From Acinetobacter baylyi DSM 14961 = CIP 107474 (GTDB taxonomy: Bacteria; Pseudomonadota; Gammaproteobacteria; Pseudomonadales; Moraxellaceae): 64,000 bases of DNA. This document shows positions 1 to 64,000 of this stretch, piece by piece. The first letter of the stretch is position 1, and each line of letters starts with the position of its first letter. The position numbers and the translations under genes were made by a program. The stretch lies in assembly GCF_000368685.1 (NCBI RefSeq), contig NZ_KB849631.1:124001-188000 (forward strand), read 5' to 3'. The notes under the pieces were generated by a model. It made no database searches, was not told where the DNA came from, and saw only the letters and a program-made list of their open reading frames with translations.

Positions 1-392
1 TGACGCTGATTTTGTGTACGCTGAAAAGCATACCCCAGACCCGTAATCAGTGCAAAGCGCTGTGGCACCTTGGCCAACTTGGCTGCCCAAGTCCCATAAA
101 TCACAGGCTTGATGGTATAAGACAGCAGGATATCTGGCTGAATCTGCCGAATCGCGCGATACAATGCAAACAGAGTTTTGAGATCGGCGACAGGATTGGT
201 GCCAGTGCGCTGCATGGGAACGTCGACCAGTTGATAGCCCAGTTGCTGCAAGCGCTGCACCTGCTCTGGAAATTCGGCATGATTGGGCGCAATCACCACA
301 ATCTGATATCCCTTGGCTGCAATCGCTTCGAGTAACTTTCCCCGAAAGTTAAGCACCGAAGGCAAATAACTGCTGATCATTAAAAACTTCAT
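1..392 (-). CDS. Glycosyltransferase family 4, N-terminal part (cut by window edge)
   Basis: The first 130 or so codons of a glycosyltransferase run off the left edge with no stop codon. The start ATG (390-392) overlaps the stop of the next upstream gene in an ATGA arrangement, which fixes the start and implies translational coupling. The protein begins MKFLMISSYLPSVLNFRGK and contains an RQIQPDILLSYTIKPVIYG stretch, typical of the acceptor-binding N-terminal Rossmann domain of GT4 enzymes that add a sugar to a lipid-linked repeat unit at the inner membrane. It is the last visible gene of the minus-strand capsule block. Sugar specificity cannot be read. Confidence 0.85.
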   Translation of the reverse strand, partial: MKFLMISSYLPSVLNFRGKLLEAIAAKGYQIVVIAPNHAEFPEQVQRLQQLGYQLVDVPMQRTGTNPVADLKTLFALYRAIRQIQPDILLSYTIKPVIYGTWAAKLAKVPQRFALITGLGYAFQRTQNQR

Positions 393-1480
393 GTGGACGA
401 ATTCCAAAGTGCGGCATACTGCGCGGCAATCGATTCAATACTAAAATGACGCTGAACACGTGCCCGGGTCTGCTGTTTAAGCTGCATCTTTTGTGCCTCG
501 GGCAAAGCATAAAAAGTCTGTACCGCCTGACTGAGTTGCTCGACATCTCGTGCAGGCACCACATACCCCGTATCTTGTACAATAAAACCCGCATCCCCAA
601 CATTAGTAGTAACACAGGGTACACCTGAAGCCATTGCTTCAATCAATACGGTAGGTAACCCTTCGGTAATTGACGTCATCACAAACAAATCGAGCTGTTG
701 GTAAAACGCTGGCATATCCTCTACTTGCCCCATCAGTTTGATCTTATCTAAATCAATGTGATACTGCTGAATCAACTGTTGAATGTCGGGATTGTTTAAA
801 TCTGCACCTTTACCTGCGATCCAAAACTCAATAGGTAAATGTTGCACGCTGGCAATCATGCCAAATAGATATTCAAACCCTTTGGCAACATGATACCGTC
901 CTGCAAAACCCACCAACAATGGTTTATGCTGTTGAGGTTTATTGAGTTGAATCTTAAAATCATCCATGACAATGCCGTTGGCAATGACACAGTGCTGCTT
1001 TGGTCTGAAACCAAAAGCTTGATGCTGTGCTTGAGCTGAATGCGCACAGTAGACGACTCCCGTCACATAAGGTGACAGAACACGACTGAGATATAGCGCC
1101 AGTTTGGTACTACGTGACTCGTCCTGAAATGCCGCCAGAGAATGATGAATGCTCCAATACAATGGTGGCGCCTGTTTCAAGCCAATACATGCCAGCTTGC
1201 TCATGACATTGGCATGATACATCCAGCCCTGAATCACGTCGGGTTGAATCTGTCGTATCATATCTCGCAACTGCTTTAAAACAGCTAGGCTATTGCGTCC
1301 ATTCCATTGCAGTGCTGTGACCGAAGCGCATTGTTCCAGCGCAGTCTGATAGATTTCATTGACACGCATCAATGCAACCACATGATGCTCAAACTGAGGC
1401 TGAGCCAGAATCAAACGCGACAGCATGGTTTCTGCACCGCCGACGGCTGAAAAATTGGTAATCACATGCAAGACTTTCAT
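389..1480 (-). CDS. Glycosyltransferase family 4 (capsule repeat-unit synthesis)
   Basis: A 363-residue GT-B-fold retaining glycosyltransferase. The N-terminus has the nucleotide-sugar enzyme signature NFSAVGGAETMLSRL. The C-terminal domain contains GFAGRYHVAKGFEYL and the E-x7-E motif in ITEGLPTVLIEAMASG (about residues 273-281), which binds the donor nucleotide. It has no membrane span, so it should act as a cytoplasmic peripheral enzyme on undecaprenyl-PP-linked glycan. It is followed by the next glycosyltransferase in an ATGA overlap and preceded 12 bases away by another GT4, so the three are co-transcribed. Donor and linkage are unknown. Confidence 0.9.
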   Translation of the reverse strand: MKVLHVITNFSAVGGAETMLSRLILAQPQFEHHVVALMRVNEIYQTALEQCASVTALQWNGRNSLAVLKQLRDMIRQIQPDVIQGWMYHANVMSKLACIGLKQAPPLYWSIHHSLAAFQDESRSTKLALYLSRVLSPYVTGVVYCAHSAQAQHQAFGFRPKQHCVIANGIVMDDFKIQLNKPQQHKPLLVGFAGRYHVAKGFEYLFGMIASVQHLPIEFWIAGKGADLNNPDIQQLIQQYHIDLDKIKLMGQVEDMPAFYQQLDLFVMTSITEGLPTVLIEAMASGVPCVTTNVGDAGFIVQDTGYVVPARDVEQLSQAVQTFYALPEAQKMQLKQQTRARVQRHFSIESIAAQYAALWNSST

Positions 1481-1492
1481 GACAGCACCCGT

Positions 1493-2593
1493 TTAGATCA
1501 GCGCCAGATAGGCTTGGGTAATGGCATCCAGCCCATAGATCTGTTCCGCGTGCTGTGATTTCTCGGTTTTTACCTGACCTGTCAGCACAGTTTGAAGGGC
1601 CTGTGTCAGGGCCTTTTGATCATGATTAGGCACCAGCACGCCATAACGCCCATCTTCCAGAATCTCACGCGGGCCACTTGGGCAGTCAGTCGAAACAATA
1701 TTACATTGCAAGGCCAAGGCCTGAATCAGGGCACCTGGCAAGCCTTCCCACTGTGAACTCATCACATAGACATCGGCCTTGGCCATATAGGCAAATGGAT
1801 TGGCACGAAATCCTGGCATGGACACCGATGCTGCAATTCCTAACGATTCAACAAGTTGTTGCAGTGAGGCACGCTGTTCGCCTTCGCCCAAAATCAATAA
1901 ATGTGCAGGTGTAAATTGAATCAGCTCGGCAAATGCACGCAACAGCAAACTGTAATTCTTGGCTTCAGTTAAGCGTCCAGCAGCCACAATGACAGGAATA
2001 TCATGTGTACTGGTAAACCATGCATCATCAACAGTACGCTGTGCCAGATCAAAAAGCTCAGGCGTAATCACAGGGTCATAAATCACTTGTGTCTTGATCA
2101 AGCTCACGCCAAGATACTGCTGCATATCCTGTGCCACGCCCTTTGAAACTGGAACCAGCACATCACAGCGCTGATAGACCCAGCGCATTGCCGTTTGCAA
2201 TAAAAACTTTTTAAGCCCTGTACGGTGCTTCAGATTTATACTGGCAGTACTGGTTTCACGGCAAATCAATTTAGAAGATACACCAGCACGTAACTTGGCC
2301 CAATACACCATAATATTGGTATGCGTCATGGTGCTAATGATCGCATCGGGTTGTGCCTGTTTTAGCCATGCTGCAAAGGGCCGAGTCATGTATTTGACTT
2401 GTTTACAATTCAGATCGACAAGTTCTACCTGTGGGGCAAGTTCAGCCTGTAGTTTGCCCTTTTCACCCTGTATATTCACCACAATCACAGAGGTATGTAC
2501 CCCTGCTGCTGCAAAGCCATTTGCCAGTAAAACTGCTGTACGCTCAGCACCACCACCGCCCAAAGTCGGAATGACCAACGCTACTTTTTTCAT
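1493..2593 (-). CDS. Glycosyltransferase family 4, PglJ/PglH-like
   Basis: A 366-residue GT4 protein resembling GalNAc-adding enzymes such as PglJ. It begins MKKVALVIPTLGGGGAERTA, the glycine-rich loop of the acceptor domain. The donor domain has VAAGRLTEAKNY and SQWEGLPGALIQALALQ. In the last motif the second glutamate of the usual E-x7-E is a glutamine, a substitution I believe occurs in this subgroup. The start ATG overlaps the stop of the flippase gene upstream as ATGA. Together with the UDP-HexNAc epimerase and dehydrogenase upstream, this suggests transfer of a HexNAc or HexNAc-uronate residue; that specificity is inference. Confidence 0.88.
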   Translation of the reverse strand: MKKVALVIPTLGGGGAERTAVLLANGFAAAGVHTSVIVVNIQGEKGKLQAELAPQVELVDLNCKQVKYMTRPFAAWLKQAQPDAIISTMTHTNIMVYWAKLRAGVSSKLICRETSTASINLKHRTGLKKFLLQTAMRWVYQRCDVLVPVSKGVAQDMQQYLGVSLIKTQVIYDPVITPELFDLAQRTVDDAWFTSTHDIPVIVAAGRLTEAKNYSLLLRAFAELIQFTPAHLLILGEGEQRASLQQLVESLGIAASVSMPGFRANPFAYMAKADVYVMSSQWEGLPGALIQALALQCNIVSTDCPSGPREILEDGRYGVLVPNHDQKALTQALQTVLTGQVKTEKSQHAEQIYGLDAITQAYLALI

Positions 2594-3885
2594 TGCGTAC
2601 GTTTCCTATACAGCATAATATTCATCAACAAATACAACGCAGACACCAGATAGACCAGCATGAGTGCCCAACCCAGACTTTGAATCCCAAGCTGCAAATA
2701 CACCATCAGATACCAGCCTGCCATAAAAAACAAGACCAATGAAATCAGATTGCCCCATACAAAAATTCTGGAAATCCCCAGAGAAACCACCAGACGCGAC
2801 AACAAGATACACGGCACATAAAAGGGAATATACAACAGCAAGTACTTAAGAATATAAGCTACTTGATGTGTGCTGTCTGCGGTAAAGCGACCACGTTCAA
2901 AAACAAGCGCCACAATGGGTTCGACATAGTAATACAGCGGGATCATGATGAATCCGAATATCAACAGACTCGCCGCGGCCAGACGCATACCTTCTCGAAT
3001 ACCTTGTGCCTGATCTTTGACAATTTGCTCGGCAATATGTGGAAATAACACGGAGTTGATGATGATTCCCACCAACATCAGGCCTGTAGAAATCAGCTTG
3101 GTGGCATAGTTCAAACTTGCCACCTGACCTGCTCCCAAATACCCGGCCAGATAGTTTGAAATGACTGGTAGTAAGCCCAAAATAGCCGAAGAAAAAACAA
3201 TCCAGAAAAAATCCTGAATCAATTTCTGATACTTTTTAAAAAATATGCGTTTTGGTGCTTGCCAGCAAAATCCAATCTGGCGTTTGAGGATCACATACTG
3301 ACCCAAAAAACGCAGCAAAAAACCGAAATACCAGCCGAGTGTCAGCAACAAGGCGGCGGGAATTTGATTAAAACCAAGCAGGATGATGGTTCCTAATGGA
3401 ATACCCAGAGAAAATAAATTATTAATGAGATTACGCTTTTCGGCATTTAAAATGCTATCGAAGTATGAGGTCAGACCTTGCAGCACAATCATGGGACACA
3501 ACAACAGTCCAATCCAAAGCACCTGCTGGTTTTGAACAGCACTCCCATGTAGAAAAAAGGGCTGCAAACAGATGCTGTAAACGAGACAAATAAATGAAAG
3601 TGCCAACAAAAACAGTAGATTTAACCCCATCAGCTCTGAAAAAAACTGTCGATGTTTCTCTTGTACCTTGGCCTGTAAATAAGCGGGCATAATTGTGGCA
3701 TTGATGGATGAGCCATACAGGCTTACCAAATACAGCGGCACACTGAGTGCCAGATAAAACACATCAATGGCAGCCGACGTACCAAAATGGTACGCCACCA
3801 GCATCTCCTTAATAAAACCGAGTGCGCTGACGGCGATGCCAATCAGCAACACCAGTACCGAAGATGACAGGAGTTTTTTATACAT
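2590..3885 (-). CDS. MurJ/MviN-like lipid-linked oligosaccharide flippase of the capsule locus
   Basis: About 431 residues, strongly hydrophobic, with roughly a dozen predicted membrane spans. It is a MOP-superfamily flippase closer to the MurJ/MviN type than to classical Wzx (GFIKEMLVAYHFGTSAAIDVFY at the start, GRFTADSTHQVAYILKYLLL near the C-terminal third). The start at 3885 is preferred over an upstream ATG at 3915 because it forms a TGATG stop-start overlap with the epimerase gene. It lacks the Arg-Asp pair and the FRRLFAEGAF signature seen in the housekeeping MurJ of this window, so it probably flips a capsule or glycan-lipid intermediate rather than lipid II. The locus also has a separate classical Wzx at 16425. 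Confidence 0.82.
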   Translation of the reverse strand: MYKKLLSSSVLVLLIGIAVSALGFIKEMLVAYHFGTSAAIDVFYLALSVPLYLVSLYGSSINATIMPAYLQAKVQEKHRQFFSELMGLNLLFLLALSFICLVYSICLQPFFLHGSAVQNQQVLWIGLLLCPMIVLQGLTSYFDSILNAEKRNLINNLFSLGIPLGTIILLGFNQIPAALLLTLGWYFGFLLRFLGQYVILKRQIGFCWQAPKRIFFKKYQKLIQDFFWIVFSSAILGLLPVISNYLAGYLGAGQVASLNYATKLISTGLMLVGIIINSVLFPHIAEQIVKDQAQGIREGMRLAAASLLIFGFIMIPLYYYVEPIVALVFERGRFTADSTHQVAYILKYLLLYIPFYVPCILLSRLVVSLGISRIFVWGNLISLVLFFMAGWYLMVYLQLGIQSLGWALMLVYLVSALYLLMNIMLYRKRTQ

Positions 3886-4931
3886 CAGGCTGAGGTCAGG
3901 TCCTGCACATACCAATGCATGGCTTTATGAACCCCTTGCGCAAATCTGTATTCTGGTTGATACCCCAGTAACTGACTAATCTTGCCAATATCAGCCTGTG
4001 AATGGCGCACATCACCTGCACGAAACTCACGATATACCGCAGGCTTGTTGTAATGAATCCCATTTTCAGCCAGAGCACTTTGTAGTGTGGCAAATAACTG
4101 GTTAAGTGTGGTTCGATCCCCCACCGCCACGTTATACACCTGATTTTTAGCGGCTGCATCTTGCGTTGTGGCTGCCAAAAGATTGGCCTGAACCGTATTT
4201 TCGATAAAACAGAAATCGCGACTGGTTTCACCATCACCATTGATAAAAACATCCTCGCCCTGAATCATGGCTGCGGTCCATTTTGGGATGACCGCTGCAT
4301 AGGCACCATTTGGGTCCTGACGCTGCCCAAATACATTAAAGTAACGCAGTCCAATACAGTAAAAGCCATAACTGCGTGCAAATACATCGGCATACAGCTC
4401 ATTAACATATTTGGTGACCGCATACGGTGAAAGCGGTTTGCCAATATGATCTTCCAGTTTTGGCAAGGCAGGATGGTCACCATAAGTGGAGCTACTGGCA
4501 GCATAGGTAAAACTTTTGACTTGTGCATCACGCGCAGCCACCAGCATATTTAAGAAGCCGCCAATGTTCACGCTATTGGTCGTAATCGGGTCGACTAATG
4601 AGCGTGGCACAGAACCCAGTGCAGCCTGATGCAGTACATAATCCACGCCTTCACATGCAGCCTGACAGTCCTGCAACTGACAGATATCACCGCGAATAAA
4701 CTTAAAATTATTCCACTGCTCGCGACTCACCAAACCTTGAACTTCATCCAGATTGTGCTGGTGCCCTGTGGCAAAGTTATCTAGCCCAATCACGCGTTGA
4801 TCAAGCTTAAGCAGTGTCTCAAGCAAATTTGAGCCAATAAACCCTGCAACGCCTGTAATCAACCAAGTCTTGGGTGCGGCCTGCAATGTGATACATTGTT
4901 TTTGATAAGCTGTCATGACCATATCATCCAT
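3885..4931 (-). CDS. tviC: UDP-N-acetylhexosamine C4-epimerase, TviC/WbpP family
   Basis: An extended short-chain dehydrogenase/reductase. An NAD-binding glycine motif lies near residue 27 ([13 protein letters not shown]), the catalytic SSSTYGD and YAVTK (Tyr-x3-Lys) follow, and [21 protein letters not shown] is the signature of WbpP/TviC enzymes, which interconvert UDP-GlcNAc and UDP-GalNAc or their uronates. Several in-frame starts exist (MDDMVM); the first is kept. It lies 14 bases downstream of the tviB-like dehydrogenase, its usual partner, and overlaps the flippase start. In Acinetobacter K loci such genes are also called gne. Whether the substrate is the sugar or its uronate is not resolved. 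Confidence 0.9.
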
Positions 4932-4945
4932 CCTGAGTGTGCGAC

Positions 4946-6238
4946 TTACAGACGAATATCTGACTGCTGACGATCCAGCACATATTTCAGATCATAAATC
5001 ACATGGTTACTGCGTCCCAGCGCATGTATGGCGGCTGCACCCATTGCTTTAAACTGCTGATGTGCCACCGCTAAAATGATGGCATCGTAACTGCCCTGCG
5101 CTGGCTCGGCAATCAGATCAATCGCATATTCATGACGCGTTTCTTCTGCATCTGCCCATGGGTCATAAACATCGACCTGCATGTTAAAATCTTTAAGCTC
5201 GCTAATAATATCGACAATTTTGGTATTACGAATATCGGGGCAGTTTTCTTTAAAAGTTAAGCCTAAAATCAGCACTTTGGCATCTTCAATCTGGATGCGC
5301 TTTTTGTTCATGCTCTTGATGAGCTGATTGGCCACGTACATACTCATGTTGTCGTTTAGACGACGCCCTGCCAGTATAATCTCTGGATGATAGCCAATCG
5401 CCTGAGCCTTATGCGTCAGGTAATACGGGTCAACCCCAATGCAGTGTCCACCCACCAAACCTGGGCGAAACGGCAAGAAATTCCATTTGGTTCCTGCGGC
5501 TTCAAGCACATCCTGCGTATCGATACCCATCTTATTAAAAATAATGGCAAGCTCATTGATTAAGGCAATATTGACATCACGCTGGGTGTTTTCAATCACC
5601 TTTGCTGCTTCTGCGACTTTAATACTTGGCGCCTTATGCGTACCCACTTCAATAATCAATTGGTACACTGCATCGACATAATCTGCAACTTCTGGTGTAG
5701 AACCTGCCGTGATTTTTAAAATATTGGTCACGCGGTGGGCTTTATCGCCTGGATTAATACGCTCTGGACTATAGCCTGTAAAAAAATCCTGATTGAAAGT
5801 TAGACCTGACACCTGTTCCAGTACAGGGACACAGACTTCTTCGGTGGCACCCGGATATACCGTCGACTCATACACCACGATATCGTCTTTTTTGAGCACC
5901 TTGCCAATGCTTTGTGAAGCCTTGATTAGTGGGGTCAAGTCAGGCTGTTTAAACTGATCGATTGGGGTAGGTACGGTCACAATAAAGAAATTACAGTCTT
6001 TCAAGTCCGATAGATCACAAGAATAACTTAACAACTGTGCCTGCTTGAGTTCTTCGGGAGTCACTTCAAGGGTATGATCTTGCCCCTGCTGTAGCTCTGC
6101 CACACGCTTTTGATGGATATCAAAACCCACAACAGATACATGCTTGCCAAACTCTACGGCCAGCGGTAAGCCCACATAACCTAAACCAATGATAGCAATA
6201 CGAAGATTTTGTAGATCCAGAGGCATGCGACAAGACAT
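4946..6238 (-). CDS. tviB: UDP-N-acetyl-D-galactosamine/glucosamine 6-dehydrogenase (TviB/Gna)
   Basis: A 430-residue UDP-sugar 6-dehydrogenase that oxidises UDP-HexNAc to the uronate with two NAD. The N-terminal NAD fold has [16 protein letters not shown], the middle domain has [13 protein letters not shown], and the catalytic cysteine sits in [11 protein letters not shown] (Cys about residue 266). The C-terminal UDP-binding domain has [18 protein letters not shown], as in TviB, WbpO and Acinetobacter Gna. It is the first gene of the left minus-strand block, with a 315-base divergent region to manC upstream. With the adjacent TviC-like epimerase it should supply UDP-GalNAcA or UDP-GlcNAcA. 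Confidence 0.93.
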
Positions 6239-6553
6239 AAACGTTGATTATTCTGTGAATAGATAACGTTATTCTACAACATTCTCAACACTGAAATGTG
6301 TCATTTTTTTCCATGAAATTTAATCATAAACCAGATTTAAAGCTTTCGTCTTATTGCTGTAAAACATCAGGATTAAGATCATATAAAGAATCATGCATGC
6401 CATGTAAATATGATGATGTTCAGATTTTTTTATAAATCCGTAAATTCTGTCTATACATGGCTTTATTTTTTTTTACAAAGCAATCATGATGCTCAATTTT
6501 TAGTGTATATCTAATTTCTGTATTCAGGTACATATTCAAAGTAAAGGTTTAAC
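6239..6553. other. Divergent intergenic region between tviB and manC
   Basis: An AT-rich stretch of about 315 bases with no credible gene. It must hold the promoters for the leftward tviB block and for rightward manC. Several T-tracts and TATA-like hexamers are present, but no pair is good enough to assign. The manC start is preceded by AAAGG six bases upstream, a reasonable ribosome binding site. Confidence 0.6.
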
Positions 6554-7972
6554 ATGACAACTAAAATCTTACCTGTCATCATGGCAGGTGGTAGTGGTAC
6601 ACGATTATGGCCCTTATCACGTACACAATATCCGAAACAATTTTTAAAACTTTCTCCTGATGGCTATACATTATTACAAGCCACGCTATTGCGCTTAAAA
6701 AATCTGGATTGTGCAGACCCACTACTCATTTGTAATGAAGAGCATCGCTTTTTGGCAGCCGAGCAAATGCGTGAAATAGGTATCTCTGCCAAGATTATTC
6801 TGGAGCCAGAAGGTAAAAATACTGCACCTGCAATTACTCTTGCTGCACTGTATCAAATTCAACAGGCTCAAGACTCAGATACAATCATGCTAGTGTTAGC
6901 AGCCGATCATGTCATTACCGAACAAGACAAATTTGAACAGAGTATTACGCAAGCACTAGAACTTGCCAAACTCGATAAACTGGTCACCTTCGGGATTGTG
7001 CCTACACATGCAGAGACAGGCTACGGTTATATCGAAAAAGGCAACAGCGAGCTTAATGGCTTTCAGGTACAACGCTTCGTAGAGAAACCCGATGCTGCCA
7101 CAGCCCAAGAATACTTAGAGAGTCAGAAGTTTCTTTGGAACAGCGGCATGTTCATGTTTAAAGCCGATATTTATTTAAACGAACTGCAACAGCATGCACA
7201 GGATATTTATAACTCATGCGTTGCTTCCATGCAGGACACCAAAGCAGATCTAGATTTTATCCGTATTGATAAAGAGGCCTTTAAGCAATGCCGTTCTGAG
7301 TCAATTGACTATGCTGTGATGGAACAAACCAAAGATGCTGTGGTCGTGCCGCTCGATGCCAATTGGAACGATGTTGGCTCTTGGTCTGCGCTTTGGGATA
7401 TTCAGGATAAAGACGACCAAGGCAATGTGATTCAAGGTGATGTCATTACTGTAAAAAGCCAAAATAATTATGTCTTTAGCGAAAGCCGTTTGGTCAGTTT
7501 ACTGGGCGTTGACAATCTGGTGGTGATTGAAACCAAAGATGCGATACTGGTTGCAGACAAATCCAAAGTACAAGACATTAAAAAGATTGTCGAAAGTATT
7601 AAGGAGCAAGGCCGTACTGAACATTTCTGCCACCGCGAAGTGTACAGACCATGGGGCAAATACGATAGTATTGACCATGCAGAGCGCTATCAGGTAAAAC
7701 GAATTACGGTGAAACCTGGTCAGAAGCTCTCGATCCAGATGCATCATCATCGCTCTGAACACTGGATTGTGGTGAATGGCACCGCCAAAATTCACAAAGG
7801 AAAAGAGTCTTTTTTACTCACAGAAAATCAATCGACTTATATTCCTTTAGGTGAGATACATGCCCTTGAAAATCCAGGTAAAGTGCCTTTAGAGCTGATT
7901 GAAGTACAATCGGGATCTTACTTAGGTGAAGATGATATTGTTCGTTTCGAAGACTTATATGGTCGTTGTTGA
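6554..7972 (+). CDS. manC: Mannose-1-phosphate guanylyltransferase / mannose-6-phosphate isomerase
   Basis: A 472-residue bifunctional type II enzyme making GDP-mannose. The N-terminal nucleotidyltransferase half shows GGSGTRLWPLSRTQYPKQFL and later RFVEKPDAATAQEYL. The C-terminal cupin half (from about residue 360) shows YRPWGKYD and KPGQKLSIQMHHHRSEHW, the metal-binding isomerase site. Length matches the family. It is transcribed opposite to its neighbours, between a 315-base divergent region and a strong bidirectional terminator, so it is a single-gene unit. No phosphomannomutase or GDP-mannose-modifying gene lies in the window, so mannose itself may be the sugar used, with ManB supplied elsewhere. 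Confidence 0.95.
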   Translation: MTTKILPVIMAGGSGTRLWPLSRTQYPKQFLKLSPDGYTLLQATLLRLKNLDCADPLLICNEEHRFLAAEQMREIGISAKIILEPEGKNTAPAITLAALYQIQQAQDSDTIMLVLAADHVITEQDKFEQSITQALELAKLDKLVTFGIVPTHAETGYGYIEKGNSELNGFQVQRFVEKPDAATAQEYLESQKFLWNSGMFMFKADIYLNELQQHAQDIYNSCVASMQDTKADLDFIRIDKEAFKQCRSESIDYAVMEQTKDAVVVPLDANWNDVGSWSALWDIQDKDDQGNVIQGDVITVKSQNNYVFSESRLVSLLGVDNLVVIETKDAILVADKSKVQDIKKIVESIKEQGRTEHFCHREVYRPWGKYDSIDHAERYQVKRITVKPGQKLSIQMHHHRSEHWIVVNGTAKIHKGKESFLLTENQSTYIPLGEIHALENPGKVPLELIEVQSGSYLGEDDIVRFEDLYGRC

Positions 7973-7978
7973 TTCGAA

Positions 7979-8013
7979 AACGAAATGGATAAAATAACTT
8001 TATCCATTTCGTT
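7979..8013. terminator. Bidirectional terminator between manC and the GT2 gene
   Basis: A perfect 15-bp inverted repeat (7979-7993 with 7999-8013) and a 5-base loop, flanked by T-rich sequence on both strands. It serves the convergent manC and GT2 genes. Its left arm runs to within a few bases of manC, and its right arm lies inside the last codons and stop of the GT2 gene. Confidence 0.85.
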
Positions 8014-8797
8014 GTTTTAAGCATTTTCCATTGAGTGAGCTTCTCTGAGCATCATACAACCAGCCCCACTTACAAAAATACTGCCATGCACTTTTCAAAT
8101 GTGCTTTGAGTAGCGTCTTGTTTTTATATGAGCCTTGCTCATGTAAATGTATGACTTGTGCTAATGGATAATAAATATTTCCAAATTTTTCTGCACAACG
8201 TCTCGATAGATCAACATCTTCCATATACATAAAAAAACGCTCATCAAAACCACCCAATTCTAACAATGCTTTAGATCTGAATAACATAAAACATCCATGT
8301 AGATACGGTGCAAATATAGGCTTCGATAAATCAAAATTTTTCAACAAATAGTCTTCATCTAGTTGCTCCGCATACTTCGGAGAAAAGCGACGTGCAAAAA
8401 GGTTGAATGGAGATGGTAAAAGACGCGCTCCATATTGATTTTCACCATTCTCATATACAATTTTAGGTAAAAAGAGAGCTTCTTCACGTGTTTGGATAAA
8501 GTTTAATAATTTTTCAAATTCAGATGATTCGAAGACAATATCTGGATTACATATCAAAAAGTAATCGGACTGCGCTGCAAATCGCTTAATTGCATAATTA
8601 TGGCCATAGCCAAAGCCAAAATTACCATCCGATTTTAAATAAGTTATTTTCGGATGATGATATGTTGAAGCCCAATCACTATGATCATTATCGACTAGGA
8701 CAATTTTATTGATTGAAGATACTGCCAACAGACTATCTAAAGTTTGCTTTAAATCAGAGTAGCTATGTTTATATATCACAATAGAAGCAATTACCAT
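8000..8797 (-). CDS. Glycosyltransferase family 2 (rhamnosyltransferase-like)
   Basis: A 265-residue GT-A-fold inverting glycosyltransferase. IVIYKHSYSDLKQTLDSL opens the nucleotide-binding region, LICNPDIVFE is the DxD-like region, and GCFMLFRSKALLELGGFDE followed by YMEDVDLSRRC is the acceptor/catalytic segment characteristic of WbbL-type rhamnosyltransferases. It is the last gene of the right minus-strand block and its stop overlaps the terminator stem. Twelve bases separate it from the GT4 upstream. Assignment to rhamnose transfer is supported only by family resemblance and by rmlBDAC in the same operon. Confidence 0.85.
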   Translation of the reverse strand: MVIASIVIYKHSYSDLKQTLDSLLAVSSINKIVLVDNDHSDWASTYHHPKITYLKSDGNFGFGYGHNYAIKRFAAQSDYFLICNPDIVFESSEFEKLLNFIQTREEALFLPKIVYENGENQYGARLLPSPFNLFARRFSPKYAEQLDEDYLLKNFDLSKPIFAPYLHGCFMLFRSKALLELGGFDERFFMYMEDVDLSRRCAEKFGNIYYPLAQVIHLHEQGSYKNKTLLKAHLKSAWQYFCKWGWLYDAQRSSLNGKCLKQRNG

Positions 8798-8809
8798 AAG
8801 AATTCCTTT

Positions 8810-9829
8810 TTATTGATATTGAGATAAAATCTCATATGTTTTTTCAGCACACTTCTTCCATGATAATTCTTGAACATATTTTAAATTATCATCAATAATT
8901 TTTTGAGAAATATCTCCTCTTAACAATTTAAATATTCCTTCAGAAATTGAGTCTATTGAGGTGGGTTCAATAAGAATTGCTCTATGCTCACATAGTTCTT
9001 TAATAGCAGTAGTATTACTGGTTAAAACTGGAACAGAAAATTGCATAGCCTCAAGTGGAGGCAATCCAAACCCTTCATATAATGAGGGATAACAAAAACC
9101 TAATGTATTTTTATAAAGATACTGTAGCTCAGTATCTGAAACATGTCCTGTAAAAATAATATCATCAGTATTTATTTCATCAATACCAGCTTCATTAAAA
9201 ACTCTATTTACACCTTTTTTTCCAACAATAACTAATTTAATTTCTGATTTAGTTTCGTTCTTATACTGAATAAATGCAGAAATTAAACGAGTTAAATTTT
9301 TACGTGGCTCTAAAGAACCCACACTTAAAATATAAGGTGGTAAATTTAAAAATTTATTTTCTTCTTGCAAACCATCTTCAATATTAACAATATCAACTCC
9401 ATTATATATAACAGAAATTTTATATTCTGGAATTTTAAGATTTTCGATAATTTTGTTTTTTGAAAATTCTGATATAGTAATAATATGATTAACTTTATGT
9501 GCTAATTTCGGCTGTAAGAATTTATACCACCATACAAACTTAGGATTCAGCCATTCAGGGTGATCAAAAGGTACTGTATCATGAATTGTAACAACCTGAT
9601 TGGCGTAAGATAAAGGACCTGTATTACTAGGACACCATAAAAGCTCTTTATCTTTGCAATGACGAGGTAAAATAAATTGTTCCCAAAAATGCCCTTTTAA
9701 ACCAGACGAAAATTTCTCTTCAGGGCTGATCTGTTGAATTGAAGAATCTGTCCAATTTTCAATAATTTTTTTGGTATAGCGTTGAACACCAGTGGTATGT
9801 CCTAGTAAGTTTCTACAATTTATAATCAT
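8810..9829 (-). CDS. Glycosyltransferase family 4
   Basis: A 339-residue GT-B glycosyltransferase. It starts MIINCRNLLGHTTGVQRYTK, typical of enzymes of the WbaZ/mannosyltransferase type. It has SVGSLEPRKNLTRLISAF at the interdomain region and YEGFGLPPLEAMQFSVPVL with an intact E-x7-E motif. It lies between the GT2 gene and the polymerase gene with short spacers and is strongly AT-rich like its neighbours. Because GDP-mannose can be made by the adjacent manC, mannose is a plausible donor, but this is inference. Confidence 0.88.
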   Translation of the reverse strand: MIINCRNLLGHTTGVQRYTKKIIENWTDSSIQQISPEEKFSSGLKGHFWEQFILPRHCKDKELLWCPSNTGPLSYANQVVTIHDTVPFDHPEWLNPKFVWWYKFLQPKLAHKVNHIITISEFSKNKIIENLKIPEYKISVIYNGVDIVNIEDGLQEENKFLNLPPYILSVGSLEPRKNLTRLISAFIQYKNETKSEIKLVIVGKKGVNRVFNEAGIDEINTDDIIFTGHVSDTELQYLYKNTLGFCYPSLYEGFGLPPLEAMQFSVPVLTSNTTAIKELCEHRAILIEPTSIDSISEGIFKLLRGDISQKIIDDNLKYVQELSWKKCAEKTYEILSQYQ

Positions 9830-9848
9830 ATTTAAAAAACCTCATTTA

Positions 9849-10814
9849 CTAAAAAAAATTAAGAAAAAAATTAAATTTCTGATTTAATATCGCTCCAGGC
9901 TTAATCAGCAAATTATAAAAACAAACAAATAAGTAAGAAAAATAGATTATAAGAAAAAAATAATCCCTCTTATATAGATTCGATAAATATATAATAAAAA
10001 TTATTGAAAACATTTCAAAAAAACGAGTACTTACAGCTGGAAGTTGATAAAGAGAATAGTATAAAACAACCCCCATTAAAGTAGAAAAATATTCAAATGA
10101 AAAAACTTTAGATTTAAATTTTAAACTTACATAAATCAGAAAAAATAATTGCAACATTGGCAACAATGCAAAAAAATTAAAATAGTTATAAACATCGAAA
10201 TCAATATATGATTCCACTCTTTCCCCACCAAATATCTTTATATAATATATAAAACACAAATTAAATATCACATATAGAAAAATAGATAATTTTGTAATCT
10301 TTTTAATTGAAAATAAATACGTTATTACCAAAGGAAAAATAGATAAATGAACTAAAACTGATGAAAACAAAAAGATATATTTAATTATGCTACTACGCAC
10401 AGAGTAAATTGCGTATAATGCTAATGCTAATGCTAATGCTATACGTATTTGGATATAGTCATGTAAAAACAAATATAAAGAACAGTATAAAAACAACAGA
10501 GCTATAATATTATGTGTACTTTTCGCAAAAGCGGAAAATTTTAAATATAAAGTTGAAGCTGCACAAAAAAACACAAACACATTGAAACCAAAACCTGAAA
10601 AGAACTTATTAATAATTAAAAAAAATGGGTCTTTTAAGGAAAAAATAATCTCGTTAAAACTACTTGCACTTGCTTGATTAAAATAATCAACATAAACATA
10701 GTAGTCGAGCCAGATTGAATTATCCTTTAAACCAACAAGAAAAATCAATATTGGAATAAAAATAAAATAATAAGAAAAATTCTTAAAAATGATATTATCA
10801 TTTGAAATATTCAT
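9849..10814 (-). CDS. wzy: Wzy-type polysaccharide polymerase (EpsG family)
   Basis: A 321-residue integral membrane protein with about ten hydrophobic spans and no soluble domain. The pattern FLHDYIQIRIALALALALYAIY and the LVHLSIFPL segment resemble EpsG/Wzy polymerases, which join repeat units on the periplasmic face of the inner membrane. Position supports it: this is the only unassigned polytopic protein of the locus, among glycosyltransferases and with separate flippase genes. Wzy proteins are poorly conserved, so the call rests on topology and context. Codon use is very AT-rich. A four-copy hexanucleotide repeat encodes the Ala-Leu run. Confidence 0.75.
   Translation of the reverse strand: MNISNDNIIFKNFSYYFIFIPILIFLVGLKDNSIWLDYYVYVDYFNQASASSFNEIIFSLKDPFFLIINKFFSGFGFNVFVFFCAASTLYLKFSAFAKSTHNIIALLFLYCSLYLFLHDYIQIRIALALALALYAIYSVRSSIIKYIFLFSSVLVHLSIFPLVITYLFSIKKITKLSIFLYVIFNLCFIYYIKIFGGERVESYIDFDVYNYFNFFALLPMLQLFFLIYVSLKFKSKVFSFEYFSTLMGVVLYYSLYQLPAVSTRFFEMFSIIFIIYLSNLYKRDYFFLIIYFSYLFVCFYNLLIKPGAILNQKFNFFLNFF
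10417..10440. repeat. Hexanucleotide microsatellite inside wzy
   Basis: Four tandem copies of AATGCT encode an alternating Ala-Leu run in a membrane span of the polymerase. Because the unit is six bases, copy changes keep the reading frame. Confidence 0.9.
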
Positions 10815-10833
10815 ATATCAGACCACTATATAA

Positions 10834-11781
10834 TCAGAAAAATAAAAAATTTAGATAATTAATACCTCTCTTTATTTCTCCTCTCCTAAATCTATTTGCA
10901 ACTATCAAAAATATTGAAAATCTAACATAAAAATAATAATTCCCATAAAATCTCTTTGATATTAACAACCGATTTCTGACACTATAATAATCAGCTATAT
11001 CACTTTTACCTTTTCCTGTAGATGCTCCATGTTTATGGTATACAATACTTTTACTTGCAATACCCACGTCTAAATTTTTCTGTCTAATTCGATTACAAAT
11101 ATCGATTTCTTCATAATATAGAAAATAATCTTCACACATAAGTCCGACTTGTTGTAAGCACAGTCGGTTAAACATCATAGAAGCACCAATAACATAATCT
11201 ACTTTCTTTTCATAATTTAGCTCATCAATATTTTCATCTATTGCGAGCTCATTTCCTATTTCTTTTGTCGTACAAAACTTAGGATTTATTATTCCACCAA
11301 TACCTTGTACTTTTGTTCTATTTTCAAATTCAACTAATTTTGAGCCAACAACACCATATTTTCTATTCGATTCAAATTTATCAATTAAATAATCCAAACT
11401 ATCCGATGCAACTTCAGTATCATTATTTAAAATCCATACATATTGCATAGCTTCTTGATTAAGAGCAAATCTTACCCCTCTATTATTCCCACCCGCATAA
11501 CCATAATTTTTTTCATTTTTAATTAAAACAATTTTATAATTTGAGTTCTTATAATTAGGAATTTCATTTTCAGAAATAATCAAATTAGAAATATTAGTTT
11601 GATCTAAAACAAAATTTTTAATTTCTTCATATGACTCTTTTTTTGAATCATTGTCACATACGACTATAGTTACATCTTCAATTCTGTTTAGATTTAGAAC
11701 ACTTTTGATACAATGAATTGTATCCTGTGCAGAGTTCCAATTCAAAATTACAACATATACCGAAGAATAATTAATATTCAT
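10834..11781 (-). CDS. Glycosyltransferase family 2
   Basis: About 315 residues from the chosen start. SSVYVVILNWNSAQDTIHC is the opening beta-alpha unit of GT2 enzymes, IVVCDNDSKKESYE the nucleotide site, WILNNDTEVASDSLDYL the DxD-like region, and YFLYYEEIDICNRIRQK the catalytic segment. The ATG at 11781 is preferred to one at 11817 because the family fold starts there and a GGGAG-like ribosome site lies upstream; it overlaps the preceding GT4 gene by 11 bases. It resembles rhamnosyl- or galactosyltransferases of O-antigen loci; specificity is unknown. Confidence 0.85.
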   Translation of the reverse strand: MNINYSSVYVVILNWNSAQDTIHCIKSVLNLNRIEDVTIVVCDNDSKKESYEEIKNFVLDQTNISNLIISENEIPNYKNSNYKIVLIKNEKNYGYAGGNNRGVRFALNQEAMQYVWILNNDTEVASDSLDYLIDKFESNRKYGVVGSKLVEFENRTKVQGIGGIINPKFCTTKEIGNELAIDENIDELNYEKKVDYVIGASMMFNRLCLQQVGLMCEDYFLYYEEIDICNRIRQKNLDVGIASKSIVYHKHGASTGKGKSDIADYYSVRNRLLISKRFYGNYYFYVRFSIFLIVANRFRRGEIKRGINYLNFLFF

Positions 11782-12850
11782 ATAATAGGTGCTCCCATTT
11801 CTTTGAAATTTCATCAATTGAATAGCTTTTGGCTATCTCCAGAGCCTCTATCTGATCTTGTAAAATTTGCTTATCTGAAATATGTTTTCCATCTAAAATC
11901 TGGATAGCTTTTTCTACAAAACTACTTTCAGTAAAAATATTCTTATTTAAGAATTTAGTACCTAAAATAATTTTAGGTCCATTGTGATCTGTACATAATG
12001 GAATGCATCCACATGCCATTGCTTCAATAATAACCATACCAAAAAGCTCTTCCCAATCTTTTGTTCTTTTTGATGGGAGCAATAAGTATTTAGTATTGTT
12101 AAAAATTTCTGCAATCTTTCTTCTATCTGAAATATAACCTAGAAATTGAATATTATGATTTCTAAGTAAACTCTGTTTAATTTTTTCTTCTTCAGAGCCA
12201 GCTCCAACAAACACCACCTTTAGATTAGATAAGGTCTCTGATATTTTTAAAATATCAGATATTCCTTTGCTCTCTATAAGCCGACCAACATAAACTACAT
12301 CATTTTCCCGAAATGAATCGTTTTGATTATAAAAAACACTCTCATCATATGAATGGTAAACAATCTCTATCTTAGATCTCTCGACCCTCATATGCTCAAT
12401 AAGTTGATCTCTAACCGTTTGTGTCACTACAGCAATATTTTTTACAGTATTTTTTAAAAAAAATTGCCACTGCAATGCAATGTATTTTTTGATAATTGGT
12501 TTTGGCTCGTATGGAAATTTACTACCGTCCCATATATGCCAAGAGGTATGATAAGTAACATTTGCAAATTTTAAAATACGATTAAAAAAAATGATCCTCC
12601 AGTTCTCTGGAGCAATTCCGATAATTACATTAGTATTTTTTAAATAATTTGGAAATAAAAAACAAAATACAAAGAAGAAAAAATCTTTGATTGCTTTTTT
12701 GATCAATGAAAGATTTTTTTTCTTTAATCCCCGATAGATTAATTTAAGAGTTAAGAACTCACGAAAACAAACTGACTCTTGTTTCTTTTTAGCAGCAGCT
12801 ACAGCCCCCATATAATGAGAAGGTTCGCCATGTTCATGAATAATTAGCAT
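11771..12850 (-). CDS. Glycosyltransferase family 4
   Basis: A 359-residue GT4 enzyme. It opens MLIIHEHGEPSHYMGAVAAA, has VVYVGRLIESKGISDILKI at the start of the donor domain and DWEELFGMVIIEAMACGCIP carrying the E-x7-E motif. A hydrophobic stretch at about residues 55-72 (phenylalanine-rich) may associate with the membrane. It lies 13 bases downstream of rmlC and overlaps the GT2 gene, so it belongs to the rml-containing operon. The abrupt fall in GC from rmlC into this gene marks a boundary between conserved and strain-specific capsule genes. Confidence 0.85.
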   Translation of the reverse strand: MLIIHEHGEPSHYMGAVAAAKKKQESVCFREFLTLKLIYRGLKKKNLSLIKKAIKDFFFFVFCFLFPNYLKNTNVIIGIAPENWRIIFFNRILKFANVTYHTSWHIWDGSKFPYEPKPIIKKYIALQWQFFLKNTVKNIAVVTQTVRDQLIEHMRVERSKIEIVYHSYDESVFYNQNDSFRENDVVYVGRLIESKGISDILKISETLSNLKVVFVGAGSEEEKIKQSLLRNHNIQFLGYISDRRKIAEIFNNTKYLLLPSKRTKDWEELFGMVIIEAMACGCIPLCTDHNGPKIILGTKFLNKNIFTESSFVEKAIQILDGKHISDKQILQDQIEALEIAKSYSIDEISKKWEHLLYEY

Positions 12851-12863
12851 TAATCTATATCAC

Positions 12864-13427
12864 TTAAAATTTATCAGCTTGAATCAGTTGTGGTGCTAAA
12901 CGATCTTTATCGGTCAAAAGAATTTCTAGGTCTTTTTCAATAGGCCATTCAATATTAATCGTTTCATCATTCCATACAATGGATCGCTCACATTCTTTAG
13001 AGTAATAATCTGTCGTCTTGTATAAAAACTGAGTATTATCTTCTAAAGCAATAAAGCCATGTGCAAACCCTGCTGGAATCCAAAACTGTTTATGGTTATC
13101 TGCCGTCAGTTCAACTCCGACCCATTCACCAAATGTAGATGAATTTTCACGAATATCTACTGCAACATCCCACGCTCGACCTTGTACTACCCGCACCAAT
13201 TTGCCTTGAGCATGCGGGTTGAGCTGATAGTGCAATCCACGAAGTACCCCTTTTTTAGAAAAGGAATGATTGTCCTGAACAAACTTAGGTATATCCAAAC
13301 CACGTTCAGTCAATGCCTGCTCAAATACTTGCTGATTAAAGCTTTCCATAAACCAGCCACGATCATCACCAAATACCCGTGGTTCAAAGATGAGTAAATC
13401 TTTGATTTTAGTTTCAATAATATTCAT
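12864..13427 (-). CDS. rmlC: dTDP-4-dehydrorhamnose 3,5-epimerase
   Basis: A 187-residue cupin enzyme for the third step of dTDP-L-rhamnose synthesis. Characteristic segments are FEPRVFGDDRGWFMESFN, the catalytic-histidine loop GVLRGLHYQLNPHAQGKLV, and PAGFAHGFIALEDNTQFLYK. Length equals the family norm. It follows rmlA after about 70 bases in the order rmlB-rmlD-rmlA-rmlC, with all four genes on the minus strand. Confidence 0.97.
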   Translation of the reverse strand: MNIIETKIKDLLIFEPRVFGDDRGWFMESFNQQVFEQALTERGLDIPKFVQDNHSFSKKGVLRGLHYQLNPHAQGKLVRVVQGRAWDVAVDIRENSSTFGEWVGVELTADNHKQFWIPAGFAHGFIALEDNTQFLYKTTDYYSKECERSIVWNDETINIEWPIEKDLEILLTDKDRLAPQLIQADKF

Positions 13428-13497
13428 ATTTTTACCTGATTGATAATCGGCAAGAAGTGATTTATTTCATTATAAATCACTTCTGCCAATTTAAGGG

Positions 13498-14397
13498 TTA
13501 AGCTTTATTTGACTGGTCTTTATATAACTTAAGCAAATACTGCCCATAGCCTGTTTTTTTGAAAAACTCGCCACGTGCTTTAAGCTGATCTGCGTTAATC
13601 CAGCCATTATTAAATGAAATCTCTTCCAGACTCGCCACCTTTAAGCCCTGACGATGCTCAATGGTCTGTACAAACTGGCTTGCTTCCAATAGTGAGTCAT
13701 GTGTACCTGTATCTAACCATGCAAAACCACGGCCAAGTACTTCTACATTGAGATTATTTTGCTGTAGGTACACATTATTCACATCTGTAATTTCGAGCTC
13801 ACCACGGTGGGAGGGTTTGATATTTTTCGCAATTTCAACCACAGTGTTATCGTAAAAATAGAGACCGGTAACCGCATAGTTAGACTTGGGCTGCTCAGGT
13901 TTTTCTTCAATACTTAATGCTTTACCATTTTCATCAAAATCGACCACGCCAAAGCGCTCTGGATCATTGACATAATAACCAAATACCGTTGCACCTGTCT
14001 GCTGCTCGGCCGCACGCTTAAGCTGCTGACCAAAACTTTGGCCATAGAAAATATTATCACCTAAGATTAATGTAACGTTATCTTGCCCAATAAATTCTTC
14101 ACCCAATATAAACGCTTGTGCCAAGCCATCTGGTGATGGCTGTACTTTATAAGAGAGACGAATACCCAGTTCCTCACCCGTTCCCAATAATTTTTCAAAA
14201 TTTGGTAGGTCTTCTGGTGTTGAAATAATTAAAATATCTTGAATCCCTGCCAGCATAAGCACTGACAATGGATAATAGATCATTGGTTTATCATAGATTG
14301 GCAATAACTGCTTAGATGTACCCATGGTAATTGGGTACAAGCGTGTACCTGAGCCACCCGCCAGAATAATACCTTTACGTTGTTTTGATGCTGTCAT
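13498..14397 (-). CDS. rmlA: Glucose-1-phosphate thymidylyltransferase
   Basis: A 299-residue nucleotidyltransferase making dTDP-glucose from glucose-1-phosphate and dTTP, the first step to dTDP-rhamnose. It shows the [20 protein letters not shown] signature, LGDNIFYG, and the C-terminal [15 protein letters not shown] segment. Its start lies directly against the rmlD stop. It is probably feedback-inhibited by dTDP-rhamnose as in its family; nothing in the sequence shows local regulation. Confidence 0.97.
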
Positions 14398-15306
14398 TTA
14401 TAGGGTCTCTTTAATCATATGCTCAACACCTTGCTGCCATTGAGGAAGGTGTAAAGCAAACATTTGTTGGAGTTTCTGAGTATTTAATCTTGAGTTGAGC
14501 GGTCGAACTGCTGGTGTAGGATAATCAACTGTCGATATTGGCTTCACTGTTTTAAGCTGAAGTGCTAATCCATGTGCTTTGGCAACATCAAAGATATAAT
14601 TTGCATAAGCATACCAAGATGTCTCACCCTGAGCGGCCAAATGATAATGACCGAGCAAATGCTTTTGCTGAAGTTGTGGCTGCAAAGCATAATAACGAAC
14701 AATTTGTGCTGTCACATCTGCAATTAAAGCTGCGCCAGTAGGTGCACCAATCTGATCATCAATAATGCTAAGTTCATCTTTACTTTGAGCCAGCTTAAGC
14801 ATGGTTTTTATAAAGTTATGACCACGTGAAGCATACACCCAGCTTGTACGTAAATTGATAAACTTTACCTGACTTTGTTCAAGCGCAATCTCACCATTTC
14901 GTTTGGTTTTTCCATACGCATTTTGAGGTTCTGTCGTATCATCTTCCTGCCAAGCTGCTGTGCCCTGTCCATTAAATACATAATCTGTAGAATAATGTAT
15001 GAGTAAAGCATCTATTGCTTTGCATTGCTCGGCCAAATGCTTCACAGCAATATGATTGACCAAATCGGCCTGTTCAACCTCTGACTCTGCTTTATCAACC
15101 GCCGTATATGCAGTTGCATTGAGCACAATATCAGGTTGGAATGTTTGTATCACTTTTTCAATGGCTTCAAAATTTGTGATATCACCACTAAAGCCATGCT
15201 CAACATCTTCATATCGATCTAAAGCAATAACTTCACCTAAGGGCTGAAGCGATCGTTGTAATTCCCAGCCGACTTGTCCATTTTTGCCCAATATCAGTAT
15301 TTTCAT
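14398..15306 (-). CDS. rmlD: dTDP-4-dehydrorhamnose reductase
   Basis: About 302 residues, an extended SDR reducing the keto-rhamnose to dTDP-L-rhamnose. The NAD(P) motif GKNGQVGWELQ lies near the N-terminus, with STDYVFNGQG and YGKTKRNGE (Tyr-x3-Lys) in the active site. The start at 15306 is chosen because MKILILGKNGQ is the family N-terminus and AAGAG lies nine bases upstream; a longer reading from 15324 adds six atypical residues. It directly abuts rmlA. Confidence 0.96.
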   Translation of the reverse strand: MKILILGKNGQVGWELQRSLQPLGEVIALDRYEDVEHGFSGDITNFEAIEKVIQTFQPDIVLNATAYTAVDKAESEVEQADLVNHIAVKHLAEQCKAIDALLIHYSTDYVFNGQGTAAWQEDDTTEPQNAYGKTKRNGEIALEQSQVKFINLRTSWVYASRGHNFIKTMLKLAQSKDELSIIDDQIGAPTGAALIADVTAQIVRYYALQPQLQQKHLLGHYHLAAQGETSWYAYANYIFDVAKAHGLALQLKTVKPISTVDYPTPAVRPLNSRLNTQKLQQMFALHLPQWQQGVEHMIKETL

Positions 15307-15324
15307 GTGACCCATCTCTTTCAC

Positions 15325-16395
15325 CTAGGCTTGGTATTGGTTTTGTACCCAGTTTTGGTACTCGCCGCTTTGCACATGCTTTACCCATTCCTGATTTGCC
15401 AGATACCATTCAACTGTTTTACGCAATCCAGATTCAAAAGTCTCTTGAGGCACCCAACCCAGATCTTTCTTAATTTTACTGGCATCAATGGCATAACGTA
15501 AGTCATGTCCAGGGCGATCTTTTACATAAGTGATCAGATCCTGATAGTTTGCAATACCTTCTGGCTTATTGGGTGCTAGCTCTTCAAGTAAATTGCAAAT
15601 CGCTTTCACGACATCAATATTTTGCTGTTCATTGTGCCCACCAATATTATAAGTTTCTCCAACCTTAGCTTCAGTTACAACTTTATATAAGGCACGTGCA
15701 TGATCTTCAACATACAACCAATCACGAATCTGGGCACCATTCCCATAAACAGGTAAAGGCTTGCCAGCAAGTGCATTTAGAATAACAAGCGGAATAAGCT
15801 TTTCTGGAAAGTGGTATGGTCCATAGTTATTAGAACAATTCGTTAATACCACAGGTAAGCCATAGGTACGATGCCAAGCACGTACTAAATGGTCAGAGCT
15901 GGCTTTACTTGCAGAATACGGAGAGCTCGGTGCATATGGTGTGGTTTCCACAAATAAATCTTCTGTACCTTCCAAATCACCATACACTTCATCTGTTGAA
16001 ATATGATGAAAGCGGAACTCTGCTTTTTTATCTTGTGCCAGACCATTCCAATAATGTCTTGCAGCTTCTAATAACTGATAAGTTCCAAGAATATTGGTTT
16101 CAATAAATGCTGCTGGTCCTGTAATCGAACGGTCAACATGTGACTCTGCTGCCAGGTGCATAACAGCATCTGGTTGAAACGTTTCAAACAACTGATCTAA
16201 TGCCGCACGATCACAGATATCTGTTTGAGAAAACTGATAGCGTGAATTGTCTGCGACTTTCGCCAATGACTCCAAATTACCAGCATAAGTTAGTTTATCG
16301 ACATTAAGTACAGTATTATCAGTATTCTGAATAATATGACGTACCACTGCCGAACCAATAAAACCAGCACCACCTGTTATTAATATTTTCATCAT
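15325..16395 (-). CDS. rmlB: dTDP-glucose 4,6-dehydratase
   Basis: A 356-residue extended SDR for the second step of dTDP-rhamnose synthesis. It shows [15 protein letters not shown] at the N-terminus, [15 protein letters not shown], the catalytic [31 protein letters not shown] and [15 protein letters not shown], all diagnostic of RmlB. The first residues are MMK, so the start may be one codon later. First of the rmlBDAC set, it follows the Wzx gene after about 30 bases. Confidence 0.97.
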
Positions 16396-16424
16396 TATTA
16401 CTCCGATAAAAAATTAAAATAAAA

Positions 16425-17675
16425 TTACAAGTATTTATTTCTCTTAAAATAGAAAAACAAATATAAAGCAAATAAAAAAACCAAAATCAACTCTGTTAAA
16501 AAAACTGATAAAGCAATACCATACACACCATAATTGGAAATTAAAAAATACAGATAAGTAAAGTGAAAAAACAAACCAATCAAGTAGAATCTTTTTAATA
16601 CAAATGCCCTACCTAAAGGTATTATATTTAAATTAACCAAAACCATAGCGACTCCAACTATAGCTTGAGATAAAATCATAATATTCAGCAGCTTTATTAA
16701 TTCTTCCACATGACTAAAAAATAGATTATAAATAGAGTTTCCAATCCAAATATTAAGCAAAAACCCAATAAAAGAAACAACAAGAAAAAAGGTAATAATT
16801 TTAGAAGATAGCTTAATACTTTCCCAGTATTTATGCTGATTAGCTAAAGTACAGAATTTACTGTAAAATGCCTGAATAAATGGACCAAAAACCATTTTCA
16901 AAGTACTAGAAATTTTATCTGCTATACTATAAAGTCCAAGAAAAGCATCTCCAAAAAAATATTTAACAAATAATGGATTTAAATAAGTAAAGCCCAAAGT
17001 AATTGAAGATGCAAGGAAAATATGATAGCTATCTTTTACAAGAAGAAAAGAATATGATAAATCAAATAATTTATAGTCAATAGCTGTTATTTTCTTTTTT
17101 ATCAAATAATATAAAGAAAAGAAACCAATTAGAATTGAAGAAAAAAATTGCACCCAAATACAATACATCAGATCGTCTTTAACTTTAACAGTAAATATTA
17201 TTAAGAAAAAAGATATCAATCGAAAAAAAACAGTAATTAAGGCAAGTGCTGAATTTTTACCTATAGCCTGATAAAGCCAAGCAGATGATAATACTGTACC
17301 TAATGTAGTTAAACTGGAAATTAATAAGATATTTTTATCAATATCACTAAAAACAATAAAATCAAAAGATAGGAAAAAAACTGTAAAAATTATTATAAAA
17401 ATCGAAATAAAAAATTTAATACTTTGTGTATTATTAAATATTTTATCCCTGTCCCTTGCATCCGAAACTGCGAACTTCTGAGCAGATGATTGGTTGAATC
17501 CAAAATCGACAATAAAAATCATCAATAAGCTACATATTTGATAGAAACTTAATTTACCATAACCATCCAAACCTAAAATTTTCACCAAATAGGTCATTAA
17601 AAAAATAGGTAATACAAAATTAACTATTTGTATTAAATACAGATATCCTACTTCTTTTAACTCTTTGGATTTCAT
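16425..17675 (-). CDS. wzx: Wzx-type capsule repeat-unit flippase (PST family)
   Basis: About 416 residues and twelve or so hydrophobic spans. The N-terminus LYLIQIVNFVLPIFLMTYLV and the GLDGYGKLSFYQICSLL and DFGFNQSSAQKFA segments are typical of polysaccharide transporters that move undecaprenyl-PP-linked repeat units across the inner membrane. The start at 17675 is chosen because it overlaps the upstream glycosyltransferase stop as ATGA. It is AT-rich like other strain-specific genes. It is the second flippase of this locus, beside the MurJ-like protein at 2590-3885. Confidence 0.9.
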   Translation of the reverse strand: MKSKELKEVGYLYLIQIVNFVLPIFLMTYLVKILGLDGYGKLSFYQICSLLMIFIVDFGFNQSSAQKFAVSDARDRDKIFNNTQSIKFFISIFIIIFTVFFLSFDFIVFSDIDKNILLISSLTTLGTVLSSAWLYQAIGKNSALALITVFFRLISFFLIIFTVKVKDDLMYCIWVQFFSSILIGFFSLYYLIKKKITAIDYKLFDLSYSFLLVKDSYHIFLASSITLGFTYLNPLFVKYFFGDAFLGLYSIADKISSTLKMVFGPFIQAFYSKFCTLANQHKYWESIKLSSKIITFFLVVSFIGFLLNIWIGNSIYNLFFSHVEELIKLLNIMILSQAIVGVAMVLVNLNIIPLGRAFVLKRFYLIGLFFHFTYLYFLISNYGVYGIALSVFLTELILVFLFALYLFFYFKRNKYL

Positions 17676-18601
17676 AAAAACAACCATACCAAATAACTTA
17701 GGATGAGAGGTTCACCAAATTTAATCTGCTTAAAAATTTTATTTTTTTCTAAAAAAGGCATATTACCTTTAAGGAAATCATAAAATCTATTACTTTCGTA
17801 AGAAAGAATTTTATTTGAACAAGTTTTATCAATATAAATTTCCATCTTTTTCTTATGTAATAATCCCTTATCAAGTAAGTCTCTGAAATTCAATATACTC
17901 TTTATCTGCCTTAATATATTAATATTCATGCCTGGCACACCAACTGTATTTCCTCCATGTTGTCTATATTTAATTAAGGGTTCATCTAAATAAGCAATTT
18001 TCCCATAAAAAGATGCAACAAAAGCAAGCCACCAATCATGCATTCTAAAGTTTTCAGGTAATGGTTGAATCGACTCTAATAAAGATTTATTTACAACCAT
18101 TGCACAACCAGGAATATGATTGCTTAGTAAAAAATCAAATGGAGAACTACACATCGAACTCTTGATAGAGTTTCGATAGAACGAATCAGCTATAATATTC
18201 AATGATCGATCTACTATCTGTAAATCACTAAATACTAAAGTTGGAACTTTTATATTATTTTTATATTCATGCTTTTGAATGTGATCTAACATCTTTTGAA
18301 TTTTATCTTTCATCCAAAAATCATCTTGATCACATAAAAAAATATATTCTGAATTACAGTGACCTAATATCTTTAAAAAATTTTTTGAAGCACCCAACCC
18401 TTTTATATTATCTTTATAAATTTTTAATTTACCTTGTTCATATAATTTATGATTTTCACACAAAGTTAAAGTATTATCTGTTGAGCCATCATCCCTTAAA
18501 TGAATCATAAAATCTTGATATGTTTGATTAGAAATTGAATTCAACATTTCTTGAATATATTTCTCACCATTATATGTCGCAAGAGCAATATCAATTAGCA
18601 T
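17672..18601 (-). CDS. Glycosyltransferase family 2
   Basis: About 309 residues from the chosen start. IALATYNGEKYIQEMLNSI is the classic GT2 opening, followed by HLRDDGSTDNTL, LCDQDDFWMKDKI (DxD region) and MHDWWLAFVASFYGK (acceptor/catalytic region). The ATG at 18601 has GGTGAG seven bases upstream and is preferred over in-frame starts at 18613 and 18655. It overlaps both neighbours by a few bases. The family includes rhamnosyl- and glucosyltransferases such as RfbF/RgpB; the substrate is not determinable. Confidence 0.88.
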   Translation of the reverse strand: MLIDIALATYNGEKYIQEMLNSISNQTYQDFMIHLRDDGSTDNTLTLCENHKLYEQGKLKIYKDNIKGLGASKNFLKILGHCNSEYIFLCDQDDFWMKDKIQKMLDHIQKHEYKNNIKVPTLVFSDLQIVDRSLNIIADSFYRNSIKSSMCSSPFDFLLSNHIPGCAMVVNKSLLESIQPLPENFRMHDWWLAFVASFYGKIAYLDEPLIKYRQHGGNTVGVPGMNINILRQIKSILNFRDLLDKGLLHKKKMEIYIDKTCSNKILSYESNRFYDFLKGNMPFLEKNKIFKQIKFGEPLILSYLVWLFL

Positions 18602-19463
18602 GATTCTCACCATTTTGTGTTTTATTAATCTGATTACAACAACGAGGATGTACACCAGAAAAAAAAGTATTCAAAATAATTAATATATTAGAAAATCTTA
18701 AATATAAAATCTCTCTCAATATTCTCTTTCCTATTCTTAGGAGACGAAGTTCTGAGTAGTGTTTTACTGTTAAGACCTCATCATATAATCTTTCCTTTTT
18801 ACGCCATTTAGCAATCACTCCCTCAGCACCGGATAAAGAATGATTTAAAAAAGTTTGAGTAGAAATTAAAAAACCATCTCTTCCAAGTTTATTTAAGCGT
18901 CTAAAAAAGCTAAAATCTACGCCATACAGCGCAAATTTTGGATCAAAGAGTTCTAAATTATATTTTTTGAAAGTATTTTTTATTTTATTAGAAATGATAA
19001 GACCTGATCCTATCGAGAACAACTCACCTCTGCTTTCTATTACACCATTTTCAGAAATTATTTGCTCATTAAGTTTCGGATAATACTGCTTTTTATCAAT
19101 AATCGACATTATCTTTGGTAATTCAAGATCAATATTATTCATTTGGAATAAAAATTTTTCATAGCTCGAATTAATTTCTGTATCATCATCAAATAACACA
19201 TAATAATCTGCATCAATAGCGTTTATAAAATCATTATAAATCCAGCTTAATGGTTTATTCTGAATTTGATTTTCAAATTCTACATGCTTATGTTTTTTAG
19301 ATAACGCTATAAAAAAAGGATCATGGCCATCTAAACTTTCTGGTCCATTATTTACGATCAGCAATTGATCCAGTTGATGTGAAAATTTGATTAAACTTTG
19401 TAACGTTTTAGATTCTTCAAAACGCTTTCCATACAATATCACTACCATGGCAATTGTTTTCAT
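18591..19463 (-). CDS. Glycosyltransferase family 2-like protein
   Basis: About 290 residues. IAMVVILYGKRFEESKTLQS and LLIVNNGPESLDG fit the nucleotide-binding half of a GT2 fold, and YYVLFDDDTEIN supplies the DxD motif. The C-terminal half (FALYGVDFSFFRRLNKLGRD, then a HSLSGAEG segment) is less typical. It is the first gene after ugd, about 30 bases downstream, and overlaps the next GT2 gene by 11 bases. The start may be 19475 (MDTIMK) or 19463; the latter matches the fold and has a weak GGAT site. Confidence 0.78.
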   Translation of the reverse strand: MKTIAMVVILYGKRFEESKTLQSLIKFSHQLDQLLIVNNGPESLDGHDPFFIALSKKHKHVEFENQIQNKPLSWIYNDFINAIDADYYVLFDDDTEINSSYEKFLFQMNNIDLELPKIMSIIDKKQYYPKLNEQIISENGVIESRGELFSIGSGLIISNKIKNTFKKYNLELFDPKFALYGVDFSFFRRLNKLGRDGFLISTQTFLNHSLSGAEGVIAKWRKKERLYDEVLTVKHYSELRLLRIGKRILREILYLRFSNILIILNTFFSGVHPRCCNQINKTQNGENHAN

Positions 19464-19493
19464 AATCGTATCCATATCTCAAAATTGTATGAA

Positions 19494-20657
19494 TTAATTG
19501 TCACCAAACAGATCACGTGTAAAAACTTTCTCAAGTACATCATCTAAATCAGATACAATTCGGTTTGCAATAATGATATCGCTTTGTTGTTTGAACTCTA
19601 CTAAGTCATTTACGACGTCTGAGCCAAAGAAAGAGGATTCTTGAAGCACGGGTTCATATACCACTACACGAATACCCTTTGCTTTAAGGCGCTTCATAAT
19701 GCCTTGTATCGCAGACTGTCTAAAATTATCACTGCCCGCTTTCATCACCAGTCGGTAAATGCCTACTGTTTCAGGTGCTTTCTTGACAATTTGCTCTGCA
19801 ATAAAATCTTTACGTGTCGTATTGGATTGAATAATTGCAGAAATCAGGGTTTGTGGTACATCCTGATAATTTGCAAGTAACTGCTTGGTATCTTTTGGAA
19901 GGCAATAACCACCATAGCCAAAAGATGGATTGTTGTAATGTGTACCTATACGCGGGTCTTTACCTACAGCGCTAATGATATCTTTACTGTTTAACCCTCG
20001 TGAAGCGCAATAGGTATCTAGCTCATTAAAATATGCAACTCGCATAGCCAAATACGTATTTGAAAATAATTTAACCGCTTCTGCTTCAGTAGCATCCATT
20101 AAAAGTACATCGACGTCTTCTTTTAAACTGCCCGCTTTAAAAAGTGCACCTATCTTTTGGCCTATTTCGGATGTATCACCCACCACAATGCGTGAGGGAT
20201 AAAGATTATCTAACAGTGCTTTTCCTTCACGTAAAAACTCGGGTGAAAATACAATCTTTAAACTTGGATATTGCAGTTGCATTTTTTGAGTAAAACCCAC
20301 AGGAATTGTAGATTTAATGACAATAATTGCCTGACTGCTTTGGTTACTTAGGTCACTCAAAACCTGTTCAATCGAACTTGTGTCAAAGTAATTGGTTTGC
20401 TCATCATAATTGGTCGGGGTTGCAATAATAATGACTTCGGCATTGGCATAAGCAACTGTTGAATCAAGTGTTGCTTGAAAATTAATCTCTTTTTGTAAAT
20501 ACTGACTAATTTCAGTATCGTGTATGGGAGAAGTTTTATGATTGAGCAAGTCTACACGAGCTGGATCGATATCCAATGCAATCACCTGATGCTGCTGTGC
20601 AAACAACATAGCATTGGACAAACCTACATAGCCTGTACCTACAATTGTAATATTCAC
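19494..20657 (-). CDS. ugd: UDP-glucose 6-dehydrogenase
   Basis: Reads as 388 residues from a GTG start, the same length as E. coli Ugd. GAGGG lies eight bases upstream of this GTG, whereas the ATG at 20681 would add eight residues of poor fit. It makes UDP-glucuronate from UDP-glucose. Motifs: [16 protein letters not shown] (NAD site), [13 protein letters not shown], and the catalytic cysteine in [14 protein letters not shown] (about residue 252). The C-terminal part FGSDVVNDL is normal. It heads the long minus-strand capsule operon and is divergent from wza. Confidence 0.95.
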
Positions 20658-21126
20658 ACACTTTCCCTCAAAAACTTTCATATAAAAAATTTATAAAATA
20701 AAACTTTAACACGATATCTAAATGACAAAATTAAGAGACATGGTTCGAGATGATGTAGCCATCCAGCAAAGCATGATTTTTCCAGATACACATTTAAGAG
20801 GCTCTATAAGCACCCATTTCAAGCCTGCGAATTGTTAGCAAATGATGGGGCATTTCTCTATAAAGCATATTTGAAAAAAGCATGTTCTATCAAAATTGGT
20901 CTAATACTACTTCGATTTGATTTCAGTTCAAATGGTTGGTATCAGATAAATACAATTTATTTTTTACATTCATTTAATTTAACCGCTTTTTAAGTAAATA
21001 ATACAAAACCCGTCACAGAGAGAATTTTTTTAAATTTCTTTTTCGGTACAATGCATGTAATTTGAGGTATTCTTAGCTTCGATTGAAGCTATAATTTTAT
21101 TTATAAATAAACATCAAGGGTCGCGC
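20658..21126. promoter_or_regulatory. Divergent capsule promoter region between ugd and wza
   Basis: About 470 bases without a gene, separating the leftward synthesis operon from rightward wza-wzb-wzc. It is AT-rich near wza. A perfect 6-bp inverted repeat with a 4-base spacer (21075-21090) sits directly before a TATAAT hexamer at 21090-21095, which may be the wza promoter with an operator; no convincing -35 box was found. Both flanking genes use GTG starts. The remainder holds nothing I can name. Confidence 0.5.
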
Positions 21127-22230
21127 GTGAAGCTTTACCAATCATTGATTATTCTAAGTTTGAGTTTGGGCTCTTTTGGATGTGCCGTTACATCTGGTCT
21201 ACAGTCCTACGATGTCCCAGATCAAGGTCGCTATGAGACCAATCTCGGTGCTGTTTTAAATGTTGTAAAGCTTACGCCAGAAACTGTTCAAGCTTTTTCG
21301 CTTGATCATGCAGTAGTGCAGCAAAATTATGCTGCCCTGTTTAAAGATCAACGTGTCGCTTATCGCCTGACCAATGGCGATGTGCTCTCGATTCAGTTAT
21401 GGGCATATCCAGAAATCACTCCTCCATTAGGCAATAATGTAAGTAATGATCTTTCTGCTCAGTCAATAGGTTATCCGATTGACTCTTCAGGCTATATTCA
21501 GTTTCCACTGATTGGTCGCTACAAGGCAGAAGGTAAAACACTAGAACAAGTCAACCGTGAGTTGCCACAGCTTCTCAAACGTTATTTAAAAAATCCAGAC
21601 CTTACGGCACGTGTGATTTCTTATGAGGGTAAACCGTACTCTGTACAAGGTAACGTGACCAAAGGCGGTGTTTTTTATCTTAGAGACCAACCGATTAGTG
21701 TTTATACGGCTTTGGGGCTGGCAGGCGGTGTCACAGAGCTTGGCGATAATACTTCTGTTCGACTCATACGTAACGGTGTGACATATAACTTAAACACCAT
21801 TGAGCTTGAAAAAGCGGGTTATTCACTGCATAAGTTACTGTTACAGCCAGACGATACCCTGTATGTCAATGCCCGTGAAAACCAGAAAATTTATGTGATG
21901 GGTGAAGCACAAAAGAATCAGGCTCTACCGATGCGTGATCAAGGTATGACCTTGAGTGACGTACTGGGTGAAAGTTTAGGTATCAACCCAACTTCTGCAA
22001 GCGCTAGCAGAGTCTATGTGCTTAGAACCAACCCCAAAGATCACACCAGTGAATTGTTTCATCTCAACCTGATGAGCCTTGGTGACTTTAGCCTTGCCAA
22101 TCAATTTCAGATGAAAAGTAATGATATTGTATATGTCGATGCGACAGGCCTGACTCGCTGGCAGCGTGTGGTCAATCAGATTATTCCATTTTCAAATGCC
22201 TTATATAATCTTGACCGTCTAGGACAGTGA
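21127..22230 (+). CDS. wza: Capsule polysaccharide export outer-membrane lipoprotein
   Basis: A 367-residue lipoprotein with a GTG start, a signal peptide ending in the lipobox LGSFGC (lipidated Cys19), a Poly_export domain with YRLTNGDVLSIQLWAYPEI and IDSSGYIQFPLIGRYKAEGK, and SLBB domains thereafter (VQGNVTKGGVFYLRDQPISV, GEAQKNQALPMRDQG). Wza forms the octameric translocon across the periplasm and outer membrane. The C-terminal segment ending near WQRVVNQIIPFSNA is the amphipathic outer-membrane helix. Its stop overlaps the wzb ATG. Confidence 0.96.
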   Translation: MKLYQSLIILSLSLGSFGCAVTSGLQSYDVPDQGRYETNLGAVLNVVKLTPETVQAFSLDHAVVQQNYAALFKDQRVAYRLTNGDVLSIQLWAYPEITPPLGNNVSNDLSAQSIGYPIDSSGYIQFPLIGRYKAEGKTLEQVNRELPQLLKRYLKNPDLTARVISYEGKPYSVQGNVTKGGVFYLRDQPISVYTALGLAGGVTELGDNTSVRLIRNGVTYNLNTIELEKAGYSLHKLLLQPDDTLYVNARENQKIYVMGEAQKNQALPMRDQGMTLSDVLGESLGINPTSASASRVYVLRTNPKDHTSELFHLNLMSLGDFSLANQFQMKSNDIVYVDATGLTRWQRVVNQIIPFSNALYNLDRLGQ

Positions 22231-22658
22231 TGCAAATCAAACATATTTTAGTGGTATGCATTGGTAATATTTGCCGTAGCCCAATGGCCGAATACTTGCT
22301 TAAAGCACAATACCCTGAGCTTCACATTGAGTCTGCTGGCATTGCAGCTATGGTCGGTCATGGCGCGGATGACAAGGCAAAGCAATGTATGCAACGTATC
22401 CATCTCGATATGAGTACGCATATTGCAAAAAAGCTGGAAGCCACGCATATTAAGCAGGCAGATCTGATCTTGGTCATGAGTCAAAATCAGCAAAAGCATA
22501 TTGAGGCAACTTGGCCATTTGCCAAAGGAAAAACATTTCGTTTAGGCCATTGGCAACATAAAAATGTGCCAGACCCTTATCAGCATGATCAGGCTTTTTT
22601 TGATGACACCTTTCAGCTTATCCAGCAATGTATAGCCGACTGGAAAAAGTACATTTAA
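22230..22658 (+). CDS. wzb: Low-molecular-weight protein-tyrosine phosphatase
   Basis: A 142-residue phosphatase that dephosphorylates the Wzc kinase. The P-loop CIGNICRS carries Cys10 and Arg16 of the C-x5-R motif, and the general-acid DP lies in NVPDPYQHD near the C-terminus. The ATG at 22230 overlaps the wza stop (TGATG), preferred over a GTG one codon earlier. It is co-transcribed with wza and wzc. Confidence 0.96.
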   Translation: MQIKHILVVCIGNICRSPMAEYLLKAQYPELHIESAGIAAMVGHGADDKAKQCMQRIHLDMSTHIAKKLEATHIKQADLILVMSQNQQKHIEATWPFAKGKTFRLGHWQHKNVPDPYQHDQAFFDDTFQLIQQCIADWKKYI

Positions 22659-22672
22659 CGTAATTATAGATA

Positions 22673-24883
22673 ATGACGATGAACCAGACGACAAATAATG
22701 AAGATACAATAGATTTACGTGAGTTGTTTTTTTCACTGATTGTGCAGTGGAAACTTATCTTACTTTGCGTATTACTTAGCATAGTTTTAGCGTTACTTTA
22801 TTTACGTGTTACATCCGATACTTACTCTGTCGATGCTCTCGTGCAAGTTGAAAGTCCTAAAGGCGGTGCTTCAGCAGCACTGTTAGGTCAAGAACTTTCT
22901 AACGTTATGGATACGTCTGGACTAGGCCAACAGCTTGCGCAAGCAGAAATTGAGATATTGAGATCACGCTTGGTTGTAGGTACAACCATCGAGAAATTAA
23001 ATCTGGATATCACTGTTCAACCTAAAAATGACTCCGTGATTCAACGATTAATTTCAAGCTCAGATTTTAGCACTCAATATTCTTCACGTGGCGTACTGGT
23101 AGAAAATGATTCAGATCATTTCGATATTCAACAATTTACTGTACCTGAAAAATATTTGAACAGCTCACTGCTATTAAATATATCAGAGAACAAGCAGATT
23201 ACCCTGACAGATCTTGATAAAGAAGAAGTGGTTTTTAAAGGGCAGTTAAATCAAAACAATATCTTATCTACCCGTGATGGTCTCTGGAAAGTTACTATTT
23301 TTGGTAATCCTTTAGAAGAAGAATATATTGTTACCAAACAAGCACTTCCAACAGCAGTAAATAGCCTCCTAGATAACTTTTCTGCCGCCGAACGTGGCAA
23401 ACAAACAGGTGTCATTGGGCTTAGCTATCAAGGTCATGATAAGACTCAAATTACCAGTGTACTGAATGTTATTTTGCAAACCTATAAGCAGCAAAATATT
23501 GAACGTAGCTCTGCAGAAAAAGAGCAAACGCTAAAATTTCTAGACAAACAGCTTCCAGAGCTCAAAAAAGAACTCGATCAGGCCGAGCGTCAATTTAACG
23601 TATTTCGTCAGCAGTATAATACAGTCGATGTGAGTAAAGAATCTGAGCTTTATTTAACTCAGAGTGTCACACTCGAAACACAGAAAGCAGAATTACAGCA
23701 AAAGCAAGCTGAACTCAGTGCCAAATATACGCCTGAGCATCCAGCCATGCAGGAAATCAATGCGCAACTTGGTGCAATTAATAGTAAGATTAATGAGTTA
23801 AATGGCACACTTAAACGACTTCCAGACGTACAACGCCAGTATTTACAGCTTTATCGTGATGTCGAAGTCAAAACACAGCTCTATACTGCTTTACTCAATA
23901 CCTACCAAACCCTAAACGTTGCCAAAGCAGGTGAAATTGGCAATGTACGCATTGTCGATACAGCGATTGAACCTGTAAAACCAATTAAACCGAAAAAATT
24001 GATTATTTTAATCTTATCAATTTTCGTAGGTGGCTTTATTGGGGTCATGGCGGCACTGTTACGTAAGATGTTGCGTACAGGTATTAAAGATGCATCTCAA
24101 ATTGAAAATGAGCTCGATTTTCCTGTATATGCAACTGTTCCACGCTCACCTATTCAGGAAAGCCGCATTAAACTGCTGAAGAAGAAGAAAAATATTCCTA
24201 TTCTTGCCATCAAAAACAGTGATGATATTGCGATTGAGAGCTTGCGTAGTATGCGTACAGCGATTCACTTTGCACTGGCAAATGCCAAAAATAATGTCAT
24301 TATGATTGCAGGCCCTGCACCAGAAGTGGGTAAGTCTTTTATTTCGACCAATCTTGCTGCGATATTGGCACAAAATAACAAACGTGTATTGCTTATCGAT
24401 GCAGATATGCGCCGTGGTTATTTGCATAAATACTTTAATACAGAAATCAAACCCGGCCTTTCCGAGTATTTGACCGATCAGGCAAGTCTGGAAGACGTTA
24501 CACATCATTCGGAAGTGTCTGGGCTCGATATGATCACACGGGGTAAAAGCCCAGCCAATCCTTCAGAAATTCTGAGCTCAGCACAGTTTCAAGCAATGCT
24601 TGAGCGCCTGATGCCGCTTTATGATCATATTCTGATTGATACGCCGCCAGTACTTGCAGTGACCGATGGTATTATTATCTCTCAATATTCAGGTGTTAAT
24701 CTGATTGTTGCACGTCATGCCAAAACGCATATGAAGGAACTTGAGCTGACGGTTAACCGTTTTGAACAGGCAGGTGTCAAAATCAATGGCTTTATCCTGA
24801 ATGACATTCAGGCCAGTGCAAGTTATGGCTACGGTTATGGCTATAACTATGCTTATGGTTATAAAGCCAGTAAAGACGATTAA
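22673..24883 (+). CDS. wzc: Polysaccharide co-polymerase and autophosphorylating tyrosine kinase
   Basis: A 736-residue bacterial BY-kinase. A Wzz domain follows the first membrane span (about residues 28-48), and a long coiled periplasmic region runs to a second span (about 442-463, KKLIILILSIFVGGFIG). The cytoplasmic kinase domain has Walker A near 546 (GPAPEVGKSFISTN) and Walker A' LIDADMRRG near 575. A tyrosine-rich tail (YGYGYGYNYAYGY) ends the protein. It controls capsule chain length through phosphorylation cycles with Wzb. Another in-frame ATG lies two codons in. Confidence 0.96.
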   Translation: MTMNQTTNNEDTIDLRELFFSLIVQWKLILLCVLLSIVLALLYLRVTSDTYSVDALVQVESPKGGASAALLGQELSNVMDTSGLGQQLAQAEIEILRSRLVVGTTIEKLNLDITVQPKNDSVIQRLISSSDFSTQYSSRGVLVENDSDHFDIQQFTVPEKYLNSSLLLNISENKQITLTDLDKEEVVFKGQLNQNNILSTRDGLWKVTIFGNPLEEEYIVTKQALPTAVNSLLDNFSAAERGKQTGVIGLSYQGHDKTQITSVLNVILQTYKQQNIERSSAEKEQTLKFLDKQLPELKKELDQAERQFNVFRQQYNTVDVSKESELYLTQSVTLETQKAELQQKQAELSAKYTPEHPAMQEINAQLGAINSKINELNGTLKRLPDVQRQYLQLYRDVEVKTQLYTALLNTYQTLNVAKAGEIGNVRIVDTAIEPVKPIKPKKLIILILSIFVGGFIGVMAALLRKMLRTGIKDASQIENELDFPVYATVPRSPIQESRIKLLKKKKNIPILAIKNSDDIAIESLRSMRTAIHFALANAKNNVIMIAGPAPEVGKSFISTNLAAILAQNNKRVLLIDADMRRGYLHKYFNTEIKPGLSEYLTDQASLEDVTHHSEVSGLDMITRGKSPANPSEILSSAQFQAMLERLMPLYDHILIDTPPVLAVTDGIIISQYSGVNLIVARHAKTHMKELELTVNRFEQAGVKINGFILNDIQASASYGYGYGYNYAYGYKASKDD

Positions 24884-24892
24884 TTAGCGATC

Positions 24893-24920
24893 AAAGCCAG
24901 ATTTTAGAATCTGGCTTTTT
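24893..24920 (+). terminator. Rho-independent terminator after wzc
   Basis: Stem AAAGCCAGATT with its complement AATCTGGCTTT around a 6-base centre, followed by a T-run. It lies ten bases after the wzc stop and ends the wza-wzb-wzc unit. Confidence 0.88.
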
Positions 24921-25052
24921 ATTGCCAAAAGCAACGCAAAATATAAAAAAATCCACTCGTTTTTTTCTGCAAACATTATATGCTTTGCAGATGCGTGCTA
25001 AGATCACATGCATGAACAACATGATCAAATAAACATCTTTTTGGAACCTTGT

Positions 25053-25760
25053 ATGAGTAAAGCCTTACCCATTGCTGTCGCTGTAATTTTAGGCGGTGCT
25101 GCACTTATCCCTGTTTATTACGCCTCTCAGCATCCTGCGACAGATGTAGGTAGCAAGGCAGATAAAAATGCGACTCCAGTACAAAAAATCAGTTATGCAC
25201 TGGGCTACGAAGTAGCAAACCAGACGCCTGCCGAGCTCGATGTTAATACATTTGTGCAAGGTATTCGTGATGGTCATGCACATGCTCCTGCCGCTTATAC
25301 CGAAGAACAGTTACAAGCAGCTTATAAAGAATATCAGCAGGAAATGCAGAAAAAACAGCTTGATCAAACTCATCAGTCTGCCTCAAGCAGCAACAATTTT
25401 CTTGCAGAAAATGCCAAAAAAGAAGGCGTTAAAACCACTGCTTCTGGTTTGCAGTACAAAATTATTACCGAAGGTACAGGTAAACGTCCAAGCGCTTCAT
25501 CTGTGGTAAAGGTCAATTATAAAGGTCAATTGACTGATGGTAAGGTATTTGACAGCTCTTACGAGCGTGGTCAACCTGTCGAGTTCCCATTAAATCAAGT
25601 GATTCCAGGCTGGACTGAAGGCTTACAGCTTCTCAAGGAAGGTGGTAAAGCGACCTTGTATATCCCAGCCAAACTGGGCTATGGTGAGCAAGGTGTTCCT
25701 GGCATGATCCCACCAAACAGTACTTTAATTTTTGATGTAGAACTGTTAGAAGTGAAATAG
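25053..25760 (+). CDS. fkpA: FKBP-type peptidyl-prolyl cis-trans isomerase
   Basis: About 235 residues from the ATG at 25053, where a hydrophobic signal or anchor segment begins ([19 protein letters not shown]). An N-terminal helical dimerisation domain ([17 protein letters not shown]) is followed by the FKBP domain: [63 protein letters not shown]. It is a periplasmic folding helper. fkpA is the conserved flank of Acinetobacter K loci, next to wzc. A longer reading from 25008 would add a hydrophilic leader and is less likely. Confidence 0.93.
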
Positions 25761-25765
25761 TGAAA

Positions 25766-25797
25766 AAGGAGAGTGCGATACTCTCCTTATTTTTTTG
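25766..25797 (+). terminator. Terminator between the two FKBP genes
   Basis: Stem AAGGAGAGT/ACTCTCCTT with a 5-base loop and an eight-base T-run directly after. It lies just past the fkpA stop and only about ten bases before the next gene's start, so the second gene may depend on read-through or on a promoter inside fkpA. Confidence 0.85.
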
Positions 25798-25805
25798 GAA
25801 ATATC

Positions 25806-26504
25806 ATGATGAAAAAAATAGGTTTGGCTCTGATCGCCTCAAGTATGACAGTGACTGCTTTTGCCGCATCGATTGGTGCATCGAGTCCACAAAAAGATCA
25901 ACTGGGCTATAGCTATGGTTACGTTATGGGACGTACCAATGCAGATACATTAAAGGATCTGAATGTAGATGCTTTTGTTCAGGGCCTTAAAGAAGGTGCT
26001 CAAGGCAAGGATTCAGCTTTGAGCGATGAGGCCATGGCTAAAGTTCTAAGCCAGTATAAAAAGCAGGTCGAAGCCAAACAGCTCTATGCATTTCAGCAAT
26101 TGGCACAAGATAACCTCAAACGTGGTGAAGCTTTTCTTGCAGAAAATGCCAAGAAATCGGGTGTGATTAGCACTAAATCGGGTTTGCAGTATCAAGTACT
26201 CAGTGCAGGGAAAGGTAAATCACCGAAAGCCAGTTCTCGCGTAAAAGTAAATTACGAGGGGCGTTTACTGGACGGTACAGTCTTTGACAGCTCAATTGCC
26301 CGTAATCATCCTGTCGAGTTTCAGCTCAGCCAAGTGATTCCAGGCTGGACCGAAGGCTTGCAACTGATGAAAGAAGGTGAAAAAGCGCGTCTGTTTATTC
26401 CAGCCAAACTTGCGTATGGTGAAGTCGGTAGCGGTGATGCGATTGGACCAAATAGTACGCTGATTTTTGATATCGAATTACTGGAAATTCTTCCATCCAA
26501 ATAA
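25806..26504 (+). CDS. FKBP-type peptidyl-prolyl cis-trans isomerase, second copy
   Basis: About 233 residues starting MMKKIGLALIASSMTVTAFA, a clear cleavable signal peptide ending in AFAAS. It has the same layout as the preceding FkpA: an FKBP_N domain (GYSYGYVMGRTNADTL) then FKBP with [48 protein letters not shown]. It is a paralogue of fkpA, presumably from tandem duplication, and acts in the periplasm. The start at 25806 lies after the terminator T-run with a TTGGAAA site; longer readings would begin inside the terminator. Confidence 0.92.
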   Translation: MMKKIGLALIASSMTVTAFAASIGASSPQKDQLGYSYGYVMGRTNADTLKDLNVDAFVQGLKEGAQGKDSALSDEAMAKVLSQYKKQVEAKQLYAFQQLAQDNLKRGEAFLAENAKKSGVISTKSGLQYQVLSAGKGKSPKASSRVKVNYEGRLLDGTVFDSSIARNHPVEFQLSQVIPGWTEGLQLMKEGEKARLFIPAKLAYGEVGSGDAIGPNSTLIFDIELLEILPSK

Positions 26505-26505
26505 T

Positions 26506-26536
26506 AAAAAACGCTGTCATGATGACAGCGTTTTTT
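26506..26536. terminator. Bidirectional terminator after the second FKBP gene
   Basis: A long perfect inverted repeat: A6 then CGCTGTCAT paired with ATGACAGCG then T6, directly after the TAA stop. The A- and T-runs on the two sides make it work in both directions. Confidence 0.9.
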
Positions 26537-26560
26537 ATTCATGCACGATATTGCGCTACT

Positions 26561-26680
26561 GCATAAATAAAGCGTTGCTTTTGTTATCTACGCGCTTCGC
26601 TTGTCTTGCGGCATAAATAAAGCGTTGCTTTTGTTATCTACGCGCTTCGCTTGTCTTGCGGCATAAATAAAGCGTTGCTT
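26561..26680. repeat. 50-bp tandem repeat, 2.4 copies
   Basis: Two identical 50-base units (26561-26610, 26611-26660) followed by the first 20 bases of a third (26661-26680), with no mismatch that I can see. The array sits between the second FKBP gene and the murJ stop. The unit contains GCATAAATAAAGCG at one end and CGCGCTTCGC in the middle. Its role is unknown. Confidence 0.95.
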
Positions 26681-26689
26681 TATTTATGC
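26661..26689 (-). terminator. Hairpin at the murJ 3' end
   Basis: A perfect 12-bp inverted repeat GCATAAATAAAG/CTTTATTTATGC with a 5-base loop, formed between the partial third repeat unit and the murJ stop codon region. It may act as a terminator or mRNA-end stabiliser, but no T-run follows it on the minus strand. Confidence 0.55.
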
Positions 26690-28231
26690 CTCATGTTTTA
26701 AGTGGCGTGGGCGAAAGCCTGCTGCAAATAATGCAATACCATATGCAGCAACACCAATAACACAAAATGCAATCACTTCAATAATGCGCATCCACTGTGA
26801 AGACTGTCCATCGTACCAGTGTAATGCAGCCCATAGCGCTGCAATCATGGCAAGATTGGCTATCGCATATTGAATTGCCAGTTTCTTCCAATGTGCGCCA
26901 AAACGAAAAATATTTCGCTTATGCAAATAAAAATAGAGTAAACCCGCATTCACCAAAGCAGAGCCAGAAGATGACAGCGCTAAAGCCATGTGCTCCGCTT
27001 GCCAATCGATCAGTTTAAAGAAACCAATAAATATCACGTTTAACAGAGCATTGGCAGCAACTGCGATCAGCCCGACACGCACTGGAGTCTTGGTATCCTG
27101 CTGGGCATAAAAACCAGGCGCAAAAACCTTAATCAGCATAAATGCAATCACACCCGCGCTCATACATTGCAGTGCAAGCGCAGTCATTCTGGTATCTTCC
27201 CAAGTAAACTCGCCACGCTGAAATAAAGCCTGAATAATTGGGGTCGACAACATAAACAGCGCAATACTCGCAGGTAAACCCACCAAGACAATGACACGCG
27301 CTGCCCAATCCAGCATACCACGGAATTTTTCCTGATCTTGCTCTGCATGACGCATAGACAATGAAGGTAAAATCACGGTACCAATCGCCACCCCAATCAA
27401 GCCTAAGGGTAATTCGGTCATACGTTCTGCACTGTATAGCCACGAAACTGAGCCATCCTGCATAAACGAGGCCCAAATGGTATTTAGCAAGAGATTAATC
27501 TGGGTTACCGATACACCAAACAATGCTGGTAGCATCAGCTTCATAATGCGTTCTACGCCTTCATGCTTAAAATCGACCTTGGGTGGAATCAACAGTTTTT
27601 TACGCCACAATTCTGGAATCTGAATCGCAAGCTGTAAGATCCCCGCACCTAGTACGGCCCACCCCAAAGCCATAATCGGCTGTTGCATATACGGTGTGAG
27701 CCACCATGCGCCCGCAATCATGGCCACATTGAGCAGTACAGGTGAAAATGCAGGAGAGGCAAAAGAGCCGTAACTATTGAGAATACTGCTGGCAAATGCA
27801 GTCAGCGACATAAACATGAGGTACGGAATAGTCAGGCGAAACATCCCGACGGCCAGATCAAACTTTTCAGGATCGTTATGAAAACCTGGTGCATAGGCGT
27901 AAATAATGACAGGTGCAATAATCATGGCAATCAGGGTGAGCAGGCTCATCACCATGAGCAAGCATCCAAATACCCGACTAATCAGAATCTGGACTTCTGC
28001 ATGTGCACGTCCCGATTTATATTCGGTGAGCACAGGAATAAATGCTTGGGAAAATGCCCCTTCGGCAAACAGTCGCCTAAAAAAGTTAGGAATCCGAAAC
28101 GCCACTACAAATGTATCGAAGTCCTTCCCTGCCCCAAAAACATTGAGTAAGACCATATCGCGGACCAAACCCAATACTCGAGATAACATCGTCATTGCAC
28201 TGACAATAAACGTCGATCGCCACAATGCCAT
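26684..28231 (-). CDS. murJ: Lipid II flippase
   Basis: A 515-residue MurJ/MviN with about fourteen membrane spans. Essential features are present: SRVLGLVRDMVLLNVFGAG with the Arg-Asp pair, and FRIPNFFRRLFAEGAFSQAF. It flips undecaprenyl-PP-MurNAc-pentapeptide-GlcNAc across the inner membrane for peptidoglycan synthesis. Length and motifs match the housekeeping enzyme, unlike the shorter MurJ-like protein in the capsule block. In Acinetobacter it is the usual neighbour of fkpA. The first residue is an ATG at 28231. Confidence 0.97.
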   Translation of the reverse strand: MALWRSTFIVSAMTMLSRVLGLVRDMVLLNVFGAGKDFDTFVVAFRIPNFFRRLFAEGAFSQAFIPVLTEYKSGRAHAEVQILISRVFGCLLMVMSLLTLIAMIIAPVIIYAYAPGFHNDPEKFDLAVGMFRLTIPYLMFMSLTAFASSILNSYGSFASPAFSPVLLNVAMIAGAWWLTPYMQQPIMALGWAVLGAGILQLAIQIPELWRKKLLIPPKVDFKHEGVERIMKLMLPALFGVSVTQINLLLNTIWASFMQDGSVSWLYSAERMTELPLGLIGVAIGTVILPSLSMRHAEQDQEKFRGMLDWAARVIVLVGLPASIALFMLSTPIIQALFQRGEFTWEDTRMTALALQCMSAGVIAFMLIKVFAPGFYAQQDTKTPVRVGLIAVAANALLNVIFIGFFKLIDWQAEHMALALSSSGSALVNAGLLYFYLHKRNIFRFGAHWKKLAIQYAIANLAMIAALWAALHWYDGQSSQWMRIIEVIAFCVIGVAAYGIALFAAGFRPRHLKHEA

Positions 28232-28283
28232 CGTCTCTACCTACGGCTAAACACAAAGTCGATATTGTAATGAAAGTTGCAGA

Positions 28284-28874
28284 TTATTTCGTTGCGAAAT
28301 CATGTCCAAATTCAGTTTTTTTTGAGTCGAGCAGTCGGCGGAAATAACGCCAGTCAAAAAATGGGCCTGGATCAGTTTTACGCACAGGTGCGATATCAGA
28401 ATGGCCTGCCAGATGCTGCATAATTTTCGGATAGGTGTGTTGCAGTAGCTGCGTCACTTCGCTCAAGCGTTCATACTGAATATCTTCAAAAGGCAGATCG
28501 TCACTTCCTTCAAGTTCAATACCAATCGAGTAGTCGTTACATTCGACCTGCCCAAGATATTGCGAACGCCCAGCATGCCATGCACGATCCTGAAAATTGA
28601 CAAACTGGATAACTTCACCCGAGCGTAAAATCAATAAATGTGCCGACACCTGCATGCCCTGTATCGTTTCAAAATACGGATGCAAGCGCCAATCTAACTG
28701 ATTTTGGAAAAACTGTTGAATATAACCACCACCAAACTGCGACGGTGGCAAACTAATGTTATGCACCACGATCAGGCAAATTTCGGTATTTTCAGGACGC
28801 TGATTATAATTTGGCGATGACAATTGCTGAGCCCCAATCAGCACGCCATCCTTAACCTGAAAATGTGATTTCAT
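28284..28874 (-). CDS. ampD: 1,6-anhydro-N-acetylmuramyl-L-alanine amidase
   Basis: About 196 residues from the ATG at 28874. This start gives the family N-terminus (HFQVKDGVLIGAQQLSSPNY); upstream in-frame ATGs would add up to 79 unsupported residues overlapping the nadC promoter. It is a cytoplasmic zinc amidase of murein recycling. Zinc ligands are visible in VVHNISLPPSQFGGG (His) and GHSDIAPVRKTDPGP (His and Asp); catalytic-loop sequence SIGIELEGSDDLPF is present. It is divergent from nadC. In many Gram-negatives AmpD loss derepresses ampC. Confidence 0.95.
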   Translation of the reverse strand: MKSHFQVKDGVLIGAQQLSSPNYNQRPENTEICLIVVHNISLPPSQFGGGYIQQFFQNQLDWRLHPYFETIQGMQVSAHLLILRSGEVIQFVNFQDRAWHAGRSQYLGQVECNDYSIGIELEGSDDLPFEDIQYERLSEVTQLLQHTYPKIMQHLAGHSDIAPVRKTDPGPFFDWRYFRRLLDSKKTEFGHDFATK

Positions 28875-29060
28875 GATGCTTGATTCCCTCATTGACGACT
28901 GTGGCCTGTGTACATTGACATGTAAGTGTAGTCCACACATATCATTTGAACAGCAGCATTGCATCTGCTTTTGTGGATTATTGTGCCAATAATACTTATT
29001 TTTTAAAACGACAATGCTAATATATCGCTCAATTTTCTGGATTACATCTTGGACGTAATT

Positions 29061-29906
29061 ATGAGCATCCCTCAATCCCTGCTTGAGCAATCGATTCAAA
29101 TCAATATCCAACAGGCATTACAGGAAGATATTGGTGATGGTGACATTACTGCGATGCTGACACCAGAAGATGAACAGGCCACCGCAACCATTATTACACG
29201 TGAAAACATGATATTGGCTGGTCGTCCGTGGGTAGATGCCTTGATTACCCGTTACGATGCCTCGGTTCAAATTGAATGGCTGAAACAGGAAGGTGAACAG
29301 GTTGCTGCTGGTGAAGCGTTTTTAAAGCTCGCAGGTTCGGCACGTAGTTTATTGACGGTTGAACGTCCTGCACTCAATTTTGTTCAAACATTATCTGCGG
29401 TTGCAACCAAAGCTGCATTTTATGTACAGCAACTTGAAGGATTACACACCAAGCTGCTCGATACCCGTAAAACCTTACCTGGTTTGCGTATTGCACAAAA
29501 ATATGCGGTCGCACTGGGAGGTGGTCAAAATCACCGTTTAGGTTTATTTGATGCATTTTTGATTAAAGAAAATCATATTATGGCGGCTGGCGGTATTGCT
29601 CAAGCCATTGAAAAAGCCCATCAGATCGCACCTGGCAAACCTGTGGAAGTCGAGGTTGAAACCTGGGATGAACTTGACCAAGCTTTACAGGCAGGCGCCG
29701 ATATTGTGATGCTGGATAACTTTAGTCAGCAGCAAATGATTGAGGCCGTAAAATATGTGGCAGGTCGTTGTAAACTCGAAGCCTCAGGCAATATCACACT
29801 GGATAATTTACGCGAAGTTGCCAGCACTGGTGTTGATTATATTTCGATGGGTGTACTCACCAAAGATGTGACCGCGATTGATCTGTCGATGCGTTTTAAT
29901 GCTTAA
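29061..29906 (+). CDS. nadC: Nicotinate-nucleotide diphosphorylase (carboxylating)
   Basis: About 281 residues from the ATG at 29061. It is quinolinate phosphoribosyltransferase, converting quinolinate and PRPP to nicotinate mononucleotide in NAD synthesis. Diagnostic stretches are ALQEDIGDGDITA, ERPALNFVQTLSAVAT, LLDTRKTLPGLRIAQKYAV, GGGQNHRLGLFDAFLIKENH, and EASGNITLDNLREVASTGVD. The reading from 29049 would use a TTG and add four residues. It is divergent from ampD. Confidence 0.97.
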   Translation: MSIPQSLLEQSIQINIQQALQEDIGDGDITAMLTPEDEQATATIITRENMILAGRPWVDALITRYDASVQIEWLKQEGEQVAAGEAFLKLAGSARSLLTVERPALNFVQTLSAVATKAAFYVQQLEGLHTKLLDTRKTLPGLRIAQKYAVALGGGQNHRLGLFDAFLIKENHIMAAGGIAQAIEKAHQIAPGKPVEVEVETWDELDQALQAGADIVMLDNFSQQQMIEAVKYVAGRCKLEASGNITLDNLREVASTGVDYISMGVLTKDVTAIDLSMRFNA

Positions 29907-30085
29907 CCCTCCTCACGGTTTGTTTGAGTTAAATTAAGATGAGTCTGATCTTTTGATGTATTTTTGGCTGTTTGGGTGGTTTTTTGCCATGCCGAAACAG
30001 CCTGATCCTGCTGGGTATGACGTGGATCGGCAGCCATAACGCTAAAGGTGATCACAGCGCAAATAATAATAAAAACCTGAAGCAT
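29903..30085 (-). CDS. Small exported protein of unknown function
   Basis: About 60 residues from the ATG at 30085. The N-terminus MLQVFIIICAVITFSVMAADP looks like a signal peptide with an AMA-type cleavage site (VMAADP), leaving a short hydrophilic, Gln/Thr-rich mature peptide. GGAAG lies upstream of the ATG. It overlaps the 3' end of nadC by four bases on the opposite strand. I do not recognise the mature sequence. The signal peptide is what makes it credible as a gene; it could still be spurious. Confidence 0.5.
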   Translation of the reverse strand: MLQVFIIICAVITFSVMAADPRHTQQDQAVSAWQKTTQTAKNTSKDQTHLNLTQTNREEG

Positions 30086-30548
30086 AGCTTCCTCTATCTG
30101 ATGCATTTCAATGATTTAACACCTTAGTTGGCAAAAGTGACAAACTTGCGCAGGTTGTGTGTGTGCTTCAATGCAAAAGGTTATGGTTTGTGAAACAATT
30201 TGCAATATTGTAACAGGATGACCGTGAATATCCGTTATCAAACGAAATAAGGCATGTTGAACATATCAGTTTCTACAAGGTGTATGGCGCTAATTGATCA
30301 ACTCCCCAAATCTATAGGACTTACACTTATACACTGTATTTGTAGGCAGTTTTCTATTGTTCAGTGACTTCAAAATAACTATCTGTTTCTTTTTAATCTG
30401 GTCAAGTGTGCTGTTATGCATATTTAGAACAGCAGTGAGATTTTTATTTATTACCCGAATCCTGCTTAAGCGGATATTCCTATAATACGAATCATCGACT
30501 TGTTTTGATGACATATTTGATAAGCACATAAAGATGTATAAATACTAG
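30086..30548. other. Gene-poor stretch at the left edge of the nadC-rph island
   Basis: About 460 bases between the small exported protein and the transposase remnant. A minus-strand reading frame of 79 codons (30290-30529) exists but shows no recognisable domain, signal peptide or good ribosome site, so it is not called. It may be eroded insertion-sequence or cargo DNA. Confidence 0.5.
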
Positions 30549-31349
30549 CTAAATAACCTGCAACACTTCTCGCTCAGTTGTCAATAGATTGTAAGTTCCT
30601 TTCAGTAAGCTGAATAACGTTTCTATTTTATTGCGCTGTTTCAGATGATATTTATCTATGTTTGATAACTGTATAGATTTCATGTTTTTGAGGTGATAAG
30701 TAACTAAATCAATGCTTTGTAATTTTAATCTACTTTTTAACTCCTCTTGCGCCATATATGGCTTATATAGCCATGATCAGCATTCAGTTTGGCAGTCATT
30801 CCTTTGACCAATTTTTCAACCATTTTGATGTCTGCTGTATATCTATTCGATAAAACTGTACGAACAATATCTCCTGAATGATTCATGAGCACATGCAGCT
30901 TACAGGCAAGGAACCAACGCATGGAGCTTTTTCCTTGTGTTGAAATGGCTGCTAACGATTGATTCCGTTGTATTCGCTAGTTTTTTACAGACAACTCATG
31001 TCGTAGAACCGATCCATAAACAAGAACTTTGCTGATTTTTCATCAAAGCAAAATGCAAGACATCTAAAGCCAGTTGATGCATATTGATCAGATGAATCAT
31101 GCATTGATAATAAGGAAGCTGTTTAAACAAATAGTTTTTGTCCAGTTTTAATGAGGTAAATAAGGCTTTGGACTTATTGAAATGAGAGCACTTGTATCAA
31201 ACAGCAATAAATATAATTTCAGAAATACTGAGCTGAGCAGCTCGATGTCTTAAGTGTTGAAAGTTCTGTTTTATAAATTTCCAGTAAATTAATTTAAATT
31301 TTAGAAAGAAATCATCAATGACACAGAATAATTGGATAATATCGAACAT
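30549..31349 (-). pseudogene. Decayed IS982-family transposase
   Basis: A broken transposase readable in pieces across several frames on the minus strand. The N-terminus MFDIIQLFCVIDDFF and LSISEIIFIAV (31349 to about 31197) is followed after a stop by YYQCMIHLINMHQLALDVLH-like sequence. RWFLACKLHVLMNHSGDIV and NADHGYIS lie in another frame (about 30922-30740), and LKNMKSIQLSNIDKYHLKQR with KIETLFSLLKGTYNL in a third (30755-30549). This order matches IS982-family enzymes. At least two frameshifts and internal stops make it inactive. Terminal inverted repeats were not identified. Confidence 0.85.
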
Positions 31350-31474
31350 AAGGAATAGAGCTGTAAGTTTGGTGTAGTCACTCAATTGATGGCTCTAATC
31401 TTTCTCTTTTTCAAATCAATTACTTATCCGCGATTCGAGTTAATCATTTTATTTACGTTATAAAGGTAGATTAT

Positions 31475-31921
31475 TTAATTAATAGATTTTTGAATAAAAA
31501 TTTCATCATCTTTCTTTGAGTAGATTATATCTTTATCCTTTATACAGAAATTAAATGTTTGTAGCACTACACCAGGCTCATTATTTAAACCTTCTCTTGA
31601 AATAGAGAGATAGTAAGGATGATTTCTTTCCAAACCATATTTGCTATATTTAGTTAAAATAATTTCAGATGTTTTTTCAACAAATTTTTCTAAAATTTTT
31701 TATACTCAATACTTCCTTGTTTTCTCTCAATTAAACTTCTTATGTGGTAATCATGAACTAAAATTTCATTATTTTTAAAAACAAAGTAAATATTAGAATT
31801 TCTAGTATAGATACTCAATTCTTTACTATTTTTTTAAATACAAGACTATAAATAATATGTAAATTATAGAAATAACAGCTACAATACTAATAATTCTATA
31901 ACCTAAAAAATCTTTTTTCAT
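31475..31921 (-). pseudogene. Decayed paralogue of the small membrane protein at 32094
   Basis: On the minus strand a reading begins MKKDFLGYRI with a hydrophobic segment, breaks at a stop, and resumes in other frames with NTRNSNIYFVFKNNEIL and then EIILTKYSKYGLERNHPYYL followed by LQTFNFCIKDKDIIYSKKDD. The last part lines up with the C-terminal half of the intact protein at 32094-32546 (ISNYGIKENHAYFYT, LKSLGFCIKKDFVLV). It is therefore a second, frameshifted copy of the same family, probably an orphan immunity gene left from an earlier effector. Confidence 0.7.
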
Positions 31922-32093
31922 TATTATTTCCATCCCAAAGAGGAGTCAATAGGTAAAAACTTAGCTATGACTTAGTTTTTATCAAAATTTGCATAAGGCG
32001 TATTATTTTAATTTTATTAATAATTTCAAATAGTTATTAAGATTATTTCTAAATAAAAATCTCAAATCTTAATATTCCTAATCAAAGCCTAAT

Positions 32094-32546
32094 TTAATGG
32101 CACTTGTTTATAAAGTCACTATCTTTTTCCCTACTACCCTGTACGAGAACAAAATCTTTTTTTATACAGAAGCCGAGTGATTTTAATTTTTTACTAGAGT
32201 TTTTATTATCCTCTTGAAACATAGTATAGAAATAAGCATGATTTTCTTTAATACCATAATTTGATATATCTCTTATAAAAACTTCATTAACTTCTTGATA
32301 GTATTCTTTTTCCAAAATTGTTTTGTACTCAAATATTTTATTGATATTTGATTGATTAGTTTCCTCATAGTCCTTTATTGCATAATCTTTAACAAATATC
32401 TTATTAGGAAATTTAATCAATAGATTATTATTAACAAGGCTAATAGTAAATTTTTCATTCTCATTCCTAATGAAAAAAGAAATAATATAAATTAAAAAAA
32501 ATCCTATAATGATATATCCAACTATTTTTTTTTCTTTCATGTTCAT
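32094..32546 (-). CDS. Small membrane-anchored protein, putative T6SS immunity protein
   Basis: 150 residues with one N-terminal membrane span (about residues 8-26, IVGYIIIGFFLIYIISFFI) and a soluble C-terminal domain probably in the periplasm. No known domain is recognised. Its start directly follows the TAG of the metallopeptidase-like gene, and it is the last gene of the PAAR-PAAR-peptidase cassette, the position expected for an immunity gene. The decayed paralogue next door fits accumulation of immunity genes. A second ATG lies two codons in. Function is inferred from context only. Confidence 0.65.
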   Translation of the reverse strand: MNMKEKKIVGYIIIGFFLIYIISFFIRNENEKFTISLVNNNLLIKFPNKIFVKDYAIKDYEETNQSNINKIFEYKTILEKEYYQEVNEVFIRDISNYGIKENHAYFYTMFQEDNKNSSKKLKSLGFCIKKDFVLVQGSREKDSDFINKCH

Positions 32547-33179
32547 CTACTTAATCACTTCGCTTATTTTTTCTTCATAAATTGCCAGTGTGGTATCTAA
32601 ATTACTTTTATCTATATTAGATATGTTTTTTTTGCTAATTACATGAATATTATTGGTTTTTAATGCCCAGTAGTCTGCAAAAATTTCTGCTTGGGACTCT
32701 AAATTATAATTAACAAACTTTTTGGTATTCTTATATTTTACATAATCAGCTACAGTATCTGCACCATGAATATTATATTTATATGGATCTTTAAAAATAG
32801 TACATGCTTGTGCTATCCCAGCATTTATAAGTACATTGTTTTTTCTTTGATGTTGCCAAACATGCCCCATTTCATGAATAAATAGATGCTTATAGCTTAG
32901 ACTAGCAGTACTATAATCTAATAGAAAATGCTTAGTTGGAATGAAAATATGTCCATTAGGAGTAACAAAAGTATCTTCATTTTGTAAATCCAATGGAAAA
33001 AAGCTTCCCTCTATAATAGTAACTCTAGAATAATCAATACTATTTTTATAAACTAATCTGCATAGTTCAATTTCCCCCAGTGTTAATAAACGTGTTCTTA
33101 GCTTTAACTTAGCTAAACTATCATTTTTATTATTCGTGATTATTTTATCTAAATTATTTTCAATAATATTTAATCCCAT
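32547..33179 (-). CDS. Zinc metallopeptidase-like protein, putative T6SS effector
   Basis: 210 residues without a signal peptide. Residues 99-111 contain HEMGHVWQHQ, a zincin HExxH motif (His102, Glu103, His106), and NLESQAEIFADYW about 55 residues later offers a glutamate third ligand (Glu165). The preceding strand PNGHIFIPTKHFLLDYS is typical of the small metallopeptidase-like domains found beside VgrG and PAAR genes. It starts one base after the PAAR gene's stop and ends against the putative immunity gene. I infer a secreted antibacterial enzyme loaded on the PAAR spike; target and activity are unknown. Confidence 0.72.
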   Translation of the reverse strand: MGLNIIENNLDKIITNNKNDSLAKLKLRTRLLTLGEIELCRLVYKNSIDYSRVTIIEGSFFPLDLQNEDTFVTPNGHIFIPTKHFLLDYSTASLSYKHLFIHEMGHVWQHQRKNNVLINAGIAQACTIFKDPYKYNIHGADTVADYVKYKNTKKFVNYNLESQAEIFADYWALKTNNIHVISKKNISNIDKSNLDTTLAIYEEKISEVIK

Positions 33180-33180
33180 T

Positions 33181-33729
33181 TTACTCTTCTCCTTCTAAAT
33201 CAGAAAAATACTTAATATTTTCTTTGAAAAAAATTTCAAATTCAGTTACTTGTGATTGTTTTTTAGTCTCAAATCTTAATGTTTTTCCATTAGAGTCCAG
33301 TGTTCCTTCAATAACATTTCCATCAACTTTAAGCCTATACGCTAATCCTAAGAATAAATCTGAAAAACTGTTATTAACTTCAACTTGTATTTGCTCATCA
33401 AATATCCCTTTTTGAGAGTCTAGTAAATTCTGACTAAAGTTTGTAGATCCATTATAGTAACTACCACTATCTCCAACCACATGACTCTGCTGAGGCTGAA
33501 TCGTTGCACCACAAGTTAGCTTATCGCCAGCATAAGCCACAGGCTTACCATCCATGATGACATGATCATGACTTTTAATGACTGTAGACCAACACTTACA
33601 TTTAGGGCAAAAGTGGCCATCTCCAGCACGTACAAATAAATTTCCTTGTTGTGAACCTCTCACTTGGGTTGAAGGAATAATTCCACCGTGATTGGTTGGT
33701 GCATTGTGAATTGCAAAGCCTTTAGCCAT
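33181..33729 (-). CDS. PAAR-domain protein with C-terminal extension
   Basis: 182 residues. The first 90 or so have the PAAR layout: AIHNAPTNHGGIIPSTQ, GHFCPKCKCWSTV, HVIMDGKPVAYAGDKLTCGA and ending HVVGDSG. Conserved His/Cys residues could bind the zinc at the spike tip. The rest (about 90-182) is an unrecognised, charged extension that might be an adaptor for the downstream effector. PAAR proteins cap VgrG trimers in type Vi secretion. The ATG at 33729 overlaps the stop of the first PAAR gene by eight bases. Confidence 0.85.
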   Translation of the reverse strand: MAKGFAIHNAPTNHGGIIPSTQVRGSQQGNLFVRAGDGHFCPKCKCWSTVIKSHDHVIMDGKPVAYAGDKLTCGATIQPQQSHVVGDSGSYYNGSTNFSQNLLDSQKGIFDEQIQVEVNNSFSDLFLGLAYRLKVDGNVIEGTLDSNGKTLRFETKKQSQVTEFEIFFKENIKYFSDLEGEE

Positions 33730-34177
33730 GATCAGTTCCTTCAGGAATTAAAAATCCTTCAGGTAATGTTTCACCTTTAAAAATATTAATTGCAACTGTA
33801 CGGTTTGGACTATCGATAATTTCATCACCGTTATCCAATTGACTCCCGACCAATGCAGCAGAAAGTCCTTCAACAATACAGACTTTTCCTGCACCTGAAA
33901 TAATCTTGGCAATTGTGCCGTCCGCATAGATCACGTCATCGCCAATACGAGCAATTGATAGATCTCCAATTTTCCCTTGTGTCGCACTGGCTTTAACAAG
34001 ACCACCTTGTTTAGTTTTAGATCCATTGACAGCGAGGTAATACATTGCTTTAGGGCGGTGTTGAAAATAGAGCTGTTCTGCCTTCAAAGTTTGCTCAATA
34101 TCTTCTTGAGACATCTGTTGTAATTGTTCGATGGGTAATTCATGTAAAAAAATTGGACTTGTCATATATGAGTTCAT
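33722..34177 (-). CDS. PAAR-like spike protein, first gene of the T6SS cassette
   Basis: 151 residues. A helical N-terminal part (PIEQLQQMSQEDIEQTLK) is followed by a PAAR-like fold: YYLAVNGSKTKQGGLVKAS, GKIGDLSIARIGDDVIYADG, VEGLSAALVGSQLDNGDEI. The N-terminal extension may join the PAAR to VgrG or to a chaperone. It heads the minus-strand cassette PAAR, PAAR, peptidase-like, immunity. An alternative ATG lies at 34165. No vgrG or hcp is in the window, so the cassette must use spikes encoded elsewhere. Confidence 0.78.
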   Translation of the reverse strand: MNSYMTSPIFLHELPIEQLQQMSQEDIEQTLKAEQLYFQHRPKAMYYLAVNGSKTKQGGLVKASATQGKIGDLSIARIGDDVIYADGTIAKIISGAGKVCIVEGLSAALVGSQLDNGDEIIDSPNRTVAINIFKGETLPEGFLIPEGTDHG

Positions 34178-34269
34178 ATCTCATTTTATTGTTTAAACAT
34201 CAATCATAACAAACTTTTGAAGTTTGGTAAAAAATATAGATCTAATCATTACATTCAGTTAATAGGCTT

Positions 34270-34311
34270 TTTATTTATAATAGTATTAGATTTATTTATA
34301 ATAGTATTAGA
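34270..34311. repeat. 21-bp tandem duplication upstream of the PAAR cassette
   Basis: Two perfect copies of a 21-base AT-rich unit (34270-34290, 34291-34311). They lie about 95 bases upstream of the first PAAR gene and could affect its promoter. Confidence 0.9.
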
Positions 34312-34361
34312 GATGCTAATATTTCTACAATAATTATTTGTCCAGTCACTATAAAAATAAA

Positions 34362-34385
34362 AAAACGCATCCAAAGATGCGTTTT
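34362..34385 (-). terminator. Terminator of rph
   Basis: Stem AAAACGCATC/GATGCGTTTT with a 4-base loop. On the minus strand it is followed by a long T-rich run, placing it 16 bases past the rph stop. Confidence 0.88.
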
Positions 34386-34400
34386 GATTTTAAAAGAACC

Positions 34401-35117
34401 TTACCAGCCCAATGCTTGCTGTTGTTTCTTAATGAGTTCCTGAATGCCTTTTTCAGCCACTTCAAGCATGGCATTGGCTTGGGTACGGGTAAACGGTTTT
34501 TCTTCCGCAGTACCCTGAATTTCAATAAACTCACCCGCCTGAGTCATCACGACATTTAAATCTGTCTGGCAGTTTGAATCTTCTTCATAGCAAAGATCAA
34601 GTAGCACTTCATCCTGATAGATTCCGACTGAAATTGCAGCCACCAGACCTTTAAGTGGATCCTGCTTAATTTTTTTCTTTTCTAATAGCACATTCATGGC
34701 ATCAATCAGCGCAACTGCCGCGCCTGTAATTGCTGCGGTGCGTGTACCACCATCTGCCTGAATCACATCACAGTCAATGGTAATCGTATTTTCACCGAGT
34801 TTTTTCAAATCGACCATGGCACGCAAGCTACGGCCAATCAAACGTTGAATCTCTTGTGTACGACCAGTTTGCTTGCCACGTGCGGCTTCACGGTCGCTAC
34901 GCGTATGGGTTGAACGCGGTAACATGCCATATTCAGCAGTCACCCAGCCTTGTCCCTGACCTTTTAAAAAGCGTGGTACAGAATTGTCAATGCTTGCGGT
35001 ACATAACACCTTGGTATGACCAAATTCGACCAAAACCGAACCTTCTGCATAACGGGTGTAATTTCTCGTAATTTTTACATCACGTAATTGATCAAGTGCT
35101 CGTTGGTCAAGACGCAT
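34401..35117 (-). CDS. rph: Ribonuclease PH
   Basis: 238 residues from the ATG at 35117, the family N-terminus ([20 protein letters not shown]). It is a phosphorolytic 3'-5' exoribonuclease trimming tRNA 3' ends. Recognised segments: [77 protein letters not shown] and [13 protein letters not shown]. Longer readings up to 35201 extend into non-conserved sequence. It marks the right boundary of the accessory island. Confidence 0.97.
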
Positions 35118-35223
35118 AAACCATCCTTTCATTGCCGCTAAATAAGATTGCAGCATAGTATAACAAATGACTCCAATAAAATTGGGCCGAATTCGGCCCA
35201 ATTCTGTGCTTTTTACAAAAGCC

Positions 35224-36375
35224 TTATTTGCTCAAGCTGAAGATCGTTTTCATTTTTTGAATCTTACTTGAAACCTGATCTGTATATCCATTTGGCAACG
35301 AGCATTTTGCCAAACGAACCCAGACACTCCAGAACTGTTTAACGAAATTGGCTTCGTTATAATTCACCCCATACTCCTCACAGAGTGCCTTGATTTTAGG
35401 TGCAACTTCGGCATAACGGTTGGCTGGCATATCTGGAAATAAATGATGCTCGATTTGATGGCTTAAGTTACCACTTAAAATATGCAGCCATTCCGTGCCA
35501 CTGAAATTACTTGAGCCACGAATCTGACGTAGGTACCACTGTGCACGTGTTTCGGTGGCCGTATTGTCTTCCTCAAAAGTTTCCGCATCTTCGGTAAAAT
35601 GACCATTAAAAATCACGGCAGAAGCCCACAAACTGCGAATTACATTTGCAACAGCGTTACCTAAAAATACAGGAACAGCATTAGGCCCTGCAATGAGCGG
35701 AAAGAACACATAGTCTTTACCCACCTGACGCACTAATTTTTTACGGAATTTAGTCGAATCCGACCATACTTGTTTCCAGGTTTTAGTTTTATAAACCAGA
35801 GCATCTTCAAGGTGCAGATTCTGTACCCCAACATACCATTCAAATAACACCATCAACTGTATTCCCAAAGGAATATTAAATAAGAAACGAGGCTCCCATT
35901 TTTGCTGTTCGCTCACGCGCAGTAAGCCATATCCTACATCATGATCCTTGCCTACAATATTGGTATACGTGTGATGCACATAGTTGTGGGTATGTTTCCA
36001 GTCATCACCCGTTGCAATGGTGTCCCAGTCATAATTGGCACCATTGAGGCTTGGGTCATTGAGCCAGTCAAACTGACCATGCATGACGTTATGCCCAAGC
36101 TCCATGTTTTCTACAATTTTGGATAGTCCAAGTAAACCTGTTCCAGCTAACCAGACGGGTGGAATCCAGCCACCAAACATCAACATGCCGCGTGATGCAA
36201 TTTCACTATAACGGACAAAATTACGAATTTTATAGATATATTTAGCATCGGCTTCGCCTAGATTTTCCATCACTTCACGGCGAATCTCTTCAACGCGACG
36301 ACCAAATGCTTCAACCTGCTCTGGGTTGAGATATTGTGACTTACTATTTTCAGGGAATTTGACAGACATATTCAT
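35224..36375 (-). CDS. desB: Acyl desaturase, DesB-like
   Basis: 383 residues, a membrane-bound di-iron fatty acid desaturase. Three histidine boxes are visible: [21 protein letters not shown] and [12 protein letters not shown]. Hydrophobic segments around residues 58-80 and 235-250 fit membrane insertion. GGAG seven bases before the ATG at 36375 supports that start. It lies 34 bases downstream of a ferredoxin reductase gene and opposite a DesT-like repressor, the same trio as Pseudomonas desB-PA4889-desT, so it likely desaturates acyl-CoA for membrane lipids. Confidence 0.9.
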
Positions 36376-36409
36376 TATTTTTCTCCGAATCTGATGGATT
36401 CTTACGGTC

Positions 36410-37432
36410 TTAAAGGTTGATCACGACAGGACTAATGGCCTGACTTACACAAAGTTTGATTTGGGTATTATTGCCATGATCAATTTCACCCGTGAGAATA
36501 TTTTTAGTCGAACCACTCACTTTGGTACAGGTGCAGGTGTTGCATATGCCCATACGGCAACCATGAGATGGACGTAAACCTGCCTGTTCCGCACTTTCCA
36601 GTAAATTGGTTCTGGCTTCAAACTCTTGCTGTGAACGCAGGAAAGTGATGGGTTGTGCTTCCTGACTATCATCTACCAATGGTTGAAAAAACTCCATATG
36701 TAAACGATCAATGGCATTGAGTTGATTAAAAATGTCTTTTGCCGCCTGCATCATGCCAGATGCGCCGCATATATAAGTCTGTTTACGCTCAAGGTCTTCT
36801 ATATGCTCTTTAAGCAATGATAAGGTGAGATGCTGCGACTGTTGCAAAGTGTTGATATGTAAATATCGAATATGACTATGCTGCTGTATCATCTCTTGTA
36901 ACTGATCATGAAATGCATCATCACGGGTAAAATACATCACGGTAATGTGTGATAGTTGCTGTTTGATCGCTTGTTGTAGCAAAGCATAGATGGCCGTTAT
37001 TCCGCTTCCAGATGCAATCAGGACAATGCCATCTGCTTTAGGTTCAAGATAAAAGCCACCTTGTGGTTGTGAAATCTCGATAATGTCACCCACTGCAAGC
37101 TGACTAAACGCACGAGATACACGACCCTGCACTTTAACACCCAGCTGGATCACACCATTTGCATCGATTTGCATCACCGAATAACTACGCTGATGCATTA
37201 CCCCCTGAATAGGAACAGTCACCAAGACGCTTTGCCCTGCTTTAAAATGCGGCGCTTTAAAATGGTGATTTGGTAATAGACGAATTTGATAAAAATCGGA
37301 AGCCACAGCCGTGATGGAGACCACCTGTGCTTTGGCTTTTTTCCATGTCCACATTGGATTAACTTTTTCCAATATGAAATCAACAAAATCTTCACGTACC
37401 CATTGCGGCTGATAACTGGCTAACATGTTCAT
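36410..37432 (-). CDS. Ferredoxin-NAD(P)H oxidoreductase, electron donor to the desaturase
   Basis: 340 residues with an FAD domain (HQRSYSVMQ, VSRAFSQLAVGD), an NAD(P) domain (LIASGSGITAIYALLQQA, YICGASGMMQAAK) and a C-terminal plant-type 2Fe-2S domain (HGCRMGICNTCTC, then KLCVS). It passes electrons from NAD(P)H to the di-iron desaturase encoded next. AGGAACGT precedes the ATG. It is divergent from the TetR gene, with an operator-rich region of about 190 bases between them. Confidence 0.9.
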   Translation of the reverse strand: MNMLASYQPQWVREDFVDFILEKVNPMWTWKKAKAQVVSITAVASDFYQIRLLPNHHFKAPHFKAGQSVLVTVPIQGVMHQRSYSVMQIDANGVIQLGVKVQGRVSRAFSQLAVGDIIEISQPQGGFYLEPKADGIVLIASGSGITAIYALLQQAIKQQLSHITVMYFTRDDAFHDQLQEMIQQHSHIRYLHINTLQQSQHLTLSLLKEHIEDLERKQTYICGASGMMQAAKDIFNQLNAIDRLHMEFFQPLVDDSQEAQPITFLRSQQEFEARTNLLESAEQAGLRPSHGCRMGICNTCTCTKVSGSTKNILTGEIDHGNNTQIKLCVSQAISPVVINL

Positions 37433-37462
37433 ACGTTCCTCGTTGTATCTGGCTATTTATAT

Positions 37463-37540
37463 GAGTGAACAAATGTGCTTTTAGTGAACACTTGTACACA
37501 TTATTCCTTTTTTATAATTCAGTCAACAGGTGTTCACTCA
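37463..37540. promoter_or_regulatory. Probable DesT-type operator cluster
   Basis: Three related elements share a GTGAACA-nn-TGT core: 37464-37476, 37483-37495 in direct orientation, and an inverted copy at 37526-37539. They lie between the desaturase-reductase operon and the divergent TetR gene, where DesT binds in Pseudomonas. Assignment to this repressor is inference. Confidence 0.65.
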
Positions 37541-37623
37541 TTTTTTGATTTATTCTTTTTAACTTTTGTGAAAGGCAGTAAGTTTTTGGTAGACTCTTGA
37601 CAGGTTTTTAATAGGTCATGTGC

Positions 37624-38259
37624 ATGTCGATACGGGATGAACGTAAACAGCAGAGCCGCCAGGCTTTACTTGATGCAGCATTGCAACTGAGTACAGGAGG
37701 TCGTTCATTTAGCAGTATCAGTCTGCGCGAAGTTGCACGTGAAGTAGGATTGGTGCCCACTGCGTTCTATCGGCACTTTCAAGATATGGATGCATTGGGC
37801 CAAGAGCTGGTTGATCAGGTCGCACTTCATATCAAAAGCCTGATTCATCAGCTTGGACAAAGCTATTTACAGCAAGTCAGCACGCATCCAGATAGCAGTA
37901 TCGAGCTGTTTTTTCAGGCCATTAATCATAGTCCACTCGAATGGCAATTTATGATTGCAGAGCGTTGGGGTGGATCTGCTGCGGTGCGTCAGGCGATTGC
38001 ACGCGAAATTGAAGATTTGATTGAAGATCTAGCCACCGATTTGCGCAAGCTACCGATGTTTGAACATATTCAGGATTCACAGGATCTGAAAGTTCTCTCT
38101 ACCATTTTAATTAATCTTTCTTTTACTTGGGCCATGACTTGGCTCAGCCTTGCAAGCCAGTATCAGGATGCGGCACTATCGCAACACCAGCAACAGTTTG
38201 TTGAAAATGCCAATACTCAAATCCGTTTGATGTTTCGTGGCGTGGCAAACTGGGGATAA
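37624..38259 (+). CDS. desT: TetR-family repressor, DesT-like
   Basis: About 211 residues. The N-terminal helix-turn-helix reads RDERKQQSRQALLDAALQLS and SLREVAREVGLVPTAFYRHF, closely matching Pseudomonas DesT/FabR-type regulators that sense acyl-CoA saturation. The rest is an alpha-helical ligand domain. Two in-frame ATGs (37618, 37624) are possible; MSIRDERKQ is the usual N-terminus. It is divergent from the ferredoxin reductase and desaturase genes, its likely target. Confidence 0.85.
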   Translation: MSIRDERKQQSRQALLDAALQLSTGGRSFSSISLREVAREVGLVPTAFYRHFQDMDALGQELVDQVALHIKSLIHQLGQSYLQQVSTHPDSSIELFFQAINHSPLEWQFMIAERWGGSAAVRQAIAREIEDLIEDLATDLRKLPMFEHIQDSQDLKVLSTILINLSFTWAMTWLSLASQYQDAALSQHQQQFVENANTQIRLMFRGVANWG

Positions 38260-38388
38260 GCTGGTTTTTTTGTTGAAGACCATGTGTTGTACATGATATA
38301 GAGTAAAGTGATATTAATTAAAGCAATAGACAATCTCGCCAAAAGCAAATGGATGCTCGCGTGTGATCAAACAGTGATAGGAAGACTC

Positions 38389-39027
38389 ATGAATCCAGAT
38401 CGCCATCAACAATTTCTAATCCGCAAAGAACGCATCCTGAGTGTCGCTGAAAGGCTGTTACTGGAAAACAATCAGGAAATTACGCTAGATGAGCTTGTCG
38501 CAGAGCTCGACATTGCGAAAGGAACGCTCTATAAACATTTCAAGAGTAAAAATGAGCTGCTACTCGAACTGGTGATTCAGAATGAACGACGCTTGCTGGA
38601 AATTTCACAGAAGCACCATCATGATTTCAAGGAATATGCACCGATTTATATGTTGCATCATTTACTGGCACCTGCACGAACCATCTTGCTGCACCAGCTT
38701 GAAGAAAATTTGACCATGACCGAATCGAAGCTCAATCATCTGTTTGAAGCACTTTATGAAATTCGTCAGGAACGTATTCTGGCCATTAAGGACATTACCG
38801 AAGCCTATTTAAAATCGGTCAACTATGATATGTCGATTCGTGACTATCTGTCTTACATCTGGTCACTGACCTATGGTGCTGCGCTGCTGCTGAACTCAAG
38901 TTATTATCAACGTTCGATTGGCTCAAGACAAAAACTGATCAACCTATATGTCAATCAGGCACTGTCCTTGCCTGCGCAGTCGATCAATCTGGATGCCTTT
39001 GAAATCGATCTGAAAGATCTTTCGTAA
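38389..39027 (+). CDS. TetR/AcrR-family transcriptional regulator
   Basis: About 212 residues from the ATG at 38389, which has GGAAG six bases upstream; readings from 38308 have no ribosome site. The DNA-binding domain is RKERILSVAERLLLENNQ, ITLDELVAELDIAKGTLYKHF, a canonical TetR helix-turn-helix. The C-terminal domain is unrecognised. It follows desT by 130 bases on the same strand, but nothing else links it to lipids. Targets are unknown. Confidence 0.85.
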   Translation: MNPDRHQQFLIRKERILSVAERLLLENNQEITLDELVAELDIAKGTLYKHFKSKNELLLELVIQNERRLLEISQKHHHDFKEYAPIYMLHHLLAPARTILLHQLEENLTMTESKLNHLFEALYEIRQERILAIKDITEAYLKSVNYDMSIRDYLSYIWSLTYGAALLLNSSYYQRSIGSRQKLINLYVNQALSLPAQSINLDAFEIDLKDLS

Positions 39028-39052
39028 CGCTCGCCTCTAAATCACAGTCAAT

Positions 39053-39085
39053 AAAAAAGGTTTCTACATCATAGAAACCTTTTTT
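39053..39085. terminator. Bidirectional terminator between the TetR gene and dsbA
   Basis: A 14-bp perfect inverted repeat, A6-GGTTTCTA paired with TAGAAACC-T6, with a 5-base loop between convergent genes. It functions for either strand. Confidence 0.9.
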
Positions 39086-39111
39086 ATGCATTCAGAAAAA
39101 ATTCTGCATGG

Positions 39112-39732
39112 TTATTTCTTGGCAGTACGTTCTTTCTGGATCAGATAATTAACCACTTGTGTCACTTTACCATCTTCACCCTGAACCACATATTTACCAT
39201 TCACCACTATCGCAGGCACACCTGTCAATTGATATTGCTGTGCCAGTTTATTCGATTCTGCAATTTTGGATGTGATTGGGAAAGAGTTGAACATGCTATT
39301 AAATTTTTGTTCAGGTACACCATAATTCACATAGAATTTTGCCAAAGACGCCTGATCAAAAAGTTGCTGGTTTTGTGCATGGATCGCATGGAACAATGGC
39401 AAATGCGTTTTTTGACGTACACCCAATGCTTCAGAGACATAGTAAGCACGTGCGCCCTGCTCCCATACTTTATTCATTGCCGCTGGCGTACGAATAAAAT
39501 TAACATCTTTAGGTAACTGCTTTAACCAAGTCTGCATAAACGGTTCAAGCTTATAACAATGCGGACAACCATACCAAAAAAACTCACGCACTTCGATTTT
39601 ACCAGGTACATCTACTTTGCCTGGATTGGCAATCACCGTGTAATCTTTACCTGCTACAAAGTCGGCAGCCATGGTGGTGCCCGAAAATGCCATAATCGCT
39701 GCTGAAAGTCCGCCCAATACAAATTTTTTCAT
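39112..39732 (-). CDS. dsbA: Periplasmic thiol:disulfide interchange protein
   Basis: 206 residues with a signal peptide (KKFVLGGLSAAIMAFSGTTMA) and a thioredoxin fold carrying the CPHC active site at residues 56-59 (FFWYGCPHCYKLEPF). The cis-proline loop is TGVPAIVVNGKYVV. It oxidises cysteines of exported proteins. Length fits the family. It is divergent from ubiG with about 180 bases between them, and convergent with the TetR gene. Confidence 0.96.
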   Translation of the reverse strand: MKKFVLGGLSAAIMAFSGTTMAADFVAGKDYTVIANPGKVDVPGKIEVREFFWYGCPHCYKLEPFMQTWLKQLPKDVNFIRTPAAMNKVWEQGARAYYVSEALGVRQKTHLPLFHAIHAQNQQLFDQASLAKFYVNYGVPEQKFNSMFNSFPITSKIAESNKLAQQYQLTGVPAIVVNGKYVVQGEDGKVTQVVNYLIQKERTAKK

Positions 39733-39910
39733 TGTCCGTGTTATCCTCTAAACCGTTATGCTGAGTGTATGCGTTAAATATAAAACAAATATTCAAATTT
39801 CGTTTCGTTATGTGAAGATTTTTTCTGAATTTATCGCTTTTTCTGGAATTACCGCTACACTAAACAGCAAATTAAACGCATTAAAATCATCTAAATTTGA
39901 GGCCATACCC

Positions 39911-40627
39911 ATGTCACAACTGAATGTTGATCCACAGGAAATCGCAAAATTTGAAGCACTTGCAGCCAAATGGTGGGATCAGCATTCTGAATTTCGCCCA
40001 CTTCACCAAATTAATCCTTTACGTTTAAACTGGATTGATGAACATGCAGGTGGCCTTGCGGGCAAGAAAGTACTGGATGTCGGTTGTGGTGGCGGGATTT
40101 TGGCTGAAAGTATGGCACGTCGCGGTGCAGATGTACTCGGAATCGATATGGGTGAGGCACCGCTGAATGTAGCACGTTTACATGCAGAGCAAGAACAAGT
40201 CGCAAATATCGAATATCGTCAGATTCCAGTTGAAGAACTTGCTCAAGAGCAAGCAGGCCAATATGACATTGTGACCTGTATGGAAATGATGGAGCATGTT
40301 CCAGATCCTGCATCAATCATCAAAGCCTGTCAGACTCTGGTCAAACCAGGTGGGCATGTGTTTTTCTCGACCATTAACCGTAACCCAAAATCTTACCTAT
40401 TTGCGATCATTGGTGCCGAATACGTTCTGCGTTTACTGCCAAAAGGAACTCACGATTACCACAAATTTATTCGCCCGTCAGAGATGGCACACGATATTCG
40501 TGAAGCAGGTCTTAAGCTTAAAGATATGACGGGTTTGCACTACAATCCATTGACCAAACACTATTGGCTGGCGCCAAATGTCGATGTCAATTACATGGTG
40601 CATACCCTCAAAGAAGGTCAATCATGA
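39911..40627 (+). CDS. ubiG: Ubiquinone biosynthesis O-methyltransferase
   Basis: 238 residues from the ATG at 39911, where the family N-terminus ([19 protein letters not shown]) begins. SAM-binding motif I is [20 protein letters not shown], with [13 protein letters not shown] and [12 protein letters not shown] following. It catalyses the two O-methylations of ubiquinone synthesis. The stop overlaps the next start as ATGA. The order ubiG-mupP-yciK is conserved in pseudomonads and relatives. Confidence 0.96.
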
Positions 40628-41331
40628 AAGCAGTTTTATTTGACCTTGATGGAACCTTAATTGATACGGCTGCGGACTTTATTCGCATCATTCAAGAAAT
40701 GTGTCGTGAAGAACAGCGCGAAGTGGTTGATGCCGATCTGATTCGTACACAGGTATCCGAAGGTGCACGTGCGATGGTCAAGCTGGTGTATCCTGAACTG
40801 GCTGTCGATGATGCGGTATTTCTGACGCATCGTCAGCGCTTTTTAGACAGATATGAACAGAATATCGTGGTGGATACCGACCTGTTTAAAGGGATGTATC
40901 CTTTACTTGAAATGCTCGAATCCCAACAAATTCCTTGGGGCATTGTCACCAACAAACCACGTCATTTGACTGAGTTGCTACTAGAACGCCTGAACCTGAC
41001 CGAGCGCTGTGCGGTGCTGGTCTGCCCTGAAGATGTGCAAAGAACCAAACCAGACCCTGAACCGATGTTTCTGGCAGCAACCCAACTGCACATCGCACCT
41101 GAGCAGATCATTTACGTCGGCGATCATCCAAGAGATATCGACGCCGGTCGTGCCGCACACATGTACACCATTTTGGCTGCTTACGGTTATTTACCCCTGC
41201 AACATAAAGACAACCTGAATGCATGGCAGGCTGACGTGATTGTTCAGCATGTTACCGAGTTACAGAAAATTTTGTCTCAACAGCTACACATTACGCCATT
41301 AAATCAGGATACTATGCTACAAACATCATAA
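40624..41331 (+). CDS. mupP: HAD phosphatase, probably N-acetylmuramic acid 6-phosphate phosphatase
   Basis: 235 residues, HAD superfamily: motif [15 protein letters not shown] near the N-terminus, motif II in [16 protein letters not shown], Lys motif RTKPDPEPM, motif [17 protein letters not shown]. Such genes are often annotated gph (phosphoglycolate phosphatase), but the ubiG-HAD-yciK arrangement is that of Pseudomonas mupP, which dephosphorylates MurNAc-6-P in the anabolic murein recycling route. ampD in the same window fits recycling. Substrate is inferred from context. The ATG overlaps the ubiG stop. Confidence 0.82.
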
Positions 41332-41361
41332 TAATGACTCGATTTTAAAGGAGGTTTTCCA

Positions 41362-42108
41362 ATGAAATATTCAGAATATCAACCTCGTACCGACTTATTA
41401 AAAGGCCGTATTATTTTAATTACAGGTGCAGGCGATGGAATTGGACGAGCAGCAGCCATGAGCTATGCGCTACACGGTGCGACTGTTGTTCTGCATGGAA
41501 GAACCTTAAATAAACTTGAAGTCATCTATGATGAAATCGAAAGCTTGGGTGCACCGCAGCCTGCGATCTTACCTTTACAGCTTTCCAGTGCATCGGACCG
41601 TGACTATGAGCTGCTCTTCAATACACTGGAAGATCAGTTTGGGCGTCTGGACGGAATTTTGCACAATGCAGGTATCTTGGGTGAACGTGTGCCCCTAGCG
41701 CATTACCCAGCCGATGTCTGGGATGATGTGATGGCTGTTAACCTGCGTGCGCCTTTTGTGCTGACTCAGGCGCTGCTACCGTTACTTGAAAGGTCAGATA
41801 ATGCCTCGGTTGTATTTGCAAGTTCTGGTGTAGGACGTGAAGCACGTGCCTTATGGGGTGCATATTCGGTGTCCAAGGTGGCCATTGAGGCAGTGAGCAA
41901 AATTTTTGCCAGTGAGCATGTCTATCCGAACATTCGCTTTAACTGCATTAATCCGGGTGCAACACGCACAGCCATGCGTGCCAAGGCTTATCCAGAAGAA
42001 GATCCTCTGACTTTACCAACAACTGAGTCGATTATGCCAGCCTATCTTTATCTAATGGGTGAAGATAGTTTGCATCTGAATGGCCAAAGTATTGATGCAC
42101 AGGATTAA
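41362..42108 (+). CDS. yciK: Short-chain dehydrogenase/reductase, YciK-like
   Basis: 248 residues, classical SDR. Cofactor site ITGAGDGIGRAAAMSYALHGA, NNAG-equivalent LHNAGILGERVPL, catalytic SSGVGREARALWGAYSVSK (Ser, Tyr-x3-Lys). GGAGG lies about nine bases before the ATG. Third gene of ubiG-mupP-yciK. YciK reactions are not settled; no pathway can be given from sequence. Confidence 0.9.
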   Translation: MKYSEYQPRTDLLKGRIILITGAGDGIGRAAAMSYALHGATVVLHGRTLNKLEVIYDEIESLGAPQPAILPLQLSSASDRDYELLFNTLEDQFGRLDGILHNAGILGERVPLAHYPADVWDDVMAVNLRAPFVLTQALLPLLERSDNASVVFASSGVGREARALWGAYSVSKVAIEAVSKIFASEHVYPNIRFNCINPGATRTAMRAKAYPEEDPLTLPTTESIMPAYLYLMGEDSLHLNGQSIDAQD

Positions 42109-42127
42109 AACTTTAAGCCGGTATAAG

Positions 42128-42149
42128 GCATCCTGCGGGATGCTTTTTT
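42128..42149 (+). terminator. Terminator after yciK
   Basis: Stem GCATCC/GGATGC with a 4-base loop and a six-base T-run, 20 bases past the yciK stop. It ends the ubiG-mupP-yciK unit. Confidence 0.85.
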
Positions 42150-42398
42150 GCATGAGACCTTCATACTTTTGACGATCGTTTTTTAAAACCGAACAAAAGT
42201 CGAGACGATCTGAACAGTATGTTTTAATCTGTTACATAATACATTTTGATATAAGAATGGCTAAATTATTAAAAAATAGCTAAAAGAATATATCTCCATA
42301 TTTTTAATTGAATTATTGAATGATCTTCACAGTTTCTCTGCATTTTTTTTGTACAGTAAAACAATGAAAGAGAAAATATGTGTCGACGAGGATGCTTC

Positions 42399-42785
42399 AT
42401 GAAAAAGGTTCTGACAGGCTTGGCATTATCTTTTGTGACGTTAATGAGCACTGTCACTTTGGCTGCACCACCTTTTGACCATGGGCCAGGTATGGGTGGA
42501 CCAGGTCGAGATCGTGGTTCGGCTGGATTTGATCGCAGTAACGACGATATGATCCGTTCAGAACGTCGAATGCGTCAGGAACAAGGCGTACAGCGCTTAA
42601 AGCAACACAAATGGCAAACGGGCTATATTATGCCGCAGCATTATCGCGGTGATGCCTATAAAGCGGATTATCGTGATTATAATCTGCCAAGACCAGGGCG
42701 TGGTCAACAGTGGTACAAGATTAATAATGATTTTATTCTGGTCAATTCAGACAGCAACGACATTATACGTATTCTGAATTTTTAA
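42399..42785 (+). CDS. Periplasmic RcnB-family protein
   Basis: About 128 residues starting MKKVLTGLALSFVTLMSTV, a signal peptide cut after TLAA. The mature part is Gly/Arg/Asp-rich (FDHGPGMGGPGRDRG) and ends in the RcnB-like domain: WQTGYIMPQHYRGDAYKADY, LPRPGRGQQWYKINNDFIL. E. coli RcnB is a periplasmic protein affecting nickel/cobalt export, but most family members are uncharacterised. The start at 42399 is preferred to 42378 because the signal peptide begins there. Confidence 0.82.
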   Translation: MKKVLTGLALSFVTLMSTVTLAAPPFDHGPGMGGPGRDRGSAGFDRSNDDMIRSERRMRQEQGVQRLKQHKWQTGYIMPQHYRGDAYKADYRDYNLPRPGRGQQWYKINNDFILVNSDSNDIIRILNF

Positions 42786-42805
42786 GCTGAGTCAGTGACA
42801 TGTTT

Positions 42806-42827
42806 AGCCCGATTAAAATATCGGGCT
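42806..42827 (+). terminator. Terminator after the first RcnB-like gene
   Basis: Stem AGCCCGAT/ATCGGGCT with a 6-base loop followed by a T-run, about 20 bases past the stop. Confidence 0.88.
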
Positions 42828-42960
42828 TTTTTATATGTCAAGTGAGCCTACATCTTTTGTTCACTAACTTCACAATTTGATAACTCACCTCCATTATATA
42901 TCTTAAGTTATTCATTACATTGGTTTTATCAAAGATAGATATGATATAAACGAGGCAAAA

Positions 42961-43263
42961 ATGCGTAAACTAGCAACAGCAATTATTTTAGCAACATCAG
43001 GCATCATCGCGACATCTGCAATGGCGGCGCCACACGACAATCATGATCGTTCCCCTCAGAAAGTAGTTCATCAGGACAAAAAACAAAACTGGCGTCCAGG
43101 CCAGGCTGTACCTAAACAGTATAATTCGGCACGTTACAAAGTTGATCATCGCGACCACAAACGCCTTCACAAGCCAGGCCCAGGTCAGCACTGGATTAAA
43201 GCCAACGGTCATTATGTCTTGATCAATGATCATAATCACAAAATTATTAAAGTGATTAACTAA
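42961..43263 (+). CDS. Small periplasmic RcnB-family protein
   Basis: 100 residues: signal peptide RKLATAIILATSGIIATSAM ending AMAA, then a His/Asp/Lys-rich mature domain with WRPGQAVPKQYNSARYKVDH and KPGPGQHWIKANGHYVLIN, matching the RcnB-like core of the preceding gene. The many histidines could bind metal, but that is inference. It lies 175 bases downstream of its paralogue, with a terminator between them, so the two have separate promoters. Confidence 0.85.
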   Translation: MRKLATAIILATSGIIATSAMAAPHDNHDRSPQKVVHQDKKQNWRPGQAVPKQYNSARYKVDHRDHKRLHKPGPGQHWIKANGHYVLINDHNHKIIKVIN

Positions 43264-43277
43264 ATCCATAATCACTT

Positions 43278-43310
43278 AAAATGTCCAAACTTTTCGGGTT
43301 TGGACATTTT
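43278..43310 (+). terminator. Terminator after the second RcnB-like gene
   Basis: Stem AAAATGTCCAAAC/GTTTGGACATTTT with a 7-base loop, followed by further T residues, 14 bases past the stop. Confidence 0.9.
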
Positions 43311-43374
43311 TTTATTGAAGGCTCACTAATTTTGTTTAGAATCATCCTTATGTCTTCACCTTCCTGAGTTTGAT

Positions 43375-44730
43375 ATGCAGCGTTATGAAACCACTTCTGT
43401 TCAGAACATAACACAACAATATGTCCACTGGTTTCGTCACTCAGCACCCTATATTAATGCTCATCGAAATAAAACCCTGGTGTTAATGTTTGGTGGTGAA
43501 GCAGTTCAGCATCCAAATTTTCAGCATATTATTCATGATATTGCACTGTTACATTCTCTCGGAATCCGTCTGATTCTGGTTCATGGCGCACGTCCACAAA
43601 TCAATCAAAATCTGCAAGAAAAGCAGATTGAGACACCCATTCATTTACATCGTCGAGTCACAACACGTGAATCTCTGGCTTGCGTTATGAATGCTGTGGG
43701 TTCCATTCGACTTGAAATTGAAGCACTCCTTTCGATGGGGCTTGCCAATTCACCTATGTTTGGTGCGCGGATTGATGTCGTTTCAGGTAACTTTGTCACG
43801 GCCAAACCTTACGGGATACGTGATGGTGTCGATTTTCAGCTTACGGGTGAAGTTCGCGCTATTGATACTGACGCCATTCAGCGGCATTTAGATAATCATA
43901 ATATTGTGGTGTTGGGTCCCACAGGTTATTCCACCACGGGTGAAGTGTTTAACCTTTTGGCAGAAGAAGTTGCAACAAAAACCGCCACTGCACTGCATGC
44001 AGATAAATTGATTTTTTTAGGCAAGAAGCAAGGCTTACTCAGTGATCAAGGTAAACTATTACGTGAACTCACCCCTCAACAGCTTGAGCCGTATATCAAA
44101 CATTTCCAGCAACTTGATCATGAGATGGCACTACATTTACAAGGCGCACAAACAGCGTCTTTGTCTGGTGTACATCGCGTTCATCTGATTTCTTATGCTT
44201 ATGACGGCGCCCTGATTGAAGAGTTATTTACTCGTGATGGCATTGGTACCATGATTACCGATGCCCACTATGAAGACGTTCGTACAGCGACTATTCAAGA
44301 TGTAGGAGGTCTGATTAATCTACTACGCCCTCTCGAAGAAGAAGGCATTCTGGTTTACCGTTCACGTGAACGTCTGGAAAGTGAGATTAGTCAGTTTGCG
44401 GTGATCGAACGCGATGGCATGATTCTGGCCTGTGCCGCGCTCTATCCAATTCCGACAGCAAAAAATGAAATTCGTTCTGCTGAAATCGCCTGTGTTGCCG
44501 TTGATCCTGCCTATCGTAAATCGAATCGGGGTAGTCAAATTCTGCATTTTTTAGAAGAGAAAGCACGTCAAGAAGGGATTTTGCAACTCTTTGTTCTCAC
44601 CACCCGTACTGCACACTGGTTTCTGGAACACGGTTTCCAAACAGCAAGTGTCGATGATCTCCCTAGTGCCCGACAAGAGCTGTATAACTACCAACGTAAC
44701 TCACTCGTTTTTAAAAAAATACTGATGTAA
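43375..44730 (+). CDS. argA: N-acetylglutamate synthase
   Basis: 451 residues, first enzyme of arginine synthesis (acetyl-CoA plus glutamate). The N-terminal amino-acid-kinase-like domain has TLVLMFGGEAVQHPNFQH and LVHGARPQINQNL, and binds arginine for feedback control in this family. The C-terminal GNAT acetyltransferase domain has IACVAVDPAYRKSNRGSQIL (acetyl-CoA loop) and WFLEHGFQ. Length matches E. coli/Pseudomonas ArgA. Monocistronic by position. Confidence 0.95.
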   Translation: MQRYETTSVQNITQQYVHWFRHSAPYINAHRNKTLVLMFGGEAVQHPNFQHIIHDIALLHSLGIRLILVHGARPQINQNLQEKQIETPIHLHRRVTTRESLACVMNAVGSIRLEIEALLSMGLANSPMFGARIDVVSGNFVTAKPYGIRDGVDFQLTGEVRAIDTDAIQRHLDNHNIVVLGPTGYSTTGEVFNLLAEEVATKTATALHADKLIFLGKKQGLLSDQGKLLRELTPQQLEPYIKHFQQLDHEMALHLQGAQTASLSGVHRVHLISYAYDGALIEELFTRDGIGTMITDAHYEDVRTATIQDVGGLINLLRPLEEEGILVYRSRERLESEISQFAVIERDGMILACAALYPIPTAKNEIRSAEIACVAVDPAYRKSNRGSQILHFLEEKARQEGILQLFVLTTRTAHWFLEHGFQTASVDDLPSARQELYNYQRNSLVFKKILM

Positions 44731-45150
44731 TTTGGGCACAATTTTTAGTTAAATTGCAATTCCGTCCCTTTCTCATAAAGCTGACGGATTTTTGAATTTT
44801 AATCTGTTTTCAGCTCAATGATTGTGTGTAGAACAATCCCTTAGCATAAGTTTCTATATCTTTATTCCATATATATTTAGTCGTAAATCTGCTGAATTAT
44901 TGACATCTTACAAATCAGTAAAATGAATAAATTTAGTCTTTTTTTAAAATAATATGTAAAACAAATATTTATAAAAATAATCCAAGATAATCTTTAGGAT
45001 TTATACTCCAACAATTCAGATAAGCTTTGCAGTTTTTTGGTTATCTGATTTTTATATAAGTAATATTAAAAATTTTATTTTTTATGGAATAGAAATAATT
45101 CTATGGTGTGGCCTCATCTTTATTTTTCTGAGTTAGAGGCACAGCACATC
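44731..45150. other. Intergenic region upstream of the sulfonate operon
   Basis: About 420 bases without a gene, very AT-rich. It should contain the ssu promoter. ATTTAGTC occurs twice (near 44875 and 44932), which might reflect a regulator site such as that of a CysB-like activator, but I cannot assign it. An in-frame upward extension of the first gene from 45103 is not supported. Confidence 0.5.
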
Positions 45151-46125
45151 ATGACCAGTATCATTTCATCTTCATGGTTCAAATTTTCAGTGGTTGCAGC
45201 AAGTATCACTGGCATCATGATGCTGAGTGGCTGTGCCAAAAAAGAAGCACAGGATTTGACCACCTTAAATATTGGCTTTCAGAAATATGGTTTATTACCG
45301 ATTGTGAAAGAGCGTGGTGAATTAGACAAAATCTTAAAAAAAGAAGGAATTACGATCAAGTGGGTTGAATTCCCCGCTGGCCCACAGCTACTTGAGGGTT
45401 TAAATGTAGGCAGTGTTGTCTTTGGCGAGGCAGGTGAAGCACCACCCATTTTTGCACAGGCAGCCAACTCTAATCTGGTTTATGTTGCTAATCAGCCAGC
45501 TGCACCCAATGCAGAAGCACTGATTGTACAAAAAAATTCATCCGTTCATAGTGTTCAAGACTTAAAAGGCAAACGTATTGCCTTAAATAAAGGCTCCAAT
45601 GTTCATTATCTATTGCTCAAACTATTAGAAAAAAATCATTTAACGCTGAACGATATTCAGGTGGTGTATTTACCGCCTGCCGATGCCCGTGCTGCTTTTG
45701 AAAAAGGTGCAGTGGATGCATGGGTGATTTGGGATCCGTTCTTTGCTGCTGCCGAGCAACAGATTGGCGCTCGTGTGATTGCGACTGGACAAGATCTTGT
45801 GAGCAATCATCAGTTCTATTTGGCAGATCGTAAATTTGCCCAGAATCATCCAGAGGTTCTAAAAACGCTGGTCAAAGAACTGAATCAAAGCACTGAATGG
45901 GTCAAAACTCATCAGGATGACGCAGCGAAACTTCTTGAAAAACCAACTGCACTCGATTTTAACATTCTAAAAACGTCGATATCCCGCATGGGCTTTGGGG
46001 TAACACCACTGTCAAATACCGTGATTAATGAGCAACAACAGGTTGCCGATGCCTTCTATCAACAAAAACTCATTCCTCAGCCGCTCAAAATTCAAGACGC
46101 CATTTTAAAGGGCGAGATTAAATAA
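45151..46125 (+). CDS. ssuA: Sulfonate ABC transporter substrate-binding lipoprotein (first copy)
   Basis: 324 residues from the ATG at 45151, giving a signal peptide with lipobox MLSGCAKK. The mature protein is an SsuA/TauA-type periplasmic binding protein: [80 protein letters not shown]. First gene of the ssu set. It resembles the next gene strongly in motif order but diverges in the ligand-facing parts, so the two may bind different sulfonates. Confidence 0.9.
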   Translation: MTSIISSSWFKFSVVAASITGIMMLSGCAKKEAQDLTTLNIGFQKYGLLPIVKERGELDKILKKEGITIKWVEFPAGPQLLEGLNVGSVVFGEAGEAPPIFAQAANSNLVYVANQPAAPNAEALIVQKNSSVHSVQDLKGKRIALNKGSNVHYLLLKLLEKNHLTLNDIQVVYLPPADARAAFEKGAVDAWVIWDPFFAAAEQQIGARVIATGQDLVSNHQFYLADRKFAQNHPEVLKTLVKELNQSTEWVKTHQDDAAKLLEKPTALDFNILKTSISRMGFGVTPLSNTVINEQQQVADAFYQQKLIPQPLKIQDAILKGEIK

Positions 46126-46151
46126 TAAGCAAATTATCTGGATTTATCATT

Positions 46152-47159
46152 ATGAGTACATTTAAAACGATTGGTATTCTGGGAACGATCATTGTAACGG
46201 CAGGGCTGAGTGCTTGTCAGAAAACAGAATCTAAGGCGCAGTCATCGCATGAAACAGCATCAACAGCGAATCCTGTAAAAACCTTATCCATTGGTTTTCA
46301 AAAGTCGTCGTTAAATTTTCTGATAGCCAAGCAGCAAAAAATATTTGAGCAAGAATTTCCAAATGCCAAAATCGAATGGCGTGAATTCCCTGCTGGCCCA
46401 CAAATGCTTGAAGCTTTGGCTGTAGGTGCCGTCGATTTTGGCGCGGTAGGCAATACGCCACCGATTTTTGCGCAAGCTGCCAACAAGGACTTGAGCTATG
46501 TGGGCTATGAGGTGGTACCTGCCAATTCACAGGCCGTTCTCATTCCATCCAACAGTCCAATTAAATCGATTGCAGACTTAAAAGGTAAGCGTATCGCGGT
46601 ACAAAAGGGATCTAGTGCACATGAGCTTTTGGCCAAAGTTTTACAAAAAGCAGGTCTAAGCTGGCAAGACATTCAACCGATCTGGCTTCCACCTGCCGAT
46701 GCGCGTGCCGCGTTTGATAAAGGTGCCATTGATGCATGGGCAATCTGGGAACCGTACCTGAGTACAACCGAGCTTAAAGGTCATGCCAAATCTTTGATTG
46801 ATGGAACAGCATTTCCAACCACCTATTCTTTTTATATTGGCAATCCAAAATTTATCCAACAACATCCAGATGCAGCACAAAAGGTACTGGATGGTCTGAA
46901 TCAGGCAGATCAATGGTTTGTCAAACATCAGGATGAAGGATTAAGTATTTATGCACAAAGTACAGGATTAGATACACAAGTCGCCAAAGCTGTACTTGAT
47001 AAACGCCTGAAACCTTCGCCTGTTCATCCACTTACGACCGAGGTGGTTGAAGCACAGCAACAGATTGCTGATCTGTTTAAACAGGTTCAACTGATCCCTA
47101 AAGAGATTCATGTCAGTCAGACCATCTGGTCGACCCACTCACCAAAAACCCAAGATTGA
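46152..47159 (+). CDS. ssuA: Sulfonate ABC transporter substrate-binding lipoprotein (second copy)
   Basis: 335 residues with lipobox GLSACQK. Motifs parallel the first copy: [78 protein letters not shown]. It delivers aliphatic sulfonates to the SsuBC importer. Co-directional and 26 bases after the first copy, then 22 bases before ssuD. Confidence 0.92.
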
Positions 47160-47181
47160 ACACATTAAAGGAAACTCTCCC

Positions 47182-48372
47182 ATGAATATTTTCTGGTTTA
47201 TTCCCACTCACGGTGATAGTCGCTATTTAGGTACAAGTAAAGGTGCACGACAGGTCGATCATGCCTATATGAAGCAAATTGCGGTCGCAGTTGATAATTT
47301 GGGTTATAGCGGGGTTTTGATTCCAACTGGACGCTCATGTGAAGATCCGTGGATTACCGCCGCCAGTCTGATTGATGCAACCAAACAGCTTAAATTTTTG
47401 GTGGCACTGCGTCCTGGAATTACCACGCCAGCACTGGCGGCACGTATGGCCGCGACCTTTGATCGTCTGTCTAACGGTCGAATCTTGCTTAATCTGGTGA
47501 CAGGTGGTGATGAACAAGAGCTTAAAGGCGATGGGTTGTATGAAGATCACAGCACCCGTTACCAAACAGCCAGCGAATACGTGAAAATCTGGCGCGAAAT
47601 TCTGACTCGTTCACATACAGGTGAATCATTCACCTTTCATGGTGATCGTTTAAGCGTGGATGATGCCAAATTGCTGTATCCACCCGTACAACAACCGTAC
47701 CCGCCACTGTGGTTTGGTGGTTCATCCGATGCCGCCTCAGAATTAGCCGCAGAACAAGTCGATACCTATTTGACGTGGGGGGAACCTCCTGCTGCGGTCA
47801 AAGAAAAAATTGAAGCGATGCGCGCTCGTGCTGCAACCAAAGGTCGTACCCTCAATTACGGGATCCGTTTGCATGTGATTGTACGTGAAACCAATGAACA
47901 GGCTTGGGCAGCAGCCAATGAACTGATTCAGTATTTAGATGATGACACCATTGCCGCTGCGCAAAAGAAATTTGCCCAGATGGATTCTGTCGGTCAGCAG
48001 CGTATGGCCGCACTTCACGGCGGAAAACGTGATCAGCTCGAAGTCTCACCGAATCTTTGGGCAGGGATTGGACTGGTACGTGGCGGTGCAGGTACAGCGT
48101 TGGTAGGTGATCCAGAAACCGTTGCTGCACGTATTCAGGAGTATGCAGACTTAGGCATCGATACCTTTATCTTCTCGGGTTATCCGCATCTTGAAGAATC
48201 AATTCGTTTTGCTGAACTGGTATTTCCACTGCTTCCGCTTAAAACGCGTGAAAGACTGGCACAACCAAATCTGACTGGGCCGTTCGGTGAGATTATTGCC
48301 AACAACTATGTACCTGATGAAGATAAGAAAAAGAAACTCTCCAAAGATCAAAATCCGAAGGAGACTGCATGA
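47182..48372 (+). CDS. ssuD: FMNH2-dependent alkanesulfonate monooxygenase
   Basis: 396 residues from the ATG at 47182 with AAAGGAAA upstream. It is a luciferase-like monooxygenase that cleaves alkanesulfonates to aldehyde and sulfite. Recognised segments: [93 protein letters not shown]. The lysine-rich tail ([11 protein letters not shown]) extends beyond the conserved core. No ssuE flavin reductase lies next to it, so FMNH2 must come from another reductase. Its stop overlaps ssuC. Confidence 0.95.
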
Positions 48373-49169
48373 ATTATTCTAAAAAACTGAATGTTTCACG
48401 TGGAACACAAGCCCTTGGACAGCGTCTGCTGCCTTGGGTTGTTCCCGTGATCCTGATTGCCATTTGGCAACTTGCATCAACGACAGGTCTATTACAAAGT
48501 CGAATTTTACCTGCACCTAGCGCCGTGGTCAGCGCCTTCTGGCATCTTTTAGTCAGTGGTGAACTTTGGCATCACGTTAAGGTCAGTGCTGGACGTGCTT
48601 TACTTGGTTTGCTGTTGGGAGGTGGTCTCGGTTTGTTGTTAGGACTACTCAATGGTTCATCCAGAATTGCATCGACCTTACTCGATACCACCTTACAAAT
48701 GATTCGCAATATTCCTGCACTTGCCCTCATTCCTTTGGTGATTTTATGGTTTGGTATTGATGAGTCTGCCAAACTGTTTCTGGTGGCTGTGGGTGTTTTT
48801 TTCCCCATGTATATCAATACCTACCATGGTATTCGTTCAGTCGACCCTCAACTGATTGAGATGGGTAAAAGCTATGGTCTGACCCGCTGGCAACTGTATA
48901 AAGAAATCATTCTGCCTGGGGCTATGCCGTCTATCTTAGTGGGTCTACGTTTCTCATTGGGCTTGGTCTGGGTACTTTTAATTGTGGCAGAAACCATTTC
49001 CGCTCAGGCAGGTATTGGCTACATGACCATGAATGCGCGCGAATTTTTACAGACTGACGTGGTACTGGTCGGAATTCTACTTTATGCCCTACTCGGTAAA
49101 TTGGCAGACGTACTGGCACAGGCGCTCGAACGCTACTTACTGCGCTGGCATGCAGGCTATCAACAATAA
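48369..49169 (+). CDS. ssuC: Sulfonate ABC transporter permease
   Basis: 266 residues with about six membrane spans. The EAA loop of binding-protein-dependent permeases is [29 protein letters not shown]-like opening [20 protein letters not shown] and [17 protein letters not shown] match SsuC/TauC. It forms the inner-membrane channel with SsuB. Its ATG overlaps the ssuD stop by four bases. Confidence 0.94.
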
Positions 49170-49181
49170 CAGGTGACGATC

Positions 49182-49982
49182 ATGAGTAATTTAAATATTC
49201 CATTGTTTCCAGATCAGGAGAAAGATCTATCATCTTCAGCATCACAGCCTGAAACAGCACCCATTGGCGCAGAAATCCTGATCGAGCAATTGCACAAGTT
49301 TTATGGTCAAATCAAAGTGCTTGAAGATTTAGATTTGCATATTCAGGCTGGTGAATTTATCGCAATCGTGGGCCGCAGTGGCTGTGGTAAAAGCACATTA
49401 TTGCGTTTGATTGCGGGTCTGGAACACACCAGTTATGGTGAGATCAAATTTAAGTCTGCACGTCATTTTCGCGAAGGCATTACCAGTGATGATATTCGGG
49501 TGATGTTTCAAGATCCACGATTATTGCCATGGAAAAGTATCCTGCATAATGTCCAGCTTGGCTTAAATAAACAGCAACTTCCTATTGCCGAACAATTACT
49601 GGAAAAAGTTGGACTCAAAGACAAAGCAGGCCAGTGGCCTTCTCAATTGTCAGGAGGTCAGCGTCAGCGGACGGCATTGGCACGTGCCTTGTCACATTCC
49701 CCACGCATCCTGCTTTTAGACGAACCTTTAGGTGCACTAGATGCCCTCACACGCCTAGAAATGCAAAGCCTGATTGAACGCTTATGGAAAGAACAAGGTT
49801 TTACTGCCATTTTGGTTACCCACGATGTCAGCGAAGCAGTGCAACTGGCCGATCGCATTATCTTGCTGGATAAAGGTCATATTGCCCAGAGTTTTGAGGT
49901 CAATTTACCTCGTCCACGTCACAAAAGTCTGGAGTTTGCTCAACTCGAACAACAAGTGCTTGAAGCTGTGTTAGCCACCTAA
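49182..49982 (+). CDS. ssuB: Sulfonate ABC transporter ATP-binding protein
   Basis: 266 residues from the ATG at 49182 (AGGTGA six bases upstream; a GTG at 49173 lies within that site). Walker [11 protein letters not shown]-loop [13 protein letters not shown], signature [15 protein letters not shown], Walker [12 protein letters not shown] and switch VTHDVSEA are all intact. An extra 40-residue polar N-terminal segment precedes the core. It energises SsuC import. Last gene of the ssu operon. Confidence 0.95.
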
Positions 49983-49984
49983 AA

Positions 49985-50005
49985 AAAGCCGCAGGATGCG
50001 GCTTG
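49985..50005. terminator. Terminator between ssuB and the rut operon end
   Basis: Stem AAGCCGCA/TGCGGCTT with a 3-base loop. On the minus strand it is followed by seven T residues, making it a strong terminator for the rut operon; on the plus strand the T-run is weak. Confidence 0.8.
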
Positions 50006-50012
50006 GTCTTCA

Positions 50013-50885
50013 TTAGGCTAGATCGAGAAGCAATTGATTGCGCTGCTCAAGTGTTTGAATGGCAGCTGAAAAATCTACCTGTGTCGCGCGCTCAAGATCC
50101 ATTTCGCTATACATTTGCTGCACACAATGTAATACGTCTGCCGGTTGGCCTACAGCTTTTATCAGGTCGATGGCGATCCCAATATCTTTTTGCAGCAGAT
50201 TTAGTGCAAATGTTTTATGAAAGCCACGGCTTAAAATTTTCTGCGGCATGATCGTTTCAGACATGGTACTTTTACCACTCGAATGATTAATACAAGCCAA
50301 AGCAGCATCTAGATGAACCGCATGGGCTTTAAGTACAGACATGCCCTCACTCAATGCCCATAGATTAGCAGCCATCAAAATATTATTAACCGCCTTAACG
50401 GCAAAACCTGCTCCACTGTCACCGACATGCTCGATCAATCCAGCAAAAGCCTGAATGATAGGTTGGGCACGCTCAAAAGCAGTACGCTCACCACCAATCA
50501 TCACCGTCAATGTGCCCTTTTCAGCGCCAATCGTTTGCCCTGAAACAGGTGCATCCAAAAAATCCACACCATGCTGTTTGAGGTGTCGACTGAGTTGTTG
50601 TGCCGATGCAGGAACACCACTGGTACAGTCAATCCAGACACTGCCAGAACGTGGTGGATAAGCTGCAATCACAGCTTCCACCTCGGCACTGGTGGGTAAA
50701 CAGGAAAAAATTAAATCTGCCTGTACCAATTGTTCTAGCTCCACCGCCAAACTACCAAACTGCATTGCATGTGCTTCGGCTTTATGCTGAGTACGGTTCC
50801 AGACCATCACAGTGGCATCGAGTTGGGTCAAGTGGCCTGCCATATGCCAGCCCATGGCCCCTAATCCAATAAATCCGATACGCAT
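50013..50885 (-). CDS. 3-hydroxyisobutyrate dehydrogenase-family reductase in the rut operon
   Basis: 290 residues. N-terminal NAD(P) fold IGFIGLGAMGWHMAGHL, substrate loop DFLDAPVSGQTIGAEKGTL, and catalytic lysine in GFAVKAVNNILMAANLWAL. The family includes 3-hydroxyisobutyrate dehydrogenase and tartronate-semialdehyde reductase. It is the last gene of the operon, 15 bases after the permease. In E. coli the final rut step, malonic semialdehyde to 3-hydroxypropionate, uses RutE or YdfG; no rutE is here, so this protein may do that reduction. That role is inference from position and chemistry. Confidence 0.85.
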   Translation of the reverse strand: MRIGFIGLGAMGWHMAGHLTQLDATVMVWNRTQHKAEAHAMQFGSLAVELEQLVQADLIFSCLPTSAEVEAVIAAYPPRSGSVWIDCTSGVPASAQQLSRHLKQHGVDFLDAPVSGQTIGAEKGTLTVMIGGERTAFERAQPIIQAFAGLIEHVGDSGAGFAVKAVNNILMAANLWALSEGMSVLKAHAVHLDAALACINHSSGKSTMSETIMPQKILSRGFHKTFALNLLQKDIGIAIDLIKAVGQPADVLHCVQQMYSEMDLERATQVDFSAAIQTLEQRNQLLLDLA

Positions 50886-50900
50886 GATACAACGGTCTCC

Positions 50901-52265
50901 TTAAGATTGAGGGCTGACAGGCTGAATGATTTTCTCAGGCTGTGCATTGGGTTCAAGCTGACTGCGCTTGCCAGAATCACGATTGAGCAATAAGTTCAGT
51001 ACAATTGCCGCCAGTGTCGCAGTCCCAATTCCCCCCAAATCAAACGCTCCAATATGTAAACTAAAATTGCCTGCCCCCATAATCAGACTCACAGCCGCAA
51101 TAATCAGCGTACTGTTCTGAGTAAAATCCACTTTATGATCAATCCAGATTTTGGCACCTGCAACAGTGATCAGGCCAAACACCACAATTGACGCCCCACC
51201 AAGCAAGGCAACTGGAATGGTATGAATCACTGCGCCAAACTTAGGTGAAAGCCCAAGTAAAATTGCAAATACCCCTGCCACAACAAACACGGTCGTCGAA
51301 TAAACTTTGGTCACTGCCATCACGCCAATATTTTCGGCATAGGTGGTCATGCCCGTACCACCCACTGAGGCAGATAAAGTGGTACACACACCATCTGCAA
51401 AGAAACCACGTCCCATATAAGGCGATAGATTACGACCCGTCATGGCGGATACCGCTTTAAAATGTCCCAGATTTTCTGCTACCAGAATCAGGGCCACAGG
51501 TGCGATGAGTAAAATTGCATTGGCTTGAAAAACAGGGGTATGAAAGTTCGGGATACCCAACCAGGCAGCTTGAGCGATCGGACTAAAATCAATGGCTTTG
51601 CCCAAGCCAAATACATTGGCCAAGATAAAATAGGCAAAATAAGCCGCACAAAGTCCCACTAAAAGTAATAATCGACGTAGCATACCGCGAGTAAATACGG
51701 CCACAGCACTGATACATAAGATCGTCAGCACAGCCATCCATGTATCAAAGCCATTTCCAGATACACCTTTGATGGTCACAGGAGCCAGATTCAAGCCAAT
51801 GATCATGACAATTGCACCTGTGACAATCGGTGGCATCAATTTTTCAATCCATGCTGTTCCTGTACGCATCACGATCAGACCGATGGCAGCATAAATCACA
51901 CCACAGACCACCGTTCCACCCAGCGCTAGTGCCAGATTTGGATTGGTCCCCACCCCGTTATAGCCCGTTGCCGCCGCGACTGCTGCAATAAAGGCAAAAC
52001 TTGAACCCAGATAGCTGGGTAAACGACCACCTGTAATTAAAAAGAATAAAATGGTACCAAACCCAGTTATAAAAATCGTCAGATTGGGATCAAAGCCCAT
52101 CAATAACGGTGCCAGTACAGTTGCGCCAAACATGGCAAAAGCATGTTGTAGCCCTAACACAATACTTTTGCCTGCGGGAAGATATTCATCGATCTGGACA
52201 GGATGATGTTCCAGATCGCCTTGATAAGGCTTAAATTTGGCAAACCACGGTTCTTGACTCGACAT
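50901..52265 (-). CDS. rutG: Pyrimidine permease (NCS2 family)
   Basis: 454 residues, about fourteen spans. PAGKSIVLGLQHAFAMFGAT opens the NCS2 fold; ENLGHFKAVSAMTGRNLSPY and GGTGMTTYAENIGVMAVTKV are the substrate-binding signatures of uracil/xanthine permeases of the UraA/RutG branch. Acts in the inner membrane to import uracil (or thymine). It lies 29 bases downstream of rutF and directly before the reductase gene in the rut operon. Confidence 0.92.
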   Translation of the reverse strand: MSSQEPWFAKFKPYQGDLEHHPVQIDEYLPAGKSIVLGLQHAFAMFGATVLAPLLMGFDPNLTIFITGFGTILFFLITGGRLPSYLGSSFAFIAAVAAATGYNGVGTNPNLALALGGTVVCGVIYAAIGLIVMRTGTAWIEKLMPPIVTGAIVMIIGLNLAPVTIKGVSGNGFDTWMAVLTILCISAVAVFTRGMLRRLLLLVGLCAAYFAYFILANVFGLGKAIDFSPIAQAAWLGIPNFHTPVFQANAILLIAPVALILVAENLGHFKAVSAMTGRNLSPYMGRGFFADGVCTTLSASVGGTGMTTYAENIGVMAVTKVYSTTVFVVAGVFAILLGLSPKFGAVIHTIPVALLGGASIVVFGLITVAGAKIWIDHKVDFTQNSTLIIAAVSLIMGAGNFSLHIGAFDLGGIGTATLAAIVLNLLLNRDSGKRSQLEPNAQPEKIIQPVSPQS

Positions 52266-52294
52266 CGCTATTTCTCCTCATTTCAATATGAGAC

Positions 52295-52861
52295 TTAAGC
52301 TACACAATGGGGTTCGCAATAATTGCGGTTAAAATACATCAAGGCATTTTGTCCTTGGCAATGTTGTATGGCCTTCACCTGACAGAAAAAAACATCATGA
52401 CTGCCAACAGATAGGCTTTGTACAACCTCACAGTCGAAAGACACCAGCGCATCTGTAAGTACAGGCGCCTGTGTGGCTAATGTCCTCCACTCACCATGGG
52501 CAAAACGGTCTACCATCGGGGTTTTACCACCAAAAATATTAGAGAGATGCGCCTGATGTGCAGCCAGTGTATTGACACACAACACCTGATTTTGTTTAAA
52601 GGTTTCAAATACTGAGGCAGAGCGATTTAGACAGACCAGTAATGTCGGCGGAGTATCGGTCACACTACACACCGCAGATGCGGTAAAGCCTGATTTTCCT
52701 GCCACGCCATCCGTGGTAATCACATTGACAGCAGCGCCTAAATTGGACATCCCTTGACGAAAAGCCTGCTGATCGACCTGCATGAAAGTTTCACGATGAA
52801 TTTGTTTCATTTGTCCGAGCAGACTTTCTATGTGTTTTGTAGTTTGTGTTAATACTGTCAT
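52295..52861 (-). CDS. rutF: NADH:flavin reductase of the rut pathway
   Basis: About 188 residues from the ATG at 52861, which has GGAGA eight bases upstream; the reading from 52888 would begin with an unlikely leader. Flavin-reductase-like fold: [63 protein letters not shown]. It supplies FMNH2 to RutA. The first 20 or so residues are an extension beyond the conserved core. It lies in the operon between rutC and rutG. Confidence 0.92.
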
Positions 52862-52939
52862 TGCAGATCTCCACCCCAAAATACTCAAGGTGATGGGGTT
52901 TATTTATCTATTTATTCACGTCATAAATTTGACTGTCGA

Positions 52940-53320
52940 TTAAACATGAGCAACTGAGGCAATCTCAATCAGGGCATCTGGTTTGACCAGTCCCACCTGC
53001 ACGCAATAGCGGGCTGGACGTTCTTCTGGGAAATACTCGGCATACACCTGATTGATTGCGGGATAATCGGCCCAGTCACGTAAAAAAATATGATTAAAGG
53101 TGACATCTTTTAAACTGCCTCCTGCATTGCTTAAAATATGCTTGATGGTCTCAAGCACATGACGGGTTTGTGCTGCCGCATCCCCCACATGCACCACATC
53201 GTTGTTTTCATCCAGTGGTAAAATGCCAGAAACATAAACGATATTATCTGCCTTGGTCGCTGGCACATACGGCGCAAGTGGTGGTGGCGTTCCTTCTGGT
53301 AAAATAATCTCTTTAGGCAT
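52940..53320 (-). CDS. rutC: RidA-family aminoacrylate deaminase
   Basis: 126 residues of the YjgF/YER057c/UK114 family: [57 protein letters not shown] with the conserved Arg of the active site. E. coli RutC accelerates hydrolysis of 3-aminoacrylate to malonic semialdehyde. It is 12 bases downstream of rutB. Confidence 0.94.
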
Positions 53321-53332
53321 TCTGATTCTCCC

Positions 53333-54070
53333 TTAAGCAGTTTTGGCAAGCTGTTGATTGTGTTGAAACGTATTAACAAAACTTTGTGTATCCGACACCC
53401 AGCCAAAAAAGGTTTTGATGTTGTACATGCTGGCACGATGCATTTCGACTGGTCCTGCCTGATAACAAGCATCGTCTAACGCCACTCCAAAATATTCGAG
53501 AAAAAATCCATCCCGTAAAGTCGACTCCACACAAACATTGGTCGCAATACCAACGAAGACTAGATTACGAATGCCACGCGCCCGTAACATGCTGTCGAGC
53601 GCTGTATTAAAAAAACCGCTATAACGTGGTTTTTCAATCACAATATCTTGGCTTTTCGGCTGTAACTCATCAATCAGTTCAAAATCCCAACCGCCTTTGG
53701 CCAGTAATTTGCCTTGTAGCTCAGGTTGCTTACGCATGGTTTTAAGTGCATTGGATTTATGAAAATTAGGTGAACCTGCGCCTCCAGCTTCTACATATTG
53801 ATTGTCCCAACCATTTTTAAAATAAATTACCTGAATGCCAGCAGCATGTGCCGCCGTAACTGCTTTTTGAATATTTTCGACAACAGGCTTAGTTTTAGAA
53901 ACATCAAAACCCGCGAGGTCCAGATATCCTCCAATCGAGGTATAGGCATTTTGCATATCAACCACGATCAGTGCTGTTTGCTCGGGCGCTAGCTGGATGG
54001 CCTCAGGTTCTGCTTTCAGAACACGTCCTGTGCCTGCACGTTCGGTAAAATCTGCAATGACAGTATTCAT
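53333..54070 (-). CDS. rutB: Ureidoacrylate amidohydrolase
   Basis: 245 residues, isochorismatase-like cysteine hydrolase. The Asp is in [19 protein letters not shown], the Lys in [20 protein letters not shown], the nucleophilic Cys in [20 protein letters not shown]. It splits ureidoacrylate to aminoacrylate, CO2 and ammonia. Its start overlaps the rutA stop as ATGA. Confidence 0.95.
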
Positions 54071-55176
54071 GCGCTTTTCTCCAATGGGGTAACAGGTTGA
54101 TATTCGGCCACGATATCTTGACGGGATGTCATTAAGGGTTGGATGCGTTCGCCAAAGTCTTCAACCCCCTGCACAAAATCATCAAAGGTCAGTAAAATGC
54201 CTTCTGTGCCTTTAATTTCGGCAATTTCGTCTAGCATCGCAGCGACTTTTTCATAGGAACCCACGAGAGTCCCCATATTGATATTCACAGGTGAAACACT
54301 AGATGCCATTTGGCGAATATTGGTATCGGCACCTGATTTAGTATCTTTGCCGCCCTGATTCATCAGCCAGTTAATGGCTTCTACGTCGGCACCATCGTTA
54401 TAGCTTTGCCACTTGGCCATCGCTTCAGCATCGGTTTCTGCGGCAATCACCATAAACAACACATAGGTTTGAACATCACGCCCAGTCTGATCGGTAAAGT
54501 GTTTCAAACGGTCATTAATGCCTGCGTAAGCGGTTGGCGTATTTAAGCCCTTACCAAACACGAAATTGTAATCAGCATGTTGTGCAGAAAATTCGAGTCC
54601 TGTATCAGACTGTCCTGCACAGATAATTTTCATCTCGGCTTGTGGTTGAGGGCTAACTCGACAATCTTCCATCTGAAAATGTTCACCTTTAAAGTCGGAT
54701 TGTCCTGTCGCCCAAAGCTCTCTCAGAATTTGTACATATTCAGACAGATATTCATAACGTTTGGCAAAGTATTCATCACCTGGCCACATACCCATTTGAC
54801 TATATTCAGGCGCCTGCCAACCTGTCACCACATTAAGACCAAAGCGTCCGTTAGAGATCGAATCAATGGTTGAGGCCATACGCGCAACAATCGCAGGTGG
54901 CATGACCAATGTGGCAGCAGTGGCATAGATTTTAATTTTACTGGTCACTGCGGCTAGTCCAGCCATCAAAGTAAAGGTTTCCAGATTGTGATCCCAAAAT
55001 TCGGTTTTTCCACCAAAACCACGTAGCTTGATCATCGACAAAGCAAAGTCAAAGCCATAATGTTCCGCACGTTGTACAATTTTTTTATTCAATTCAAAGC
55101 TTGGCATATACTGCGGCGCATTTTCGGATAGTAGCCAGCCATTGTTTCCGATGGGGCAAAAAACACCTATTTTCAT
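54067..55176 (-). CDS. rutA: Pyrimidine monooxygenase
   Basis: 369 residues, luciferase-like FMN-dependent enzyme that opens the uracil ring to ureidoacrylate. It shows [60 protein letters not shown], and [20 protein letters not shown], all close to E. coli RutA. First gene of the operon; a RutR-type palindrome lies about 180 bases upstream. Confidence 0.97.
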
Positions 55177-55628
55177 ATCGGTAATCCTCTTGGGAGATGC
55201 GATTCATGAATTACATGAGCGTCACCTAAAACTGATGATTGTCTTTTTCAAGAATGGCCTATTCTTATATTTTTTACATTGCATACAACGTGCCAACTTT
55301 ATTAAAACTATATTTTTCAATATTTTAATAAAAACATATGGTCAACCATTTTTTACCATTTAGTAAAATAATGAATCATTTTGCTGCACTATTTTTGTGT
55401 GTACTGATTCAATAATGTGCAAAATCCGAGCATGGCAGTTGGTTGTTACCTATTGGGTATCTGCCCCACTTTGAAAATTTACAAATTAAAGTAATCTGGC
55501 GATGCTGGATAATTTCTTGACAGATGAGCGACTTAGCCCAGATAAAGATAAAGAAAATCGCTCGGGACTGTGCACAAATCGCTCGGATTCCCTTACAATG
55601 AGCTGACCTTTCCCAATTTGTTATCTCA
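55177..55628. promoter_or_regulatory. Divergent regulatory region between rutA and rutR
   Basis: About 450 bases without a convincing gene. It contains a RutR-like palindrome (55351-55368) and an adjacent 12-bp perfect palindrome ATGGT-CA-ACCAT (55338-55349) that contains the half-site TGGTCAA. No nitrogen-control sigma-54 promoter was recognised. Confidence 0.65.
55351..55368. promoter_or_regulatory. RutR-box-like operator upstream of rutA
   Basis: An 18-base near-palindrome TTTTACCATTTAGTAAAA with one central mismatch. It resembles the known RutR consensus TTGACCA-nn-TGGTCAA and the element upstream of rutD in this window. Uracil-sensing RutR would repress here. Confidence 0.68.
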
Positions 55629-56246
55629 ATGGAACAAAAAAAGAGTACGCAAAAACGCAATCAGCTCCTCAATGCCGCTCTGGATGTATTTTCCACCTAT
55701 GGCTTTAGTGGGGCAAGTCTGGACGAAATCGCACAACTCGCGCAGATGCATAAGTCCAATATCTTTTATTATTATGAAAATAAAGAAGCACTCTATGTAG
55801 AAGTGCTGACGACAGTATTACAAAAATGGCTGGCGCCTTTGCAGACGCTTGAAGTCGAGCTTGAGCCAACAGAAGCACTGGCACATTATTTAATTCAAAA
55901 AATTGAAGTCTCACGGACTCAACCTAAAGCGTCCAAACTGTTCGCACTGGAGATTATTCAAGGGGCACCACATATTCTGGAAATTTTAAAAGGCCCATTA
56001 AAAAAGCTCTTCAAACGCAAAGCTAAAGTCATCCAGACATGGCAAGAACAAGGTAAAATCTCGGCGGATATTGATCCCGAGCTACTGATTCTAAATATCT
56101 GGGCAATTACCCAAAACTATGCAGATTTTAGTATCCAAATGGAAATGGTCACAGGCAAAACCCTAAAAAATAAAAGCATGCATCAACGTGCGATTGAGCA
56201 CACTGTACACATGATGCTCTATGGTGTTATTCCTCGTTCAGTGTGA
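55629..56246 (+). CDS. rutR: TetR-family regulator of pyrimidine catabolism
   Basis: 205 residues. DNA-binding domain: KRNQLLNAALDVFSTYGFSG, ASLDEIAQLAQMHKSNIFYY. The RutR-typical ligand domain includes SRTQPKASKLFALEIIQGAP and a tail HQRAIEHTVHMMLYGVI. E. coli RutR releases DNA on binding uracil or thymine. It is divergent from the rut operon and convergent with rutD. Confidence 0.93.
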   Translation: MEQKKSTQKRNQLLNAALDVFSTYGFSGASLDEIAQLAQMHKSNIFYYYENKEALYVEVLTTVLQKWLAPLQTLEVELEPTEALAHYLIQKIEVSRTQPKASKLFALEIIQGAPHILEILKGPLKKLFKRKAKVIQTWQEQGKISADIDPELLILNIWAITQNYADFSIQMEMVTGKTLKNKSMHQRAIEHTVHMMLYGVIPRSV

Positions 56247-56273
56247 CAAGATCAGATCAGTTGATTAAGGATG

Positions 56274-56300
56274 TGCCATCGTTTTTACGATGGCATTTTT
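56274..56300. terminator. Terminator between rutR and rutD
   Basis: Stem TGCCATCG/CGATGGCA with a 6-base loop and a T-run on the plus strand, between two convergent genes. Confidence 0.85.
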
Positions 56301-56318
56301 ATGCTTCAAACTTATATT

Positions 56319-57119
56319 TTAAGTTGGTGCTGATGTCTTAAGAAAATCAAGCATCAGTTGATTGACCTGCCGAGCCTCAGTGACTGTAGATGCATGTCCC
56401 CCATAAGGCAGTAGCTTGAGCTGCGCATCTGGTAATTTTTTCCATAAATTCAAAGATTGTACGTATGGCACCAACATATCGTCCTGATTAGCGATCAGGC
56501 ACACAGGCAATTGTTTTAACGTGTCTATACGTGCAGTGTTTACCTGATACTGCATGAGGGCATTTAACCGCTTTAAGACATTGGCATGTGGCGGAAAATC
56601 GGATTGCATTTTGGCCTCTTGCTGCTCAAGTAAAGCTGTATGTTCAGAAATCCATAAGGGTGGATACAAAAACAAAGCCTGAGCATGTAAATATGCTGCT
56701 GTGCCTGCATGCTGTAATAACGCGATACGGGTGGTAAAACATCTTAAGGTGTGTGGATCGAGCTGCTGCCAGGCATTAATCAAGGTCAGGCTTAACAGTT
56801 GACACGTTTCAGATGCATAACGATGCGCCAGTTCTATCCCAATAAATCCGCCTAATGCATGTCCAATAAAATGAAAGCGTACGATGTTGAGTTGCTGTAA
56901 TAACTGCTTGACTTGTAAGGCCAGATGCTCAAATGAATAGCCATCAGCTAACAACTCACTCGACGCGTGACACCCTTCCTGATCATAAATCAATACATGA
57001 AAATACTGCCGAAATACATCCAGTTGTGCCTGCCAAAAACTGCCATGCCCACCCAGACCCGATGAAAACACCACATAAGATGCATTTTCATCGGAGTGCT
57101 TAAAAAGTTGATAGTTCAT
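56319..57119 (-). CDS. rutD: Putative aminoacrylate hydrolase, alpha/beta-hydrolase fold
   Basis: 266 residues, alpha/beta hydrolase matching E. coli RutD through NAWQQLDPHTLRCFTTRIAL, ALFLYPPLWISEHTALLE, LKRLNALMQYQ and LLPYGGHASTVTEARQVN. The nucleophile elbow reads FIGHALGGFIG: Ala replaces the usual Ser, as I recall it also does in E. coli RutD, so ordinary serine-hydrolase chemistry is unlikely. It is not in the rutABCFG operon but downstream of a transporter gene, with a RutR-like palindrome ending one base before its ATG. No clear ribosome site is visible. Confidence 0.9.
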   Translation of the reverse strand: MNYQLFKHSDENASYVVFSSGLGGHGSFWQAQLDVFRQYFHVLIYDQEGCHASSELLADGYSFEHLALQVKQLLQQLNIVRFHFIGHALGGFIGIELAHRYASETCQLLSLTLINAWQQLDPHTLRCFTTRIALLQHAGTAAYLHAQALFLYPPLWISEHTALLEQQEAKMQSDFPPHANVLKRLNALMQYQVNTARIDTLKQLPVCLIANQDDMLVPYVQSLNLWKKLPDAQLKLLPYGGHASTVTEARQVNQLMLDFLKTSAPT

Positions 57120-57120
57120 T

Positions 57121-57138
57121 TTTAACCATTTGGTAAAA
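57121..57138. promoter_or_regulatory. RutR-box-like operator overlapping the rutD translation start region
   Basis: An 18-base near-perfect palindrome TTTAACCATTTGGTAAAA, one base upstream of the rutD ATG. It matches the RutR consensus layout (ACCA-nn-TGGT) more closely than the rutA-side element, suggesting rutD belongs to the RutR regulon despite its separation. Confidence 0.75.
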
Positions 57139-57163
57139 TCATGATCTAAATTATCAGCAAGAT

Positions 57164-58288
57164 TTATGCCGTTTCAGATTGTGCGCACGCCTTTTGTTGT
57201 TGCTGTAATTGCTGCAAGCAAGGTGAGAAAAACAATTGCCCACGATACGCCCCCTGAATCGTCTTAACTGCAACGCAACTCCATAATCCAACCAATATAA
57301 CACTTAAAATTACTGCAATATGATCAAATGCATTCCAACCGAGCAATTGTCCGAGCTGACTAAGCGCTAGCGTAAAAACACCTAATGGAAAGGTAAGCCC
57401 CCACCATCCTAAATTAAAAGGAATACCATGTTTAAGATGATGCAAGCTCGCAAACATCGCGATTCCAAGCCACCATACACCACATCCAAGTAACACCAGA
57501 CTGATCAGCTTTGCAGCTTGCTGTAGAAAAATACCAAAACTTTGCATTCCGATACTTTGTAATACATCGGGTGCATGTTGTCCTAATAACATCATGGCCA
57601 GTGCACCTGTACCAATTGGACCAATAGAAAGCCAGCTTGAAATTGCCAGTTCTTTTTCAGGCAGCTTATGCAGGGCCAGTCGTAATATCAACAAACTCAG
57701 AATTGCAAATGCAGGCAGTACAGACATGCCCCACAGCATATAACTCAGCCATAAAATTGAAATTGCCTGTGTACTATGTACAAACTCTGCCACCAACAGT
57801 CCGCCTGTCGCAGCCGCCACTTCGGCCGCTACGATGGGTAATAACCACATAGCGGTAATACTGTGCAAATGATGTTGCTGACGACTGAACATAAAATAAG
57901 GTACAACCCATCCAATCGAGATGACCAATACCACATCGATATACCATAACCACAACGCCAATTGTGGAAGATGCTGACCGAATACCGTATTTCCATACAT
58001 GAGTAAGCCATTAATTAGGGTAGCCAGTGCCATCGGAATCGCCCCTAGAAAAAGACTCATGCTGGGATGATGAAAAATCTGTCTTGCCTCATGAGGAAAT
58101 AAAGACCATCGAAGCATATAAAGGATACAAAATACACAAAATAGACATGTGTTGATCAACCAAAGTGCTGCACCTAGCGTATGTAATTCGGAAAAATGCC
58201 CCAATACAATGGCGACCACACCTGTTCCCATAATGGTGGTAAACCAATTTGGGGTAAATTGACGTATGATATTTCGCGTGTTCACCAT
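57164..58288 (-). CDS. TDT/SLAC1-family transporter
   Basis: 374 residues with about ten membrane spans and a cytoplasmic Gln-rich tail (LQQLQQQQKACAQ). NWFTTIMGTGVVAIVLGHFS at the N-terminus and LWWGLTFPLGVFTLALSQLG-like sequence near the end are typical of the tellurite-resistance/dicarboxylate transporter (TehA, Mae1, SLAC1, Ssu1) superfamily, which move organic acids, anions or sulfite. It precedes rutD by 45 bases on the same strand, so it may export an acid product of uracil breakdown, or it may only be a chance neighbour. Substrate unknown. Confidence 0.85.
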   Translation of the reverse strand: MVNTRNIIRQFTPNWFTTIMGTGVVAIVLGHFSELHTLGAALWLINTCLFCVFCILYMLRWSLFPHEARQIFHHPSMSLFLGAIPMALATLINGLLMYGNTVFGQHLPQLALWLWYIDVVLVISIGWVVPYFMFSRQQHHLHSITAMWLLPIVAAEVAAATGGLLVAEFVHSTQAISILWLSYMLWGMSVLPAFAILSLLILRLALHKLPEKELAISSWLSIGPIGTGALAMMLLGQHAPDVLQSIGMQSFGIFLQQAAKLISLVLLGCGVWWLGIAMFASLHHLKHGIPFNLGWWGLTFPLGVFTLALSQLGQLLGWNAFDHIAVILSVILVGLWSCVAVKTIQGAYRGQLFFSPCLQQLQQQQKACAQSETA

Positions 58289-58496
58289 ATTCTTCCCGAG
58301 CTAGAAGTGACACGATCATGATAGCCAACAATTAAAATAAGAAAAATTGATTTATTTTTAATTAATACATCAGTTAAATTTATAATTAATCATAAAAATG
58401 TTAAGTTTTCTTTTGCATAAAAACACAACAACAAGACGAATCCATTAGATTATGGCAATATATAAGCCTTTCAAAAATTAATCTTCACTGAAGTCC

Positions 58497-59498
58497 ATGA
58501 AACTGCTCCGTCTTAATGCGTTATCGCCAGATTTTGAGTTAGCTGCCACTGCGGTCACGATTGGCAATTTTGATGGCGTCCATCTTGGACATCAGGCCAT
58601 GATTAGTCAGCTTAAAAATATTGCAGATGCGAACAGCCTGAAAACGTTAGTGATGATTTTTGAGCCTCAGCCGCTTGAATACTTCAAGGGTTATGAAGCA
58701 CCGCCACGCATCAGTTCACTCAGAGAAAAAGTCGAATACTTGACTGAATTGGGCGTCGATTATATTGCGATTGCAAAATTTGATCATTATTTCCGTGGAC
58801 TCAGTGCCCAAGAATTTGCAGACCTACTCAAATTTAAGCTGAATGCCAAACAGCTTGTACTGGGTGACGATTTTCATTTTGGTAAAAATCGTCAGGGAAA
58901 TAGTGAATTTTTACGGGATTATGGCTTTAAAATCACCAACCTTGACACCATAGAGTTCAAAGGAGAACGTGTCAGTTCCACCCGTATTCGTCAGGTTCTG
59001 GCAGAGGGTGATCTGGCATTGGCAGCCAAGTTACTTGGACGTCCATATAGTATGATTGGTCGTGTGCAATATGGTGACCAAATTGGTCGTACACTCAATT
59101 TTCCAACCATCAATGTCCGTTTAGGCCGGCATAAACCGTGTCTGAGTGGTATTTATGGTGTAGATGTCGTCTGTGAAACAACGTCTTTACGCAAGAAGAT
59201 CATGCATGATCCGAATGCACCTAAAGGTATTGCAGGCTACGACCCAGACAGCTTATATGGTGCGGGTCATGTTGGAACTCGTCCTGCCATCAAACAGGCG
59301 CATCCCGAATGGCGATTGGAAGTACATTTTCCAGAAGTTTCTGCTAATCTGTATGGCCTATTAATGCGGGTGACGTTTTTACACTATTTACATGGTGAGC
59401 GAAACTATCCTTCGCTAGACGCGCTGAAAGCTGGGATTGACCAAGATGTTGAGGATTTGCTCGAATTTCGTAAGCAAAATACCCAACGCCCTTTTTAA
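58497..59498 (+). CDS. ribF: Bifunctional riboflavin kinase / FAD synthetase
   Basis: 333 residues. The N-terminal FAD synthetase domain has VTIGNFDGVHLGHQAMISQL and DDFHFGKNRQGNSEFL, ending with STRIRQVLAEGDLALAAKLL. The C-terminal riboflavin kinase domain has IGRTLNFPTINVRLGRHKPC and GVDVVCETTSL; here ARPAIKQ-like sequence HVGTRPAIKQ follows. It makes FMN and FAD. It precedes ileS by 64 bases, an order conserved in gammaproteobacteria. Confidence 0.96.
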   Translation: MKLLRLNALSPDFELAATAVTIGNFDGVHLGHQAMISQLKNIADANSLKTLVMIFEPQPLEYFKGYEAPPRISSLREKVEYLTELGVDYIAIAKFDHYFRGLSAQEFADLLKFKLNAKQLVLGDDFHFGKNRQGNSEFLRDYGFKITNLDTIEFKGERVSSTRIRQVLAEGDLALAAKLLGRPYSMIGRVQYGDQIGRTLNFPTINVRLGRHKPCLSGIYGVDVVCETTSLRKKIMHDPNAPKGIAGYDPDSLYGAGHVGTRPAIKQAHPEWRLEVHFPEVSANLYGLLMRVTFLHYLHGERNYPSLDALKAGIDQDVEDLLEFRKQNTQRPF

Positions 59499-59562
59499 TT
59501 TAAAATTTTTGATGTTAAAAACACGTCAGCTTTAACGCTGATCGAACTGGAAGACAACTTGC

Positions 59563-62400
59563 ATGAGCGATAAGCAAACTCCTGAAAATGCAGTGGACTA
59601 TAAAGCCACGCTAAACCTGCCGGGCACCGAATTTGCCATGAAAGCAAACTTGGCCGTGCGCGAAGTGAAATGGTTAGAAGAGTGGTATGCCGACAACATT
59701 TATCAGAAGATTCGTGCATCGCGTATTGGTAAGAAAAAATATGTTTTACATGATGGTCCTCCTTATGCCAATGGTCAGATCCATTTGGGTCATGCCGTCA
59801 ATAAAGTCTTAAAAGATATTATCGTCAAAAGCCGTGTCATGGACGGTTTTGACGCACCTTATGTGCCTGGCTGGGACTGTCATGGTTTACCAATTGAGCT
59901 TAAAGTTGAAGAAAAAGTCGGTAAGGTCGGTGTGAAGGTCGATGCCTCAACTTTCCGTAAAGCGTGTCGTGAGTATGCGTTGAGTCAAGTCGACTTACAG
60001 CGTAAAGACTTTATTCGTATGGGCGTATTTGGTGACTGGCAAGACCCTTACTTGACCATGAACTTTAAGCAAGAAGCCGATATTGTTCGCTCACTTGGTG
60101 AGATTCAGAAAGCAGGTCATATCGAGCCTGGCTTAAAACCAGTGAACTGGTGTATCGACTGTGGTTCTGCATTGGCAGAAGCAGAAGTTGAATATGAAGA
60201 TAAAAAATCCGATGCGATTGATGTCGGTTTTGGCGTGGTTGATCTGAATGATTTAAGTGCCCGTTTAAACGTAGAAGTTCAAGATCCAACTGATATTGTG
60301 ATCTGGACGACTACACCTTGGACATTGCCTGCTAACCAAGCGGTTGCTTTGCATGCCGAGATTGACTATCAATTGGTACAAGTACAAAGCGATCGTGGTA
60401 CGCAAAACTTTATCTTGGCCAAAGATCTGGTCGAATCTGCGATTGCTCGCTATAAGCTCGAAAATCCAGTGGTATTGGCTGATTTTAAAGGTGCGGTACT
60501 TGAATTACTTCAGTTACAGCATCCACTCTTGGCAGATCGTCAGGTTCCTGTGATCTTAGGTGAACACGTCATTGCAACTAGTGGTACAGGTGCGGTTCAT
60601 ACTGCGCCAGGTCACGGTACTGACGACTATAAAGTGGGTCTGATTTATAACCTTAAAGTCGATAATCCTGTGGGCGGTAATGGGGTGTATTTACCAACTG
60701 CGCCAATTTTCTCGGGTGAGCATATTTATAAAGCCAACCCACAAATCATTGAAGCATTGGGTGCAACAGGTCGTCTTTGGGCACATCAACCCATTGTACA
60801 TAGCTATCCACATTGCTGGCGCCATAAAACTCCAATTATTTTCCGTGCGACACCGCAATGGTTTATCAGCATGGATGCCAAAGGTCTACGTGAATGTGCC
60901 CTCAATGCGATTGAAAATGACATCAGCTTTGTACCAGACTGGGGTAAAAACCGGATTGAATCGATGATTGAAGGTCGTCCAGACTGGTGTATCTCACGTC
61001 AACGGACTTGGGGTGTGCCAATTCCATTTTTTGTACACAAAGATACCAACGAACTTCACCCGCGTACCCCTGAGCTGATTGAAGAAGTTGCTCAGCTCAT
61101 TGAGCACGAAGGAATCGATGCCTGGTTTAACCGTGAAGCCAAAGACTTCATCGGTGCCGATGCTGAACACTACAATGCCGTCCGAGATACCCTTGATGTC
61201 TGGTTCGACTCTGGTACAACACACTATGCAGTATTACGTCAGCGTGAAGAATTGACGGATCCAGCAGATTTGTATCTGGAAGGTTCAGATCAGCATCGTG
61301 GCTGGTTCCAGTCATCATTGCTGACATCTATTGCCATCAATGAACGTGCACCATATAAGGGTCTGCTCACACACGGTTTCGTGGTCGATGAAAAAGGCCG
61401 CAAGATGTCTAAATCTTTGGGCAATATCATTACGCCGCAAGACATTATCAAAGATATGGGTGCTGATGGTTTACGTTTTTGGATTGCATCTAGTGACTAT
61501 CGCTATGAAATGACTGCAGGTAAAGAAATTTTCAGTCGTGCGTCAGATGGTTATCGTCGTATTCGTAATACCTTGCGTTTCTTGTTGGCGAACCTAAATG
61601 GCTTTACACCATCGACGGATGCATTGCCTGTTGATCAACTGATCGCATTAGATCAATACATCCTACAACGTGCGGCTGAGGTTCAGAAAACCGTTCAGCA
61701 AGCCTATGAAGACATGAACTTCCATATTGTTTGTAGCGCTTTGACCAACTTCTGTATCAATGACTTGGGCGGTTTCTATCTCGATATTATTAAAGATCGT
61801 CAGTACACCACCAAGGCAGATTCAGCAGCTCGCCATTCAGCACAAACTGCGTTGTATCATTTGGTTCAAGCCTTTGTTCGCTGGATGAGCCCTATCTTGA
61901 GCTTCACTGCACAAGAAGCTTGGCCGTTGATTCCAGAGCAAACCGAGCAATATGTGTTTACTACTGAGTGGTACGACATTCCAGTCGCATCGACTGCCAA
62001 CCTGATTTCAGAAGCAGATTGGCAAACATTAATTAGCGTAAAATCAGCAGTAAATAAACAGATTGAAGCGGCACGTAATGCCAAACTGGTGGGTAGTAAT
62101 CTTTCTGCCAAAGTTGAAATTTGGGCCAAAGACGAACTTCAAAGCGTATTAAACCAATTGGGTGACGAATTGCGTTTTGTCCTGATTACCTCTCAGGTGA
62201 ATGTTTATCCGTATGCAGAGCAAGGTGAAAGCACTGAAATGGATGGCTTACGCGTGCAAATTTCGGCGGCTGAAGGTGAAAAATGTGTACGTTGCTGGCA
62301 TGTTCTCCCCGATGTAAATACTCATGCAGATCATCCAGGTTTATGCGGTCGTTGCATTATTAACGTCACGGGCAGTGGCGAAGTGAGAAAATATGCCTAA
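59563..62400 (+). CDS. ileS: Isoleucyl-tRNA synthetase
   Basis: 945 residues, class I synthetase. The HIGH motif is HLGH in [16 protein letters not shown], the KMSKS motif is [15 protein letters not shown], the CP1 editing domain has [18 protein letters not shown] and [16 protein letters not shown], and the C-terminal zinc finger is CVRCWHV with CGRC. Eubacterial type I length. The stop overlaps the lspA start by eight bases. Confidence 0.98.
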
Positions 62401-62932
62401 GCTTGAAGCAAAAAAAGGCTTATTCCAGTTTTATCCGCATAATCTAATTTGGCTTGGACTTTCAATCCTTGCCATTATTATTGATCAGTGGACAAAATGG
62501 ATTGCAAGTACACATTTAAATTACGCTGATCCTGTACCTGTACTGCCTTTTTTAAACTGGACACTGCTGCATAACTACGGTGCAGCCTTCAGTTTTCTCT
62601 CCGACGCTGGTGGCTGGCAGCATTATCTATTTACTGGGCTGGCGGGCATTGTTTCGATCATTTTTATTTTCTGGCTCATGCGTATGCCTAAAAATGCAAT
62701 GATTTTACCTGCGGCCATTGCCCTGATTTTGGGTGGTGCGCTGGGTAATCTAATTGATCGAATGACTTTGGGATATGTCGTGGATTTTATTCATATCTAT
62801 TATCAAAATCATCATTTTCCAGCCTTTAACATTGCCGACAGTGCCATCACAATCGGTACAATTTTATTGTTAATTGACACGTTTTTTCTTGAAAAACAAC
62901 GTATCCAACGCGCAGAAGTGAAGCATGACTGA
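62393..62932 (+). CDS. lspA: Lipoprotein signal peptidase
   Basis: 179 residues, four membrane spans. Catalytic aspartates lie in [18 protein letters not shown] and [27 protein letters not shown] is also conserved. It cleaves the signal peptide of diacylglyceryl prolipoproteins such as Wza and the SsuA proteins of this window. It overlaps ileS upstream and fkpB downstream by eight bases each. Confidence 0.97.
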
Positions 62933-63407
62933 GATTATCCAACCCAACGAAGAAATTCGTATTCAGGAAGGTGCACATGTCGATTTGCATTTTTCAGTCG
63001 CCATTGAAAATGGTGTCGAAATTGACAACACCCGTAGCCGTGAAGCGCCAGTCAGCCTGACCATTGGCGATGGCAATTTACTTCCTGGTTTTGAAAAAGC
63101 TCTTTTTGGCTTACGTGCAGGCGATCGTCGTACTGTACATTTACCACCAGAAGATGCCTTTGGCCCATGGAATCCAGAAAATATCCAAAAATTTGATACA
63201 GTCAAATTTGAGCAGCGCCCAATTGTGGGACATATGATTGAATTTGAAGATAAAGCCAAAGCCACCTTGTTTGGTGTAGTGAAATCAGTCAACGACGATA
63301 TTACCGAGATTGATTTTAACCATCCATTGGCGGGAAAAAACATTGCGTTTGAAGTTGAAATCTTTAAGGTCACCCCTGCTGGGCAGCAAGGCGTGAAATT
63401 AATGTAA
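62925..63407 (+). CDS. fkpB: FKBP-type PPIase, SlpA/FkpB type
   Basis: 160 residues with no signal peptide, so cytoplasmic. An FKBP fold with the insert-in-flap domain of SlyD-like enzymes: GVEIDNTRSREAPVSLTIGD, LPGFEKALFGLRAGDRRTV, PPEDAFGPWNPENIQ, DFNHPLAGKNIAFEVEIFKV. It follows lspA with an eight-base overlap, the conserved ileS-lspA-fkpB order. Confidence 0.95.
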   Translation: MTEIIQPNEEIRIQEGAHVDLHFSVAIENGVEIDNTRSREAPVSLTIGDGNLLPGFEKALFGLRAGDRRTVHLPPEDAFGPWNPENIQKFDTVKFEQRPIVGHMIEFEDKAKATLFGVVKSVNDDITEIDFNHPLAGKNIAFEVEIFKVTPAGQQGVKLM

Positions 63408-63410
63408 TAC

Positions 63411-63436
63411 AAAAAGCTCTCATCGGAGAGCTTTTT
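63411..63436 (+). terminator. Terminator after fkpB
   Basis: Stem AAAAAGCTCTC/GAGAGCTTTTT with a 4-base loop and more T residues, directly after the stop. It ends the ribF-ileS-lspA-fkpB stretch. Confidence 0.9.
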
Positions 63437-63505
63437 TTAAGCTTGAAAATAAGTATAAGATGGTCAAAAGCAAAGCAATATATCAATAAAACACAGGATA
63501 ATCAT

Positions 63506-64000
63506 ATGCTCATTTATATTATCGTTGGAAGTGTCCGAGAAGGCCGTACTGCGATCAAAGTCGCAAACTGGGTTTTTGATTACTTGAAACAACATCACCA
63601 AAGTTCTATTCAAGTTGAACTGATCGATTTAAAAGAATGGAATTTAGCACTTTTTGCAGGTAGCCATCCCCCTGCGACAGGTATTTATGATCTACCCAAA
63701 CAGCAAGCATGGGCAGATAAGATTGCTCAGGCTCATGCTTTTATCCTGATTAGTCCAGAATATAATCACGGCTATAGTCCTGCACTCAAAAATGCACTCG
63801 ATTACCTTGGTAAAGAATGGAAAAACAAGCCGGTTGCCTTTATTGGTTATGGTTCTACCAATGGCTCACGATCGATCAGCCAAATTCGTCAAGTCACTTC
63901 TAGTTTAGACATGATCGACCCAAATGCTGTTATTGAAATTCGAGATATTTTTAAGCGCAATAAAGAAGACAAATTTGAACCTAATGAATTTGAAATAAAA
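63506..64000 (+). CDS. NAD(P)H-dependent FMN reductase, N-terminal part (cut by window edge)
   Basis: 165 codons run off the right end without a stop. LIYIIVGSVREGRTAIKVAN is the flavin phosphate-binding loop, LISPEYNHGYSPALKNALDY is the flavodoxin-like signature of the FMN_red family, and FIGYGSTNGSRSISQIRQV follows. AGGATA lies eight bases before the ATG at 63506. The family reduces FMN, quinones or azo dyes. It could supply reduced flavin to RutA or SsuD, but nothing links it to them beyond being nearby. Confidence 0.9.
   Translation, partial: MLIYIIVGSVREGRTAIKVANWVFDYLKQHHQSSIQVELIDLKEWNLALFAGSHPPATGIYDLPKQQAWADKIAQAHAFILISPEYNHGYSPALKNALDYLGKEWKNKPVAFIGYGSTNGSRSISQIRQVTSSLDMIDPNAVIEIRDIFKRNKEDKFEPNEFEIK

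Follow-up and report, generated by a model that had tools for sequence, protein, structure and literature searches.

The rutD gene of Acinetobacter baylyi DSM 14961 = CIP 107474 looks like a small transcription unit of its own, preceded by a sigma-54-type promoter and, judging from the sequence, carrying a RutR-type palindrome within its predicted leader. The window comprises the whole analyzed stretch of 64,000 nucleotides (positions 124,001–188,000 of contig NZ_KB849631.1), and its rutD locus was compared with 65 others, giving 66 loci in total, with a second rutD copy in one genome (G134) left out. On this comparison, it is rather probable that rutD requires RpoN, that its transcript begins around position 57145 and has a leader some 26 nt long, and that a RutR-like protein would form a roadblock at +9 to +24, with rutABCFG depending on a second sigma-54 promoter. 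Two loci whose stretches lack rutA (L077 and L090) enter neither the rutA counts nor the RutA tree, which has 64 rows. At one further locus (L100), the anchor marking the start was shifted by hand from an internal ATG to a point 45 bases upstream; this anchor was used for the sigma-54 scoring and the RutA tree, and not for the rutA-element and box-position counts.

The rutD gene (56319–57119, minus strand) was identified as an ORF of 266 aa by family search and alignment. It converges with a gene for a RutR-like TetR-family regulator (55629–56246, plus strand), assigned by domain and structure matches, in agreement with the earlier note, and a strong stem-loop that is terminator-like on the plus strand (56273–56296) lies between the two convergent ends. 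The minus strand of the window also carries rutA, rutB, rutC, rutF, rutG, and a 3-hydroxyisobutyrate-dehydrogenase-like (HIBADH-like) gene. The description of rutD as detached has to be qualified: at all 64 loci with rutA in view, the window included, the gene shares the strand of rutA and is situated upstream of it. The distance between rutD and rutA is 283–404 bp at 38 of these 64 loci and larger at the others. The identities of the second RutR-like copies and the distances to tdt relatives, like the RutR identities of the permease set and the RutD and RutA medians given below, refer to tblastn stretches and not to whole genes. A close RutR-like gene is located between rutD and rutA in the window clade (seven rows, SH-aLRT 99 in the RutA tree), and ten other loci hold a second, 45–51% identical RutR-like copy in the same interval. 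A reductase gene directly follows rutD at 15 of 66 loci, and the one member tested scores as malonic semialdehyde reductase.

The close RutR-like gene was inspected in five relatives: there it is found beside an ABC-transporter ATPase gene like ssuB of the window, no rut genes occur within its 1.5 kb flanks, and in four cases its neighbors include an mtnN-like and a tdt-like gene. In the window clade, it seems that the rut genes were placed around the RutR-like gene. At four remote rutR loci, the mtnN-like gene is situated between rutR and tdt. In the window, the tdt/SLAC1-family transporter gene (57164–58288, minus strand) precedes rutD on the same strand by 44 bp, an interval (57120–57163) in which no gene fits. 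The labels ssuB, mtnN, and ppc are provisional, being read from the protein letters and not from a family search. The HIBADH-like dehydrogenase gene (50013–50885) is the last gene of the rut operon, and a rutE search of the window's genome returned only a 32% fragment match. This dehydrogenase may replace RutE; since the HIBADH-like gene and rutE are both present at 8 of the 66 genus loci, the exchange is not strict.

The bases before rutD align on GGCAT-N5-TTGCT or close variants. In the window, this sigma-54-type promoter element (CGGCATAAATCTTGCT; 57156–57171, minus strand), recognized by alignment and scoring, overlaps the stop codon of tdt (57164–57166). A sigma-54-type element occupies positions -58 to -44 from the rutD ATG at all 66 loci, and the same score was reached before none of 433 further mechanical ORFs (same strand, 150 codons or more) and at 120 of 13,200 random anchors, the score requiring GG and GC plus at least five of eight further positions and having been set after the alignment had been viewed. 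The GG and GC doublets, 12 bp apart, are conserved in every case, at 66 of 66 loci for rutD and at 64 of 64 loci for rutA where the latter is in view. The window's genome encodes rpoN (PF04552, 1.5e-67), and its ntrC also scores over the cut-off. The transcription start of rutD is predicted at 57145 (minus strand), 12 bases downstream of the -12 C. Since the element at 57156–57171 predicts a 26-nt leader, rutD is probably not leaderless, and the leaderless transcript that the earlier note had entertained was rejected in view of this conserved element. An NtrC site before rutD likewise found no support above chance, which leaves the activator of rutD unplaced: NtrC-like sites with at most one mismatch were found at none of the 66 loci and in 25 of 1,980 random stretches (300 bases each).

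The RutR-type palindrome in the predicted rutD leader is an 18-mer at 57121–57138 ending one base before the ATG, as had been read previously, and its core 16-mer (TTNACCANNTGGTNAA; 57122–57137) spans -18 to -3 from the ATG, or about +9 to +24 from the predicted start. The similar 18-mer upstream of rutA was also found as described. The expectation that binding at rutD would cover the promoter was not upheld, since the box is predicted to lie at about +9 to +24 and not over the -24/-12 element. The 16-mer with at most 2 of 12 mismatches is located exactly 18 bases before the rutD ATG at 15 of 66 loci, compared with about 1.9e-4 per position in the same 66 loci; rows that are related do not count as independent, and the 15 carriers comprise the window clade of seven rows and others scattered on the RutA tree. 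In one more locus (L078), the leader box is displaced by one base. Across the 64 rows of the RutA tree, the leader box is present in 15, a weak site or half-site in 12, and a box on the upstream side of the promoter in 17, whereas 20 have neither. Since 20 rows have no recognized box and 17 have an upstream one, control of rutD does not depend on the leader position. The repressor site seems to alternate between the upstream and leader positions among lineages, around a fixed promoter element.

The case for the palindrome rests on its position and not on its rarity. In its own genome, TTNACCANNTGGTNAA has two exact sites versus none for the reversed control, and 439 versus 432 sites with up to two mismatches; over 149 genus genomes, the exact sites number 187 versus 260 for the reversed control (summed by hand). 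Rarity was dropped as a proof, the reversed control being at least as frequent. Eight loci with exact sites elsewhere, inspected by eye, share no theme, except for two (L155 and L176) with the same neighbors.

The first gene of rutABCFG is rutA (54067–55176, minus strand; ORF and family search). Alignment places a sigma-54-type promoter before it (TGGCACGTTGTATGCA; 55280–55295, minus strand), and an element of this type is present at all 64 loci with rutA in view. Upstream of this promoter lie a RutR-type box (55351–55368) with 1 of 12 mismatches and, 22 bp from it, a second, imperfect one (55330–55345) with 3 of 12 mismatches. Beyond the rutA box, an NtrC-like palindrome (55385–55401) has 2 of 10 mismatches, which alone is within the chance range. 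Boxes with at most two mismatches are located 68–72 bp upstream of the rutA sigma-54 element in 25 cases; other rutA boxes are found elsewhere, including nine on its downstream side. At 17 of 64 loci, rutA is preceded by NtrC-like palindromes with at most one mismatch (410-base stretches), compared with 25 of 1,980 random stretches of 300 bases.

The only other exact match to the 16-mer in the own genome precedes a gene for an NCS2 permease paralogous to RutG. Of the 146 genomes matching this permease, 69 were used to compare its upstream regions: the 30 top matches and 39 others selected by hand. The box is locked at -125 to -128 before permease orthologs in 39 of the 54 genomes with a close RutR (at least 83% identity), in none of 10 genomes with a diverged RutR, and in one of five without a close RutR, this single exception being a 470-contig assembly. 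As 15 of the 54 close-RutR genomes have no permease box, the link between RutR and the box is not universal. Six genomes have no RutR match at all: three of them are in the permease set (G019, with 470 contigs; G030, which is 65% complete; and G098), two were left out (G031 and G143), and one (G131) is represented only by a 10-base dummy. The group without a close RutR also includes two genomes with a 51% copy (G014 and G144). At one locus (L115), the NCS2 permease gene occupies 4666–5961 on the minus strand and the RutR-type box 6073–6088. The permease box also occurs in genomes without a RutD over the cut-off, for example G037 and G041, and in three genomes without a close RutR (loci L231, L239, and L240) the permease has a sigma-54-like element at -92/-93 and the box is absent. 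The NCS2 permease is likely an older target of the regulator, and the comparison suggests that this older, genus-wide target is a nucleobase permease.

The regulator itself contains a TetR_C_3 domain (the YcdC-type C-terminal domain, 1.6e-54) and a TetR_N domain (1.1e-10), and its best match among solved structures is E. coli RutR. In the alignment, it keeps the lysines K52 and K62 (E. coli RutR numbering). Its scores stay below both RutR equivalog cut-offs (220.3 versus 368 for TIGR03613 and 204.6 versus 230 for PRK15008), and it is therefore named RutR-like; by comparison, E. coli RutR exceeds both cut-offs, whereas the two second copies tested from Acinetobacter reach neither of them. A RutR-like match is present in 143 of 149 genus genomes, in two of these only as the 51% copy, and in 77 of the 83 genomes without a RutD over the cut-off. 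In the five loci inspected in which rutR is away from rut genes, no box with at most one mismatch was found near it. The proposal that RutR controls both units is retained in part: comparison shows RutR-type boxes at rutD and rutA, with positions kept in many relatives, and the regulator resembles RutR but scores below both RutR cut-offs.

The window RutD scores 409.2 bits against the NCBIfam model TIGR03611, over its cut-off of 238.5. The nucleophile elbow GHALGG was read at the base level and is present, but its alanine, to which the earlier note had pointed, is ordinary: GHA(L/I)G is found in all 66 Acinetobacter RutD proteins compared, the window included, and E. coli RutD (3v48) aligns with GHALG at the elbow. 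An unusual active site was rejected in view of this alanine in 66 of 66 proteins; as aligned here, alanine is the family norm among all the RutD proteins compared. The 2012 RutD structure paper by Knapik reportedly presented the active site as non-canonical. Within the genus, no other of the six Rut proteins compared has diverged as far as RutD, whose median identity to the window is 51% (65 loci) versus 89% for RutA (63 loci). RutD-family matches occur in all 149 genus genomes searched, and 66 of these hold a RutD over the cut-off. Among 20 named relatives of the window RutD, 19 are from Acinetobacter, including A. soli and A. guerrae. A class-wide sample at E 1e-60 returned a RutD in one of 274 genomes, the window's own, so that the RutD comparison is informative only for the genus and E. 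coli.

These findings suggest a mechanism in which RNA polymerase with sigma-54 (RpoN) would transcribe rutD alone, from the start predicted near 57145 and through the 26-nt leader. In its ligand-free state, the RutR-like repressor would bind the palindrome at +9 to +24 and block promoter escape or early elongation, forming a roadblock just past the start site. Since the box lies past the predicted start, competition with the polymerase for the -24/-12 element is less likely than such a roadblock or a block to promoter escape. If E. coli is a guide, the ligand may be uracil or thymine. With a sigma-54 promoter and a repressor released by its ligand, expression would need both nitrogen limitation and a pyrimidine. 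For rutABCFG, a second sigma-54 promoter would be used, with RutR binding about 70 bp upstream, between the NtrC-like site and the promoter. It is conceivable, though on balance doubtful, that one repressor thereby acts on two sigma-54 promoters in two geometries, hindering looping at rutA, where it would sit between enhancer and promoter, and forming a roadblock at rutD, where its site lies past the start in place of a Shine–Dalgarno sequence. If this were true, the RutD step could switch on at a different threshold than ring opening.

Other explanations of the same arrangement were weighed against this mechanism. Transcription of rutD mainly by readthrough from tdt, with the palindrome as a minor internal element, would agree with the shared strand and the 44 bp gap, but a sigma-54-type element precedes rutD at every locus, and a tdt relative was detected at only 3 of the 65 other loci, each time about 720 bp from rutD; we consider this route improbable. 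A sigma-70 promoter repressed by RutR could instead start rutD, as a 9/12 match (CTGAAA-16-GATAAT, 57177–57150) overlaps the same spot. However, seven such matches occur in the region versus 6.7 expected by shuffling, and GATAAT varies in relatives, whereas the GG and TTGC of the sigma-54 element are constant, which leaves a sigma-70 start with little likelihood.

The identity of the binding protein and the level of action were considered in the same way. That another protein such as NtrC binds the palindrome, with RutR uninvolved, would be in keeping with the regulator's scores below the RutR cut-offs, with the 15 of 54 close-RutR genomes lacking the permease box, and with the similarity of NtrC sites, which are comparable palindromes. 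The ACCA-NN-TGGT spacing, however, is that of the RutR consensus, the NtrC site being one base longer, and genomes with a close RutR have the permease box most often; this alternative is unlikely. The palindrome might also act in RNA by masking the rutD start codon, which it abuts, and no clear Shine–Dalgarno sequence was seen by eye before rutD, the operator occupying that space. The rutD leader RNA is not unusually structured, however (fold z 0.08), which leaves an RNA hairpin at the palindrome unsupported and a DNA operator as the better fit, and the same motif is placed far from the starts at rutA and the permease. Masking in RNA is therefore very improbable. With the RutR-like roadblock as the preferred mechanism, the puzzle of a stray rutD becomes a testable scheme, in which the Acinetobacter Rut pathway looks like two sigma-54 units.

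Several elements of this scheme have counterparts in known systems. RutR of E. coli binds a palindrome of about 16 bp and represses rutA-G and rutR, and its K52 and K62 are said to contact DNA (PMC10891134); the rutA/rutR region is included in the tables of RpoN promoter selection (PMC8743547), and RutC and RutD are dispensable for E. coli on uridine (PMC8113886). For A. baumannii, the presence of a Rut pathway has been recorded in one strain (PMC6563999). Among the matches listed, subscription papers and regulon databases aside, no title addresses RutR or the control of rutD in Acinetobacter. RutR regulons were predicted in Proteobacteria for 68 genomes in 13 groups, with taxon-specific changes in the motif (PMC5343134), and the available part of this survey describes no leader-located site at rutD. 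The E. coli RutR (YcdC) and the window regulator have the YcdC-type C-terminal domain and the DNA-contact lysines in common, although the latter, unlike E. coli RutR, stays below both NCBIfam RutR cut-offs. Before rutA of E. coli, a sigma-54-type element is found at -44 and a site resembling the box, with 3 of 12 mismatches, at -124; the distance between the two is 80 bp, compared with 72 bp in the window. The rutD gene of E. coli comes after rutC within the rutA-G operon, whereas that of Acinetobacter has its own sigma-54-type element, and in the window lineage, unlike in E. coli, the rutD box is downstream of the predicted start. Whether a TetR-type protein is able to halt this polymerase after activation could be asked cleanly at a sigma-54 promoter whose 26-nt leader contains a repressor site. 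The control scheme is already known, and the leader geometry is a new, local variation of it.
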